A stretch of 64,000 bases of DNA from SAR116 cluster bacterium AG-335-B03 (GTDB lineage: Bacteria > Pseudomonadota > Alphaproteobacteria > Puniceispirillales > Marisalimonadaceae), in the NCBI GenBank assembly GCA_003282435.1, contig QBZG01000004.1, forward strand, positions 18,357 to 82,356. Direction: 5' to 3'. A program made the position numbers and the translations under genes. Under the pieces are notes generated by a model. The model was given only the letters and a program-made list of their open reading frames with translations. It did not search any database and was not told the DNA's origin. This document shows positions 1-64,000 of this stretch, one piece after another (position 1 is the first letter of the stretch; each line of letters starts with the position of its first letter).

Positions 1-369
1 ACTGCTGCGTTTATTGCAGAAATAGTAAGAGCAGGTATATTGGCTGTAGATAAGGGGCAAAGAGAAGCGGCAGAGTCAATTGGCCTAAAGCCATCTAAGG
101 TAATGAACTTAGTAATTCTACCTCAAGCACGTAGAGTAATAATTCCGCCTTTAACAAGTCAGTATCTAAATTTAACTAAAAATTCATCATTAGCTATTGC
201 TATAGGATATATGGATCTTGTTGCGACCCTTGGTGGAATTTCTCTTAATCAAACAGGAAGAGAAATGGAGACAATGGTAATAGTAATGTTAATATATCTC
301 TCTGTTTCTTTGAGTATATCAGCTCTAATGAATTGGTATAATAATAAAGCTAAATTAGTAGGAAGATAA
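1..369 (+). CDS. aapQ: Amino-acid ABC transporter permease (AapQ-like), C-terminal part, truncated by window start
   Basis: The frame is open from base 1 (TAAFIAEIVRAGILAVDKGQREAAESIG), the permease EAA motif; it is followed directly by AapM/AapP-like genes. Confidence 0.85.
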   Translation, partial: TAAFIAEIVRAGILAVDKGQREAAESIGLKPSKVMNLVILPQARRVIIPPLTSQYLNLTKNSSLAIAIGYMDLVATLGGISLNQTGREMETMVIVMLIYLSVSLSISALMNWYNNKAKLVGR

Positions 370-370
370 T

Positions 371-1480
371 ATGAGCCTAGAAACATACAAACCAGGTTCA
401 TATCCAAATCTTCCACCTCCAGCAGGTACTGTCGGGGTTTATGGATGGTTGAAAAACAATTTGTTTTCCTCTGTTTCTAATTCTTTACTCACAATTTTAT
501 CAGTTATTTTACTATATTACTTAATTGATAGTATTATAGGCTGGTTCTTTTTTGATGCTGTTTTTGATGCAGATTCAAAAATAGAATGTAGAAAAATTAA
601 CGATGGAGCCTGTTGGGCTGTAATTACTAGAAGAGTAGGTCAATTTGTCTATGGTTTTTATCCCGAAGCTGAAAGGTGGAGAATTGATTTAACATTCTAT
701 ACAATGTTTTTTGCTTTTGCTCCTCTGTTATATCCAGACTTACCCAAGAGAAAATGGCTATTGTGGTTTAGTGGTATCTATCCGATTTTTGCATTTATTC
801 TTATTAATGGTGGTTTTTTTGGTTTACCAAAGATTGAGTATAGTTTGTTTGGTGGATTTATGCTTACTGTAATATTAGGAGTTTCAGGTATTGTGTGTTC
901 TCTTCCTATAGGTATTCTATTAGCATTGGGTAGACAATCTAAACTTACAGTAGTAAGAACTTTAAGTGTATGTTTTATAGAGTTTATGAGAGGGGTACCT
1001 CTAATAACACTTCTTTTTGTTGCATCTTCAATGCTTAATTACTTCATGCCACCAGGAACCAACTTTAGCATACTTGTAAGAGTTATAATAATGTTTACCT
1101 TCTTTTCTGCTGCGTATATAGCTGAAGTTATAAGAGGTGGTATACAGGCAATCCCAAAAGGACAATATGAAGCTGCTGACGCATTAGGACTTAATTATTG
1201 GCAAACAACTAGATTTATTACACTTCCACAGGCTTTGAAAATATCAATACCTGGTATAGTTAATACTTTCATAGGTCTATACAAAGACACAACTCTTGTT
1301 GTTGTTATTGGTTTATTAGATCCTCTTGGAATTGGAAGAGCAGCTTTAGCAGATACAAAATGGAATGGTTTATCAACAGAAACATATTTATTTGTGGCAT
1401 TATTCTTCTTTGTAAGTTGCTTTGCTATGTCTAGATATTCGTTGTGGCTTGAGAATAAATTAAACACTGAAAATAAGTGA
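371..1480 (+). CDS. aapM: Amino-acid ABC transporter permease (AapM-like)
   Basis: Multi-TM protein with the EAA motif [29 protein letters not shown]; sits between aapQ and aapP. Confidence 0.85.
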
Positions 1481-1487
1481 GAATAAA

Positions 1488-2249
1488 ATGGTAATCAAGA
1501 AAAACACGTCTTCAAAGCCAGTTATTGAAATAAAAGAAATGCATAAATGGTTTGGAACTTTTCATGTTCTAAAAAACATATCTCTAGGTGTCAATCAGGG
1601 TGAACGTATTGTTATATGTGGTCCATCAGGATCGGGTAAATCTACACTTATAAGATGCATTAATCGTTTAGAAGTTCATCAAAGAGGAGATATTATAGTT
1701 AATGACGTTGAACTCACTGGTGATTTAAAAAATCTTGAAGCAATTAGAAGTGACGTTGGAATGGTATTTCAATCATTTAACCTATTCCCTCACTTAACCG
1801 TTCTTGAAAATTGTACTTTAGCACCAATTTGGGTCAAAGGTCTTCCTAAAAAAGATGCAAATGAACTTGCAATGGAATTATTAACACGTGTTAAAATACC
1901 GGAACAAGCTTTGAAATTTCCAGGCCAATTATCTGGTGGACAACAACAGAGAGTTGCCATAGCAAGATCATTATGTATGCAACCTAAAATTATGCTTTTT
2001 GATGAACCAACCTCAGCTTTAGATCCTGAAATGATCAAAGAGGTTTTAGACACTATGATAGAGCTTGCTGAAACGGGTATGACAATGTTAGTTGTAACTC
2101 ATGAAATGGGTTTTGCAAAAAAAGTCGCTGATAGTGTTATTTTTATGGATGAAGGAGAAATAATTGAACAAAATGATCCTAAAAATTTCTTTAATAATCC
2201 TAAAAATGACAGAACAAAGTTATTTTTAAGTCAAATACTTAATCATTAA
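1488..2249 (+). CDS. aapP: Amino-acid ABC transporter ATP-binding protein (AapP/GlnQ-like)
   Basis: Walker [10 protein letters not shown], signature LSGGQQQR, Walker [13 protein letters not shown]. Confidence 0.9.
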
Positions 2250-2267
2250 ATTTCGTAGGTGAGGTCA

Positions 2268-3131
2268 TTAAATACTTGTTTTTATTTCTTGTCCGGATGA
2301 GGCCCACTCTGTCCAAGAGCCGTCATAAATAGGGACATCTTCTTTACCTAAACAGTACAAAGCTATTGATATAACGCATGCAGAAACTCCTGATCCACAT
2401 GTAGCTATGATATGATCTTTTTTATTTATATTTTTATCATAAAAATAATCGTTTAATTCTTCTAATGATTTCAAGTAACCATCACTTGAAATTAAATCTG
2501 AGGCTGGAATACTTTGTGAATTGGGAATATGACCTGAAGGTAATCCAGGTCTAGGTTCTTTTGCTTCACCCAAATATCTTTTTTCTGATCTAGCATCTAA
2601 AATTAATTTAGAATTATTTTTTGATTCTGTGATCATTTGATTCAAATTAACTACAAGTTCTTTTCTTTCAATAATGGCTTCAAAATTACCTTTTTTTGGA
2701 TTTGTTTTTTTACTTGATACAGCACCATTACAATTTTTCCAATTCTTAAGTCCACCTTTTAAAATTAAAATATCATTGTGACCAAAGTACCTAAATAAAA
2801 ACCAACCCCGAGAGGATGACAAAAAAGGAGAATTATCATAAAATATTATAACATCATCCTTGTTTACACCTAAATTTTGCATCATTAATGAGAATTCATT
2901 TTTTGAAGGGATCATATGTGGCAAGCTATTATCTGATGCAGCAATTTTATTTATATCAAAAAAAACTGAATTTTTTATGTGTTCACCGTTAAACTCTTGT
3001 TCTGCATCAAGCCCAGAATTAGGTAAATAAAAGGTTGCATCAAGAATTTTATAACGAAAATTTGGATCATCATTTATTTTATTTATTAATTTTTTTGGTT
3101 CTATAAATATATTTGTATTTTTTGGATTCAT
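2268..3131 (-). CDS. sseA: 3-mercaptopyruvate/thiosulfate sulfurtransferase, two rhodanese domains
   Basis: Two rhodanese domains; active loop IIATCGSGVSACV (CGSGV). Confidence 0.88.
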   Translation of the reverse strand: MNPKNTNIFIEPKKLINKINDDPNFRYKILDATFYLPNSGLDAEQEFNGEHIKNSVFFDINKIAASDNSLPHMIPSKNEFSLMMQNLGVNKDDVIIFYDNSPFLSSSRGWFLFRYFGHNDILILKGGLKNWKNCNGAVSSKKTNPKKGNFEAIIERKELVVNLNQMITESKNNSKLILDARSEKRYLGEAKEPRPGLPSGHIPNSQSIPASDLISSDGYLKSLEELNDYFYDKNINKKDHIIATCGSGVSACVISIALYCLGKEDVPIYDGSWTEWASSGQEIKTSI

Positions 3132-3142
3132 TTTTACCTCTT

Positions 3143-4150
3143 TTATTCAAGCCAATGTGGGACCACCAAATCTTTTGATTTAAGAAATTCAGGATTCCAT
3201 ATTTTTGATTGGTACCTTTGACCAGAGTCACATAATATAGTTACTATAGTATTACCAGGTCCAAGCTCTTTAGCTAATTGTATTGCTCCAGCTACGTTGA
3301 TACCACTTGAACCACCAAGAAAAATTCCTTCCTCCTTTAGTAAATCAAAAATAATTGTAAGTGCATCATTATCATTAATTCTAAAAGATAAATCTACAGG
3401 ACAGTTTTCTAAATTTTTTGTGACTCTACCTTGTCCAATTCCCTCAGTTATTGAGTTACCTTCTGCCTTCATTTCACCTTTTTGATAATGATTAAATAGT
3501 CCTGATCCGAATGGATCTGACAAAGCTATTTTAATTTCTCTATTTTTTTCTTTTAAAAATAAACCAGTCCCTGACAAAGTTCCACCTGTTCCAACAGCAC
3601 ATGTGAAACCGTCAATTTTACCATTGGTCTGATCCCATATCTCAGGACCAGTTGAATTATAATGAGATATTTGATTTGCGATATTGTCAAATTGATTTGC
3701 CCACAAAACCCCAGAATCATGTGTTTTTGCAAGATTTTCTGCAATTTGTCGTGATTGTCTTATATAATTTCTAGGGTTTGAATATGGTAATGCAGGAACC
3801 AATTTCAATTCACACCCAATTAATCTCAATGCATCTTTTTTCTCTTGGCTTTGTGTCTCAGGCATAACAATTAACGTCTTGTAACCAAGAGAATTTCCCA
3901 CTAAGCCTAGACCGATTCCAGTATTTCCCGCTGTGCCCTCAACAATTAAACCTCCAGGGTGCAACTGTTTTTTGTTGATAGCGTCTAGTACTATTCCCTT
4001 AGCAGCTCTGTCTTTAATAGAAGAGCCTGGATTAAGAAATTCTGCTTTTCCGTAAATATCACAACCAGTAAGTTCACTTGCTTTATTTAATTTTATAAGT
4101 GGAGTGTTGCCTATAGTATCAATGAAATCTTCTTTAATATCTTTTTTCAT
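3143..4150 (-). CDS. cysK: Cysteine synthase, PLP-dependent (CysK family)
   Basis: IGNTPLIKLN, PGSSIKDRAA (PLP lysine), EGTAGNTGIGL, GTGGTLSGTG. Confidence 0.85.
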   Translation of the reverse strand: MKKDIKEDFIDTIGNTPLIKLNKASELTGCDIYGKAEFLNPGSSIKDRAAKGIVLDAINKKQLHPGGLIVEGTAGNTGIGLGLVGNSLGYKTLIVMPETQSQEKKDALRLIGCELKLVPALPYSNPRNYIRQSRQIAENLAKTHDSGVLWANQFDNIANQISHYNSTGPEIWDQTNGKIDGFTCAVGTGGTLSGTGLFLKEKNREIKIALSDPFGSGLFNHYQKGEMKAEGNSITEGIGQGRVTKNLENCPVDLSFRINDNDALTIIFDLLKEEGIFLGGSSGINVAGAIQLAKELGPGNTIVTILCDSGQRYQSKIWNPEFLKSKDLVVPHWLE

Positions 4151-4265
4151 AAATTTTACTTACTAATTATGTGTTTTTGTATATACAAATTGAATACTGC
4201 TTAAGCATAATATAACAATTGCTTCAAGAAAATAACTTAAATCTTTTAATTTAAGAATATTAATA

Positions 4266-6125
4266 ATGATAAATTTTAAAAATATTTCTTTTTCTATTGG
4301 CGGTGTTTCTCTTTTTGATGACACATCAGCTTTTATTCCCACAGGTCATAAAATAGGTATAGTTGGAAGAAATGGGGCAGGAAAAACAACATTATTTAAA
4401 CTAATTCTTAAGGAAATAACTCTAGATGGAGGAGTTATTGAACTGCCTAGAAACTATACAATTGGAGCAGTTGCTCAAGAAGCACCATCTAATGAAGAAA
4501 AACTTATAGACACAGTATTAGCAGCAGACATTGAAAGGGCAAAACTATTGTCTGCATCAGAAATAGAAACTGATCCAAATAAAATCGCTAATATACATAC
4601 TAGATTAGCTGATATTAATGCTTATTCGGCTGAAGCAAGAGCATCATCAATTTTAAGTGGTTTAGGTTTTAGTCAAACTGATCAGCATAGTCCATGTTCA
4701 AGTTTTTCTGGTGGTTGGCAAATGAGAGTAGCGCTTGCAAGCGTATTATTTTCAAATCCAGATTTGTTATTATTAGATGAACCTACAAATTACTTAGACT
4801 TTGAAGGTACTGCATGGTTAGAAAATTATTTACAAAAATTTAAAAATACAGTTTTAGTTATTTCTCACGATAGAAATTTACTCAACAAATCTGTAAGTGG
4901 AATTTTACATTTATCTAGTAAGAAAATTCAGTTTTATACTGGAAATTATGATACTTTTGATAATGAAAGAAGAAGTCAATTAGAACAAAAAATTTCTCAA
5001 AAAAACAAACAAGACGTTCAAAGAGCTCATATACAAAGCTTTGTTGATCGTTTTAAAGCAAAAGCCTCAAAAGCTAGGCAAGCTCAATCAAGAATTAAAA
5101 TTTTAGAAAAGATGAAACCAGTTGTTATAGAAGAAGATCAAAAAATTCCTAAGTTTAAATTTGAAGATGTTAGTAAGTTTGCTCCACCATTAGTTACTCT
5201 TGATCAGGCATCTGTTGGATACAATCAGGTAGAAGTTTTAAAAAACATTAATATACAAATCAATCCTGATGATCGAATTGGGTTATTAGGGGTAAATGGG
5301 GAGGGAAAATCTACGTTTTCTAAACTTATTGCAAAAAAAATTAATGTAATGAAAGGACATTTACTAATTCCTAAAAAATTAAAGATAGGATATTTTGCTC
5401 AACATCAATTAGATGAGCTAAGACCCAACGAAACACCATTTCAACATTTATTTCTAAAACTAAATAAAGAAATTCCTTCTAAAATTAGAGCAAAGCTTGG
5501 TTCAGCAGGGTTTACTTCTGAAACAATGGATCTTGAAGTCAGAAGGTTATCTGGTGGGCAAAAAGCAAGGTTATTAATGTTACTAGTTGTAATCGAAAAA
5601 CCTGATTTATTAATTTTAGATGAGCCTACTAATCACCTTGATATAGAAAGTAGAGAAGCTCTTATCATGGCATTAAATGATTATAAAGGTTCCTTAATAT
5701 TAGTAAGTCATGATGCATTTTTGGTTGAAAGATTAGTTGATAGACTTTTAATTATTAAAGATGGAAATGTATCTGAGTTCTCTGGTGATATTCATGATTA
5801 TAGAAAATTGATATTAAGTAATAATAGTAAGAAAAAAAAACAAGAAAATATTTTAAAAAGCAAAAATTCAAATGTTTCAATTCCAAACTTCTCTCTTTCA
5901 GATTTAAAAAAGAGCTTAACTTATTCAGAAAAGAAAATACTTGAATTTGAAAAACAAAAAAAGACATTAGAAATTGAAATGTTAAATCAAAATTTTTATT
6001 CATCTAATAATCAAAAACGCGCTCAAGAAGTTAACTTTAACCTCCAAAAAGTGTTAATACAGATAGCTGAAGAAGAAAAAGTTTGGGAAAAAATAGTTGA
6101 GAGTATCGAGTTAATAAGTAAATGA
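4266..6125 (+). CDS. ABC-F family ATPase (Uup/YheS-like), duplicated ATPase domains
   Basis: Two Walker A motifs (GRNGAGKTT, GVNGEGKST), two signatures (FSGGWQMR, LSGGQKAR), an ABC-F linker and a C-terminal coiled coil. Confidence 0.9.
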   Translation: MINFKNISFSIGGVSLFDDTSAFIPTGHKIGIVGRNGAGKTTLFKLILKEITLDGGVIELPRNYTIGAVAQEAPSNEEKLIDTVLAADIERAKLLSASEIETDPNKIANIHTRLADINAYSAEARASSILSGLGFSQTDQHSPCSSFSGGWQMRVALASVLFSNPDLLLLDEPTNYLDFEGTAWLENYLQKFKNTVLVISHDRNLLNKSVSGILHLSSKKIQFYTGNYDTFDNERRSQLEQKISQKNKQDVQRAHIQSFVDRFKAKASKARQAQSRIKILEKMKPVVIEEDQKIPKFKFEDVSKFAPPLVTLDQASVGYNQVEVLKNINIQINPDDRIGLLGVNGEGKSTFSKLIAKKINVMKGHLLIPKKLKIGYFAQHQLDELRPNETPFQHLFLKLNKEIPSKIRAKLGSAGFTSETMDLEVRRLSGGQKARLLMLLVVIEKPDLLILDEPTNHLDIESREALIMALNDYKGSLILVSHDAFLVERLVDRLLIIKDGNVSEFSGDIHDYRKLILSNNSKKKKQENILKSKNSNVSIPNFSLSDLKKSLTYSEKKILEFEKQKKTLEIEMLNQNFYSSNNQKRAQEVNFNLQKVLIQIAEEEKVWEKIVESIELISK

Positions 6126-6559
6126 ACGCTATTTAGGTATATGCTAGTCTTTTTATATCTTCCTTCCTTTCCTTACCATACTTCCGGGTCATTCAGAGAT
6201 AATATTAACAGCATTTATTTTTTTAAAGAAATATCCGATTATAGATCTTATTTTTTTTTGCAAGCATTGGTAATATTTTAGGTTCAATTTTAAATTGGTG
6301 TATAGGATATTTTCTTACAAACCTTAAAGATAGGAAATGGTTTCCTATAAATAAATCACAATTAACTAGAGCATCTTCATGGTTTTTAAAATATGGAAAA
6401 TGGACATTATTTTTAAGTTGGGTTCCTATAATTAGAGATCCACTTACAATAATTGCTGGTATTTTTCGCGTTCCAATTCATACATTTATATTTATAGTTT
6501 CTTTAGCTAAAACAATGAGATACGTGTTTATATCTTTAGTTGTAACAAATGTTTTCTAG
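6122..6559 (+). pseudogene. yqaA: Decayed YqaA/DedA-like (COG1238) membrane protein gene
   Basis: ATG overlaps the ABC-F stop (ATGA). Pieced-together frames read MNAI*VYASLFISSFLS / PGHSEIILTAFIFLKKYPIIDLIFF / ASIGNILGSILNWCIGYF...KYGKWTLFLSWVPIIRDPLTIIAGIFRVPIHTFIFIVSLAKTMRYVFISLVVTNVF*, matching the recalled YqaA pattern (SSFLSATLLPGNSE..., LLSWMPVVGD, GKALRYV). It contains one in-frame TAG and two frameshifts. Confidence 0.82.
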
Positions 6560-6563
6560 AGGA

Positions 6564-6638
6564 TGGCTCCCCGGGACGGATTCGAACCGCCGGCCAGACG
6601 ATTAACAGTCGTCTGCTCTACCGCTGAGCTACCGGGGA
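6564..6638 (-). tRNA. tRNA-Asn (GTT), CCA encoded
   Basis: Reverse complement TCCCCGGTAGCTCAGCGGTAGAGCAGACGACTGTTAATCGTCTGGCCGGCGGTTCGAATCCGTCCCGGGGAGCCA folds as a cloverleaf; anticodon GTT. Confidence 0.96.
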
Positions 6639-6726
6639 ATAATGTTAATAGCCACTTTATTAAATGTTTTTAATGTAAATAATATAAATTGCAACTAATT
6701 AATACTAGTATACAAAGAGTAAAATA

Positions 6727-7773
6727 TTAAATACCTTTGATTATAGAATTTGCAATTTTTGTAATTTCTGAAGAATTAAATGACAATGGTTTTATTTCCT
6801 TTATGACCTTTCTGTCATTTTTAATCGTATTTGAAGAATATGATGGATCGTAGTGATTTTCCAAAAAACTTGTTGTCAATTCTTGCCATTTTTTTTGGTT
6901 TATTAATTCTTTCCAACTATCTACTAATTGTTTACTTAACCTTTTTTTCAAGCCAAATATAATTGGATTTATCAATTCTGGATTTTTGCACATATATTCA
7001 TAATCTTTTACAAGAAAATTAGACCTTAAATGAATATCTGCTTTTATTTCAATTCTTGGAGAAACTATCATTTTAGCCCAAATAGTTTTAGGTATATGAA
7101 TATTTCCTATTTTACTACTCTCGGCCTCTACAAAAATTCGTTTTCTTAGATTTAGTTTTTTCAATTGATAATATAATTTACTTTCAAAAAATTTTTGAGA
7201 AGGTTGATTAAAATTAGGTATTTTTCCTAATAGAGAACCTTTATGATTAGCAAGTCCTTCTAGGTCTAATACCTGGCCACCTTGTTGCGCTATACTGTGT
7301 AAAATTTTTGTTTTAGCCGACCCAGTTTTTCCACTTATTAAAATTATTTTAAGTTTAGAACCTATATTATCCATAAACTCAAGAACATGATTTCTATATT
7401 CTTTATAACCTCCTTCTAATTGTTGAGTTCTCCAGCCAACTTCCGATAAAATAATTGCAAACGCTTTTGATCTTTGCCCACCCCTCCAACAGTAAACAAG
7501 AGGTTGCCAGGAGCCCTTATATTCTGAAAATCTTTCTTCAATATGTTTAGCTATATTTCTTGCAGTTAATGAAGAACCAATTATTTTGGCTTTAAAAGTA
7601 CTCTGTCTTTTGTAAATAGTACCAACTTTCTCTCTTTCTAAGTCGGATAAAACTGGACAGTTTATAGCTCCAACAATATGGTCCTCTTCAAATTCAGAAG
7701 GCGATCTGACGTCAATTATTGTATCAAAATCTTTACATTTCCAATTTTTTTTTATTTTATATTTCTTAAGCAT
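6727..7773 (-). CDS. mnmH: tRNA 2-selenouridine synthase (rhodanese + P-loop domains)
   Basis: N-terminal rhodanese with YCWRGGQRSKAFA, then P-loop ISGKTGSAKT and VLDLEGLANHKGSLLG, characteristic of MnmH/SelU; selD lies adjacent. Confidence 0.92.
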   Translation of the reverse strand: MLKKYKIKKNWKCKDFDTIIDVRSPSEFEEDHIVGAINCPVLSDLEREKVGTIYKRQSTFKAKIIGSSLTARNIAKHIEERFSEYKGSWQPLVYCWRGGQRSKAFAIILSEVGWRTQQLEGGYKEYRNHVLEFMDNIGSKLKIILISGKTGSAKTKILHSIAQQGGQVLDLEGLANHKGSLLGKIPNFNQPSQKFFESKLYYQLKKLNLRKRIFVEAESSKIGNIHIPKTIWAKMIVSPRIEIKADIHLRSNFLVKDYEYMCKNPELINPIIFGLKKRLSKQLVDSWKELINQKKWQELTTSFLENHYDPSYSSNTIKNDRKVIKEIKPLSFNSSEITKIANSIIKGI

Positions 7774-7778
7774 TATCT

Positions 7779-9986
7779 TTATAAAATTTCAATTTTATTT
7801 TCTAAATCATTCACATAACCAATTTCAGTAAAATTGATTTTATATTTCTTTAAGAGTTGAAATTGTTTTTCCTTTTCTTCTTTAGGTATTATAAAAGCCA
7901 GCCCCCCTACGGTTTGAGGATCATATAGTATTTCATCAACACTATCTTCATTTCTACTATAAACAATATTTTCTTTAGCTATGAGATAATTATTATCAAA
8001 TAGTGACGACTTCACTCTTTTTTTTATTGCTTCCTTAACACCTTTAAATATTGGTATCTTTTTAGGAAATATAGTTAATCCAGTTTTGCCATTATCTCTT
8101 TTAATTAAATTTAAAAGATGATTGGCAAGTCCAAAACCTGTTATGTCAGTCATAGATAAAATTTTTAATTTTTCAGTAATATTTCCAAAAGCTATATTAC
8201 CGTCTTCCATTTGCTTAATAACTTCAATTTGAAAATAACTATCAATTAAATCATTATTAATTCCAGCAAAAACAATGCCTGTGCCAATTTTATTAGTTAA
8301 AATTAAAATGTCATTAACTTTTATCTTTCTATTTATTTTTTTAAAATTTAAAGGCTTTTTTTGTTCACCAGTTATTGCAAATCCAATAACTGGATCTTGA
8401 TCTTTTCCAATCATTGTATGTCCGCCATCAATATAACAGTTGTAAGACTCGAAGATTTTATTTGCTCCATATGAAACTTGTTCTAAATCTCTAGAATTGA
8501 TAATAGATTTTGATAGAGGTAATTGTAAAATCATCATAGTAGAAATTATTTTAGAATTTACAGAAATAATATCACTTATTGCATGATTTGCTGCAATTTT
8601 CCCTAAAACATAAGGGTCAGATATAATTGCATTTATCATATCAACACTTTGAAATAAACTCGGATAATTATTAATAGGGGTAGCGTCTTCGGAAGTTGAG
8701 ATTATTTTTTTTGACAAAGAATTTTTTAGAGCATTATATGGAACTTTTGCTGCACAACCTCTACATTGCATTTGTTTAATATCGTAATGTTTATAAACAT
8801 TATTTATGTTAAAAATTTTATAAATATTACTTACAAAAATTCTCTTTATTTTTGAAATTTGGTTATGATTTAGTTCATTAAATTTTTTAATAAATCTATG
8901 ATCAATATATTTTTTTAAGTAAAAGTTCAGTTTTGTAGAATATGAAAAATTATATTTTGTAGCAATTGCTAATCCATTTGAAAGTCCTATCAGAGCAAGA
9001 TAATTTTTATTAAATTTGTATGTAAAATTTTTTTTATTAGAAATATAATTTTTTATACTTTTAGCTAGGGGTTTTCCTGATCTTACAGCGAAGACACCTG
9101 CTTTTTTTAAATTTTCTTTATTAAAATCAACAATGTCACCAGCAGCAAATATAAATTTGTGGTTAGTTTGAAATGCATTATTAACAACTATAAAGCTATC
9201 TTTGTTTAATTTTAAATCTGATTGTTCAATCCATTTAGGAGCCATTGCGTTAGTAGATAAAATAGATTTGTCAATATTTAAGAAAGTTCCATCTGACATT
9301 ATTAACTTATTTGTTTTAACTTGAATGACTTCCTTGTTTTCTACTAGTTTTATACCAACTTCTTTAAGAAAATTTAAAGCAATTTGTTTTGTTTTCTTAG
9401 GAAAAGAGTTTAAAATTCCATTTTTTCCAGTAACGATAGTGATATCTAGATTTTTTTTTGTTTTATTGAAGCGTTTTTTAAGAGCTAAAGCCAACTCTAC
9501 AGAGCCCGCTCCACCACCTATAAAAGCAATAGAATTAAAATTTTTAATTTCTTTTAAAAAATTGTTAGCTAATTTTGAAATAGGTTTAACTGGAACACAA
9601 TTTCTTTGTGCTCCTTTAATTTTCTTATAATTACTTTCTATACCAGAATTAATTGATAAAACATCAAAATTTAATTTTGGTCGTCCTTTTAAATAGACTT
9701 CTTTGTTGATGGCAGAAATTTTAGTTACTTCAGCATGAATAAAACGAATATTTAATTTTATACATAATTTATATAGATCAATGTGACTCTCCCGCCAAGA
9801 ATATATACCTTCTATAAAACCTGGTATCATTCCAGAATAAGGTGTGTCGATTTCGTTGCTTATTAAAGTAATTCTATTACCTTTTAATGGTTTCTTAGAT
9901 AGTTCCATAATTACTGACAAGTGTGAATGACCCCCGCCAATTAATATTAGATCATTTGTAATAGGTGTTTCTTCGTTATTAATCAT
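7779..9986 (-). CDS. selD: Fusion of a pyridine-nucleotide-disulfide oxidoreductase (NDH-2-like) domain with selenophosphate synthetase SelD
   Basis: N-terminus LIGGGHSHLSVI, FAAGDIVDF (FAD/NAD-binding); C-terminus MQCRGCAAKVPYNAL, TSEDATPI, SVDMI, MTDITGFGLANHL (SelD). Confidence 0.92.
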   Translation of the reverse strand: MINNEETPITNDLILIGGGHSHLSVIMELSKKPLKGNRITLISNEIDTPYSGMIPGFIEGIYSWRESHIDLYKLCIKLNIRFIHAEVTKISAINKEVYLKGRPKLNFDVLSINSGIESNYKKIKGAQRNCVPVKPISKLANNFLKEIKNFNSIAFIGGGAGSVELALALKKRFNKTKKNLDITIVTGKNGILNSFPKKTKQIALNFLKEVGIKLVENKEVIQVKTNKLIMSDGTFLNIDKSILSTNAMAPKWIEQSDLKLNKDSFIVVNNAFQTNHKFIFAAGDIVDFNKENLKKAGVFAVRSGKPLAKSIKNYISNKKNFTYKFNKNYLALIGLSNGLAIATKYNFSYSTKLNFYLKKYIDHRFIKKFNELNHNQISKIKRIFVSNIYKIFNINNVYKHYDIKQMQCRGCAAKVPYNALKNSLSKKIISTSEDATPINNYPSLFQSVDMINAIISDPYVLGKIAANHAISDIISVNSKIISTMMILQLPLSKSIINSRDLEQVSYGANKIFESYNCYIDGGHTMIGKDQDPVIGFAITGEQKKPLNFKKINRKIKVNDILILTNKIGTGIVFAGINNDLIDSYFQIEVIKQMEDGNIAFGNITEKLKILSMTDITGFGLANHLLNLIKRDNGKTGLTIFPKKIPIFKGVKEAIKKRVKSSLFDNNYLIAKENIVYSRNEDSVDEILYDPQTVGGLAFIIPKEEKEKQFQLLKKYKINFTEIGYVNDLENKIEIL

Positions 9987-10005
9987 TATGATTTTATCTA
10001 TTAAA

Positions 10006-10079
10006 TGGAGGCCCGAAGCGGAATCGAACCGCTGTTAACGGCTTTGCAGGCCGCTGCATCACCACTCTGCCATCGGGCC
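10006..10079 (-). tRNA. tRNA-Cys (GCA), CCA encoded
   Basis: Reverse complement GGCCCGATGGCAGAGTGGTGATGCAGCGGCCTGCAAAGCCGTTAACAGCGGTTCGATTCCGCTTCGGGCCTCCA; anticodon GCA. Confidence 0.95.
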
Positions 10080-10267
10080 AATAGTTAAGATGATTTCTTT
10101 CTATAACTCTAGAATACCATACAAGCAAATAAAAAAAATGTTATGGATATATATTTTTTAAATACTTAATACATTTAACAATATGTTTTATATCTTGAAT
10201 ACGAATTTACTTTTCAATTATTTATTAAATGTTATTTAATGAATGATGAACTATTTTTGAGGTTTCA

Positions 10268-11647
10268 ATGTTTATCTTTTCTGGAAGAATAAATTTTTTA
10301 AGTATACTGCTCATTTTCTTTGTATGTTTTAATGTATCCAAGGTTAAGGGATCTGATCTTACATTTGAACACTCTATACATTTAGCCTTAAAAAATAGTC
10401 TTGAATTAAAAGCTCAAGATTATAGATTAGCAGCAGTAAAACATTCGCTTGGAGAAGCCAATTCTTCTAAGGATTGGATGAATTCTTTTTCTACAGTTTT
10501 CAATTCAACTAACAAAGATAGTAACTCTAATGGATTTTTTGGTGAAGATGACACGACTACTTCAACGATTTCTATAAGCAAAAATATATTTGATGGTGGA
10601 GAAGCATTTGAAAAGTACTCAATAGCTGAAGATAATTTAAAGCTACAAAAAGTTAGCTTAATTAAAGTTAAACAAAAGATAATTTTAGAGGCTATAAAAG
10701 CTTATTTGGACGTTTACTCAAATCAATCTGTTGTAAGATTAAGAAAAAGAAGTTTAAAAAGATTTAATGAAAACGTTGAAGCAACAAAACTTAAACTTGA
10801 AGCAGGTACAGTTACCCCAACCGTTTTAGCAGAAGCTCAATCGAAATACGCAAAAGCAAAGTATGAGTTAATTTTGGCTGAGGGTAATCTTAATAATTAT
10901 GCATCTAAGTTAAAAAGTATAACAAAGTTAAAGAATGTACCTAGTAATCTAAGACTTCCTAAATTAAATTTCAAAATACCTAAAACAGTCAATAAGGCAA
11001 TTAAAGTATCATTAGAGAATAATCCTATAATTTTAATTGCAAAACTAGAAAAAGATATAGCCAAAAAAAATGTTGAGTTAAAAAAATCAAATAACCGACC
11101 TTCACTTAAAATGGAATTTTTTGGGAAAGATAGTCAGTCATCAGTTAATACATCAACTAGTGACTACCAGAGCTATGGTGCAAACCTAACTTTTAGTACA
11201 CCTTTATTTTATAATGATTCTACAAAAGATAATATTAGGCGGCTTGATAAATTATTCATTGCTACATCTTTTGATTTATCGGAAAAAAATAGACAAGTAG
11301 AATTAAGTACGATTTCTTCTTATCATAATTATAAAAGTACTTTAGCAAAAACTTCTGCCTCTAGAAGTGAAAAAATATCTTCTTTATTAGCTTTAAATGG
11401 AATTAAAAAAGAAGCACAATTTGGTATTAGAACTGTCTTAGACGTTTTAGATGCAGAAGTTGAGTATTTAAACGCATCTACAAATGTAATTAAGAGTAAA
11501 GCAGACGAAATTTATAGTCAGTTTTATATAAAATCTATATTAGGTAATTTATCAATTAGAGATATTAATCGTGAATATAAACTTAATCATGATTTAAAAG
11601 AAAATAATTTAAATTTTAAAATATTGGACCCTAAGGCTTTTAACTAA
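10268..11647 (+). CDS. tolC: TolC-family outer membrane efflux protein
   Basis: Signal peptide, repeated helical OEP architecture, LEAGTVTPTVLAEAQSKYAKAKYELILAEGNL and AQFGIRTVLDVLDAEVEYLNA. Confidence 0.85.
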   Translation: MFIFSGRINFLSILLIFFVCFNVSKVKGSDLTFEHSIHLALKNSLELKAQDYRLAAVKHSLGEANSSKDWMNSFSTVFNSTNKDSNSNGFFGEDDTTTSTISISKNIFDGGEAFEKYSIAEDNLKLQKVSLIKVKQKIILEAIKAYLDVYSNQSVVRLRKRSLKRFNENVEATKLKLEAGTVTPTVLAEAQSKYAKAKYELILAEGNLNNYASKLKSITKLKNVPSNLRLPKLNFKIPKTVNKAIKVSLENNPIILIAKLEKDIAKKNVELKKSNNRPSLKMEFFGKDSQSSVNTSTSDYQSYGANLTFSTPLFYNDSTKDNIRRLDKLFIATSFDLSEKNRQVELSTISSYHNYKSTLAKTSASRSEKISSLLALNGIKKEAQFGIRTVLDVLDAEVEYLNASTNVIKSKADEIYSQFYIKSILGNLSIRDINREYKLNHDLKENNLNFKILDPKAFN

Positions 11648-11673
11648 TTCAAAATCATGGATAAATTCAAAAT

Positions 11674-14313
11674 ATGATGGATAAAAGGTTTGATTCTAAA
11701 TCTATAGAGGATAAATGGTATAAAATATGGTTGGATAGTGGAGCTTTCTCATCTAATAGCTCTTCAACAAAAAAACCTTATGTTATAATGATGCCACCTC
11801 CTAATGTAACTGGCTCATTACATATTGGTCATGCACTAACTTTTACCATTCAAGATATATTAATAAGATTTCATAGAATGCAAGGGTTTGATGTTTTATG
11901 GCAACCTGGGACTGACCATGCAGGAATAGCTACTCAAATGGTTGTTGAAAGAGAGTTGGCAAAATTAAATCTTACTCGTCATAGTTTAGGTAGAGAGAAG
12001 TTTGTTGAAAAAGTATGGGAATGGAAGGAAAAATCAGGAGGGGAAATAACAAACCAGTTGAGAGCACTTGGGGCATCACCTGATTGGGAAAAAGAACGTT
12101 TTACAATGGATGATGGATTATCCAAAGCTGTTAATATTGTTTTTGTAAAATTATATAAAGAAGGTTTGATTTATAGGGATAAACGTCTTGTTAATTGGGA
12201 TCCAAAATTATTTACAGCAATTTCTGACCTTGAAGTAGAACAAAAAGAAATGCAAGGTAAGTTCTGGTATTTCAAATATCCTGTTGAAGATAGTGATGAA
12301 TTGTTAACTATAGCTACTACCAGACCAGAAACTATGTTGGGTGACACAGCTGTTGCTGTAAACCCAGAAGATGACAGATATAAACATTTAAGGGGTAAGA
12401 ATGTTATTTTACCCATTATGAATAGACCTATTCCTATAATTTTTGATAATTATTCAGATCCTGAAAAAGGTTCAGGAGCTGTAAAGATTACGCCTGCTCA
12501 CGATTTTAATGATTTTGAGGTAGGAAAGCGGCATAAACTAGAAATGATAAATATTTTTAATTCAGATGCTTCTATTAATGAAAACGGTCCAGATAGATAC
12601 GTAGGGTTAGATAGATTTACGGCAAGAAAAAAAATAATAGAACATATGAAATCATTAAATTTGTTAGTTAAAGAGGAAAATATTACACACACTGTTCCTC
12701 ACGGTGATAGATCTAACGTAATAGTTGAACCGTGGCTCATGGATCAGTGGTATGTAGATGCAAAAAAACTAGCTGTTCCTGCCATAAAAGCGGTTAAAAA
12801 TGGTAATACTCAGTTTGTTCCTAAAAATTGGGATAAGACATATTTTGAGTGGATGAATAATATCCAACCTTGGTGTGTTTCTAGACAGCTATGGTGGGGC
12901 CATAGAATACCTGCTTGGTTTGGTCCAGATAAAAAAATATTTGTCGAGACTAATAAACAAGAAGCAGAAACAGCTGCTGAATTACATTATGGAAAAAAAG
13001 TTACTCTAGATCAAGACGAAGATGTTTTAGACACTTGGTTTTCTTCAGCTTTATGGCCTTTTTCTACGCTTGGATGGCCTGAAAATACATCTGAGCTAAA
13101 AAAGTACTATCCAACAGATGTTTTAGTGACTGGATTTGATATCATTTTCTTTTGGGTTGCAAGAATGATGATGATGGGAATTCATTTTATGGACAAAGAA
13201 GTTCCTTTTAAAGAAGTTTATATTCACGCTCTAGTGAGAGACGATAAAGGACAAAAAATGTCAAAGTCAAAAGGTAATGTTTTAGATCCTTTAGACTTAT
13301 CTGAAAAGTATGGAGCGGACTCTTTAAGATTTACGCTAACAGCGATGGCAGCTCAGGGTAGGGATATTAAATTGTCAGAAGAGAGGATTGCTGGTTATAG
13401 AAATTTTAGTACTAAAATTTGGAATGGATGTAAATTTCTAGAATTCAATAATTGTATTACTGAATTAGAAAAAGATTTACTTATTATTAACCTTGACGTA
13501 AATAAATGGATAATTAACCTTTATAATAAATTAAATTTAAGAGTTAAAACTTCTATTAAAAATTATAAGTTTAATGATGCAGCGGATGCTTTATATCAAT
13601 TTATTTGGAAAGATTATTGTGACTGGTATATTGAGTTTATTAAACCTATTTTAATAAATACTAATGATTTAGATGCGCTTAATGAAACTAAAAATGTCTC
13701 TATAAATATAATGAAAAATGTTTTATTAATGTTACATCCCATAATGCCATATGTAACTGAAGAAATTTTTGAAAATCTTTTTCAATCATCTGAATTAGCA
13801 ATTTTATCCCCATGGCCCAAAACTATTAAAAGTAAAGATACATTAGAAAATGGCATAGATTTATCAATTCAATTAATTTCTGCAATAAGATCATTAAGAG
13901 TTGAAAAAAATATTCCTTCAAAGTCTAGACCTTACATTATATTTAAAAATGCAGATCCTGAAAAAAAGAAAATTATTATTGAAAATAAAAAACTAATAAT
14001 TAATTTAGCAAAATTAACTGATATAAAATTTTCTTCTGATAAAGTTTTGAATGATAAATTTATTGTGACTACTGTTGAAAATATTACTTTAATGCTTCCA
14101 CTTGAAGGTTTAATTGATGTTAATGAAGAGAAAAATAGGTTAAACAAAGAACTTACAAATATAAATCTTGAAATCGACATCATAAACAAACGATTAAATA
14201 ATCCAATGTTTATAGAAAAAGCACCTTCGAATGTTATAAATGAAGTCAAAACTAAACAAAGCATTTACACTCAAAGAAAATTTGAAATAGAAAAAGCCTT
14301 ATTAAATATATAA
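11674..14313 (+). CDS. valS: Valyl-tRNA synthetase
   Basis: PPPNVTGSLHIGHAL (HIGH), KMSKSKGNVLDP (KMSKS), TTRPETMLGDTAVAV, C-terminal coiled coil. Confidence 0.97.
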   Translation: MMDKRFDSKSIEDKWYKIWLDSGAFSSNSSSTKKPYVIMMPPPNVTGSLHIGHALTFTIQDILIRFHRMQGFDVLWQPGTDHAGIATQMVVERELAKLNLTRHSLGREKFVEKVWEWKEKSGGEITNQLRALGASPDWEKERFTMDDGLSKAVNIVFVKLYKEGLIYRDKRLVNWDPKLFTAISDLEVEQKEMQGKFWYFKYPVEDSDELLTIATTRPETMLGDTAVAVNPEDDRYKHLRGKNVILPIMNRPIPIIFDNYSDPEKGSGAVKITPAHDFNDFEVGKRHKLEMINIFNSDASINENGPDRYVGLDRFTARKKIIEHMKSLNLLVKEENITHTVPHGDRSNVIVEPWLMDQWYVDAKKLAVPAIKAVKNGNTQFVPKNWDKTYFEWMNNIQPWCVSRQLWWGHRIPAWFGPDKKIFVETNKQEAETAAELHYGKKVTLDQDEDVLDTWFSSALWPFSTLGWPENTSELKKYYPTDVLVTGFDIIFFWVARMMMMGIHFMDKEVPFKEVYIHALVRDDKGQKMSKSKGNVLDPLDLSEKYGADSLRFTLTAMAAQGRDIKLSEERIAGYRNFSTKIWNGCKFLEFNNCITELEKDLLIINLDVNKWIINLYNKLNLRVKTSIKNYKFNDAADALYQFIWKDYCDWYIEFIKPILINTNDLDALNETKNVSINIMKNVLLMLHPIMPYVTEEIFENLFQSSELAILSPWPKTIKSKDTLENGIDLSIQLISAIRSLRVEKNIPSKSRPYIIFKNADPEKKKIIIENKKLIINLAKLTDIKFSSDKVLNDKFIVTTVENITLMLPLEGLIDVNEEKNRLNKELTNINLEIDIINKRLNNPMFIEKAPSNVINEVKTKQSIYTQRKFEIEKALLNI

Positions 14314-14334
14314 GATAGAAAATTAGAGGAAAAG

Positions 14335-16185
14335 ATGAAAAATTCTAAAACAGTTTTAATTGATAAAAATCCCGGAAGAAATTCTCAAACATTTGGAGTT
14401 GCAAGGAATTTAAATACTGACTTAGATTTAATTCATGAACCTTCAATTGGAGTTGTCGGTAATAAAGGTGATTCACAATGTTATTTTGGTGTAGAAGAAA
14501 AAGTTAGGACAATACACGAGTGTTTAAGATTAAGAATAGGACAAAAACCAGGCGATATTTTTATGCGTTTAGTTCAACCTGAATACACTGTAGCGACATC
14601 AGACGGCATAAGAAATGGTACAAAAGAAATGCGTTACTCCTTAATTGGGCGAGAGGTTACTAACGACACATTATGTGAGCACCTCAGCGCATCAGGGCTA
14701 GAAGGAACTATTGCCGTTGTTGCTTGTGATAAGCCTCCTGTTGGAACCTTATCTGCTATTTTAGAACATAATAGGCCAGCAATAATTATGTCTGATGGAT
14801 CGATTAGACCTGGAGTTGATTCAGTAACTAAAGAACCTATTGATTTAATTACAGCTTATCAACTTGCTGGAAGTGATGATGAAGTTTTAAAAAAAAGAAT
14901 AGCATGTGAAGCATGCCCAGGTCATGGAAGTTGTGGAGGTATTTTTACATATAATACTATGCAGACTTTTATTGGTGTCGTTGGCATGCAACCATTAGAA
15001 ATGGTTTCACCTGCCTCTGAAGATCAAAGAAGGTTAGAAGATTTTCCAAATAAATTAATTACTTATTTAGATAATATGATCAAAAATGATATTAAACCTA
15101 GAGATATAGTTACAAGAGATTCTATAAGAAATGCTATTATTGTCGCCATGTCTATAGGTGGTTCAACTAATGTGATGCTACATGCACCAGAATTAGCTCG
15201 TGCTGCAGGGTATAGTAACTTTAATAAAGATATTATGAGTTTCGAAGAATTTAATCATTTATCAAAAAATGTTGTTCCTGTTTTAGTTGATGCCAGACCT
15301 TTTGGTAAATATTCAATGGTTGATATAGATGCTAAGGGTGGTGTTCAAGTTTTTGTAAAAGATTTGCTAGATTCTGGTTTGTTAAATGGAAATACACTTA
15401 CATGTACTGGCGAAACATTAAATGAGCAAATTACCAGACTAGATCCTAAAAGTCCTGATGGTAATGTTATATATCCTGTAAAAAAACCTTTTAAAGAAAC
15501 AGGCGGCCTTAGGCTTCTAGGAGGTAACTTATCTCCTGAATACAGTTCAATTTTAAAGTTAGCGGGCGTTGAGGGCGGTCTAGAAAATAATGTATTTATA
15601 GGAAAAGCCAGGATTTTTGATGGTGAACAAAAACTACTTGATGCTCTGGAAAATGAACCAGAAAAATTCATGAATAAAGATATGATAATAGTTAGATATG
15701 AAGGACCTGTAGGTGGCCCTGGAATGCCAGAAATGTTAGATTCAACTTCTAGAATAACTGCATTATGCAGAGAGAAGGATATTATTGTGGGCTTAATGAC
15801 TGATGGTCGCTTTTCTGGAGGATCAGTTGGTCTTGTTATTGGTCATGTTGGTCCAGAAGCTGCTGTTGGGGGGCCTATTGGTCTAATTAAGGATAAAGAT
15901 GAAATTGTTGTTGATCTAAATAAAAATACTCTAACTTGCACTCAACTATTAGATGAAAATATTTTGAGGGAAAGAAAAAATGACTGGAAAAAAAATGTTG
16001 ATGATAACAATGGATTACATCCTGCAGTGGGGATTGCAGATACTAGACTATTAAATAGAATGAGAAGCTCAGCCGTTTCAGCTATATATGGGGCAGGAAT
16101 GCATCCCGACAGAAAAGTTTGGATACCTGACCCACGTGAGATTAAAAAGTCAGATTTCATCCCAAAAAATATTCATAAAAATTAA
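14335..16185 (+). CDS. IlvD/Edd family Fe-S dehydratase, divergent dihydroxy-acid dehydratase-like
   Basis: ACPGHGSCGGIFTYNTMQ and GPVGGPGMPEML, DGRFSGGSVGLVIGHVGPEA motifs of the family; the N-terminal third is divergent from recalled canonical IlvD. Confidence 0.85.
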   Translation: MKNSKTVLIDKNPGRNSQTFGVARNLNTDLDLIHEPSIGVVGNKGDSQCYFGVEEKVRTIHECLRLRIGQKPGDIFMRLVQPEYTVATSDGIRNGTKEMRYSLIGREVTNDTLCEHLSASGLEGTIAVVACDKPPVGTLSAILEHNRPAIIMSDGSIRPGVDSVTKEPIDLITAYQLAGSDDEVLKKRIACEACPGHGSCGGIFTYNTMQTFIGVVGMQPLEMVSPASEDQRRLEDFPNKLITYLDNMIKNDIKPRDIVTRDSIRNAIIVAMSIGGSTNVMLHAPELARAAGYSNFNKDIMSFEEFNHLSKNVVPVLVDARPFGKYSMVDIDAKGGVQVFVKDLLDSGLLNGNTLTCTGETLNEQITRLDPKSPDGNVIYPVKKPFKETGGLRLLGGNLSPEYSSILKLAGVEGGLENNVFIGKARIFDGEQKLLDALENEPEKFMNKDMIIVRYEGPVGGPGMPEMLDSTSRITALCREKDIIVGLMTDGRFSGGSVGLVIGHVGPEAAVGGPIGLIKDKDEIVVDLNKNTLTCTQLLDENILRERKNDWKKNVDDNNGLHPAVGIADTRLLNRMRSSAVSAIYGAGMHPDRKVWIPDPREIKKSDFIPKNIHKN

Positions 16186-16186
16186 T

Positions 16187-16978
16187 TTAAAAATTTTCTA
16201 TTTTAATCCAAATTGGAGTGTGATCACTAGGTTTTTCGTGTCCCCTAGGTCTTTTATCTATGCCAACATCAATTAAAGTATCTACTATTTCTGGAGAAAT
16301 GAGAAAAAAATCAATTCTTATACCATTATCTTTTTGCCAAGCCCCAGCCTGATAATCCCAAAAACTATACTCTTTTAAATTTGGATATTTTAACCTATAT
16401 GAATCAATTAAACCTATATTTATTAACTCTTTCATGCTTCTTCTTGTTTCTTTAAGATATAGAGCATCATCTTGCCACTTTGAAACATCATAACAGTCAT
16501 TATCTTCTTGAATGACGTTAAAGTCTCCTCCTAAAATTAGAGGTTCATTTTTATCATAGATTTCTTCTGTGTATTTTATAAGACGCTTCATCCAGTTGAT
16601 TTTATAATCATATTTAGGGCCAGGAGCCGGATTACCGTTCGGTAAATATAAACAAATTATGTTAATACTTTCAATTTTAACATGTAAAAATCTAGCTTGA
16701 TCGTCTTCAATTATATCTTGATTATAAAAAGGTAGTATACGATTTATTTCATTAATCTTAAATTTACTTGCAATTGCAACGCCATTGTAAGATTTTTGTC
16801 CAGATGCTATTACGTCAAATCCTATTTCATTAAAATCTTTAAAAGGAAAGTTTTCGTTAATAGTCTTTGTTTCTTGCATCAAAATGATATCAATTTCACT
16901 TTGATCTATCCAATTGATTACATTTGGCAACCGCATTTTAATTGAGTTAACATTAAAACTTGCTATTTTTAATGACAT
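16187..16978 (-). CDS. xth: Exodeoxyribonuclease III family endonuclease
   Basis: KIASFNVNSIKMRLPNVINWI, LMQETKT, LGGDFNV, PSDHTPI. Confidence 0.93.
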   Translation of the reverse strand: MSLKIASFNVNSIKMRLPNVINWIDQSEIDIILMQETKTINENFPFKDFNEIGFDVIASGQKSYNGVAIASKFKINEINRILPFYNQDIIEDDQARFLHVKIESINIICLYLPNGNPAPGPKYDYKINWMKRLIKYTEEIYDKNEPLILGGDFNVIQEDNDCYDVSKWQDDALYLKETRRSMKELINIGLIDSYRLKYPNLKEYSFWDYQAGAWQKDNGIRIDFFLISPEIVDTLIDVGIDKRPRGHEKPSDHTPIWIKIENF

Positions 16979-16995
16979 TTATTTTTTTAATAAAA

Positions 16996-17343
16996 TCATA
17001 TTGAAAAACTAGTTCCGCAACCACAGTTAGCTGTTGCGTTAGGGTTCTCAATTCTAAAATAGGTGCCAGCTAATTCAGATATATATTCTAAAGTACTACC
17101 ATTAAGAAAATCCATTGATATTCTATCAACTAAATATTTAATTCCACTTTCTTTAAAAACTAAATCGTCGCTATTTGGTGAAGAAACAAAGGAAAAATCA
17201 TATTGGAAACCAGAACATCCGCCACCCAGTACAGAAATTCTAAAGTAAGAGCCTTTTTCATTTTTCAATAAAAACTTAATTCTATTTATAGCTTCTTTAG
17301 ATAATTTAAATTCTTGTTTACTGATTTCACTAACTTCATTCAT
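16996..17343 (-). CDS. erpA: Iron-sulfur cluster insertion protein (ErpA/HesB type)
   Basis: GGGCSGFQYDF and ENPNATANCGCGTSF, the three conserved cysteines of A-type carriers. Confidence 0.93.
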   Translation of the reverse strand: MNEVSEISKQEFKLSKEAINRIKFLLKNEKGSYFRISVLGGGCSGFQYDFSFVSSPNSDDLVFKESGIKYLVDRISMDFLNGSTLEYISELAGTYFRIENPNATANCGCGTSFSI

Positions 17344-17434
17344 TATAAAAACCTTGCAAAATTTACTAATTGAAAGAGCAAATACAAATGTTAAAGTATA
17401 AATATCATATAATTATATATAAATGAATTAATTA

Positions 17435-18613
17435 TTGGAAATATTATTGAAAAATAATGACGACAATCGATATCTAAGTTCCTTTGCTTGTTATAGTTCT
17501 GAAAGTAGGGGGAGAATGTATACTGATGAACCTCTTATACTTGGACGCTCAGAATTTCAAAGAGATAGAGATAGAATTATTCATTCAGAGGCTTTTAGGC
17601 GGTTAAAAGATAAAACACAAGTTTTTGTATATCACGATGGAGATCATTATAGAACTCGTCTTACTCACACACTTGAAGTTTCCCAAATTGCAAGGTCAAT
17701 TGCAAAAGCCCTTAAAATTAACGAAGATTTGGCTGAGACTATTGCATTAGCTCATGATTTAGGACATCCTCCACTTGGTCATAGAGGTGAAGATGTCCTG
17801 AAAAAACTAATGATAAAATGTGGTGGTTTTAATCATAATGAACAATCTATAAGAGTTGTAACATTACTAGAAAAAAAATATCCTTATTTTAATGGCTTAA
17901 ATCTTACATTTGAAACATTAGAAGGATTGATCAAACATAATGGACCATTTCTAGATAAAAGAGAAATACCATACACTATTGACGAAATTAATAAAATATT
18001 TCCATTAGATTTAAATACTTATCCTTCTCTTGAAGGGCAGGTGGCAAATATTTCAGATGATATTGCTTACTTAACTCATGACTTTGACGATGGTCTTCGT
18101 GAGGGCTTATTTACAATAAATGATCTTCGTAAAATTAAAATTATTGATGAAATTTTACATAAGTTAAAAAAAGAATTTGTAAATATTAAAATTGATATTT
18201 TAATTCATCAATTTATAAGGCATTTGATAAGTTATTTTATAAATGACGTAGTTTCGAACTCGTTAATTGTCATAAATGTTAATAATTTTGAAAATGTTAA
18301 CCAAATTCGGTGTTTTGAAAATAAAATAATCAAACTTAGTCCTACTGCTCACAGTAATATGGAAGAAATCAGAAATTTTTTATTTCAAAATATGTATAAC
18401 AACGATATTTTGATAAATAAATTACAAAATAATTGTTTAATGATAGAAAAATTATTTTTTCTATTCCATAAAGATACAAATTTGTTACCAGAACAGTGGA
18501 AAAATTTAAAAGGAAGGCTCTCGGAGACTAAACAATCACGAGTAATTACAGATTATATTGCAGGTATGACAGATGGTTATTTAAAAAGAGAATACCAGAA
18601 ATATTTTGACTAG
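17435..18613 (+). CDS. dgt: dGTPase (deoxyguanosinetriphosphate triphosphohydrolase)-like HD-domain protein
   Basis: RIIHSEAFRRLKDKTQVF, RTRLTHTLEVSQIARSIA, ALAHDLGHPPLGHRGEDVL. Confidence 0.93.
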   Translation: MEILLKNNDDNRYLSSFACYSSESRGRMYTDEPLILGRSEFQRDRDRIIHSEAFRRLKDKTQVFVYHDGDHYRTRLTHTLEVSQIARSIAKALKINEDLAETIALAHDLGHPPLGHRGEDVLKKLMIKCGGFNHNEQSIRVVTLLEKKYPYFNGLNLTFETLEGLIKHNGPFLDKREIPYTIDEINKIFPLDLNTYPSLEGQVANISDDIAYLTHDFDDGLREGLFTINDLRKIKIIDEILHKLKKEFVNIKIDILIHQFIRHLISYFINDVVSNSLIVINVNNFENVNQIRCFENKIIKLSPTAHSNMEEIRNFLFQNMYNNDILINKLQNNCLMIEKLFFLFHKDTNLLPEQWKNLKGRLSETKQSRVITDYIAGMTDGYLKREYQKYFD

Positions 18614-18618
18614 GAAAA

Positions 18619-20364
18619 TTGAAGTTTATGAACATTTATAAAATTTATTTTAATCATATTATTGAATTACTTGATAAGTTCAAATTAGATTCTAATTATA
18701 ACTTTGAGAATACTGAAATACTTAAAAAGATTACATTAGAACCTCCAAAGAATAGTATTAATGGGGATATGTCCACTAATTTAGCAATGCTTTTAAGTAA
18801 AAGTTTAAAGTTAAATCCAAAAGAAATTGCTAATAAACTTAAACCATATATTTCAAAGCTGCCAAATGTTGAACTTGTCGATATCGCTGGACCTGGTTTT
18901 ATTAATATCACATTAAAGCAAAAAAGTTGGTCAGATTGCATAAAGAAAATACTTCTAGACCCTGAAAATTGGTACAAACAGGATCTTGGAAAGGGTAAAA
19001 GAATTAATTTAGAATATATCTCTGCTAATCCAACCGGTCCGTTACATGCTGGTCACGCTAGAGGAGCTGTTTTTGGAGATGCGCTTGCTTCTCTTTTAAA
19101 TGAGGTTGGATATAAAGTTATAAGAGAATATTATATCAATGATGCAGGAAGTCAGATAGAAAAATTAGTTGAGTCTTCTTTGCTAAGATATGATGAATGT
19201 AATGGTAAAAATATAAAAGATATTCCAGAAGGTCTTTATCCAGGCGAGTATTTAAAGGATGTAGGAAAAGCACTTTTAAAAAAATATGGAAAAAACTTAA
19301 AACAAAATTCAAAAGAAGATATTTTTAATTTAGTTAGAGAAGTTTCTTTAGAAGTTATAATGAAAATGATTAAAGAAGATCTTTATGAGTTAGGTATTGA
19401 AATGGATGTATTCACTAGTGAACATAATATCATTTCGGGAAATTTATTGACAGACATACTAACTATACTCCAGGATAAAAATCTGACTTATTATGGAACT
19501 CTTGATCCTCCAAAGGGTGTAGATCCAAAAAAATGGGAAAAGCGAGTACAATTTCTTTTTAAATCCACTGTTTATGGTGATGACTCTGATAGGGCCTTAA
19601 AAAAGTCAGATGGTAGTTGGACTTATTTTGCAACTGATATGGCTTATCATCTAGATAAAATTAATAGAACAAATGGAGATTTAATAAATGTCCTAGGTGC
19701 CGATCATACAGGATACATATCAAGAATTAATGCAGCAGTTAATGCTCTTTCGAATGGTTCAATTTCCATAGATACGAAAGTATGTGCGTTGGTAAACCTT
19801 ATGGAAAATGGTAAGCCAATAAAAATGAGTAAAAGAGCAGGAAATTTTGTGACACTTTCTGATATAATAAATGCAGTTGGAAAAGACGTAATCAGATTTA
19901 TAATGTTAACTAGAAGAAATGATCAATCTTTAGACTTTGATTTTAAAAAGGTTATGGAAAAGTCAAAAGAAAATCCAGTTTTTTATGTACAATATGCGCA
20001 TGCTCGTTGCAATTCTATTTTTAAATCAGCAGAAATATTAGAAGAAAATCTTCATATTGAAAACACAGATTTATTAAGTGGAAAAGATGAAATTCAATTG
20101 ATAAAATTTATTTCTCAATGGCCTAGAACATTAGAGTTGGCGGCTAAAAATCATGAACCTCACAGGATTTGTTATTATTTAATAGAGCTTTCTAGTATGT
20201 TTCATTCTTTATGGAATAAAGGTAAAGATAATATCAACGTTAAATTTATAGTTGAAAAAGATATCAATTTAACGAATGCAAGATTATTATTAGTTAAAGC
20301 AGTGGCTTTAACAATTAGAAAAGGGTTAAGTATTCTTAAAATAAAGCCAATTTTTGAAATGTAA
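18619..20364 (+). CDS. argS: Arginyl-tRNA synthetase
   Basis: EYISANPTGPLHAGHARGAVFGDALA, KMSKRAGNFVTL, C-terminal DALR domain; start could be ATG at 18628. Confidence 0.97.
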   Translation: MKFMNIYKIYFNHIIELLDKFKLDSNYNFENTEILKKITLEPPKNSINGDMSTNLAMLLSKSLKLNPKEIANKLKPYISKLPNVELVDIAGPGFINITLKQKSWSDCIKKILLDPENWYKQDLGKGKRINLEYISANPTGPLHAGHARGAVFGDALASLLNEVGYKVIREYYINDAGSQIEKLVESSLLRYDECNGKNIKDIPEGLYPGEYLKDVGKALLKKYGKNLKQNSKEDIFNLVREVSLEVIMKMIKEDLYELGIEMDVFTSEHNIISGNLLTDILTILQDKNLTYYGTLDPPKGVDPKKWEKRVQFLFKSTVYGDDSDRALKKSDGSWTYFATDMAYHLDKINRTNGDLINVLGADHTGYISRINAAVNALSNGSISIDTKVCALVNLMENGKPIKMSKRAGNFVTLSDIINAVGKDVIRFIMLTRRNDQSLDFDFKKVMEKSKENPVFYVQYAHARCNSIFKSAEILEENLHIENTDLLSGKDEIQLIKFISQWPRTLELAAKNHEPHRICYYLIELSSMFHSLWNKGKDNINVKFIVEKDINLTNARLLLVKAVALTIRKGLSILKIKPIFEM

Positions 20365-20365
20365 A

Positions 20366-21022
20366 ATGATGAAAAAATACTTAAAAATTTCTATAATTAT
20401 TTTTTTAAGTACGGGAGTTTTTTTTTCTTTAGGTTTGTTTGCTTTGAAAATAATTTACGAAGAAAACAGTAAGAAAGAATTGATAGTTTTAGGTCCTGAT
20501 AGTAAAGATATCTTTACAATTCCTAAAGATGTTGGCGGGAAAAAAGTATCTAATCTTGATATAGAAATATTGAACAACAAAAAAGCTCTAATCGCTGATG
20601 AGAAATTAAGACCAATTCCTGCTGAACCTGAACTTTTGCCTTTAGATGTTAGTGAAGAAAAGGTTATTAAAAAAACAGAAAAAACAAAAAAATCTAAAAA
20701 CAATGATATTTCATACAATCAGATAAAAGTCCAAAGTTCTAGAAAAATTGTAGAAAAATCAAAAAAAGAACTTGGATTGTATAGAGTGCAGTTTGGTTCA
20801 TTTAGAAATTTAGATAAGGCACAGTTTGCTAAAAATAGCATGAATAAAAAACATGTTAATTTATTGTCTAATATCAAGTTAGAAATTTATTCGTATACTA
20901 ACAATGACAAAGTTGTTTTTCATAGAGTTTGGACTTCTCCTTTAACTAAAGTTAATGGTCTTGACTTATGCAGCAAGTTTAAAAAACAAAATATTGTTTG
21001 TATTTTACAAGTAAATAAATGA
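20366..21022 (+). CDS. SPOR-domain membrane protein
   Basis: Single N-terminal TM, low-complexity linker, C-terminal YRVQFGSFRNLDKAQFAKNSMNKK SPOR motif; ATG at 20366 preferred over the TTG at 20354 that overlaps argS. Confidence 0.8.
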   Translation: MMKKYLKISIIIFLSTGVFFSLGLFALKIIYEENSKKELIVLGPDSKDIFTIPKDVGGKKVSNLDIEILNNKKALIADEKLRPIPAEPELLPLDVSEEKVIKKTEKTKKSKNNDISYNQIKVQSSRKIVEKSKKELGLYRVQFGSFRNLDKAQFAKNSMNKKHVNLLSNIKLEIYSYTNNDKVVFHRVWTSPLTKVNGLDLCSKFKKQNIVCILQVNK

Positions 21023-21029
21023 GCGACAT

Positions 21030-21782
21030 ATGTCAGAATTAATTAACCCTAAAATAGACGTATTCAGCCTGAGCTTAGATGGATTTGAAGGACCAATTGA
21101 TTTACTTTTGAGTTTAGCTAGAGATCATAAAATTGATTTAACTAAATTATCAATACTTAAATTAGCAGAACAATATTTAGAATTCTTAGATCACGCTATA
21201 AAAAAGGATATTGATATCGCAGCTGAGTATTTGGTAATGGGAGCTTGGCTTGCTTTTTTAAAATCCAAACTTTTATTACCTGATGACAAAATTGAAAACT
21301 CTTATACTGCTGAAGAAATGTCCGAGTTATTGGAATTCCAAATAAAGAGATTAGAAGGCATTCAAAAAGTATCAAAACTTCTTTTTAAAAAGCATCAATT
21401 AGGAACGCATTTTTTTAAAAGAGGTGATCCAGAGTTTTTCAATAACAATAATAAGGTAAATTATGAGTTAAGTTTATATGATTTAATCAACACTTATGGA
21501 GAAATTGTTACAAAAGATAATAATAAATCAATAATAATTACTGAAACAAAATTTTATTCTGTTGAGGATGCTATAAATAGACTAAAAAGTTTTGTTAAAA
21601 CATCTAATGGTTGGATAAATCTACTAGAATTTATTCCAAAAAATATAAAAGATAAGCTTGAGATAAAATCTGCTTTAGCTTCACATTTTGTAGCATCTTT
21701 GGAACTTGTAAAAGAGGGTGATATATCCTTAAGACAGGATAATTTTGATGACAAAATTTTAATAAGTTTTAATAAAAAATGA
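21030..21782 (+). CDS. scpA: Segregation and condensation protein A
   Basis: FEGPIDLLLSLARDHKIDLTKLSI, YLVMGAWLAFLKSKLLLP; followed by scpB. Confidence 0.94.
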   Translation: MSELINPKIDVFSLSLDGFEGPIDLLLSLARDHKIDLTKLSILKLAEQYLEFLDHAIKKDIDIAAEYLVMGAWLAFLKSKLLLPDDKIENSYTAEEMSELLEFQIKRLEGIQKVSKLLFKKHQLGTHFFKRGDPEFFNNNNKVNYELSLYDLINTYGEIVTKDNNKSIIITETKFYSVEDAINRLKSFVKTSNGWINLLEFIPKNIKDKLEIKSALASHFVASLELVKEGDISLRQDNFDDKILISFNKK

Positions 21783-21825
21783 AATATACTTCCTAATAAT
21801 ATTTAACACATGATTTGGTGAATTT

Positions 21826-22413
21826 ATGAAAAATTTAAATAAAGATTATAAAAATATTGATTTTGGTCTAAACCAAAAGATTGTTGAAGCTCTAATTTTT
21901 TCTTCAGCTGAACCTATTTCATATTCAGAATTACAAAAAACAATTACTGACGATAAACAACTCGATAAAATCCTAATTGCTTTAGAAAAAAAATATATGT
22001 CTAGTGGAGTAAATTTATATACAATAAGTAACTCTTATGCTTTTAGGACATCCTCCGAAGTCTCAGAATATTTGAAAATAGAAAGAATAGTTCCTAAACC
22101 TTTATCTAGAGCAGCAACTGAAACCTTGGCAATTATTGCTTATCATCAACCAATTACTCGATCAGAAATAGAAAATATAAGGGGTGTTTCTCTAAGTAGG
22201 GGTACTATAGATCTGTTATTAGAATTAGGTTGGATAAAACCTGGGCAAAGAAGAGCTACGCCTGGTAATCCCATAACTTGGAAAACATCTAATAATTTTT
22301 TAGATCATTTTGGTTTAAAAGAAATCAATGAACTTCCTGGAATTGAAGATTTAAAAAGTTCTGGGCTTCTTGATAAAAATAAAATAATTTTTGGTGATCA
22401 AACAATAGATTAA
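21826..22413 (+). CDS. scpB: Segregation and condensation protein B
   Basis: VEALIFSSAEPISYSEL, LSRAATETLAIIAYHQPITRSEIENIRGVS. Confidence 0.95.
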   Translation: MKNLNKDYKNIDFGLNQKIVEALIFSSAEPISYSELQKTITDDKQLDKILIALEKKYMSSGVNLYTISNSYAFRTSSEVSEYLKIERIVPKPLSRAATETLAIIAYHQPITRSEIENIRGVSLSRGTIDLLLELGWIKPGQRRATPGNPITWKTSNNFLDHFGLKEINELPGIEDLKSSGLLDKNKIIFGDQTID

Positions 22414-22449
22414 ATACTCATTTAACTTTTTTTAATATTAGGTTCTTTT

Positions 22450-23535
22450 TTGTTAGAATTTTTAAATATATCTCACTCATATAATAATCAAAAAATTTTG
22501 AATGATTTTTCGATGAAGCTTGAATCAGGTGAAGTAGTTTCTTTATTAGGACCATCTGGATGCGGTAAAACCACCTTGCTTAAATTAGCCAGTGGTATTG
22601 AAAAACTGCAGAATGGCGAGATTAAATTAAATAACGAAATAGTATCATCTCCTAATATTCATCTTAATTCAGAAAAAAGAGATGTTGGTTATGTTTTTCA
22701 AGACTGCGCTCTATTCCCACATTTAACAATATTACAGAATATTTTTTTTGGAATGAAATCAATTGAAATAGAAAGACAGAAAAATAAGATACAAAGCTTA
22801 ATGAAAGAAATTAATATTTCAAGTTTGTCAGAAAAATACCCACATGAATTGTCAGGAGGGCAACAACAGCAAGTAGCTTTGGTTAGAGCAATGGCAAGTG
22901 ATCCAAAAATTATTTTTTTAGACGAACCTTATTCAAACCTTGATTCTAGGTTGAAAGAAAAAATTAGAGACCAAATGTTACACATACTAAGAGAGCATAA
23001 TATTTCTGCCTTACTTGTAACTCATGACCCAGAAGAAGCGATGTTTATGTCAGATAAAATTGGTATTTTAAATAATGGTGCTATTGAACAATTTGGAAGT
23101 CCGATAGATTTGTATTTGCGGCCTAAATCTGCTTTCATTGCAGAATTTTTTGGAGAGATTAATGTTTTTGAAGGAATAGTCGAGGATGGATCTGTAAATA
23201 CTGTTTTAGGTACTTTTAAATGTTCAAATAAATTCAATAAAAAAAAGGTAAAGATTGTTATAAGAAACGAAGCAATTAATGTTTTTGCAGAAAATAAATT
23301 AAATTTAAAGAAGTATAAACAACGTGAATTTGTTACTTCACCTTATTTTGGTCATGTAATGGAAGCTAGATTATTGGCAGGGTCAACGTTAGTTCACTTA
23401 TCTTTAAAGGTTAACCGATCAAATTTTCATATTCATGCTAAAATTCCAGGATTAAACTTTTTTAACATAAATGAAAAAGTTTTTGTTACTAGTGATCCTT
23501 CACAAATTTTTGTTTTCAACAATAATAATTTTTAA
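22450..23535 (+). CDS. ABC transporter ATP-binding protein (FbpC/PotA-like), TTG start, no cognate permease adjacent
   Basis: GPSGCGKTTLL, LSGGQQQQVALVRA, LDEPYSNLDSRLKE, C-terminal TOBE-like region. Confidence 0.88.
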   Translation: MLEFLNISHSYNNQKILNDFSMKLESGEVVSLLGPSGCGKTTLLKLASGIEKLQNGEIKLNNEIVSSPNIHLNSEKRDVGYVFQDCALFPHLTILQNIFFGMKSIEIERQKNKIQSLMKEINISSLSEKYPHELSGGQQQQVALVRAMASDPKIIFLDEPYSNLDSRLKEKIRDQMLHILREHNISALLVTHDPEEAMFMSDKIGILNNGAIEQFGSPIDLYLRPKSAFIAEFFGEINVFEGIVEDGSVNTVLGTFKCSNKFNKKKVKIVIRNEAINVFAENKLNLKKYKQREFVTSPYFGHVMEARLLAGSTLVHLSLKVNRSNFHIHAKIPGLNFFNINEKVFVTSDPSQIFVFNNNNF

Positions 23536-23606
23536 TATAAAAAAATAAAAATTACATATAATATTAAATAAGTTATAAATAATTTATAATTTTAGGAGTA
23601 AATATT

Positions 23607-23858
23607 ATGGGTGCATTTAGTATTTGGCATTGGATTATCGTCTTGATAGTTGTTCTTATCTTATTTGGTGGGAAAGGTAAATTATCTAGCATAATGGGTG
23701 ATTTTGGAAAAGGTTTAAAAAACTTCAAAGATCAAGTTAAATCTAATAAAGATAATGAAGAGGAAGTTGAGGTTATTTCTGAACAGAAAATCACCCCAAA
23801 AAAGAAAACAGTGAAAAAATCTGCAAAAAAGAAACAAACTGTTAAAAAGAAATCGTAA
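23607..23858 (+). CDS. tatA: Sec-independent translocase subunit TatA
   Basis: N-terminal [26 protein letters not shown], Lys-rich tail; precedes TatB/TatC. Confidence 0.92.
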
Positions 23859-23878
23859 TATTTTTCAGAAAGTTTTAA

Positions 23879-24241
23879 ATGCTAGATATTGGTTTTCCAG
23901 AATTCCTTCTAATTTCTTTCGTATTACTTATTGTAGTTGGACCTAAAGATTTACCAAAAGTGTTAAGATCAATTACCACTTTTGTTAGAAAAATAAAAAC
24001 GATGGCTTCTCAATTTCATTCTGGGATTGATGATTTAGCAAACGAATCTGAGATCTCAGACCTAAGAAAGGAAGTTAGTAAAATAGAAAATAATTCTATT
24101 ATTGATTCTGAAATAAATGATATCAAGGATTTTCAAAATGAACTAAATGTAAAATCTTTGAAGGATGATGTAAATGAAATTAAAAACTCTCAAAATACAT
24201 CATTTAAGCAAAACAAAACTTCTAAAATTATAAAAAAATAA
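23879..24241 (+). CDS. tatB: Sec-independent translocase subunit TatB
   Basis: MLDIGFPEFLLISFVLLIVVGPKDLPKVLR. Confidence 0.93.
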   Translation: MLDIGFPEFLLISFVLLIVVGPKDLPKVLRSITTFVRKIKTMASQFHSGIDDLANESEISDLRKEVSKIENNSIIDSEINDIKDFQNELNVKSLKDDVNEIKNSQNTSFKQNKTSKIIKK

Positions 24242-24257
24242 TATTTAAGAATTTACT

Positions 24258-25034
24258 ATGGCAAAAGTAAAAAAATCAGAACATAATATGACACTATTAG
24301 ATCACTTAATTGAATTAAGAAATAGGCTTTTAGTGTCTTTTTGTGCTTTTTTATTCCTGTTCTTTTTGTGCTTCATAAAATTTACAAGCAACAATCAAAA
24401 TTTAGCTGATATAGTTTATAATTTTCTGCAAGCTCCTCTCGCATCACAAATATTAGAAAACGGTGGTAGGATGATTTATACAGCATTACATGAAGGTTTT
24501 TTTACTCAGGTTAAAGTAGCTTTTTTTATATCTATATGTGTTTCATTACCAATTTTTTTAATACAAGTATGGCGTTTTGTAGCTCCAGGTTTATACAAAA
24601 ATGAAAAAAAAGCTTTTCTTCCTTTCTTGCTTGCTACTCCAGTCCTTTTTATAGCAGGTGCTGCAATGGTTTATTATATTGTAATCCCATTAGCATGGGA
24701 CTTTTTCCTTTCATTCCAAGTTAGCAGTGTTGACGGTTCGTTACCTATTGAATTAGAGCCCAGGATATCTGAATATTTGTCTTTAATAATGAAATTAATT
24801 TTTGCTTTTGGATTATGTTTTGAATTACCCGTTATATTATTATTACTTGTCAAGACTGGCATAATTACTCCAGAAGATTTGGCTAGTAAGAGAAAATATG
24901 CAATTTTAACAGCTTTTGTGATTGCTGCAATTTTAACACCTCCTGATGTTATCTCACAAATTTTGCTTGCTTTACCTATCATTGCTTTATACGAAATTTC
25001 TATAATATTTTCAAAATTTCTTAGTACCAATTGA
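24258..25034 (+). CDS. tatC: Sec-independent translocase subunit TatC
   Basis: LLDHLIELRNRLLVS, QVWRFVAPGLYKNEKKAFLPFL, LTPPDVISQILLALPIIALYEISI. Confidence 0.96.
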   Translation: MAKVKKSEHNMTLLDHLIELRNRLLVSFCAFLFLFFLCFIKFTSNNQNLADIVYNFLQAPLASQILENGGRMIYTALHEGFFTQVKVAFFISICVSLPIFLIQVWRFVAPGLYKNEKKAFLPFLLATPVLFIAGAAMVYYIVIPLAWDFFLSFQVSSVDGSLPIELEPRISEYLSLIMKLIFAFGLCFELPVILLLLVKTGIITPEDLASKRKYAILTAFVIAAILTPPDVISQILLALPIIALYEISIIFSKFLSTN

Positions 25035-25051
25035 ATTAAACGAGAAATATT

Positions 25052-26341
25052 ATGCATGATATTAAATTTATAAGAAATTATCCCGAAGAATTTGAAAAAT
25101 TAATGAGAAGAAGAGGTTTAGATATAAATTCTTCGTTCATTCTTGAAATTGATACCTCAATACGAGGTTATCAAACAGAAATTCAAACGATACAGCAAAA
25201 AAGAAATACTGCTTCTAAGGAAATTGGAAAGTTATTATCAATTGGTTCAGATGTATCAAGTTTAAAATTAAATTTAGAAAGTTATAAATCTGATTTAAGT
25301 CAATTAGACGATAAAATTAAAAAATTATCAAAGGACTTAAATGATATTTTAAAAGAACTTCCTAATTGTTTAGATGAAGATGTTCCTGATGGTGAAACTG
25401 AATATCAAAATGAATTTGTTAAAGATTGGGGGAGTAAGCCTGAATTCTCCTTCAAACCGAGAGATCATGTAGAGATTGGTGAAATATTAAACGAACTTGA
25501 TTTTAAGACAGGTGTAAAAATCTCTGGTTCGAGGTTTGTTTTGTTGAGAGGTCAGTTAGCTTTATTGGAGAGGGCACTTTCGTCTTTTATGCTGGATACT
25601 CATTTAAGTGAATTTGATTTTGAAGAAGTTTCTCCTCCTTACATTGTTAGGGAAGACGCTTTATTTGGCACTGGACAGCTCCCAAAGTTTTCGGAAGACC
25701 TTTTTAATACAACAGATAATAGATGGTTAATTCCAACAGCCGAGGTTCCATTAACTAATATTGTAAGTAATGAAATAGTTGATAAAAAAATATTGCCCTT
25801 AAGGTTTGTTGCAAATACGCCTTGTTTTAGATCAGAAGCAGGTGCCGCTGGGGCAGATACAAGAGGAATGATAAGACAGCATCAGTTCTCTAAAGTTGAA
25901 ATGGTTTTTATAACTAACCCTTTAGAGTCTAATCATGAATTAGATCGTTTAGTTATATGTGCAGAGACTATTCTCCAAAAATTAAAACTACCTTATAGAG
26001 TAATGAAATTATGTTCAGGAGATGTAGGTTTCTCTGCCAAAAAGACATATGATTTAGAAGTTTGGCTGCCTGGTCAAAACAAAGGTAAGGGTGCCTACAG
26101 AGAAATATCTTCTTGCTCTAATTGTGGAGATTTTCAAGCCAGAAGAATGAATGCAAAATTTAAAGATAGGGAAACTAACAAAATTGATTTTCTACATACT
26201 TTAAATGGATCTGGACTTGCTATAGGTAGAACAATAATAGCAATATTAGAAAATTATCAGCAAACTGATGGATCTGTTATCATACCGGATGTATTAGTAT
26301 CTTACATGAAAGGGAAACAGAAGATTGACATTCCAAACTGA
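25052..26341 (+). CDS. serS: Seryl-tRNA synthetase
   Basis: MHDIKFIRNYPEEFEKLMRRRG, TAEVPLTNI, CFRSEAGAAGADTRGMIRQHQFSKVE, NGSGLAIGRTI. Confidence 0.97.
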   Translation: MHDIKFIRNYPEEFEKLMRRRGLDINSSFILEIDTSIRGYQTEIQTIQQKRNTASKEIGKLLSIGSDVSSLKLNLESYKSDLSQLDDKIKKLSKDLNDILKELPNCLDEDVPDGETEYQNEFVKDWGSKPEFSFKPRDHVEIGEILNELDFKTGVKISGSRFVLLRGQLALLERALSSFMLDTHLSEFDFEEVSPPYIVREDALFGTGQLPKFSEDLFNTTDNRWLIPTAEVPLTNIVSNEIVDKKILPLRFVANTPCFRSEAGAAGADTRGMIRQHQFSKVEMVFITNPLESNHELDRLVICAETILQKLKLPYRVMKLCSGDVGFSAKKTYDLEVWLPGQNKGKGAYREISSCSNCGDFQARRMNAKFKDRETNKIDFLHTLNGSGLAIGRTIIAILENYQQTDGSVIIPDVLVSYMKGKQKIDIPN

Positions 26342-26346
26342 AATAT

Positions 26347-27105
26347 ATGAAAAAAAAATTAAATAATATTCTTATTACAAATGATGATGGGTTTGATGCC
26401 ATTGGTATAAAAATATTATCAGAAATTGCAGAAAATCTTGGAAAAAATATTTATGTAATTTCTCCTGAAAAAAATCAATCAGCTAAATCTAAGTCTATAA
26501 CTATTAGAAATAATATTAGTTATAAAAAAGTATCAAATTATAATTGGATTGTAGATGGAACTCCAACAGATTGTATGATTTTTGCTTTAAATCATGTTTT
26601 TAAATCGGATAAACCTGATCTTATTTTAAGTGGAATTAATGCAGGTAGTAACATTGGAGATGAGGTGTCTTATTCAGGAACTGTGGCTGCTGCTTGGGAA
26701 GGCGCAGTTAGAGGCATTAACTCTATTGCATTAAGTCAGTATGGTGGAGATAATAATATTTATTCCTATAAGAATTCTAAAAATAATGCTTTAAATGTTA
26801 TAAATTATCTACTTGATTTAAATTTAGGTCATCCAAAATTTTATAATGTTAATTTTCCTTTTATATTTTCTGAAATTATAAAAAGTAAAGATTATTTATT
26901 TACTGAGTTAGCTTCCCAAAAAAAGGCAGATGAAATTATCTTCAGTCAAGATAATAATTCTTTTAGCATAGGAAGAATGATAAATCACAATGAATGTGTT
27001 TTAAATTCAGATTTAGAAACTCTAAAGAAAAATAAAATTTCAATAACTCCATTATTATTAAACTTAACTAATAATATAATAATTAATAATTTGAAGATCT
27101 CTTAG
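26347..27105 (+). CDS. surE: 5'-nucleotidase SurE
   Basis: ILITNDDGFDAIGI, VDGTPTDCM, SGINAGSNIGDEVSYSGTVAAAWEG. Confidence 0.96.
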   Translation: MKKKLNNILITNDDGFDAIGIKILSEIAENLGKNIYVISPEKNQSAKSKSITIRNNISYKKVSNYNWIVDGTPTDCMIFALNHVFKSDKPDLILSGINAGSNIGDEVSYSGTVAAAWEGAVRGINSIALSQYGGDNNIYSYKNSKNNALNVINYLLDLNLGHPKFYNVNFPFIFSEIIKSKDYLFTELASQKKADEIIFSQDNNSFSIGRMINHNECVLNSDLETLKKNKISITPLLLNLTNNIIINNLKIS

Positions 27106-27750
27106 ATGTTATATGAAAGCTCAATTCAAAAGGCTAATCTCATAATGGATTTGAGGTCAATGGGTATTTCATCTAATGATGTTCTTTCAGCCATAGAGAA
27201 AATTCCACGAGAAATTTTTTTACCATCTACTTTTCAATCATATGCTTATGAAAATAATCCTTTACCCATTGGTTTTGAGCAAACAATTAGTCAACCTTAT
27301 ATTGTCGCGCTTATGACTGAGGCTTTATCACTAAAGGGTAACGAAGTTATTTTAGAAATAGGTACAGGTTCTGGTTATCAAACCTCAATTTTATCTCTTT
27401 TATCTAGAAGGGTTTACTCTATAGAAAGAATAAAGGCATTGCTTGTTAATGCTCAAAGTTGTTTTAAAAAGCTAAAGTTAACTAATATAATTTCTGAATT
27501 TGGAGATGGATTTTTAGGTTGGCCAAAATTAGCACCTTTTGATCACATGATAATAACATGTGCAGTTAAAAAAATAGATAATAGATTATTAAACCAAATT
27601 AGAGTTAACGGTTCATGTGTTGTACCAATAGGTAAAACAAAATCGCAGCAAAGATTAAAGAAAATTATAATAGGAAATGACAGAAATGAAGATGTCTGGG
27701 AGGATTTAGGTAAAGTTAGTTTTGTACCATTAATTACTGAAAAAGATTGA
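27106..27750 (+). CDS. pcm: Protein-L-isoaspartate O-methyltransferase
   Basis: PREIFLP, GFEQTISQPYIVALMTEAL, ILEIGTGSGYQTSILS; surE-pcm synteny. Confidence 0.94.
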   Translation: MLYESSIQKANLIMDLRSMGISSNDVLSAIEKIPREIFLPSTFQSYAYENNPLPIGFEQTISQPYIVALMTEALSLKGNEVILEIGTGSGYQTSILSLLSRRVYSIERIKALLVNAQSCFKKLKLTNIISEFGDGFLGWPKLAPFDHMIITCAVKKIDNRLLNQIRVNGSCVVPIGKTKSQQRLKKIIIGNDRNEDVWEDLGKVSFVPLITEKD

Positions 27751-27800
27751 ATAATTTCTAATTTTTTGAAACATTAATGATATAGTATGGGGAATAAAAA

Positions 27801-28709
27801 TTGTTTAAACTTCATTTAATTATATTAGTTTTTTTTATGTTTGGTTGCCAAACAAACAACTTAGTTGAAGATTTAAAAAATGACTATGCGCCAGAGACAA
27901 AAGCTGTAGTTTTTAATAAATATGAAGAATTAATTAAAAACAACATACCTTTAAATGGTATGATAATGGTAAAAGAAAATGAAACAATTTATAGCCTTGC
28001 AAATAAATATAATGTTATTCCAAAAGACATTATAGAGGATAACAAGCTTTCAAAACCCTATGATTTAAAGTTTAATCAAATTTTATTTTTAAGAAATAAA
28101 AATTTTTATGTTTTAAAAAAGGGAGATACTATTGATAAAATTTCTATAAGGTTTGCTGTTAACAAACTAGATATTATTAAACTTAATAAACTCGAAAAAC
28201 CATACAAATTAATCGTAGGTAACAAAATTTTAATTCCAAAAATAAGAGACTATTCTGTTGTCGACCTAATAATTAATGAAAAAGTTTATAAATCTAAATT
28301 GGTAGTTCCTAAATTTAATAAAAATAATAAAAACATAATTAAAAATGCACCTAAATTTATTTGGCCAGCAAAAGGTACTGTTACTAAAAGTTTTGGTAAA
28401 TTTGGCAAGGGGCAATATTATGATGGAATAGATTTAAAATTAGGTGTAAATAAGCCAATATATTCTACGTACGATGGAAAGATTGCTTTTATTGGATCTC
28501 AAATTAAAAAATTTGGAAACCTTGTCCTTGTAAAGCATGACAATGGCTGGTTGTCGGCATATTCAAATTTAGGGAAATACAACGTAAAACAAGGTGATAT
28601 AATTAAAAAAGGGGAAATTATTGCTTTTACTTCTTCGGATAGTGGGTTATTTCATTTTCAATTAAGATATAATAGAACTCCAGTTAATCCAGTTAATTAT
28701 CTTAATTAA
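27801..28709 (+). CDS. nlpD: NlpD-like lipoprotein: LysM repeats plus degenerate M23/LytM domain
   Basis: Lipobox MFGC, two LysM-like repeats, LytM domain YYDGIDLKLG...HFQLRYNRTPVNPVNYL; synteny with surE-pcm. Confidence 0.85.
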   Translation: MFKLHLIILVFFMFGCQTNNLVEDLKNDYAPETKAVVFNKYEELIKNNIPLNGMIMVKENETIYSLANKYNVIPKDIIEDNKLSKPYDLKFNQILFLRNKNFYVLKKGDTIDKISIRFAVNKLDIIKLNKLEKPYKLIVGNKILIPKIRDYSVVDLIINEKVYKSKLVVPKFNKNNKNIIKNAPKFIWPAKGTVTKSFGKFGKGQYYDGIDLKLGVNKPIYSTYDGKIAFIGSQIKKFGNLVLVKHDNGWLSAYSNLGKYNVKQGDIIKKGEIIAFTSSDSGLFHFQLRYNRTPVNPVNYLN

Positions 28710-29584
28710 TATATTTTAATTTTATTTCTTCCTGCTAAATCTTGAATGAACTGCCATGCAACTCTCCCAGATCTAGCTCCTCTGGTAATTGACCATTCAA
28801 GTGCCTCTGATTTTAAAATATTTTTATCTATTGATATTTTAAATTCATCACAATATCCATAAACTATTTCTAGGAATGTATCTTGAGACATGTTATGGAA
28901 TCCTATCCATAACCCAAACCTGTCTGACAAAGAAACTTTTTCTTCTACAGACTCAGATGGATTAATAGCTGTTGATCTTTCATTCTCCATCATATATCTT
29001 GGCATTAAGTGCCTTCTATTAGATGTTGCATAAAAAATTACATTATTAGGCTTTCCTTCAATTCCGCCGTCTAATGCAGCCTTAAGACTTTTATAAGTGT
29101 TTTCTCCAGCATCAAAGGATAGATCATCACATAATAAGATGAATTTAAAATTTTTATTTTGAGATAATAAGTAAAGTAATTCTGGAAGTTCAGAAATATC
29201 TTCACGATGAATTTCAACTAATTTTAAATGTGTAGATTTTGTCTTTAATAAAATTTCTGCATGTACAGCCTTAACCAAAGACGATTTCCCTGTTCCTCTT
29301 GCTCCCCACAAGAGCGCATTATTAGCTGTTAAGTTTTGAGAAAAATTTAATGTGTTATCAAGAAGTAACTTTTTTTGTGGTTCAATGCCTTGAAGAAGTG
29401 AAATTGGAATACGATTAATACCTTCAATGGGTCTAATAAGACCTGTCTTTGAGTCATAAACAAACCCCTCGCTTTTGTGTAAATTATCTATTTTTTTTTC
29501 TGGTGGTGCCAATCTATCCAAAGCGTTTGCTATGCGTTCTAATAAAAAAATTGATTTGTTGTTATTAATCATTTGAGAGCCCAA
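28706..29584 (-). CDS. DUF815 family ATPase
   Basis: LLWGARGTGKSSLVKAVH (Walker A), FILLCDDLSFD (Walker B), RRHLMPRYM and DRFGLWIGF motifs. Confidence 0.9.
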   Translation of the reverse strand: MGSQMINNNKSIFLLERIANALDRLAPPEKKIDNLHKSEGFVYDSKTGLIRPIEGINRIPISLLQGIEPQKKLLLDNTLNFSQNLTANNALLWGARGTGKSSLVKAVHAEILLKTKSTHLKLVEIHREDISELPELLYLLSQNKNFKFILLCDDLSFDAGENTYKSLKAALDGGIEGKPNNVIFYATSNRRHLMPRYMMENERSTAINPSESVEEKVSLSDRFGLWIGFHNMSQDTFLEIVYGYCDEFKISIDKNILKSEALEWSITRGARSGRVAWQFIQDLAGRNKIKIY

Positions 29585-29679
29585 ACCGTTGAAGTTGTAA
29601 TATATATGTTTTTTGGAATTTATCTATGGTCTTTCTTAGATTTTTTTTATATAAGTTGTTATCTTAATTTTAGATTTTT

Positions 29680-30057
29680 ATGGAGTTACCAATGATTTCA
29701 AGTGCATTCGCTCAATCGGCAGCTGGGCAAGCCGGAGGATTTTCTTTGCAAGGACTTCTTCCATTTGTTTTAATTTTTATAATTTTCTATTTTTTGTTAA
29801 TAAGACCTCAACAAAAAAGAGTTAAACAACATAAATTAATGGTTGAAAGTTTAAAAAGGGGAAATAAAGTTTTGACTGCGGGAGGAATTCTTGGAGTTGT
29901 TACTAGAGCAATTGATGGTTCTGAAACAGTTAGTGTAGAAATTTCTTCAGGTGTAACCGTAGAATTGGCAAGACAAATGATTTCTGAAGTAAGAGGCGAA
30001 GAAAAAATTAAAGCAAAAGCAGTTGAAAATAAGACTAAACCAAAATCCAAAAAGTAA
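29680..30057 (+). CDS. yajC: Preprotein translocase subunit YajC
   Basis: Single TM, FYFLLIRPQQKRVKQHK, GNKVLTAGGILGVV; precedes secD/secF. Confidence 0.95.
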   Translation: MELPMISSAFAQSAAGQAGGFSLQGLLPFVLIFIIFYFLLIRPQQKRVKQHKLMVESLKRGNKVLTAGGILGVVTRAIDGSETVSVEISSGVTVELARQMISEVRGEEKIKAKAVENKTKPKSKK

Positions 30058-30099
30058 CTAATTTTTTCACTCCTTAAATATGTAATAAAGTGATACAAA

Positions 30100-31662
30100 A
30101 TGAAAAGTTTATCTAAATTTAGGATTATTCTAATATTGTTTAGTGTATTTTTAGGTCTTGTATATGCTGCACCTAATTTTTTAAATAGTTCTCTGCAAAA
30201 CAATTCTACTAATTTATTGCCAGGAAAAAAAATAAATCTTGGTTTAGATTTAAAAGGTGGATCATATCTTTTGTTAAAAGCTGATATGGAGGTAGTATTT
30301 GCTGAAAAATTAGAATCGTTAATGTCTGATATTAGATCTTCTCTTAGAAAATCCAAAATTGGTTATAAGAAATTAAATGTAAAGGAAGATTTTGTTTCTT
30401 TTCAAATGCGGAAAGGAACATCTATAGAAAAAATAAAATCTGTTATATTAGGCATAGATAAAAATTTAATCGTTAAGAATAATATTGATATTTTTCAAAT
30501 TGAATTCTCTGATGCTAACAAGCAAAAAATTACTAAAACAACAATGATGCAAGCAATTGAAATAGTCAGAAGAAGAATAGATGAAACTGGAACCAATGAG
30601 CCTAGTATTCAGCAACAAGGTACTGATAGAATCATTGTTCAATTACCAGGATTAGATGATCCAAGTCGTATAAAAAAGTTGTTAGGAAAAACTGCTAAAT
30701 TAAACTTTCAATTAGTTCATCCTACCATTTTATCTGAAGATATTAACAAAGATTCGAAATCACCTCCAGGTTACATTGTGTTACCGGAAGATAAAAATTC
30801 TGATCGTTTTTATATGGTTAATAAAAGAGTAATGGTTTCAGGAGAAATGTTGAAAGATGCTAGTCCTACGTTTGACAGAAACAATAGTCCTTCTGTTTCA
30901 TTTCAATTATCACCATTAGGAGGTAAAAAATTTGGAAGAGTAACTGGTAAACATGTTGGTAGAGCTTTTGCAATTGTCCTAGACGGTAAAGTTGTTAGTG
31001 CACCTGTTATTCAAACTCAAATTTTTTCAACAGGCCAAATAACAGGGGCTTTTAGTGTTCAAGAAACAAATGATCTAGCATTAGTTCTTAGATCAGGAGC
31101 ATTGCCTGCACCAATGATTATTTTAGAAGAACGTTCAGTTGGCCCAGGGTTGGGTAGTGATTCAATATCATCAGGTAAAATAGCTAGTATAATAGGCTTA
31201 ATAGCGGTTATGTTTTTTATGTTAATAACTTATGGCGTATTTGGGATTTTTGCCAATATTGCTCTTTGTTGTAACATAATTTTTATTATAGCTTTATTAA
31301 GCATCATTCAAGCAACTCTGACGTTACCAGGCATTGCTGGAATAGTTTTAACAATGGGCATGGCCGTAGATGCAAATGTTTTGATTTTTGAACGTATTAA
31401 AGAAGAGTTTAATGCCGGAAGAAAAATTGTAGACGCTATTGAAGCTGGTTTTCAAAGAGCTATTTCAACAATTGTTGATGCTAATTTAACAACATTATTT
31501 GCCGCTCTTGCGTTGTTTTCATTTGGAAGTGGTCCTATAAAAGGTTTTTCAGTTACTTTGATGATAGGAATAGCCACATCTATGTTTACTGCGATTATTA
31601 TAACTAAATATCTTGTTTTATTCTATTCAAAGAAAAAAGATATAAATAATATTTTATTTTAA
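30100..31662 (+). CDS. secD: Protein translocase subunit SecD
   Basis: LGLDLKGGSYLLL, RRRIDETGTNEPSIQQQG, GMAVDANVLIFERIKEE. Confidence 0.97.
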   Translation: MKSLSKFRIILILFSVFLGLVYAAPNFLNSSLQNNSTNLLPGKKINLGLDLKGGSYLLLKADMEVVFAEKLESLMSDIRSSLRKSKIGYKKLNVKEDFVSFQMRKGTSIEKIKSVILGIDKNLIVKNNIDIFQIEFSDANKQKITKTTMMQAIEIVRRRIDETGTNEPSIQQQGTDRIIVQLPGLDDPSRIKKLLGKTAKLNFQLVHPTILSEDINKDSKSPPGYIVLPEDKNSDRFYMVNKRVMVSGEMLKDASPTFDRNNSPSVSFQLSPLGGKKFGRVTGKHVGRAFAIVLDGKVVSAPVIQTQIFSTGQITGAFSVQETNDLALVLRSGALPAPMIILEERSVGPGLGSDSISSGKIASIIGLIAVMFFMLITYGVFGIFANIALCCNIIFIIALLSIIQATLTLPGIAGIVLTMGMAVDANVLIFERIKEEFNAGRKIVDAIEAGFQRAISTIVDANLTTLFAALALFSFGSGPIKGFSVTLMIGIATSMFTAIIITKYLVLFYSKKKDINNILF

Positions 31663-31671
31663 GGATTAAAT

Positions 31672-32613
31672 ATGAGATTATTACGATTAATTCCAAGTAA
31701 TACAAACTTTGATTTTTTACATTTTAAAAAAATTGCTTTTATTTTCTCGGCTGTAATAATTTTAGGAACTTTCGTAAGTCTACTAATTAATAATTTGAAC
31801 TATGGCATTGATTTTAAAGGTGGAATATTATTAGAATTAAGAAGTAATGATGAAAATAATAGCAACATTGATGATCTAAGAAAAAAAGTTTCCACTTTAA
31901 ACGCTGGTGAAGTTTCAATACAAAACTTTGGAAAAGAAACAGATTTTTTAGTTAGAATTCAAAAGCAAGATGGTGACCAAAAACAACAAATTGCTATGAT
32001 TGAAAAAGTTAAATCTGTTACCAATAAAGATTACAATGTAAGAAGATCCGAATTTGTTGGTCCAGTTGTTGGCGATGAGTTAAAAACTGCTGGAATGTTA
32101 GCTGTTTCTTTAGCTTTGTTATCAATCATGGTCTATATTTGGTTTAGGTTTGAGTGGCAATTTTCTATTGCTGCAATTATTGCTTTAACCCACGATGTTT
32201 TAACCACAGTTGGCTTATTTTCTATCCTCCAATTAGAGTTTAATTTAGCTACAATCGCAGCTATTTTAACCACTGCTGGATATTCTATAAATGACACTGT
32301 GGTTATTTTCGATAGAGTTAGAGAAAATTTAAGAAGATATAAGTCAAAAGACCATTACTTTATTTATAATAAATCTGTTAATGAAACCTTATCTAGAACT
32401 GTAATAACATCAGTCACTACTCTAATAGCATTATTTATTATTTTCTTTTTTGGTGGTGCTGTATTATCTGATTTTGCTCTTGCAATGATATGGGGAGTGT
32501 TAATAGGAACATTTTCTTCAATTTTTGTTGCAGTTTCGTTATTGACCTTTTTTAATATTAATAAAGGAGACAAAGTAGAGGATCAACCAAATGTTCCAGA
32601 ATATGAAAGATAA
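31672..32613 (+). CDS. secF: Protein translocase subunit SecF
   Basis: YGIDFKGGILLELR, TTAGYSINDTVVIFDRVREN. Confidence 0.97.
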   Translation: MRLLRLIPSNTNFDFLHFKKIAFIFSAVIILGTFVSLLINNLNYGIDFKGGILLELRSNDENNSNIDDLRKKVSTLNAGEVSIQNFGKETDFLVRIQKQDGDQKQQIAMIEKVKSVTNKDYNVRRSEFVGPVVGDELKTAGMLAVSLALLSIMVYIWFRFEWQFSIAAIIALTHDVLTTVGLFSILQLEFNLATIAAILTTAGYSINDTVVIFDRVRENLRRYKSKDHYFIYNKSVNETLSRTVITSVTTLIALFIIFFFGGAVLSDFALAMIWGVLIGTFSSIFVAVSLLTFFNINKGDKVEDQPNVPEYER

Positions 32614-33972
32614 TTAAATATTAATTTCTTCTACCCATTTCTTAAATGAGTTTAACGCTTTACTAGCTTGTATTTTTTTCTTTTCTCTGCCTTTCAAATA
32701 TTTCTTTTTATTTTGAATTGTACCAGTAAAGTTGATATCAGGCATTAGACCAAAATTAATGTTCATAGGTTGAAATGTTTTTGGATTTGCATTCATTGTA
32801 ATATGTTTTAATAAAGCCCCATGAGCGGTATTATCTGGTGGAAGTTTGAAATCAGTTTTTTTAAAATCATGCGCAGCAACCATGCCTGAAATCAAACCTA
32901 TTGCCGCAGACTCAACATAACCTTCAACCCCAGTAATTTGGCCAGCAAAAATAATATTTGGAGATTTTTTTAAACGTAAATATTGATCTAATAATATGGG
33001 AGATTTTATAAATGTATTTCTGTGAAGACCTCCAAGTCTTGCAAACTCAGCATCTTCTAAACCAGGGATTGTTTTGAAAACTTCTTTTTGTGCACTGTGT
33101 TTCATCTTGGTTTGAAAACCAACAATGTTAAATAATGTACCAGATTTATTATCTTGCCTTAATTGAACAATAGCATATGGTTCTTCACGACTGTTTGGAT
33201 TTGTTAAACCTACAGGTTTCATAGGTCCATAACGCAGTGTTTCGTCACCTCTTCTAATTATTTCTTCTATAGGCATACATCCTTCAAAAAATGGTGTGTC
33301 TTCAAAATTTTTGAAGTCCATTTTAGGTGCTTTTTTAACTTTTTTTATAAACTCATAGTATTCCTTTTTTGATAACGGACAGTTTATATAATCATCTCCA
33401 TCACCCTTATCATATCTAGATTGTTTCCAAGCAATAGTCATATTTATTGTATCTTTGTAAATAATTGGAGCTATTGCATCATAAAAAGCTAACGAATTTT
33501 CAGATGTTTTATTTTTAATATACTCTGTTAAATTAACTGACGTTAATGGGCCTGTGGAAACAATTACTATTTGATCTCTAAATTCATCAAGATTTTTAAC
33601 TTCTTTATTTATAATTTTAATTTTTGAATTGCTTTTGATAATATTATTAATTTCTTTAGCAAAATCATCTCTATCTACAGCTAAAGCTGAGCCTGCAGGT
33701 ACTTTATTCAAATCAGCAGTTTTCATAATTAATGAGTTAGACATTCTTAATTCTTCATGTAAAACTCCTACCGCGTTATACTCTTTATCGTCCGATCTAA
33801 AAGAATTAGAACACACCAGTTCAGCTAAATATTCAGTATTATGAGCTTCAGTTTTATTGCCGGGTCGCATTTCATAAAGGTCAACATCAATTCCTAATTT
33901 AGAAATTTGATAAGCAGCCTCGCATCCAGCTAAACCACCACCAATAACATTAATTTTATTTTGATTTTTCAT
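32614..33972 (-). CDS. trmFO: Methylenetetrahydrofolate--tRNA-(uracil-5-)-methyltransferase
   Basis: NVIGGGLAGCEAAYQISKLG, LVCSNSFRSDD, GQITGVEGYVESAAIGL. Confidence 0.96.
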   Translation of the reverse strand: MKNQNKINVIGGGLAGCEAAYQISKLGIDVDLYEMRPGNKTEAHNTEYLAELVCSNSFRSDDKEYNAVGVLHEELRMSNSLIMKTADLNKVPAGSALAVDRDDFAKEINNIIKSNSKIKIINKEVKNLDEFRDQIVIVSTGPLTSVNLTEYIKNKTSENSLAFYDAIAPIIYKDTINMTIAWKQSRYDKGDGDDYINCPLSKKEYYEFIKKVKKAPKMDFKNFEDTPFFEGCMPIEEIIRRGDETLRYGPMKPVGLTNPNSREEPYAIVQLRQDNKSGTLFNIVGFQTKMKHSAQKEVFKTIPGLEDAEFARLGGLHRNTFIKSPILLDQYLRLKKSPNIIFAGQITGVEGYVESAAIGLISGMVAAHDFKKTDFKLPPDNTAHGALLKHITMNANPKTFQPMNINFGLMPDINFTGTIQNKKKYLKGREKKKIQASKALNSFKKWVEEINI

Positions 33973-33973
33973 G

Positions 33974-36847
33974 TTATTTTTTATTATCTAATATTCTTTT
34001 TAGGAAAATACCAGTATGACTTTCTTTCACTTTAGCAACTTCTTCAGGAGTACCTTGAGCAACTACGTATCCACCTTTGTCACCTCCTTCAGGTCCTAAG
34101 TCAATAATATGATCTGCTGTTTTAATTACATCAAGATTATGTTCAATCACAATCATTGTATTTCCATTATCTACGAGTTCTTGCATAACTTCTAAAAGTT
34201 TTTTTATATCATGAAAATGTAGACCTGTTGTTGGCTCATCTAATATGTAAATGGTTCTGCCTGTTCCTTTCCTTGATAACTCTTTTGCAAGCTTTATTCT
34301 TTGAGCTTCTCCGCCAGATAGCGTTGTAGATCGTTGACCAATTTTAATATACCCTAAACCAACTCTTTCTAATGTTTCTAATTTTTCATAAATTAATGGT
34401 ACAGCCGTAAAAAGTTCTGCTCCTTCTGAAACAGTCATATCCAAAACGTCTGAAATAGATTTATCTCTCCACTTTACATCAAGTGTTTCTCTATTATATC
34501 TCATCCCTTTACATTGGTCACATTTAACATAGACGTCAGGTAAAAAATGCATTTCGATTTTAATTACTCCGTCACCTTGACATGCTTCGCATCTTCCCCC
34601 TTTCACATTAAATGAAAACCTACCTGGTAAATAACCTCTTGCTTTTGCTTCAGGTAGACCCGCAAACCAATCTCTAATATGATTAAAAGCTCCAGTGTAA
34701 GTGGCGGGATTTGATCTAGGAGTTCTTCCTATGGGTGACTGATCAATGTCTATAATTTTATCAATTTGTGATATGCCATTTATTGATTTATATGGTGAAG
34801 GCATTGAACTATTACCATTTAAAATTTTTGACAAACTTTTTTGAAGTGTTTGTATTACTAAAGTAGATTTTCCTCCACCAGACACGCCAGTAACACATGT
34901 AAGGACTCCTAGGGGAAACTCTACATCAACATTTTGAAGGTTGTTACCAGAGGCTCCTCTTAGTATAATATGTTTATTTGGATTAATTTTTCTTCTTTTT
35001 TTAGGAACGTCAATTTTTTTAACACCACAGAGATAATTTCCAGTAATACTATTTTTATTATTTTTAATTTCTTGAGGTGTCCCTTCAGCTATAATTGCTC
35101 CACCGTTAATTCCAGCACCAGGGCCAATGTCTACAACATGATCTGCTATTAAAATAGCTTCTTCATCATGCTCAACAACTATAACAGTGTTTCCAAGATC
35201 TCTTAATTTTTGTAATGTATGTAATAATCGTTCATTGTCTCTTTGATGTAATCCTATGCTCGGTTCGTCAAGTACGTATAATACTCCTGATAACCCAGAA
35301 CCAATTTGACTAGCCAAACGTATCCTTTGACTTTCTCCTCCGGATAAAGTTCCACTATTTCTTGAAATTGATAAATAAGAAAGCCCAACACTTGTTAAAA
35401 AACCAAGTCGATCATTTATTTCTTTTAATACCTGCCTTGAAATTGCTAATTCTTGTTCATTCAGTATTGAATTTAGATTTAAAAACCATTCTCTAGCGTC
35501 TTCAATTGTTAATCTAGAAACATCTGCAATATCTTTTTTATTAATTTTAACTGCTAGAGTTTCTAATTTAAGTCTTTTTCCATTACATTTTTCACAATCT
35601 TTATCAGATTGAAATCTGCCCAGTTCTTCTTTAACCCACTTACTTTCACTCTCTTTGAGTCTTCTAGCCAAATTTGGTATTACACCTTCAAATGCTTTTT
35701 TAGATCTGTAAACTCTGGTTCCATCATTATATACGATTTCAATTTTTTCTTCACCAGAACCAAATAAAAGCATTTGTTTTATATCATCAGAGAGATCAAA
35801 AAACTTGCTATCAATATCAAATTTATAATGTTTTGCCAAAGATTGCAGTGTTTGAACGTATAATTTACTGGTATTTAAAGCCCAAGGTGCAATTGCTCCA
35901 TCTCTTAAAGAAATAGTTTCATCTGGAACTACAAGGTTAACGTCAAATGCTACAGCATTACCTAATCCATCACATTTATCACAAGCACCAGCTGGATTAT
36001 TAAAAGAGAAAATTCTAGGTTCAATTTCATCAATTGTAAAACCACTCTCAGGGCAAGAAAAATTAGATGAATATATTTCTTTTTTATTTGTATCGACCTC
36101 TAAGGTATATAACAAACCGTCTGATAATTGTAATGAAAGTTCAACAGAATCTGCGAGCCTTTGCAGTAAATCTTTATTTTCTTGCTCAGAAGTTTTTTTA
36201 ATTATTAATCTATCAACAACAACTTCAATATCGTGTTTTTTATATCTGTCAAGTGTTGGTAATTCTTCTATATCATAAAATTCATTATTGATTCTAAGTC
36301 TTTGAAAGCCTTTTTTTCTTAAATCTATGAATTCTTTTCTATATTCTCCTTTTCTTCCTCTTACAATTGGGGATAGTATGTAAATTTTGGTGTTGTCTTC
36401 TTTTTTATAAATTTTATCAACCATTTGACTAACAGTTTGACTTTCTATAGGTAAACCTGTCGCTGGAGAATATGGAATTCCTACTCTTGCCCATAAAAGT
36501 CTCATGTAATCATATATTTCAGTTACTGTGCCAACCGTAGACCTTGGATTTTTATTAGTAGATTTTTGTTCAATTGAAATTGCAGGTGATAAGCCTTCAA
36601 TAGCTTCCACATCAGGCTTTTGCATCATTTGTAAGAATTGTCTTGCATACGCTGAAAGTGATTCTACATATCTTCTTTGACCTTCTGCATAAATTGTATC
36701 AAAGGCGAGTGAACTTTTACCAGAACCAGAAACTCCAGTCATAACAATTAGTTTATTTTTTGGGATGTTTATATTAACGTTTTTTAAATTATGTTCATTG
36801 GCACTTCGAACTTTAAGAAATTGATTAGGCTCAAGAGTTATAGTCAT
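33974..36847 (-). CDS. uvrA: Excinuclease ABC subunit A
   Basis: [34 protein letters not shown], zinc-binding CXXC pairs, two LSGGE(S/A)QR signatures. Confidence 0.98.
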
Positions 36848-36995
36848 TAGATAATTATGTCCTCATTAAAAGAAATTTAACTTTCCATTTAGTTAACTTT
36901 GAAACCCTAAAAGTCAATGAAAAAGATTAAATTATTGTTTTTTTTAATGGAATACTGTTCTATATTAAATACTGTTTTTTTATGGAGTTTAAATA

Positions 36996-37457
36996 ATGAG
37001 CGGAAGTGTTAATAAAGTCACTTTAGTAGGCAATTTAGGTCGAGACCCTGAAATTAGAGCTATGCAAAATGGTGATAAAATTGTCCAACTTAGTATCGCT
37101 ACATCTGATAGATGGAAAGATAAAAATTCTGGTGAACAAAGAGAAAGAACTGAATGGCATAGAGTTGTCATTTTTAACGATGCTTTAGGCAAAATTGCAG
37201 AACAATACTTAAAAAAAGGAAGTACTGTTTACTTAGAAGGCCAACTTCAAACAAGAAAATGGACTGACCAGCAATCTGGTCAAGATAAATATACAACCGA
37301 GGTTGTTCTTCAAAGATATAGAGGAGAATTGACATTACTTGGGTCTAGACAAGACAATCAATTAAACAATAATTACAATAAATCTGAAATTGATCAGTTA
37401 AGTGAACCTTCTGTTTCCAATATTGCGTCTGATTTAGATGACGAAATACCTTTTTAA
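36996..37457 (+). CDS. ssb: Single-stranded DNA-binding protein
   Basis: [26 protein letters not shown]-terminal tip DDEIPF; divergent from uvrA. Confidence 0.97.
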
Positions 37458-37566
37458 AATTAATTTCAACACTTAATATAAAATAATACATATTGTTATA
37501 TAAATTAAAAACATATACAATATTTAGTAATTTTTTTAATAAGAATATTATCCTTGGAGTATTTTT

Positions 37567-40185
37567 TTGTCTGAAGAAAACAACAAACCTTCAAATCATT
37601 CTCTAATTTCTATTACTGACGAAATGAAAAAATCTTATCTGGATTATGCTATGAGCGTAATAGTTTCTAGAGCTTTGCCGGATGTAAGAGATGGGTTGAA
37701 ACCTGTTCATAGAAGAATTCTTTATGCAATGATTGAAGGTGGCTATGATTGGTCAAAGCCTTATCGAAAATCTGCAAGAGTTGTTGGTGATGTTATGGGT
37801 AATTATCATCCCCATGGTGATACGGCTATTTATGACTCAATGGTAAGAATGGCCCAAGATTTTTCTATGAGATTAATGCTCGTTGACGGTCAGGGTAATT
37901 TTGGATCCGTGGATGGAGATCCTCCTGCAGCAATGAGATATACTGAATCTAGATTGGCCAAATCCTCTGAGAGTTTATTAAGAGATATTGATAAAGATAC
38001 TATTGACTTCATTCAAAATTATGATGAGTCGCAGTCTGAACCTTCTGTTTTACCTGCAGAATTTCCTAATATGTTAGTCAATGGGGCAGGTGGTATAGCA
38101 GTAGGTATGGCGACTAACATTCCTCCTCACAATCCAGGAGAAGTAGTAAGAGCATGCAAAGCCTTAATAGATAATCCAGAATTAAGTTTAGAAGAATTGA
38201 TGGAAATCATTCCTGGACCAGATTTTCCTACAGCTGCTCTAATAATGGGCCGGTCGGGTATTACGGAGGCTTTTAAGTCTGGTAGAGGTAGCATAATCAT
38301 GCGTTCTAGAGCAAAGATTATACAAACTGGCAAAAATGCTGATCGTGAAATGATCGTTATTACAGAAATACCATTTCAAGTTAATAAAGCCCTTGTTTTA
38401 GAAAAAATTGGAGAATTAATTAGGGATAAAACAATTGAAGGAATTTCTGATTTAAGGGATGAATCCGATAGAAATGGTATGAGAATTGTTATAGAGATAA
38501 AAAGAGATATCCAAGGGGATGTGGTTTTAAATCAGTTGTGGAGGCATACAAGGTTACAAACTAGTTTTCCAGTAAATATGCTTGCTTTAGATTGCGGACA
38601 GCCAAAGCAATTAGGACTGATTGAAATTCTAAAAGCCTTTATAGATTTCAGGTTTGAAGTTGTGATAAGAAGAACAAAGTTTCTTCTAAAAAAAGCAAGA
38701 AATAGAGCTCATATTTTAGCTGGGTTAATGGTCGCTATAACAAGTATTGATGAGATAATAGAGCTTATAAAATCTTCTACTGACCCAGAAAGTGCACGTA
38801 ATCAATTATGTTCAAAAACTTGGCCTGCTAAAGATGTTGAAGCCTTCATTAATTTGATCGATGATCCAAATCATCAAATAGTTGATGATAATTATACTTT
38901 GTCTGTTACTCAAGCTAAGGCAATTTTAGAATTAAGGTTGCAAAGACTTACAGGTATGGAAAGAAATAAACTAGAAAAAGAGACCGAAGAATTATCAGAA
39001 CAAATTAATAAGTATTTAATAATTCTTTCAGATAAAAATAAATTGACCAATGTTATTTTAACTGAACTTGATGAGGTTTTAACCCGAATTGATGACCCTA
39101 GACGTACTGAGATTAATAATAATGCTGTAGACCATGACGATGAAGATCTAATCCAGAAAGAGGACATGGTTGTAACAGTTAGTCATAGAGGTTACATCAA
39201 AAGAGTTTCATTATCTACATACAAAGCCCAAAGAAGGGGCGGAAAGGGTAGAGCTGGCATGAAAATGAGAGATGAAGACACAGTAACCTCTCTTTTTGTA
39301 ACAAACACTCATACCCCAATATTGTTTTTCACTTCATCAGGTATGGTTTATCAATTAAAATGCTACAAACTACCTGATTCTGCGCCTCAAGCGCTTGGTA
39401 AACCCATGATTAATTTGTTACCTATTGATCAAGATGAAAATATACATACCGTAATGCCTATGCCTGAAGATGAAGAAACTTGGCAAAATTTACAAATTAT
39501 TTTTGCTACTAAAAATGGAAATATTAGAAGAAATCAACTGAGTGATTTTACTAACATCAGACAAAACGGTAAAATTGCTATGAAGTTAAATGAGGAAGAT
39601 GAACTGGTTTCAGTAATTCCGTGTGGTGATAAGGATAACATCCTTTTGGCTACCAGATTAGGAAAGGCAATAAGATTTGATGTGCATGATGTAAGAGTTT
39701 TTGTAGGTAGAGGTTCATCAGGAGTTAGAGGAATTAGATTAAAGCCAAACGATTATGTTGTATCAATGTCATTAATACCAAATTTAGAAAATAGATTTAT
39801 ACTGTCCGTTACCGAAAATGGTTTTGGAAAGCGTACACCGATTCACGATTACAGGATGACCAATAGAGGGGGGCAAGGTGTAGCTAATATAGAATGTTCT
39901 GCACGAAATGGCCCTGTTGTTGCTTCTTACGTCGCATCTGAAGATGATCAAATAATGTTAGTAACTAATTCAGGTAAGTTAATAAGAATAAGAGTTCACG
40001 GAGGAGAAGGTGATTCAATAAGAGTTGCAGGTAGGAAAACCCAGGGTGTAAGGTTGTTTGATGTTGAGGAGGGTGAAAAAGTCGTGTCAGTTGCATTGTT
40101 AAGTGAAAATGAAGATGACCAAGATGAAGATAGTTCAGAGGATGCTGTTGAGAATAAAAATGATGGCAAAGAACTTAAAAATTAA
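37567..40185 (+). CDS. gyrA: DNA gyrase subunit A (TTG start)
   Basis: [51 protein letters not shown] (Tyr active site: AAMRYTESR), GyrA-box QRRGGKG and C-terminal beta-pinwheel repeats. Confidence 0.97.
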
Positions 40186-40200
40186 AATTTTAACTGAGGT

Positions 40201-40719
40201 TTGTATTTGAAAAGAATAGCATTATATCCAGGAACATTCGACCCTGTAACAAATGGCCATTTAGATATTATTTGCAGAGCTAGTTCGCTTTGTGACATTC
40301 TAATAATAGGAGTCGCAGAAAATATTGGTAAAAATCCTTTCTTTAACATTTCTCAAAGAAAATCCCTTATTGAAGAAGCCGTCAATACTAATGCAATTAA
40401 ATCTAAAAGAAAATTAGGAGAGATAAAGGTTAAAAGTTTTGATAACCTGCTTATTGATTTTGCTAGATCTAATTCAGTAACTATGATTATTAGAGGTTTG
40501 AGAGCTGTATCTGACTTTGATTATGAATTTCAAATGGCAGGAATGAATGCAAGGTTAGCAAATGATATTGAAACAGTTTTTTTAACTGCCTCTGAGAGAC
40601 ATCAGTTTGTTGCTTCAAGATTTGTAAAAGAAATAGCTCATTTAGGAGGAGATATTTCTTCTTTTGTTCCTTCTAATGTTAATCAAGCTATTGAAAACAA
40701 AAAAAATACTGAAATTTAA
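40201..40719 (+). CDS. coaD: Pantetheine-phosphate adenylyltransferase
   Basis: ALYPGTFDPVTNGHLDII, IRGLRAVSDFDYEFQMAGMN. Confidence 0.96.
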   Translation: MYLKRIALYPGTFDPVTNGHLDIICRASSLCDILIIGVAENIGKNPFFNISQRKSLIEEAVNTNAIKSKRKLGEIKVKSFDNLLIDFARSNSVTMIIRGLRAVSDFDYEFQMAGMNARLANDIETVFLTASERHQFVASRFVKEIAHLGGDISSFVPSNVNQAIENKKNTEI

Positions 40720-40769
40720 ACTTAAAACTTGATTATAATATTATAATCACATAATTTCTTTTTGTCTTA

Positions 40770-40845
40770 GGGCGCGTAGCTCAGTTGGTAGAGCAATTGA
40801 CTTTTAATCAATGGGTCACAGGTTCGAATCCTGTCGCGCTCACCA
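40770..40845 (+). tRNA. tRNA-Lys (TTT), CCA encoded
   Basis: GGGCGCGTAGCTCAGTTGGTAGAGCAATTGACTTTTAATCAATGGGTCACAGGTTCGAATCCTGTCGCGCTCACCA; anticodon TTT. Confidence 0.96.
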
Positions 40846-41001
40846 CTTTTCTTAATCTGAATAGTGGTAACGAATACAGTGACTAAGCCAACAACTCATT
40901 GAAAACATCACCTAATTTATAACCATCTATCAGATCTTGGTCTGAATTTGCTCCGAAGATAATTCGAGGAATTAGGTCAAAATTACCCTCAAATCGCATA
41001 A

Positions 41002-41023
41002 AAGTGTCTAGTAAGTGTCTAGT
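41002..41023. repeat. 11-bp perfect tandem duplication (AAGTGTCTAGT x2)
   Basis: aagtgtctagt aagtgtctagt read directly, in the non-coding segment downstream of tRNA-Lys. Confidence 0.9.
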
Positions 41024-41115
41024 AAAATTAAATAGTGCTGACAAGGATAGAAAAGGGTTCACTGGTATGTATTTTTTTTAAGTAAAAGTATTTTGTTTAA
41101 ATAATATTTATAAAC

Positions 41116-41313
41116 TTGATTGTATATTGCTCTACAATATTATTTATAAGTCATGATCTGGCAGTTATTCGTCAAATGTGTGATAGGATAGCTGTGTTAA
41201 AAAAAGGTGGTAATTGCGAAATAAATAAAACTGAAAATATTTTTAATAATCCTAAACATTATTACACCAAAGAACTTTTAAGATTAATGCCAAAAATTGT
41301 ATCTGTATTTTAA
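41116..41313 (+). pseudogene. C-terminal remnant of an oligopeptide/dipeptide (DppD/DppF-like) ABC ATPase
   Basis: Only the H-loop region is left: LFISHDLAVIRQMCDRIAVLKKG...NPKHYYTKELL; no Walker A, signature or Walker B. Confidence 0.78.
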
Positions 41314-41417
41314 AATATTTAAGACCTTAGGATTGAAATTGGTTTGATCAACAATCTTAAATTTACTATTTATTTTAACTATTTTTTCTTATAAAACGTA
41401 TTAATGTTTTTTATCGT

Positions 41418-42080
41418 ATGCACATCATGAAGTCTATATTATTCGGCTCAATAGGTTCAGTAGTAGAAAGTTCTGAAATTCAAAGACAAGCTTTTAATGA
41501 AGCTTTTAAAGAGTTTGGTGTTGACTGGTATTGGAATGTAGCTAACTACATCAAAATGTTACAAAAGCCAGGAGGATTAAACCGTCTGATTGAATATTCA
41601 AAAAATGAAATAAATTCAGATGATGCTAAACAAATACATTTACTAAAAATTAAGCATTTCAAATTATTATCGGAAAATAATTTAAAGCCAAGAGACGGCG
41701 TTTTAGACTTAATTCAATATGCGTTGAAACATAATATTAAAATTGGTTTTATTACAACTACAACAAAAGGTACTCTTGATTTAGTAATCAATAATTTATC
41801 AAAATATATTGATTTTTCAAAATTTGACTTAATTACTCATGATGAGCTTGTCACTAATAGAAAACCTGACCCAGAGATTTATAAATTTGCTTTAAATTAC
41901 CTTGGTTCAACTCAATCGAGCTCGATAGCAATTGAGAATACTTTAGAAAGTTGTAATTCTTCAATAAATGCAAAAATACAAACTTTTCTTTACCCAGGTG
42001 AATATACTATTTATGGCGAAAATTCTTTAATAAGCAGAGATATATTAAAATCTGTAAAATCATTCTTTGAAGAAGGTTAA
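41418..42080 (+). CDS. HAD-superfamily (CbbY/phosphoglycolate-phosphatase-like) protein lacking the catalytic Asp residues
   Basis: HAD fold features NRKPDPEIYKFAL (motif III Lys) and SIAIENTLESC (motif IV region), but motif I is ILFGSIGSVVES instead of DxDGT. Confidence 0.75.
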   Translation: MHIMKSILFGSIGSVVESSEIQRQAFNEAFKEFGVDWYWNVANYIKMLQKPGGLNRLIEYSKNEINSDDAKQIHLLKIKHFKLLSENNLKPRDGVLDLIQYALKHNIKIGFITTTTKGTLDLVINNLSKYIDFSKFDLITHDELVTNRKPDPEIYKFALNYLGSTQSSSIAIENTLESCNSSINAKIQTFLYPGEYTIYGENSLISRDILKSVKSFFEEG

Positions 42081-42090
42081 ATGATACCCA

Positions 42091-43140
42091 ATGGCTGAGA
42101 TTGAATTAATTAAAGTATCTAAAAGTTGGGGAGATTTCAATGCTGTAGTTGATTTTAATTTAACAATTAAAGATAAAGAGTTTTTAGTGTTATTAGGCCC
42201 TTCTGGATGTGGTAAAACAACTACAATGAGAATGATAGCTGGATTAGAGGATCTAACAGGCGGAATTATCAAAATTGATAATAAAATCGTAAATGATTTA
42301 GAACCTAAAGACAGAGATATTTCTATGGTATTTCAATCATATGGTCTATATCCAAATATGACAGTCTATGAAAATGTTAGATTTCCTCTAAAAATAAGAA
42401 AGGTACCTAAAGAAAACCATTATAATTTAGTTATGGAAGCAGTCAATTTAGTTGAATTAAATGATTTTTGCCATAGAAAACCTTCTGAACTATCTGGAGG
42501 ACAAAAACAGAGAGTTGCATTAGCAAGAGCCTTAGTAAGAAAACCTAATGTTTTTTTAATGGATGAACCATTATCTAACCTTGATGCTAAATTGAGAGTT
42601 TCGACTAGAGGTCAGATTAAACACTTACAAAACCAACTTCAAATAACTACAATATACGTTACTCACGATCAAATTGAAGCAATGACTTTGGCTGATAGAG
42701 TTGTTGTTATGAATAAGGGTATTATTCAACAAATTGGTAAACCAAAACAAATTTATGACAAGCCGATAAATACATTTGTTGCTTCGTTCATAGGTAACCC
42801 CCCTATGAATTTAATTAATGGTCATATCAAGGATAATGATTTTATTGCAAAAGACATAAAAATTGAAAATTTCAATTACCAGAGTGGGAAATATAAACTT
42901 GGATTTCGTGCAGAAGATGGTAAAATAATCAAAAGTATTAATGGAAATATTAAAGGACCGATTTTTTCTATAGAACTTTTGGGGGATGCGACGATGGTTA
43001 CAGTAAAAGTAAATGAAAATCTAATTTCAGTAAAAATGAAAAATACTTTTGATGCATCTATAGGAGATGTTGTTAGTATATCAATTTTATCATCTAAGTG
43101 TCAGATTTTTGATGATAAAACTGGTTTTAATTTAAGTTAA
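42091..43140 (+). CDS. CUT1-type ABC transporter ATP-binding protein (UgpC/MalK-like)
   Basis: GPSGCGKTTTMRMIAGLE, LSGGQKQRVALARAL, MDEPLSNLDAKLR, C-terminal TOBE region. Confidence 0.92.
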   Translation: MAEIELIKVSKSWGDFNAVVDFNLTIKDKEFLVLLGPSGCGKTTTMRMIAGLEDLTGGIIKIDNKIVNDLEPKDRDISMVFQSYGLYPNMTVYENVRFPLKIRKVPKENHYNLVMEAVNLVELNDFCHRKPSELSGGQKQRVALARALVRKPNVFLMDEPLSNLDAKLRVSTRGQIKHLQNQLQITTIYVTHDQIEAMTLADRVVVMNKGIIQQIGKPKQIYDKPINTFVASFIGNPPMNLINGHIKDNDFIAKDIKIENFNYQSGKYKLGFRAEDGKIIKSINGNIKGPIFSIELLGDATMVTVKVNENLISVKMKNTFDASIGDVVSISILSSKCQIFDDKTGFNLS

Positions 43141-43153
43141 TCAAGGAGAAATT

Positions 43154-44380
43154 ATGAAACTATTATTAATTAAAATTTTTTCAACAATTGTTTTTTTAAC
43201 CTCATCAAGTGCATTCGCTTGTAGCATTGATGCTAGGGTTAGTATTGTTGGAAATGAATTTCCAGCAATTCAAACTGTTGGATCGGGCGCAAAAGAATGT
43301 AAAGGAGCTAAAGTTTCTGCAAATTTAACTGCAGATCATCAAAAAATTAATGTTGCAGGTATGAGTAGTGAGCCAGCTGAATACACCTCAGCTATTGTCG
43401 CAAATACTTCAATTGTTGCATTGCTTAATGAAGACCTTATAAGACCGTTAGATAGTTTAGTTAAAAAACATGGTAAAGGTTTGAAAAAGAACCAACTTAT
43501 TACTATTGATGGTAAAATAATGGCCGTAGCATTTATGGCTAATGCACAACATCTTGTTTATAGAAAAGATATTTTGAAAAAACTAAATATTAATGTTCCA
43601 AAGACCTATGAAGAAATGCTTTCTGCAGCAAAAAAAATTAGAGATGCTGGTCTTGTAAAAAACCCTGTAGGCGGAGCTTATAAAGCTGGCTGGAATTTAG
43701 CTCAAGAATTTAATAATATGTTTATAGGCTATGGAGGATCACATTTTAAAGGCAACACCGCAGAACCAAATGTAAATTCTGAGTCTGGTGTAAAAGCTCT
43801 TGAAATGATGAAAGCTTTGTCAAATTATATGAATCCAGATTTTCTTACCCATGATAGTAACGCTACTAATGCTGAGTTTAGAGCTGGAAACGTTGCTATT
43901 ATGAATATGTGGGGTAGTAGAGCTGCAACATTAGTAGATGCTGATGGTGTTAGTGATGAAGTTAAAAATGGTATGGATATAGCTGGACCTATGACAGTTG
44001 GGGGAGGTAAAACTCCTGCTTCGACATTGTTTTGGGATGGTTGGACTGTAGCTAAAAAAATAAGTGATAAAGAAGCTGAGGCTACTTTTATTGCAATGAC
44101 TAATGCTATTAGACCTTCAATAATGGATAACGATGACATAAGAAAGCAAGCTGTATGGTTAATTGATGGTTATAAGCCGACAGAAGCAGCTAAAGGTGTT
44201 TTTGCAGCAGCAAAAATGAGCACTACTCCCTATCCAATGTTACCATATGCAGGATTAATGCATTCAGCAATTGGAAAAGAAATATCTGATTTTATGCAAG
44301 GTAAAGAAACAGCAAAAAAGACTTTGTCTGACATAGAAGATGCTTACAGAGCTTCTGCAAAAGAAAAAGGTTTTTTATAA
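43154..44380 (+). CDS. ABC transporter extracellular solute-binding protein (family 1)
   Basis: Signal peptide MKLLLIKIFSTIVFLTSSSAFA, then an SBP_bac_1-like body (VYRKDILKKLNINVPKTYEEMLSAAKKI, NMWGSRAATL). Confidence 0.88.
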   Translation: MKLLLIKIFSTIVFLTSSSAFACSIDARVSIVGNEFPAIQTVGSGAKECKGAKVSANLTADHQKINVAGMSSEPAEYTSAIVANTSIVALLNEDLIRPLDSLVKKHGKGLKKNQLITIDGKIMAVAFMANAQHLVYRKDILKKLNINVPKTYEEMLSAAKKIRDAGLVKNPVGGAYKAGWNLAQEFNNMFIGYGGSHFKGNTAEPNVNSESGVKALEMMKALSNYMNPDFLTHDSNATNAEFRAGNVAIMNMWGSRAATLVDADGVSDEVKNGMDIAGPMTVGGGKTPASTLFWDGWTVAKKISDKEAEATFIAMTNAIRPSIMDNDDIRKQAVWLIDGYKPTEAAKGVFAAAKMSTTPYPMLPYAGLMHSAIGKEISDFMQGKETAKKTLSDIEDAYRASAKEKGFL

Positions 44381-44386
44381 AAAGGC

Positions 44387-44413
44387 AACTAGAGAGTTTA
44401 TGGCTCTCTAGTT
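44387..44413 (+). promoter_or_regulatory. Intercistronic stem-loop between solute-binding protein and permease genes
   Basis: Perfect 10-bp inverted repeat AACTAGAGAG-TTTATGG-CTCTCTAGTT, starting 7 nt after the SBP stop codon. Confidence 0.75.
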
Positions 44414-44420
44414 TAAAAAG

Positions 44421-45446
44421 ATGAAACATAGAACTTTCTTTTGGTTTATACTTCCAACATTCTTGGCAATGTTTTTCTTTATAACATTGCCAATAATTTC
44501 TGTTACAATTCAATCTTTGCACACCCCTCATGAAAATGTTCTAGTTACCGTAGAAAACTGCGATCCTTTTGGTTGTAAAAAGGCTACATCTATAAATCAT
44601 GAGGCTACACAAAATTTAAAAAAAAATAATCCGTTAGGTAAATATGTTGGTTTAGATATCTATTTTGATAGAGGTCATTTAGCAATTGAACAGGTCAAAA
44701 ATTTATGGTCAAAGACAAATAATTTTTTTGAATTCTTAAAATTAACTGCTGATTTACCATTTTATAAAGCCTTATTTTTTACCTTGACTTTCACATTTAC
44801 AGTTACACCAATAATGCTTGTTCTTGGACTATTAATTGCCTTAGGAGTGAATTCATTTAATAAAAAATTAAAAGGGCTAATTATATTTTTTTCTCTTTTG
44901 CCAATGATAGTTACGCCATTAATAGGTTCGATAATATTATTTTGGATGATAGATAGTAGAGGAATTGTAGGAAACTTTTTACAAATATTGTTTGAAGACC
45001 CAGGTTTGTCTCTTAAAGCATCTACATTCTTAACTTGGATAATGTTAATAGTCTACGGGGTATGGCATGCAATTCCTTTTTCATTTATTGTTTTTTATGC
45101 AGGATTACAGACCCTTCCAAAAGATCAAATAGAATCCGCACAAATTGATGGTGCAAATACTTTCCAACAAACCATACACATAATAATACCGCACATAATG
45201 CCACTAATTACATTTGTGACATTAATGCAGCTAATGGACAATTTCAGGGTATTTGAACCAATTGTAGGGTTTAATGCAGAAGCTCACGCAACCTCATTGA
45301 GCTGGATTATTTTTAATGATCTTGGAGGCGAAACAAGGCAATTATCTGCTGCAGCAACTTCTTCTATCCTAACTATTTTTGGTATTATAATTTTACTGTT
45401 GCCAGTTTTAATAAAGACATGGAAAGAATTTGAGTTTAAAAAATGA
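44421..45446 (+). CDS. ABC sugar-type permease (MalF/UgpA-like)
   Basis: Multi-TM; EAA loop ESAQIDGANTFQQTIHIIIPHIMP. Confidence 0.9.
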   Translation: MKHRTFFWFILPTFLAMFFFITLPIISVTIQSLHTPHENVLVTVENCDPFGCKKATSINHEATQNLKKNNPLGKYVGLDIYFDRGHLAIEQVKNLWSKTNNFFEFLKLTADLPFYKALFFTLTFTFTVTPIMLVLGLLIALGVNSFNKKLKGLIIFFSLLPMIVTPLIGSIILFWMIDSRGIVGNFLQILFEDPGLSLKASTFLTWIMLIVYGVWHAIPFSFIVFYAGLQTLPKDQIESAQIDGANTFQQTIHIIIPHIMPLITFVTLMQLMDNFRVFEPIVGFNAEAHATSLSWIIFNDLGGETRQLSAAATSSILTIFGIIILLLPVLIKTWKEFEFKK

Positions 45447-46333
45447 TTTTTAACTTGAATAAAGATATTAATAATAAGACTTTTATATCAATTATAATCT
45501 ATTTTTTAATTTTTATATGGGTTTTTGTAGCGGCTTTTCCTTTTATCTGGACTTTTTGGGGTTCTTTCAAAGTAGAATTAGATTTTTTTTCAATTTCAAA
45601 TTGGACAAATGCAATAACAGGTAAAAATACAGAGCAAACTTATGGTTCTCCTTTTACTTTTGTTGGTTATCATGGTGCATGGGTTCAAGAAGAGTTTTGG
45701 AAGGCTTTTATAAATACATCGTTAGTATGTTTTTTTGTGGTAATAACTTCACTAACAATAGGTACACTTGGCGCATACGCGCTTTCACGATCAAATTATA
45801 AATACACATTTTGGCTTTTAATAATGGCACTTATATTTAGAGCAATGCCTCCTATAACGCTTGTTGCTGGTTACCTTCCACCCTTTTTCGAATGGAATTT
45901 GTGGGGGACTTTACCAACAACAATTATAGTTCTAGTTTCAATAAATCAGCCATTTACCCTATGGATGTTGCATTCTTTTTTTCAAAATATACCTAAAGAA
46001 CTTGATGAGAGTGCAAAGGTTGATGGTTGTTCACAATATCAAGCTTTTGGCCATGTAATTGTACCTGTCATGTGGCCAGGAATAATTACTACTGGATTAT
46101 TTAGTTTTTTGTTAGCTTATAATGATTTTGCTGTTACTTCTATGCTTTTATCAGATGAAAACAGAACAATGGTACCAAAGATAGCTGCTTTCTTAGGTAC
46201 AACTTATACTGAAGGAAATGTTATGTTTGCAGTTGCAGCTGTCGTTTCTGCTACTGTACCACTTTTCATATTAATAATGTTTTTTCAAACTAAATTAGTA
46301 AGTGGTTTAACCCAAGGTGCCGTGAAAGGTTAG
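45443..46333 (+). CDS. ABC sugar-type permease (MalG/UgpE-like)
   Basis: Multi-TM; EAA loop ESAKVDGCSQYQAFGHVIVPVMWPGI; ATGA overlap with the preceding permease. Confidence 0.9.
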   Translation: MIFNLNKDINNKTFISIIIYFLIFIWVFVAAFPFIWTFWGSFKVELDFFSISNWTNAITGKNTEQTYGSPFTFVGYHGAWVQEEFWKAFINTSLVCFFVVITSLTIGTLGAYALSRSNYKYTFWLLIMALIFRAMPPITLVAGYLPPFFEWNLWGTLPTTIIVLVSINQPFTLWMLHSFFQNIPKELDESAKVDGCSQYQAFGHVIVPVMWPGIITTGLFSFLLAYNDFAVTSMLLSDENRTMVPKIAAFLGTTYTEGNVMFAVAAVVSATVPLFILIMFFQTKLVSGLTQGAVKG

Positions 46334-46348
46334 GAGTGTTAAATATAA

Positions 46349-47812
46349 ATGAAAGATAAAATAATAGAGCAATCAATTCTCACTTCTTGTAATGATTCAT
46401 CTAAAACAAAAATTACTAAAGAAATTATTGAGAAAATGATTGTAGCACTTAATGACCACAGAATAGATGATATTGGAGAGTTTTTCTCTAATAATTTAAA
46501 CTGGTTTGGGAATTATGGTTGTGGAACTAAATTAGGTTTAAAAGAATTTCAAGAAAATTGGCAAGTTCCATTTCAAAATGCTTTTTCAGAAAAAGTTTGT
46601 GTGGATGAGGCAAGATTGTTTGAAGGAGATTGGGGTGCTGCATTTGGAAGGCAAGAAGCAGTACATAGCGGAACATTTATGGGTATAAGCCCAACAAATA
46701 AAAAAGTTAACATAAGGTATATGGATTTTTGGCAAACCAAAGATAATAAAATTATTAATAATTGGGTGATGGTAGATTTTCCAGACGTGTTGAGACAATT
46801 AGGGGTTGATATTTTTAAAGGTGAAGGTTGGGAAAAATTTGATAGTCAAAAAAATTTAATTAATCAATATTCACTTGATCATAATGAAATTGAAGATTTT
46901 ATATACAGAATTACAGAAGAAATTTGGGAAAATAAAAAAGTTGAAAATATCAGAAACTATTACTCATCAGATGTAATTGTAAGATCACCAAGTATTACAA
47001 CATACGATTGTGATAGTGTAGTTCAAGAAACTTACAAAACACTTGAGCAATTCCCAGACAGACAGTTAATTGGCGAGGATGTCATTTCGTTTGGATCTAT
47101 AAAAAGTACTTATCTTAGTTCTCATAGGATCCTATCTACAGGAACTCATTTAGGCGACGGATTTTATGGTAAAGCGACAGGTAAGAAAGTTATATATAGG
47201 GCCATAGCTGATTGTTTGGTTGTTAACAATAAAATCGTAGAAGAATGGATAATTAGAGATGAAGCAAGTATTTTAAATCAATTAGGCTTTAAAGTAAGTG
47301 AATTTGTTGAACAACGAATTAGTGATAGAACTTTTAAAAAAAATGACGTTGAAACTTCAAAAAATTCATTTATCAAAAAAAATATAATGAGTGATTGTGA
47401 AAATATTTACGCAAAAACATATAAAGATTCATTTATAAATCTTTTAGAGGATAAATTTTCATTTGAGAAAAAAGTTTATGAGCGTTCAGCACAGTTATAC
47501 TGGTTTGGTGGAGAATTAATTAATACTGTTGAAAATATATATGAGAAATGGAACTTGTTTCTTTCATGCTTTAAAATTTTAAAATGTGAAGTTTCAAATA
47601 GCATTTCTTTAGATCAAAATAATATGAGGCCAAGGGCAGCATTGAGATGGAGGTTAATTTGCTTGCATAACTCTAATGGTTTTTTTGGCTTACCAACTAA
47701 CAAAGAAATTGAAATTTATGGTATTTCTCACGCCGAGTTCGGCAAACAAGGAATTGTGAGGGAGTTTATTTTAATAGACGAAATTTCAATTTGGAAACAA
47801 TTATTGCTTTAA
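46349..47812 (+). CDS. Protein with three SnoaL/NTF2-like domains
   Basis: Three repeats of similar pattern: ...LNWFGNYG..WQVPFQNAF...VMVDFPDVLRQLG; ...YYSSDVIVRSP...WIIRDEASILNQLG; ...AQLYWFGG...FILIDEISIWKQL. Confidence 0.72.
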   Translation: MKDKIIEQSILTSCNDSSKTKITKEIIEKMIVALNDHRIDDIGEFFSNNLNWFGNYGCGTKLGLKEFQENWQVPFQNAFSEKVCVDEARLFEGDWGAAFGRQEAVHSGTFMGISPTNKKVNIRYMDFWQTKDNKIINNWVMVDFPDVLRQLGVDIFKGEGWEKFDSQKNLINQYSLDHNEIEDFIYRITEEIWENKKVENIRNYYSSDVIVRSPSITTYDCDSVVQETYKTLEQFPDRQLIGEDVISFGSIKSTYLSSHRILSTGTHLGDGFYGKATGKKVIYRAIADCLVVNNKIVEEWIIRDEASILNQLGFKVSEFVEQRISDRTFKKNDVETSKNSFIKKNIMSDCENIYAKTYKDSFINLLEDKFSFEKKVYERSAQLYWFGGELINTVENIYEKWNLFLSCFKILKCEVSNSISLDQNNMRPRAALRWRLICLHNSNGFFGLPTNKEIEIYGISHAEFGKQGIVREFILIDEISIWKQLLL

Positions 47813-47828
47813 TATTTATAGGAAGATT

Positions 47829-48791
47829 ATGAACGAATTAAATATAAATAATAGGTTAGTTAGATATGGAGAATTGATACCATGTAAAACTGCTTTTATA
47901 GACACGCATACACCAGGCTCAGATCAAAAAGAAAATTTTACTATTATTGGTTCTGGTGTTTCAGAAAATCCAGAACAACATGTTCATATAAGTATACCTC
48001 ACGGTTTTAATATTGGTGCAGCTGGACAACCACCAAAATGTAATAACTCTCTTCATAGTCATCGGACCGCTGAAGTTTTTTTTGTTTTGTCTGGAAGGTG
48101 GAGGTTCTTTTGGGGGCGTTATGGTAAAGCCGGAGAAGTTATACTTGAAAAGGGTGATATTTTTAACATTCCGACAGGTATTTTCAGAGGATTTGAGAAT
48201 ATTGGAGAAACTTACGGAATGCTTATGGCTATATTAGGAGGCGATGATGCAGGTGGTGGTGTGATATGGGCACCTGAAGTGCTTTCAGAAGCAAAGAAAC
48301 ATGGTTTAATATTATCGGAAAAGGGTAAAATCTATGACACACTTAAAGATCAAAAAATACCTAACGATGAAAATGAAATGAAACCTCTAAAAGATGATGA
48401 ACTGAAAAATTTTCCAGAATATACAACTAGTGAGGTTGTTCCTTATTATGTTGCAAGATATTTAGACCTGTATTCTTTATCATCTGAAACTTCATGTAAA
48501 GTAATAGGTGAAAAAGGAAAGATTTATGATAAACCAGGATTTGAAGTCGAATTTATTTCAGACAAGTCTAAAAACAAATATGGAATATACACTAAAGACG
48601 TTGTTTTTATGCCTGTTGATGGATATTGGAGAATAAAGTCTGAAATATTTGACATAATTTTAAATCCAGGCGATACGTTTTCACTTCCTAAAAATAACAA
48701 ATATACATTAGAGCCTACAAAGCCAGGGATTGCTTCAATTTATAAAGTCATTCCAACGGATGACAACCCTGGCTCAACTCAAAGGAAATAG
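47829..48791 (+). CDS. Bicupin-like protein
   Basis: First cupin motif 1 NSLHSHRTAEVFFVLSG and motif 2 GDIFNIPTGIFRGFENIG; second half GDTFSLPKNNKYTLEP is degenerate. Confidence 0.75.
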   Translation: MNELNINNRLVRYGELIPCKTAFIDTHTPGSDQKENFTIIGSGVSENPEQHVHISIPHGFNIGAAGQPPKCNNSLHSHRTAEVFFVLSGRWRFFWGRYGKAGEVILEKGDIFNIPTGIFRGFENIGETYGMLMAILGGDDAGGGVIWAPEVLSEAKKHGLILSEKGKIYDTLKDQKIPNDENEMKPLKDDELKNFPEYTTSEVVPYYVARYLDLYSLSSETSCKVIGEKGKIYDKPGFEVEFISDKSKNKYGIYTKDVVFMPVDGYWRIKSEIFDIILNPGDTFSLPKNNKYTLEPTKPGIASIYKVIPTDDNPGSTQRK

Positions 48792-48797
48792 TAATTT

Positions 48798-49919
48798 ATG
48801 ACCATTTTAACAACACATGTAGGTTCTCTTCCAAGACCTAAGATAGTTTCTGAATTACTTTTCAAAAGAGAAAAGGAAGAGGAGTATAATCTGCAATATT
48901 TTGAAGAAGTAATATCAAAGAGTGTAGAAGAGGTTGTAAAAAAACAATTAGATGTTGGGGTCGATATAATTTCAGATGGTGAAATGTCTAAAATATCTTA
49001 TGCAACTTATGTTAAAGATAGGTATAATGGTTTTGCTGGTGATAGCGAGAGAAATCCACCACAAGATTTAGAAAAGTTTCCAAATTATATGAAAAAAATT
49101 GCAGATAGTGGAGGTACACCAACTTATTCACGACCTTGCTGCGTTGCAGAAATATCTTCAAAAAAGAATAATGATTTAACTAATGATATTAAAAATATTT
49201 TGAGTGCATCAAAAAAGTTTAATCATAATAAAATTTTTATGAACGCAGCTTCTCCTGGAGTGATATCACTTTTTCTTAGCAATTCTTATTATTCAAATAG
49301 AAATGAATATTTAGATGCAATTGCATCAGCTATGCAAGATGAATATGAGACAATTGTAAATTCTGGAATCAAACTGCAGTTAGATTGCCCAGATTTAGCT
49401 TTATCTAGACATATGACTTTTAAAACTGAGAGTGATAAAGATTTTGTAAAAATTGCTTATGAAAATATGGAAATCCTTAATCAAAGCCTTGAAAATATTT
49501 CATCACAAATGTTGAGGCTCCATGTTTGTTGGGGAAATTATGAGGGTCCACATATACATGATATATCTATTGAACAGATTTTTGATGTTTTGATGTCATT
49601 TAAGGGTAATTATTTACTTTTTGAATCTTCAAATCCAAGACATCAACATGAGTGGGAAATTTTTGAGAAGTTAAAAAATAAAATACCTGAAAACAAAATA
49701 CTCATCCCTGGAGTTCTCGATACTACTAGTAATTTTGTTGAACATAGTTCTCTAGTAAGACAAAGAATTGAAAAGTTTGTCAATATTGTTGGAAAAGATA
49801 GAGTGATAGCTGGAACAGATTGTGGATTTGGAACGTTTGCAGGTTTTGGAAACGTAGATCCAGATATCGCTTATTTAAAGCTACAGTCTTTAGTTGAAGG
49901 TGCAAGTAGAGTTAAATAA
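48798..49919 (+). CDS. Cobalamin-independent methionine synthase C-domain-like zinc thiol/methyl transferase (MetE-C/EaCoMT-type, COG0620)
   Basis: TTHVGSLPRPK N-terminus; zinc-ligand pattern HVC (H242, C244), E276 (LFESSNPRHQHE) and C342 (AGTDCGFGTF). Confidence 0.85.
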   Translation: MTILTTHVGSLPRPKIVSELLFKREKEEEYNLQYFEEVISKSVEEVVKKQLDVGVDIISDGEMSKISYATYVKDRYNGFAGDSERNPPQDLEKFPNYMKKIADSGGTPTYSRPCCVAEISSKKNNDLTNDIKNILSASKKFNHNKIFMNAASPGVISLFLSNSYYSNRNEYLDAIASAMQDEYETIVNSGIKLQLDCPDLALSRHMTFKTESDKDFVKIAYENMEILNQSLENISSQMLRLHVCWGNYEGPHIHDISIEQIFDVLMSFKGNYLLFESSNPRHQHEWEIFEKLKNKIPENKILIPGVLDTTSNFVEHSSLVRQRIEKFVNIVGKDRVIAGTDCGFGTFAGFGNVDPDIAYLKLQSLVEGASRVK

Positions 49920-49941
49920 AAATTTTACGGGTTTAAAATAA

Positions 49942-50934
49942 TTGAATTTCCAATCTGAAAAACAATTAATTCTCAATTATTATAATGATATAGGTAATAG
50001 TAAAATTGAAGAAATACCAAAAGTATTATCTAATTATTGTTCAGAAGATTTATTGTGGCGTGGTTTTCATCCTTTTAATGAAATTATTGGATTAGATAAT
50101 TTATATTTACAATTCTGGGTACCATTTAAAAAAAGTTTTTTTAATTCTCAAAGAAGGATGGATATCTTTTTAGCTGGATATAATAAAATATCTGGTAATG
50201 AAGGTGTTTGGGTTGTCTCAATGGGACATTTAATGAGCTTGTTTGATAATCCTTGGATTGGCATCAAAGATACCAAAAAAATTGCAATATTACGTTACTG
50301 TGAATTTAGTAAAATACAAAATGGTAAAATTACTGAAGTGGCGATGTTCTTTGATATACCTCATCTAATGCTACAAGCGGGAATAAAACCTTTCCCAAGT
50401 GAAACTGGTATTAGTTTGGTTCAACCAGGTCCTTTAACACATGATGGTTTAATGTTTAACGAACAAGATCCTAATGTAGGAAATAAAACATTAGAAATAA
50501 TTGAAAATATGATTAATGACGTGAAAGTTTGGACAAGTACAAGTAGGGCATCATTAATTGATGAGCTAAAGAAAAGTTGGAACGATAATATGGTTTGGTG
50601 GGGACCAACAGGAATTGGTTCAACTTATACAATTGAAAGATATGCAGACCAACATGCAGGACCTTTTAGAGATTCTTTTAAAGACAGAAAATTTAACGGT
50701 CATCTTTGTAGAGTATCAGAAGGCAATTATGGTGGTTTTTTTGGTTGGCCTAATTTAACTTTAACACCCATAAAAAAGTTTATGGGAATTAAAACCACTC
50801 CAAAATCATCTGAAATGAGAGTGATAGATATGTATCGTAGAGAAGGTAAGAAATTAACAGAAAATTGGGTATTTATAGACTTGTTACATTTTTTGAAAAT
50901 TTTAGGAATAGATATACTTAAGAACTTAAAGTAA
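49942..50934 (+). CDS. Protein with two SnoaL/NTF2-like domains
   Basis: YCSEDLLWRGFHPFNEIIG...FWVPFKKSF...MFFDIPHLMLQAG, then SWNDNMVWWGPTGIGS...WVFIDLLHFLKILGIDI. Confidence 0.72.
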   Translation: MNFQSEKQLILNYYNDIGNSKIEEIPKVLSNYCSEDLLWRGFHPFNEIIGLDNLYLQFWVPFKKSFFNSQRRMDIFLAGYNKISGNEGVWVVSMGHLMSLFDNPWIGIKDTKKIAILRYCEFSKIQNGKITEVAMFFDIPHLMLQAGIKPFPSETGISLVQPGPLTHDGLMFNEQDPNVGNKTLEIIENMINDVKVWTSTSRASLIDELKKSWNDNMVWWGPTGIGSTYTIERYADQHAGPFRDSFKDRKFNGHLCRVSEGNYGGFFGWPNLTLTPIKKFMGIKTTPKSSEMRVIDMYRREGKKLTENWVFIDLLHFLKILGIDILKNLK

Positions 50935-50946
50935 ATTTTTGTCTAT

Positions 50947-51765
50947 TTAAAATACAGGGGTAAATGTATTAATAACCTTTTTAAACCCTTTTACTTTTAT
51001 TTCATCATATTTTTTACAATCAATCTCATTTATTATTAGGGATTTTGTTTTTTCTGAAATTAAAATTTGTCCTATTGGAGATATGCTTTCTAACCTTGAA
51101 GCAAGGTTTACAGTTCCACCTATAACAGTGTAGTCTAAACGTTTTTCACTTCCAAAATTTCCTACCGTGCACTCACCAGAATTAATCCCTATTCTAATAT
51201 TTAGGGGATTTAAAAGATTAAAATCATTCATAAAAACTTTAGATAGTTTTTTCATAGTATTTTGCATCTCTATTGCCATTTTTACACAATTTATAGCGTC
51301 CTGATTTTTCCCAGCAGTTTGAGGGTCGCCAAAAAAAATCATCACAGAGTCACCAATATACTTGTCAATAGTACCTCCATATTTGAGTGCTATTTCTGAC
51401 ATTTTAGTCAGGTATAAGTTTAACATTTCAGTTAGTGGAGCTGAGTCCATGTTATCAGAAATTGATGTAAAAGAAACAATGTCAGAGAAAAAAACAGTAA
51501 GAAACTTTCTTTCACTTTCAATCAAAACTTTTTTTTCACCAGAGAATATAGAACTAAATAATTGAGGCGAAAGATATTTTGAAAGTTGACTAGCTATTCC
51601 CTCAATTTCTCTACTTTTTTCCTTAGCTACCTCTTCGGCATTTTTAGCTATTTGTTTTTGTTTGTCAATTTCAGAAGCTAAATTACGACGTAATTTGGAT
51701 TCAAGTTGTAATTTTGCAACTTGCATCTTAAGGGTTCTAATTTCATTACTTTGGCTGGTTTCCAT
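50947..51765 (-). CDS. Class III adenylate/guanylate cyclase with N-terminal coiled coil, no TM
   Basis: FFSDIVSFTSISD, YGGTIDKYIGDSVMIFFGDP, RIGINSGECTVGNFGSEKRLDYTVIGGTVNLASRLES. Confidence 0.92.
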   Translation of the reverse strand: METSQSNEIRTLKMQVAKLQLESKLRRNLASEIDKQKQIAKNAEEVAKEKSREIEGIASQLSKYLSPQLFSSIFSGEKKVLIESERKFLTVFFSDIVSFTSISDNMDSAPLTEMLNLYLTKMSEIALKYGGTIDKYIGDSVMIFFGDPQTAGKNQDAINCVKMAIEMQNTMKKLSKVFMNDFNLLNPLNIRIGINSGECTVGNFGSEKRLDYTVIGGTVNLASRLESISPIGQILISEKTKSLIINEIDCKKYDEIKVKGFKKVINTFTPVF

Positions 51766-51807
51766 TTTAATTAACGATTATCAATTAATGTAAAAATTTT
51801 ACTTTTT

Positions 51808-52131
51808 TTAAGTTTCGAAAGGATCGACTAGTTTTTCATTCGTAATTTTCTCTGAAGAAACATATCTCTGCATTTCACTTGGCATAGTTACGATAACATC
51901 GTTTAAACCCACTTTTTCTAGTACGTCTATTATGGACTGTTCATCTTCAGCATACCAATGACAAAAAAAGAAGTCATCTTTACCCATCCAATGCTGTAAG
52001 GTCTCAGCCTTCTCTGTTTTTAATCCAGCAAAAAATTCTTTGTCTGTCATTTCGCCTTGTTGCTTAATTACGTCTTTAATTGTATCTGGATTAGACCAAG
52101 TATGTGTACAAATATAATGTTTTTTTTTCAT
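51808..52131 (-). CDS. Conserved small protein, ferredoxin-fold (DUF4242-like?) hypothetical
   Basis: 107-aa ORF with own intergenic context: HWMGKDDFFFCHWYAEDEQSIIDVLEKVGL. Confidence 0.55.
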   Translation of the reverse strand: MKKKHYICTHTWSNPDTIKDVIKQQGEMTDKEFFAGLKTEKAETLQHWMGKDDFFFCHWYAEDEQSIIDVLEKVGLNDVIVTMPSEMQRYVSSEKITNEKLVDPFET

Positions 52132-52236
52132 TAATTACCTCCAAAATAGAAACTATTTTAGGATATAAAAAAAAGATATATCAATCAATATTAATTGGTA
52201 GATTGTTTATTAAGATTTGAAAAAATTATAGATTAA

Positions 52237-52497
52237 TTAGCTTTTTATTACAGATCCCTCTTGAATAGAAACTTTTGCCATAGCCTGTTCACTTAGACCT
52301 TGCATTGCCTTCATAGTTTCAATTTTTTTACCAGCTATATTTATATTTTCAAAAATTTCTACTATAAATCCATTATTATCGCCCGTCTTAAATAACATTC
52401 TTTTATATTTGTCTTCCTCAATATTGGAACCAATAGCCTGAACTACCGCCCATAATGATGGAGCCAATAGAGTGAAATTAATATTGCGCCCGTACAA
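52237..52497 (-). CDS. Hypothetical small protein
   Basis: 86-aa ORF abutting the GYD-like gene upstream in the same strand; TTG start overlapping the stop region. Confidence 0.5.
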   Translation of the reverse strand: MYGRNINFTLLAPSLWAVVQAIGSNIEEDKYKRMLFKTGDNNGFIVEIFENINIAGKKIETMKAMQGLSEQAMAKVSIQEGSVIKS

Positions 52498-52848
52498 TTA
52501 ATCCTCCTGAGATTTTTGTTTTGCTGATATATATGTAGCCATATTTTTTGAGGCTAATTGAAAAATATTTTTCCAATCTTCTGCTTCAAATCCTCTATAC
52601 CAATTAAATGAAGAAAAAGCTCCACTTGCATATATTAAATTTGTTGTTGCAGCAATATCTTCATCACTCTTAGCCATGACAACACACATAAAATCAAACT
52701 CAGGATGATTTAAGTATAAAAATTCAATAAATTTGGCTCCAAATGCTTCAGCTAAAGGTTCAGTAATTTCACGTCTGTTTTGGGGTTTATTTAACATAGA
52801 TGCAGCTGTTTCTTGGGAAGTTTTACCAGTTATAATATATTTTTGCAT
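52498..52848 (-). CDS. GYD-domain-like small protein
   Basis: MQKYIITGKTSQETAASML...EAFGAKFIEFLYLNHPEFDFMCVVMAKSDEDIAATTNLIYASGAFSSF resembles the GYD family. Confidence 0.6.
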   Translation of the reverse strand: MQKYIITGKTSQETAASMLNKPQNRREITEPLAEAFGAKFIEFLYLNHPEFDFMCVVMAKSDEDIAATTNLIYASGAFSSFNWYRGFEAEDWKNIFQLASKNMATYISAKQKSQED

Positions 52849-52995
52849 GTTGATTTAGACCTTATCTAATTGAATGAAATTCGATATTACTTATAAAATT
52901 ATAACAATTTCAATTAAATTAATTTTTATGTTTACTTATTAAGCAAATTAAACCTAATATTAATTTTAAAAAATTTAAGGGGGAGGAAAGTATTA

Positions 52996-54486
52996 ATGGC
53001 TTTTAAATACAAAGAAAAATATGGGAACTATATTAATGGTAAATTTGTAGACCCAGTAGACGGTAAGTTTTTTGATAATATTACACCAATAAATGGTAAG
53101 GTTTTATGCCAGATTGCTAGATCAAACGAAAAAGATATAAATTCAGCTTTAGATGCAGCTCACGCAGCAAAAGATGCTTGGGGCACAACAAGTGTTACTG
53201 AAAGAAGTAACATTATGATACAAATTGCCCAAATATTAGAAGATAATCTTGCCATGTTAGCAGAGGCTGAGACTTGGGATAATGGAAAAGGCATAAGAGA
53301 AACTACTGCTGCGGATTTACCTTTAGGTATTGATCATTTTAGATATTTTGCTAGTGTAATTAGAGCTCAAGAAGGAACACTTGCGGAGCTTAATAATGAC
53401 ACTGTTTCTTATCTAATACCTGAACCATTAGGTGTGGTTGGTCAAATAATTCCATGGAACTTTCCTTTATTAATGGCTATTTGGAAATTAGCACCTGCTT
53501 TAGCAACTGGAAATTGTGTTGTTTTAAAACCTGCAGAACAAACACCAGCTTCAATAATGGTAATGATGGAATTAATTGGTCATTTGATACCATCAGGTGT
53601 TGTAAACATAGTTAATGGTTACGGACTAGAAGCTGGTAAACCATTAGCATCAAGTACAAGAATTGCCAAAATAGCATTTACTGGTGAGACGACTACAGGA
53701 AGAATGATATTACAATATGCGAGTCAAAACTTAATTCCTAGTACTTTAGAACTAGGTGGAAAGTCTCCAAATATTTTCTTTAAGGATATTGCTGAAGCAG
53801 ATGATGACTTTTTCGATAAGTGTATTGAAGGTTTTGTTATGTTTGCTCTTAATCAAGGTGAAGTTTGCACCTGCCCTAGTAGAGCATTAATACATGAAGA
53901 TATTTATGATAAATTTATAGAAAGGTGTATTGAAAGGACAAAAGCAATAACTCAAGGAGATCCTCTTGATTCAAATACTATGATAGGAGCAATGGCTTCT
54001 GCTGAGCAATATGAAAAAGTAAAATCATATTTAGACCTTGGAAAAAAAGAAGGTGCAGAAGTTCTTGTTGGTGGTGATGTCGCTCAAATGAGTGGTGATC
54101 TTGCAAATGGATATTATATACAACCTACAATATTTAAAGGTCATAATAAGATGAGAATATTCCAAGAAGAAATTTTTGGACCGGTTGTTTCTGTTTGTAC
54201 TTTCAAAACAGATGAAGAGGCATTAGAAATAGCCAATGATACTCTTTATGGTCTAGGTGCTGGTATATGGACAAGAGATCTCAATACATCTTATAGATTT
54301 GGACGCGCCATTAAAGCTGGAAGGGTTTGGACAAATTGTTATCATGATTACCCAGCTCATGCTGCCTTTGGTGGTTATAAGCAATCTGGTATTGGTCGTG
54401 AAAACCATTTAATGATGTTAAACCATTATCAGCAAACTAAGAATTTATTAGTAAGCTACAGCCCAAAAAAGCTGGGTTTCTTTTAA
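52996..54486 (+). CDS. NAD-dependent aldehyde dehydrogenase (ExaC/AcoD-like)
   Basis: [67 protein letters not shown]. Confidence 0.95.
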
Positions 54487-54497
54487 TTCAATTTGAA

Positions 54498-54519
54498 GGG
54501 CGCGAGTTGCGCCCTTTTT
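54498..54519 (+). terminator. Rho-independent terminator
   Basis: GGGCGC-GAGTT-GCGCCC-TTTTT: perfect 6-bp all-GC stem followed by T5, just after the aldehyde dehydrogenase stop. Confidence 0.88.
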
Positions 54520-54538
54520 CATTTAGGAGATTTAATAA

Positions 54539-54871
54539 ATGTTAGATCAGGTTGAAGCAACTCAAGAAGCTTTAGATTTAATTGAAGATATAAAAAAAGA
54601 CTACGGTGAAGTTTTATTTCATCAATCTGGGGGATGTTGTGATGGGTCCGCACCAATGTGTTTTCAAAAAGGTGATTTCTTGATTGCGGATCACGATGTG
54701 CAGATGGGAGAGATCGGTGGCGTTCCTTTTTATATAGGTGGACTTCAGTTTGAGGCTTGGAAACACACAAGACTAATAATAGATGTCGTCGATGGACAGG
54801 GTGGCATGTTTTCCTTGGATAATGGTCGAGGAAAAAGATTCATTACTAGATCTGAGATATGTTCTATTTAA
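54539..54871 (+). CDS. DUF779 family protein
   Basis: LFHQSGGCCDGSAPMCFQKGDFLIADHDVQMGEIGGVPFYIGGLQFEAWKHT; DUF779 genes commonly neighbour aldehyde dehydrogenases. Confidence 0.88.
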   Translation: MLDQVEATQEALDLIEDIKKDYGEVLFHQSGGCCDGSAPMCFQKGDFLIADHDVQMGEIGGVPFYIGGLQFEAWKHTRLIIDVVDGQGGMFSLDNGRGKRFITRSEICSI

Positions 54872-54937
54872 AAAATTAATATTTATTGACTTAATAAAAT
54901 TTAATTTTAGAGAAATTTTTTAGAATTCATTTATTAT

Positions 54938-55300
54938 TTAATAAACAAATGTCCTATCAGCCTCTAATGACAAATTCAACAACGTCTTTGGAAAAACTTT
55001 TCTTGCGTTAGCATCTTTGAGATCTTGTTCCGTCACACCTCTTATTTCACAAGATATTGCTGAAACGTACATTGGTACTTTTGCTTTTTTTAGTACTTCA
55101 AAGTGTTCTTTTAAGCTACCTGTTCCTAAACCAACTAAATTATCTAAAACAGGAGGTCTTATCAAACTAACCGCATCAGCATTAAGAAATACAATAACTT
55201 CATGACCCTCTTCAACAGCAGTCCTTGCCAACATAAAGCCAAGTGATGCTTTAGTTTGGTTGTTTGTACCATTAGTAATGTTAAATAAAATTTTAGCCAT
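54938..55300 (-). CDS. DsrE-family-like protein
   Basis: MAKILFNITNGTNNQTKASLGFMLARTAVEEGHEVIVFLNADAVSL...VPMYVSAISCEIRG. Confidence 0.8.
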   Translation of the reverse strand: MAKILFNITNGTNNQTKASLGFMLARTAVEEGHEVIVFLNADAVSLIRPPVLDNLVGLGTGSLKEHFEVLKKAKVPMYVSAISCEIRGVTEQDLKDANARKVFPKTLLNLSLEADRTFVY

Positions 55301-55410
55301 TGATTATTTAAAATTTTTAAAAACTAATTTATAGGTTATTTTGTTAGATAATCACATGATTTTCATTGAGTTGTAAAATTATGATTAAAACTTATACATT
55401 TGACTAAATA

Positions 55411-56250
55411 TTATTGGCTCATTACAAATCCACCATTAGGTGAAATTGTCTGTCCAGTAACAAATTTAGCTTCCTCAGATGCTAAATAAACCGCAGCCCA
55501 TGCTATATCGTCAACTTCTCCAAATGTTTTCATAGGTGTAGATGATTTAACAAGCTTTATCACATCTCCTAGGCCACTTGTCATATCAGTATCAATATAA
55601 CCTGGAGCAATAGCATTAACTCTTATATTTCTAGATGCCAATTCCCTAGCAGTAGCCCTTGTGAAGCCAAGGATTGCTGCTTTAGCAGCAGAATAATGTG
55701 GAGAAGATGGACCGCCTGTTGTGCCCAAAACTGATCCCATATTTATTATTGAGGCACTTTCTTGATTGTTCATTATATTTAAGGCTTCTCTCGTACAAAA
55801 AAAAGTACCATTCAAATGAACTGATATCATTTTGTGCCATTCATCATCTGACATATTTACAGTCACATCAAAATGAGTGCTAATTTCTTCTGATTTTGAA
55901 AATTCTTTAATTTGAAGATTGTTTACTTTTATTCTTTCATCAATTAAGTCTTGTCTGTTTTCAAAACCATTAATGCCTGCATTATTTACTAGAATGTCTA
56001 ATTGTTTAAAATCTGATTTAACTTTCGTGAACACATTTTTAACACTTTTGGAATTTGATACATCTATATAGTAGGCCGTGCCACCTAATTCTTTAGCTCT
56101 TTCAGAAGCTTGATTGATGTTAATATCACACAATATGACCACTGCGCCTTCATTAGTAAAATTCTTGGCAATTGCGGCCCCTAGGCCTTTAGCAGCGCCT
56201 GTAATTAAAGCAATTTTACCTTTTAATCGATCCATATTTGATTGCAGCAC
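55411..56250 (-). CDS. Short-chain dehydrogenase/reductase with an insertion before the catalytic core
   Basis: LITGAAKGLGAAIA, LVNNAGI, HYSAAKAAILGFTRA, TGQTISPNGGFVM; start may be the inner ATG (MDRLKGK). Confidence 0.9.
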   Translation of the reverse strand: MLQSNMDRLKGKIALITGAAKGLGAAIAKNFTNEGAVVILCDININQASERAKELGGTAYYIDVSNSKSVKNVFTKVKSDFKQLDILVNNAGINGFENRQDLIDERIKVNNLQIKEFSKSEEISTHFDVTVNMSDDEWHKMISVHLNGTFFCTREALNIMNNQESASIINMGSVLGTTGGPSSPHYSAAKAAILGFTRATARELASRNIRVNAIAPGYIDTDMTSGLGDVIKLVKSSTPMKTFGEVDDIAWAAVYLASEEAKFVTGQTISPNGGFVMSQ

Positions 56251-56320
56251 AAATTTGTTTATGAATAAAGTTTTTTTATGATTTCTTGCTATTTATATAG
56301 TAGGAACACATCTTATCATT

Positions 56321-56785
56321 ATGGCAAAAATAGAATATAATAAAAATAGTAAGTATTTCGAGGATTTTTCAATTGGTGATAGATACTTAATACCATCTAG
56401 AACTCAAACTAGTGGTATATTTTCAATGTTTCAAGCGGCGTCAGGAGATAATGATCCTATTCATTATGATTTAGAATATTGCAAAAAAAGTGGACACCCA
56501 GAAATGTTAGCTCATGGATTACAAGTCATGATACAAACTGTAGCAGGTGCTGGAACATTTCCTTCTGAGGTTAGGGATAGTTTAATTGGTTTAATTGAGA
56601 TTTCTGGAAAAATGTTAAAACCTGTTTATAGAGAAGATACTTTATACCCTGAACTAATAATTTCGAAACTGATTTCTCAAAACACTACAGGAATTTTAGA
56701 AGTGAAAGCGACTATTAAGAACCAAAAAAACATACTAGTTTTTGAAGGGTATCATAAATATTTAATCAAAAAATTAGTGAATTAA
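56321..56785 (+). CDS. MaoC-like (hotdog-fold) dehydratase-domain protein
   Basis: YFEDFSIGDRYLIPSRTQ, FQAASGDNDPIHYDLEYCKKSGHPEMLAHG. Confidence 0.88.
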   Translation: MAKIEYNKNSKYFEDFSIGDRYLIPSRTQTSGIFSMFQAASGDNDPIHYDLEYCKKSGHPEMLAHGLQVMIQTVAGAGTFPSEVRDSLIGLIEISGKMLKPVYREDTLYPELIISKLISQNTTGILEVKATIKNQKNILVFEGYHKYLIKKLVN

Positions 56786-56827
56786 AATATTAATAAATAT
56801 TAATAAGCACAAGTAATTATTAAATAA

Positions 56828-57592
56828 TTATTTAATTCTCAAAGAAGGAAGGCCAACTCCTGTTGCTTCAAATCCTCCATCTACCGCCAAGACTTGACCC
56901 GTAATATAAGAAGCTTTTTCAGATGCTAAGAAATAAATTCCATTAGCAATTTCTTGTTCAGTGCCATATCTATTTAGTGGAATTGCGTCATGATAAGCGT
57001 CAATAATATCTTGAGTATGCACTGCCATTGCTAGTTTTGTTTTTACTGGACCTGGAGCTATACAATTAACTCTTATACCATGTTCACCTAACTCGACTGC
57101 TTGTTGCTTAGTTAGGTGAATAACGGCTGCCTTTGATGTTCCATAAGCCACTCTGAGGGTTGATGCACGTAAACCAGATATAGATGCTATATTGATTATA
57201 TTTCCTTTTGTTTTTTTTAAATGAGCAATTGCTTTTTGTGAGCATAAAAAAACACCATCTAAATTTGTTTTCATAACTTCATTCCATCTTTTGAAATTAG
57301 TTTCCTCAATATTACCAAAATCTGCTACACCCGCATTGTTGACTAATACGTCAATTCTATTATGCCATTCCAATATTTGATTATACATTTTCTTTAATTC
57401 ATAATCATTTGAAATATCAAAACAAAATGTTTTAATATCTTTATTTTTCAAAAGTAAATTATCAATCTCTTTCTTATCATTATCAACTACTGCAACTTTA
57501 TAGCCATTTTCATTAAACATAAGAGCTGTAGCTAGCCCAATTCCTCTAGCGGCTCCTGTAACTATGGCTAACTTTTTACTGTCTTCGTTCAA
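56828..57592 (-). CDS. Short-chain dehydrogenase/reductase
   Basis: IVTGAARGIGLATA, VLVNNAGVADFG, AYGTSKAAVIHLTK, YITGQVLAVDGGFEATG. Confidence 0.93.
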   Translation of the reverse strand: MNEDSKKLAIVTGAARGIGLATALMFNENGYKVAVVDNDKKEIDNLLLKNKDIKTFCFDISNDYELKKMYNQILEWHNRIDVLVNNAGVADFGNIEETNFKRWNEVMKTNLDGVFLCSQKAIAHLKKTKGNIINIASISGLRASTLRVAYGTSKAAVIHLTKQQAVELGEHGIRVNCIAPGPVKTKLAMAVHTQDIIDAYHDAIPLNRYGTEQEIANGIYFLASEKASYITGQVLAVDGGFEATGVGLPSLRIK

Positions 57593-57618
57593 TGTTTGTA
57601 CATACTTAACGTATTAGC

Positions 57619-58257
57619 TTAAGTTGTTAGTGGATTTGATGGCCTATCTTCAAGTTCTGATTTCCATCTAAAAACATTTTTGTATTCATCTTCAAGATTA
57701 ATCTTTAAAATTTTTGATAAATTAAACATAAAATGTGCTGTTATGTCTGCAATAGAAAATTTTTCTCCAGCAATAAACTTGTTGTTTGAAAGATGTGGCT
57801 CAGTCCTACTAAGAAAAATTTTAAACATTTCAATTCCACGAACAACAATTTCAGGCGATTGATCAATTTTGTTCCGTGTGCCTGGAACAACTTTTCCTTT
57901 AAAAAAAGATGTTTTATTTCTTACAGAGTGCAAAAGAGGTAAAAATCCGTCTAACTCTATTCTCCTGTTCCACATGTCAATAATAGCTATCTCCTTGCTA
58001 TTACTTCCAAATAAATTTGGATTTTGAAATTTATCTTCTAAATAACGACAAATTGATATTGTTTCAGAAATAATTGTACCTTCTTCTAATTCCAAAAACG
58101 GAACACAATTAAAAGGGTTCATTGTTTTATATGGCTCTTTAAATATTTCATCTTCTCTAACATTAACTTGAATAGTTTCTATATTTATATCTTTCTCTTT
58201 TAGGAACATTTCTACTCTAAGGGCGTTTGCTGCTGGGGTGAAAGTGTATAACTTCAT
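57619..58257 (-). CDS. Glutathione S-transferase-like protein
   Basis: MKLYTFTPAANALRVEMFLKEK, NPFNCVPFLELEEGTIISETISICRYLE. Confidence 0.87.
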   Translation of the reverse strand: MKLYTFTPAANALRVEMFLKEKDINIETIQVNVREDEIFKEPYKTMNPFNCVPFLELEEGTIISETISICRYLEDKFQNPNLFGSNSKEIAIIDMWNRRIELDGFLPLLHSVRNKTSFFKGKVVPGTRNKIDQSPEIVVRGIEMFKIFLSRTEPHLSNNKFIAGEKFSIADITAHFMFNLSKILKINLEDEYKNVFRWKSELEDRPSNPLTT

Positions 58258-58306
58258 TAATTACCTCTAAAATTTTTATTTAAAAAAAATTTGTTTATTA
58301 TTCGAA

Positions 58307-59068
58307 TTAGTTTTTTATTCTATATCCAGTTTTAAAAATATACCAAATTATACTAATACAAATGCTAGTGAACAAAAGTATAAAAAAAACACTTGTTAGT
58401 ATCGGCACATCACCAATACCAAAAAAAGCCCATCTAAATCCAGATATTAGATAAACTATAGGATTTAATAAAGCAAAGTTTTGCCAGAATGGTGGTAACA
58501 TATCTAATGTATAAAAACTTCCTCCTAAAAATACTAAGGGAGTTATTATTAACATTGGAGCTATATTTAACTGCTCAAAATTATCTGAAACAATGCCAAT
58601 AATAAACCCTAGAAGGCTAAAACTTATACATGTTAACAATAAGAAAAAAACCATAAAAAATGGGTGTACAATATTTATAGTAACAAAAAGATAAGATGTT
58701 GCTAATATTATTAATCCAATAGAAAATGCTTTGGTAGTTGCAGCACCTACATAACCAATTACTATTTCGACAAATGATAATGGAGCTGATAAAAGTTCAT
58801 AAGTAGTTCCAATAAATTTTGGAAAATAAATCCCAAAAGACGCATTGTTAACACTTTGCATTTGAACGGTTAACATTATTAAACCTGGGACAATAAATGC
58901 ACCATATGAGACATTACTAATATTTTCCATTCTAGAACCAATAGCTGCACCAAAAACAATAAAATAAAGTATTGTTGATAAAACTGGCGAAACAAGACTT
59001 TGAATTAAAGTTCTAAAAGATCTATTCATTTCATATATGTATATTGCTTGAATTCCCCTTAGGTTCAT
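58307..59068 (-). CDS. ABC-2 type transporter permease
   Basis: Multi-TM; PVLSTILYFIVFGAAIGSR, APMLIITPLVFLGGSFYTLDMLPPFWQNFALLNPIVYLISGFRW. Confidence 0.92.
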   Translation of the reverse strand: MNLRGIQAIYIYEMNRSFRTLIQSLVSPVLSTILYFIVFGAAIGSRMENISNVSYGAFIVPGLIMLTVQMQSVNNASFGIYFPKFIGTTYELLSAPLSFVEIVIGYVGAATTKAFSIGLIILATSYLFVTINIVHPFFMVFFLLLTCISFSLLGFIIGIVSDNFEQLNIAPMLIITPLVFLGGSFYTLDMLPPFWQNFALLNPIVYLISGFRWAFFGIGDVPILTSVFFILLFTSICISIIWYIFKTGYRIKN

Positions 59069-59071
59069 TTA

Positions 59072-59992
59072 CTAATCCTTAATAATTTTTACAAAAATAT
59101 CTTCTAACGAAGTTTCTTCGGTTTGTATGTCAAATAAATTTATTCCAATTTCATTCATGTCAGAGAGAAGGGATGTTATGCCTGTTTTCTCTTTGCCTAT
59201 ATTATAATAATAGTTAAAAGAATTACCATCATCTATTAACTTTAATTTATATTTTGCTAGTTTCTGAGGTATCTTTTTAAGACGTTTTTTAAGCCTAACT
59301 TTTAAAATTTTAATACTCATTCTCTTAATTAATTTATTTTTTTCTTCAACTAATAGTAATTCTCCATTGTTTATAATTCCTATTCTGTCAGCTATCATTT
59401 CAGCCTCTTCGATATAATGTGTTGTTAAAATTATTGTAACTCCCTCATTTTTTAATTCTTTGACGATATTCCACATGTCTTTTCTAAGTTCGACATCTAC
59501 GCCTGCTGTGGGTTCATCTAAAAATAAAATTTTTGGGTTATGACTTAATGCTTTTGCAATCATTACCCTGCGTTTCATACCTCCTGAAAGAGACTTAATA
59601 ATATTATCTTTTTTGTCATATAACTGTAATTTTGTAAGAAGCTGTTCTATGTATTCGTTATTATTCTTTTTACCAAACAATCGTCTTGAAAATTTAACCG
59701 AATTAATTACTTTTTCAAATGGTTCTAGTGCTAATTCCTGAGGTACAAGCCCAATAATCTCTCTTGTTTTTCTATAATCTTGAATTACGTCTAATCCATT
59801 AACTGTGATGCTCCCAGATGTTATTGACGCAAGTCCACATATTGTGGAAATGAGAGTGGTTTTACCTGCTCCATTAGGACCGAGGAGGGCAATTATTTCC
59901 CCTTGATTAATTTTCAGACTTAAATTTTTAACTGCAATAAAATCATTGTCATATTTCTTGACTAAACTTTTAACTGAAATTATTTCTGACAA
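59072..59992 (-). CDS. ABC-2 type transporter ATP-binding protein
   Basis: GPNGAGKTTLIST, SLSGGMKRRVMIAKAL, FLDEPTAGVDVELR. Confidence 0.93.
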   Translation of the reverse strand: MSEIISVKSLVKKYDNDFIAVKNLSLKINQGEIIALLGPNGAGKTTLISTICGLASITSGSITVNGLDVIQDYRKTREIIGLVPQELALEPFEKVINSVKFSRRLFGKKNNNEYIEQLLTKLQLYDKKDNIIKSLSGGMKRRVMIAKALSHNPKILFLDEPTAGVDVELRKDMWNIVKELKNEGVTIILTTHYIEEAEMIADRIGIINNGELLLVEEKNKLIKRMSIKILKVRLKKRLKKIPQKLAKYKLKLIDDGNSFNYYYNIGKEKTGITSLLSDMNEIGINLFDIQTEETSLEDIFVKIIKD

Positions 59993-60123
59993 TTCTTTTT
60001 CCTAAATTTATAACAATAAATCATTACATTGATTTTATGTAAAAAGTAATTTTTTTTAATTAAATAATTTTAAAAAATATAATCATTAACTTTGTGATAC
60101 GAACAGCAATTAGAAAATTTAAA

Positions 60124-60336
60124 TCAGTTTGCAATTATTAACATTCTTTTTTTAAGCTGTTTTTGAAGTGCTTTTACGTCAAATGGTTTCATTTTTTTCC
60201 ATTTTTGGCATTCTTCTCTTGTTCTTCCACATCCTATGCACCAACCATTTTGACCGGTAAATTTACACACATCAATACAAGGACTTTTCTGACTTTTCAT
60301 TCTTGTAATCCTAAAATTATCATTATATTTAATCAC
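60124..60336 (-). CDS. DUF1289 family Cys-rich protein
   Basis: SPCIDVCKFTGQNGWCIGCGRTREECQKW. Confidence 0.88.
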   Translation of the reverse strand: MIKYNDNFRITRMKSQKSPCIDVCKFTGQNGWCIGCGRTREECQKWKKMKPFDVKALQKQLKKRMLIIAN

Positions 60337-60799
60337 CTTGATGAGGTAATGAAGAATGATGAAGATTTATAATTAGTTCCCCATTATTATTCTTAATATA
60401 CCCAAAAGTATACTCAACTTTAAACTCTTGACTTACATTGCTAGTTTGAAAATAATAATTGCCCATTACTAGAGCAGTATTTTCTTCCAAAATAAAATAT
60501 CTATCGCCAAAACGAATTTTTTTCCATATTTTAAGAGCAAATCCTTTATCTTCTATAATTGAACCACCGATGAAATAGGATAAAGCATCATCAAATTTTA
60601 GTCGGAACTGGCTTTCTGAGGCTAAAGTTGGTTTGAAAAGTACGTTACTAAAACCATATGCGTAAAAATTAGATACAAAGTCGTATGCAGCTTTTTTATA
60701 GTCACCATTATTTGCGTAAAGATCCCCAATTTGAATAACATTATCTGCCCATAACCTTTGAGCATTAATCACATCCTCTTTTGAAATCTTATTTTTCAA
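60329..60799 (-). CDS. Conserved protein, NTF2/SnoaL-like candidate
   Basis: 156-aa ORF; GGSIIEDKGFALKIWKKIRFGDRYFILEENTALVMGNYYFQTS...EYTFGYIKNNNGELIINLHHSSLP resembles the DUF4440/NTF2-like pattern. Confidence 0.6.
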   Translation of the reverse strand: MKNKISKEDVINAQRLWADNVIQIGDLYANNGDYKKAAYDFVSNFYAYGFSNVLFKPTLASESQFRLKFDDALSYFIGGSIIEDKGFALKIWKKIRFGDRYFILEENTALVMGNYYFQTSNVSQEFKVEYTFGYIKNNNGELIINLHHSSLPHQGD

Positions 60800-60892
60800 T
60801 TTTCTAATTATTTTTCAATTGTCATTACAAGATATATTTATAAAATTATGCTTAATAGATATAATATGAATATTATTAATCAACAAAAATAT

Positions 60893-61945
60893 CTATAATT
60901 TTCTTCTTAGTAACCATACAAAAAAAATTCCACCAACTAAACCTGTGACAATTCCTATAGGCATATCTTCAGGAGCCATAATAGTGCGAGCAGCTATATC
61001 AGTCCAAAGTAACAGTATTGCACCAAAAAAAGCAGAAACTGGTAATACACGTAAATAATTCCCTCCAACTATCATACGAACAACATGAGGAACCATTAAT
61101 CCTATAAATCCTATCATACCTGAGAATGCAACCATTACCCCTGTAATAAGGGCGCATATAGTAAACACAATTAAACGGAAATTTTGAACTCGAATACCAA
61201 GAGTAGTAGCTGTTTCATCACCTACAGTCATTGCATTTAAAATATCTGTTTTAAAAAAAAGCCAGATACCGCAACAAATTAGTGTTGCCAAAGGATAAAT
61301 AAGGTGATCCCATTGGGCAAAGCCTAAACCTCCTAACATCCAAAAGACGACTGTGTGAGTAGCCCGGTGATCACCCAAAAATATTAAAATATTGGCTCCA
61401 GCCATAATTATGAATGATACCGCAACCCCAACTAATACCAAGCGGTCAGCACTTGTTGCAGCTGTAAAACGAGACACTCCCAATACAATAGAGGTTGCCA
61501 CTAAAGCCCCCAAAAAAGCCATCAAAGGGACAGTCAACAGACCAATAAATAACCCTGTATGTAAAAGTGCAAGTATAGCTCCAAATGCACCACCCGAGGA
61601 AATGCCTAATAAATGAGGGTCGGCTAATGGATTTCTTGTAACAGCTTGAAGACTAGCTCCAACAATTGCAAGTCCAGATCCTACTATAATTGCTAAAAGA
61701 GAACGTGGAAATCGAACATTCCAAACAATTGATTCACGACCTTTACTCCAAATAGTTTCAAATGTTTCGGGATATAACTTATTTATTATAACTCCCCATA
61801 CTGTACTTGTTGAGATTTGGACAGCACCAACAGAAATTGCTAGAGATAATGATATAATTAGTACGAATATACTCAATAAAATCAAAAGTCCTAACCCTTT
61901 ATTTATTTTAAAGAGTGATAAAGAACCTTTGATTTTATTTTTCAA
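60893..61945 (-). CDS. FecCD-family ABC permease (iron-siderophore/cobalamin type)
   Basis: RFPRSLLAIIVGSGLAIVGASLQAVTRNPLADPHLLGISSGGAFGA, GFIGLMVPHVVRMIVGGNYLRVLP. Confidence 0.95.
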   Translation of the reverse strand: MKNKIKGSLSLFKINKGLGLLILLSIFVLIISLSLAISVGAVQISTSTVWGVIINKLYPETFETIWSKGRESIVWNVRFPRSLLAIIVGSGLAIVGASLQAVTRNPLADPHLLGISSGGAFGAILALLHTGLFIGLLTVPLMAFLGALVATSIVLGVSRFTAATSADRLVLVGVAVSFIIMAGANILIFLGDHRATHTVVFWMLGGLGFAQWDHLIYPLATLICCGIWLFFKTDILNAMTVGDETATTLGIRVQNFRLIVFTICALITGVMVAFSGMIGFIGLMVPHVVRMIVGGNYLRVLPVSAFFGAILLLWTDIAARTIMAPEDMPIGIVTGLVGGIFFVWLLRRKL

Positions 61946-61946
61946 G

Positions 61947-62900
61947 TTATTTTTTCCAAAATGACTTAACTAGTTTTTTGACTGCTTTGATGTTACGAGG
62001 TCCTGGTGTAGCTTCTACATATTCCAGTGTCACAAAATGATCATTTTTAACTGCATCTATTTCTGCAAAAGCGGGATTTGTCATCATGAATTCTCTTTTT
62101 TGTTCAGCTGTTACGTTTCCATAATTTACTATGACGATAACTTCAGGGTTTCTATCAATTACTTCCTCCCAAGTAACAGTGCCCCAACTTTTTTTAAAAT
62201 TGTCCATAACGTTTTTACCACCAGCTGCTTCTATAAGCGCAGTTGGCATCGCATACAATCCAGCTGTAAATGGTGTATCTTCTCCACTATCATATACAAA
62301 AACTTTTAAAGGATCTTTACTTTGAATATCCTTTGTTAAACTTGCAAGTTCATTACGATAACTTTTAACAATCGAATTAGCTTTATCTTTAATCTTAAAA
62401 ATTTTACCTAAATTTAAAAGATCGTTATACATATCATCAATACTAGCTTTATTTTTCTTCATAATATGTGTACAACTTTCAGTTAATTCATAAACTTTAA
62501 TTCCAAAAGGTTTTAACGTTTCAGGTGTAACTGGTCCACCAACCTTCATGCCATAGTTCCAGCCTGCAAAGAAAAAGTCAGCATCTGCACCTATAAGTAC
62601 TTCTTTAGAAGGATATTTTGATGATAATTCTGGTAATTCTTTTACACCCTTTCGCATTTCTTCATCTAATGTCTTCCATCCAGAAATACCTGTGTATCCG
62701 ACCATGCGATCACTAAGGCCAAGTACCAGCATCATCTCTGTCAAATTTACATCATTCGAGATAGCCTTTTTAGGCACTGAATCAAAAGTTACTGTGCGAT
62801 TACAACTTTGAATTGAAGTCTTACTGATAGCTATCGAAGTAAAGCCAGTAATTAGGACCATATTTAAAATTAAAAATTTAATTATTGAAAGTATTTTCAT
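61947..62900 (-). CDS. Periplasmic substrate-binding protein (FecB/BtuF-like)
   Basis: Signal peptide; TVTFDSVPKKAISNDVNLTEMMLVLGLSDRMVGYTG...NPEVIVIVNYG. Confidence 0.9.
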   Translation of the reverse strand: MKILSIIKFLILNMVLITGFTSIAISKTSIQSCNRTVTFDSVPKKAISNDVNLTEMMLVLGLSDRMVGYTGISGWKTLDEEMRKGVKELPELSSKYPSKEVLIGADADFFFAGWNYGMKVGGPVTPETLKPFGIKVYELTESCTHIMKKNKASIDDMYNDLLNLGKIFKIKDKANSIVKSYRNELASLTKDIQSKDPLKVFVYDSGEDTPFTAGLYAMPTALIEAAGGKNVMDNFKKSWGTVTWEEVIDRNPEVIVIVNYGNVTAEQKREFMMTNPAFAEIDAVKNDHFVTLEYVEATPGPRNIKAVKKLVKSFWKK

Positions 62901-62913
62901 TGATATTTCTCCA

Positions 62914-63699
62914 TTATGCTAAATGAAAAGTTATGTGTTTTGAATTGCTTGGAACTAAAAACTCTTGTTTTGTTATAACTTCAAATGCTTCAGATATTTT
63001 TGATTTACAGAAAACATTGTCTGGGTGTCCAAATGCAAGGGAATGTCCTTCTTTCAACAGAAGGACTTCATCACAAATAGAAGCGGCCATATTTAAATCG
63101 TGAAGAGAAGTCACGACAGTAATTGGTAAGTCTTTAATTAATTCAAGAACTTCTAACTGTTGACGAATATCAAGATGATTTGTTGGCTCATCGAGAATTA
63201 ATAATCTAGTTTCTTGTGCTAGAGCACGAGCAACCATTACGCGCTGTCGTTCTCCGCCAGATAAAGTATTTAATTGTCTATCTGCAAATTTAAGGATACA
63301 TAACCGATTTAATGAATTTTCTATAATTTCTTCGTCATTTAAGTCATTTAAACTTCCAAACCATTGTTTATGAGGAGTTCGGCCCAAAGCAACAATTTCA
63401 CGAACTGTTAGGGCAAAGTCTGTAATTTGTTCTTGTAAAACTGCTGCAATTATGCAGGCTACTTTCTTAGCGGACATTGACCAAATGTCCTTTCCATCTA
63501 TCTTAATTACGCCAGTGCTTGGTTTTTGGTACCTATATAATAAGCGAAGAAGCGTGGACTTTCCTGCTCCATTAGGACCAACAATACCTAAAATTTTTCC
63601 AGGATCTAAATTAAAAGAAACTGGATGTAGTATCTTTTGCTTGTTTCTTGGTTCTGTCCAACTAATATCATTAACATCTATACTCACCGGTGATTTCAT
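62914..63699 (-). CDS. ABC transporter ATP-binding protein (FecE/BtuD-like)
   Basis: GPNGAGKSTLLRLLYRY, LSGGERQRVMVARALAQ, LDEPTNHLDIRQQ. Confidence 0.94.
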   Translation of the reverse strand: MKSPVSIDVNDISWTEPRNKQKILHPVSFNLDPGKILGIVGPNGAGKSTLLRLLYRYQKPSTGVIKIDGKDIWSMSAKKVACIIAAVLQEQITDFALTVREIVALGRTPHKQWFGSLNDLNDEEIIENSLNRLCILKFADRQLNTLSGGERQRVMVARALAQETRLLILDEPTNHLDIRQQLEVLELIKDLPITVVTSLHDLNMAASICDEVLLLKEGHSLAFGHPDNVFCKSKISEAFEVITKQEFLVPSNSKHITFHLA

Positions 63700-63723
63700 T
63701 GGAATTATCCTTTAAATAAATAA

Positions 63724-64000
63724 CTAACTAACAAGTGAAGAATTAGTGGATATTGGAGGGAGTCTTCCAAGAATATTCGAGCGAAAAAGTTCTGGTCTAT
63801 CGCTTCGTCTTAAAAAACCATCTGATGAAGAGTTATAAATTGATATGAGGTCCAATAATGAATCTACATATTCAAATTTAGATGGTTTTATGTCACCAAA
63901 TATATATGTAAATGAATTTTCAGCAGTAAGTGATATTATACAAGAGCGTTTACATTGGCTCATGCAATTAACTCCTCTTACTTTCAACCCTCCAATTTTT
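63724..64000 (-). CDS. DUF1636 family metal/Fe-S-binding-like protein, truncated by window end
   Basis: Frame is open to the window edge (KIGGLKVRGVNCMSQCKRSCIISL...YIFGDI); CxxxCKRxC pattern, next to a FecBCD importer. Confidence 0.75.
   Translation of the reverse strand, partial: KIGGLKVRGVNCMSQCKRSCIISLTAENSFTYIFGDIKPSKFEYVDSLLDLISIYNSSSDGFLRRSDRPELFRSNILGRLPPISTNSSLVS

Follow-up and report, generated by a model that had tools for sequence, protein, structure and literature searches.

The DxD signature of motif I occurs across the HAD superfamily. Non-catalytic HAD proteins as such are already known, and catalytically dead members have, to our knowledge, seldom been described in bacteria. 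The open-access literature on inactive CbbY, HAD pseudophosphatases, and SnoaL clusters with a HisD-like dehydrogenase, as searched here, describes no GSxG CbbY-like family, and PcrP was the sole relevant precedent that it offered. The PcrP/PA2803 subfamily of Pseudomonas has been assigned a non-catalytic role; PA2803 has a truncated cap, has lost motifs II to IV in addition, and occurs in Pseudomonads only (PMC12632274).

The HAD protein analysed here is encoded in a 64,000-nucleotide stretch of DNA from SAR116 cluster bacterium AG-335-B03 (the window), and it belongs to a family with a GSxG motif I. This family resembles PcrP/PA2803 in its HAD C1 fold, the loss of the nucleophile, and its maintenance as a subfamily. 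In contrast to PcrP/PA2803, however, it has a full cap and motifs II to IV, is closest to CbbY, and occurs in Alphaproteobacteria and on other Pseudomonadota contigs, which places it outside that subfamily. With CbbY (Rhodobacter sphaeroides 4UAR/4UAT; Arabidopsis thaliana 4UAV) it shares the C1-cap fold, the xETxELxRxAFN segment, the GGxxR stretch of the cap, TTT in motif II, KP in motif III, and E(D) in motif IV, whereas it lacks the motif I Asp pair. The beta-phosphoglucomutase of Lactococcus lactis and other subfamily IA HADs have the same fold and cap class, but only ~17% identity to the HAD protein and a catalytic DxD.

A CbbY-like protein without the motif I aspartates

The open reading frame that starts at position 41418 of the window reads MHIMKSILFGSIGSVVESSEIQRQAF... 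and extends over 220 aa to a stop at 42080. The frame given in an earlier sequence-only reading is open, but its start most likely lies at the second Met (conserved ATG 41427), since in several homologues no Met precedes this position. All residue numbers below (G7, I9, K146, and so on) count from this ATG. The gene and its motifs map as follows, all on the forward strand.

41427..42080, +: GSxG-family CbbY-like HAD pseudo-phosphatase, 217 aa (ORF, homologue starts, AlphaFold2, Foldseek)
41445..41456, +: motif I GSIG in place of D-V-D-G of CbbY, both catalytic Asp gone (95 GSxG versus 49 DxD sequences; alignment to 4uat)
41472..41486, +: S16 to R20, with Ser16 and Gln19 where canonical CbbY has invariant Glu and His (alignment of 95 versus 49 rows)
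41571..41585, +: cap substrate loop G49 G50 .. R53, retained; Lys and Glu of CbbY at 51 and 52 gone (alignment)
41754..41762, +: motif II, T110-T112, retained (alignment)
41862..41867, +: motif III, K146-P147, retained (alignment)
41934..41939, +: motif IV, E170-N171 (alignment; Asp171 in 86% of the family)

Both the HAD_2 and the Hydrolase profiles exceed their cut-offs for this protein (57 bits versus 23.8 and 33.1 versus 26.4, respectively), and the Pfam HAD_2 match to the window ORF (3.5e-15) begins only at residue 15, past motif I. Motif I itself reads FGSIGS, with both the nucleophile and the acid/base Asp missing. Alignment to R. sphaeroides CbbY sets G7 and I9 opposite the nucleophile D8 and the acid/base D10, which confirms the previously proposed replacement of both catalytic residues; the G10 and I12 named there are the same positions numbered from 41418. 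A wrong start or frame masking a DxD was rejected, as no DxDGT is present elsewhere in the HAD frame and the homologues support the start at 41427. Conversely, the subfamily IA residues of motifs II to IV (T110, K146, E170) are in place. The motif III Lys had been described as kept, and motif IV as lacking the ED of many family members; both observations hold, the second acid of motif IV being Asn in the window genus and in 13% of the family and Asp in 86%. HAD-mechanism hydrolysis of phosphate esters is very probably impossible for this protein.

A widespread family split from canonical CbbY

The replacement motif is strictly kept. Among ~95 homologues carrying G(S/A)xG, both Gly are present in 100%, Ser in 92%, and Ile in 94%, and the 24 copies from the genus and the order are identical in GSIG. 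None of the 95 GSxG rows has an Asp at motif I, versus 100% of 49 canonical CbbY rows. Comparison of these two sets defined as fixed differences D to G, V to S/A, and D to I within the motif, E to S16 and H to Q19 beyond it, and the loss of the CbbY Lys, Glu, and Lys at 51, 52, and 145. Common to both sets are N24, W36, G49-G50, R53, K74, R89, T110-T112, K146-P147, and E170. A scan of 84,980 genomes yielded 83 confirmed loci (80 kept), nearly all of them G-S-x-G, in SAR116, other marine Alphaproteobacteria, Rhodobacteraceae, Devosiaceae, Granulosicoccaceae, and a few other contigs; scans at class, phylum, and family level added Rhodobacteraceae-like genomes bearing GSIG or GAIG.

In maximum-likelihood trees, canonical CbbY forms one side of a branch with 100/99 support, also when the motif columns are removed, and the window protein does not group inside this clade. 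The trees are unrooted, and we take DxD as the ancestral state because it is present across the HAD superfamily. The family profile nevertheless matches R. sphaeroides CbbY over nearly the whole length (E=6.5e-56), and CbbY is the nearest solved relative by both sequence and fold, as would befit a genuine CbbY acting as the xylulose bisphosphate (XuBP) phosphatase of the Calvin cycle. Against this identity stand the missing DxD, the separate clade of canonical CbbY, and the coexistence of a canonical CbbY with the GSxG protein in three Rhodobacteraceae-like genomes (G966, G975, G894). Moreover, a search for Rubisco (PF00016), with positive controls, found it in 0 of 61 relatives, which excludes a CbbY role there. 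We therefore rejected a Calvin-cycle function, and consider it highly improbable that the protein is a true CbbY.

Several related sequences deserve mention in their own right. Rhodobacteraceae-like genomes contain a second CbbY-like lineage (L256, L257, L258, L259, L264) with [GA]G[IM]G at motif I, followed by ECAxLDRAAWN, in which both Asp are likewise absent. Within the canonical clade, one CbbY relative (L262) has Asn for the nucleophile Asp (FNADGT), possibly a separate loss of activity. GSxG copies on contigs labelled Flavobacteriaceae, Flammeovirgaceae, Porticoccaceae, and Cellvibrionales (L047, L083, L073, L102) cluster with proteobacterial ones, and some of these contigs are probably mis-binned. 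The single-cell genome G024 carries an intact copy and a truncated one (~first 66 aa) on one contig (L109, L012). A FGSIG family member annotated as 'HAD-IA family hydrolase' lies on plasmid pROLI81 of Roseobacter litoralis (L270, 8992-9663), between TrkH and an L,D-transpeptidase.

Genetic coupling to a catabolic module

In the window, the HAD gene is the first gene of a module that continues on the forward strand with the following genes.

42091..43140, +: UgpC/MalK-type ABC transporter ATPase, beginning 10 bp past the HAD stop
43154..44380, +: extracellular solute-binding protein (SBP_bac_1)
44421..46333, +: two MalF/MalG-type permeases (44421-45446 and 45443-46333)
46349..47812, +: multi-domain SnoaL-like protein, 487 aa
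47829..48791, +: cupin protein
48798..49919, +: MetE-like protein (Meth_synt_2)
49942..50934, +: second SnoaL-like protein, right end of the module (L106 deletion border at 50932)

The conserved module spans 42091-50934 of the window and is also found in L220, L224, and L226-L233. Elsewhere it adds a HisD-like dehydrogenase, an SDR, a LacI regulator, an alpha/beta hydrolase, and HpcH/HpaI- or RraA-like and lactonase-like proteins. The HisD-like, SDR, lactonase-like, and HpcH/RraA aldolase-like annotations suggest oxidative sugar-acid breakdown, and our guess is that sugar acids are the substrate. The annotated enzymes of the module include no obvious kinase. Scans for promoters and terminators returned no more matches than scans of shuffled sequences. 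Upstream of the HAD gene, positions 41134-41310 encode a remnant, the 59 C-terminal aa, of an ABC transporter ATPase of 578 aa; this remnant shares 93% identity with the L071 protein. Relatives have the whole transporter at this place, which the window strain has lost.

Linkage of the HAD gene to the SnoaL/HisD/SDR/MetE module recurs in at least six lineages with differing gene orders: the window genus, G039, the AG-404-G18 group, G966, G220, G394, and a symporter group (L047, L073, L102). Conserved linkage to the ABC/SnoaL cluster had been named earlier as a check, and this recurrence supports it, although with a shift of partner. The coupling holds for the catabolic enzymes and the SnoaL proteins but not for the ABC transporter as such: a sodium:solute symporter takes its place in the clusters of the symporter group, and the HAD gene of many Rhodobacteraceae stands alone between what we take, from the protein starts, to be carB and aspS. 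Both arrangements make it less likely that the ABC ATPase is a constant partner.

Co-occurrence points in the same direction. With Fisher values that overstate independence because the genomes are related, a close MetE-like orthologue (E <1e-140) was present in 8 of the 9 genomes with GSxG versus 12 of the 376 without it in the class (385 genomes; p=1e-10; one member, G367, was scored GSxG from downstream sequence only, its motif I region being out of frame or missing), and in 16/18 versus 82/231 of 249 Rhodobacteraceae-like genera (p=1e-5), where the two genes are mostly unlinked, while in the order outside the genus the solute-binding protein accompanied 7/7 GSxG genomes versus 5/17 of the others (p=0.002). 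Furthermore, the module and the HAD gene were lost together in two relatives, by one deletion each: AG-896-N20 (L106) lacks the equivalent of window positions 41693-50931 and L025 that of 41519-54320, so that in both most of the HAD gene (its 3' part) is gone, along with everything as far as the right end of the module. G015, an apparent module without the HAD gene, was dismissed because its contig ends at the module.

A dead HAD fold linked to such a module could serve as a protein-protein adaptor that binds a pathway protein (the ATPase, a SnoaL protein, or the LacI regulator) and no small ligand. This has a precedent in the inactive PcrP, which binds Acp3 and PA3518 (PMC12632274), and the HAD gene lies immediately upstream of the ATPase in the window genus. 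However, no partner gene is constantly adjacent to it, its neighbours varying between lineages, and PcrP is devoid of all four motifs (I to IV) and of a large part of the cap, whereas in the GSxG family motifs II to IV and the cap pocket are preserved, a pattern that favours a ligand. We hold the adaptor role to be doubtful.

Purifying selection and predicted fold

Across 25 pairs (Nei-Gojobori), dN/dS ranged from 0.03 to 0.47, with 23 of the 25 values below 0.3 and the two highest arising from pairs with dS <0.1. The gene is thus under purifying selection, and the drifting pseudogene that the sequence-only reading had named as the alternative does not fit values so far below 1. Decay of a CbbY gene still open by chance could explain the truncated copies of a few relatives (L106, L025, L109), but those of L106 and L025 are the deletions that also take the module, and the new motif is strictly kept across families. 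Together with dN/dS, this strict conservation rules out decay, and we regard such an origin as vanishingly improbable.

AlphaFold2 predicted an intact fold with full C1 cap helices (pLDDT 93.8, pTM 0.87), in keeping with the earlier claim of a lost phosphatase active site, here evidenced by the absence of any Asp at motif I, on a retained fold. CbbY occupies ranks 1 to 4 of the Foldseek matches to this model (best, 4uau; E=3.1e-15), the top ones being the D10N variant with bound XuBP. A fold so preserved might also have become an enzyme of other chemistry in the same pathway, with the GSIG loop as a new active site devoid of the Asp pair, e.g., an isomerase, a lyase, or a Mg-independent hydrolase. 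The changes of Glu to S16 and His to Q19 along with motif I, and the near invariance of the motif II-IV residues, are what a function switch would be expected to leave. On the other hand, S8, the sole polar side chain of the new loop, is replaced by Ala in 7% of rows, making a family-wide serine nucleophile unlikely, and the best fold and PDB sequence matches include no HAD-fold enzyme known to act without the motif I nucleophile. We therefore deem a new catalytic activity unlikely.

Discussion

We favour, with a probability of roughly 0.5, the interpretation that the HAD protein is a non-hydrolytic CbbY paralogue serving as a ligand-binding accessory of the module's pathway. It probably binds a molecule or a partner instead of cleaving phosphate, because its motif is kept under selection and the gene sits in the same uptake-and-breakdown cluster in marine relatives; the more specific function of a ligand-binding accessory, close to the substrate-binding or regulatory role proposed in the sequence-only reading, is put forward tentatively, at somewhat less than even odds.

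In the mechanism that we envisage, an ancestral CbbY-type sugar-phosphate phosphatase would have lost the nucleophile and the acid/base Asp, and hence most of the Mg2+ site, and a G(S/A)IG loop would have become fixed in place of the Asp pair. The retained pocket, formed by the motif II Thr, the motif III Lys, the motif IV Glu, Arg53 of the cap, and the backbone amides of the GSIG loop, could then bind, but not cleave, a sugar intermediate that is phosphorylated or acidic. Through movement of the C1 cap, the occupied state would be signalled to the SnoaL/HisD-like/SDR/MetE-like pathway, either to one of its enzymes or to a regulator, the protein acting as a sensor, chaperone, or brake. The residues that the pocket retains point to continued binding of a ligand, for which an anionic sugar compound is the most likely candidate. 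Loss of the equivalents of CbbY Lys51, Glu52, and Lys145 indicates that this ligand is probably not XuBP, and with no obvious kinase in the module a phosphorylated one is not self-evident. The lack of a constant neighbour, and the many Rhodobacteraceae copies that stand by themselves between carB and aspS, likewise speak against this interpretation.

Beside PcrP, the GSxG family represents a second, independent, and far more widespread case of a non-catalytic HAD, with a strictly kept replacement motif, and cultured Rhodobacterales carrying the gene are possible test organisms. The finding also draws attention to a catabolic module of abundant marine bacteria that has yet to be characterised. 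As a speculative extension, the CbbY-derived pseudo-phosphatases, comprising the GSxG family and the second [GA]GIG lineage of Rhodobacteraceae, might serve as metabolite sensor for a marine catabolic pathway not yet described, controlling the SnoaL/HisD-like/MetE-like enzymes or their regulator. If so, this sensor family would recognise a pathway intermediate that binds in a phosphatase pocket no longer able to catalyse.
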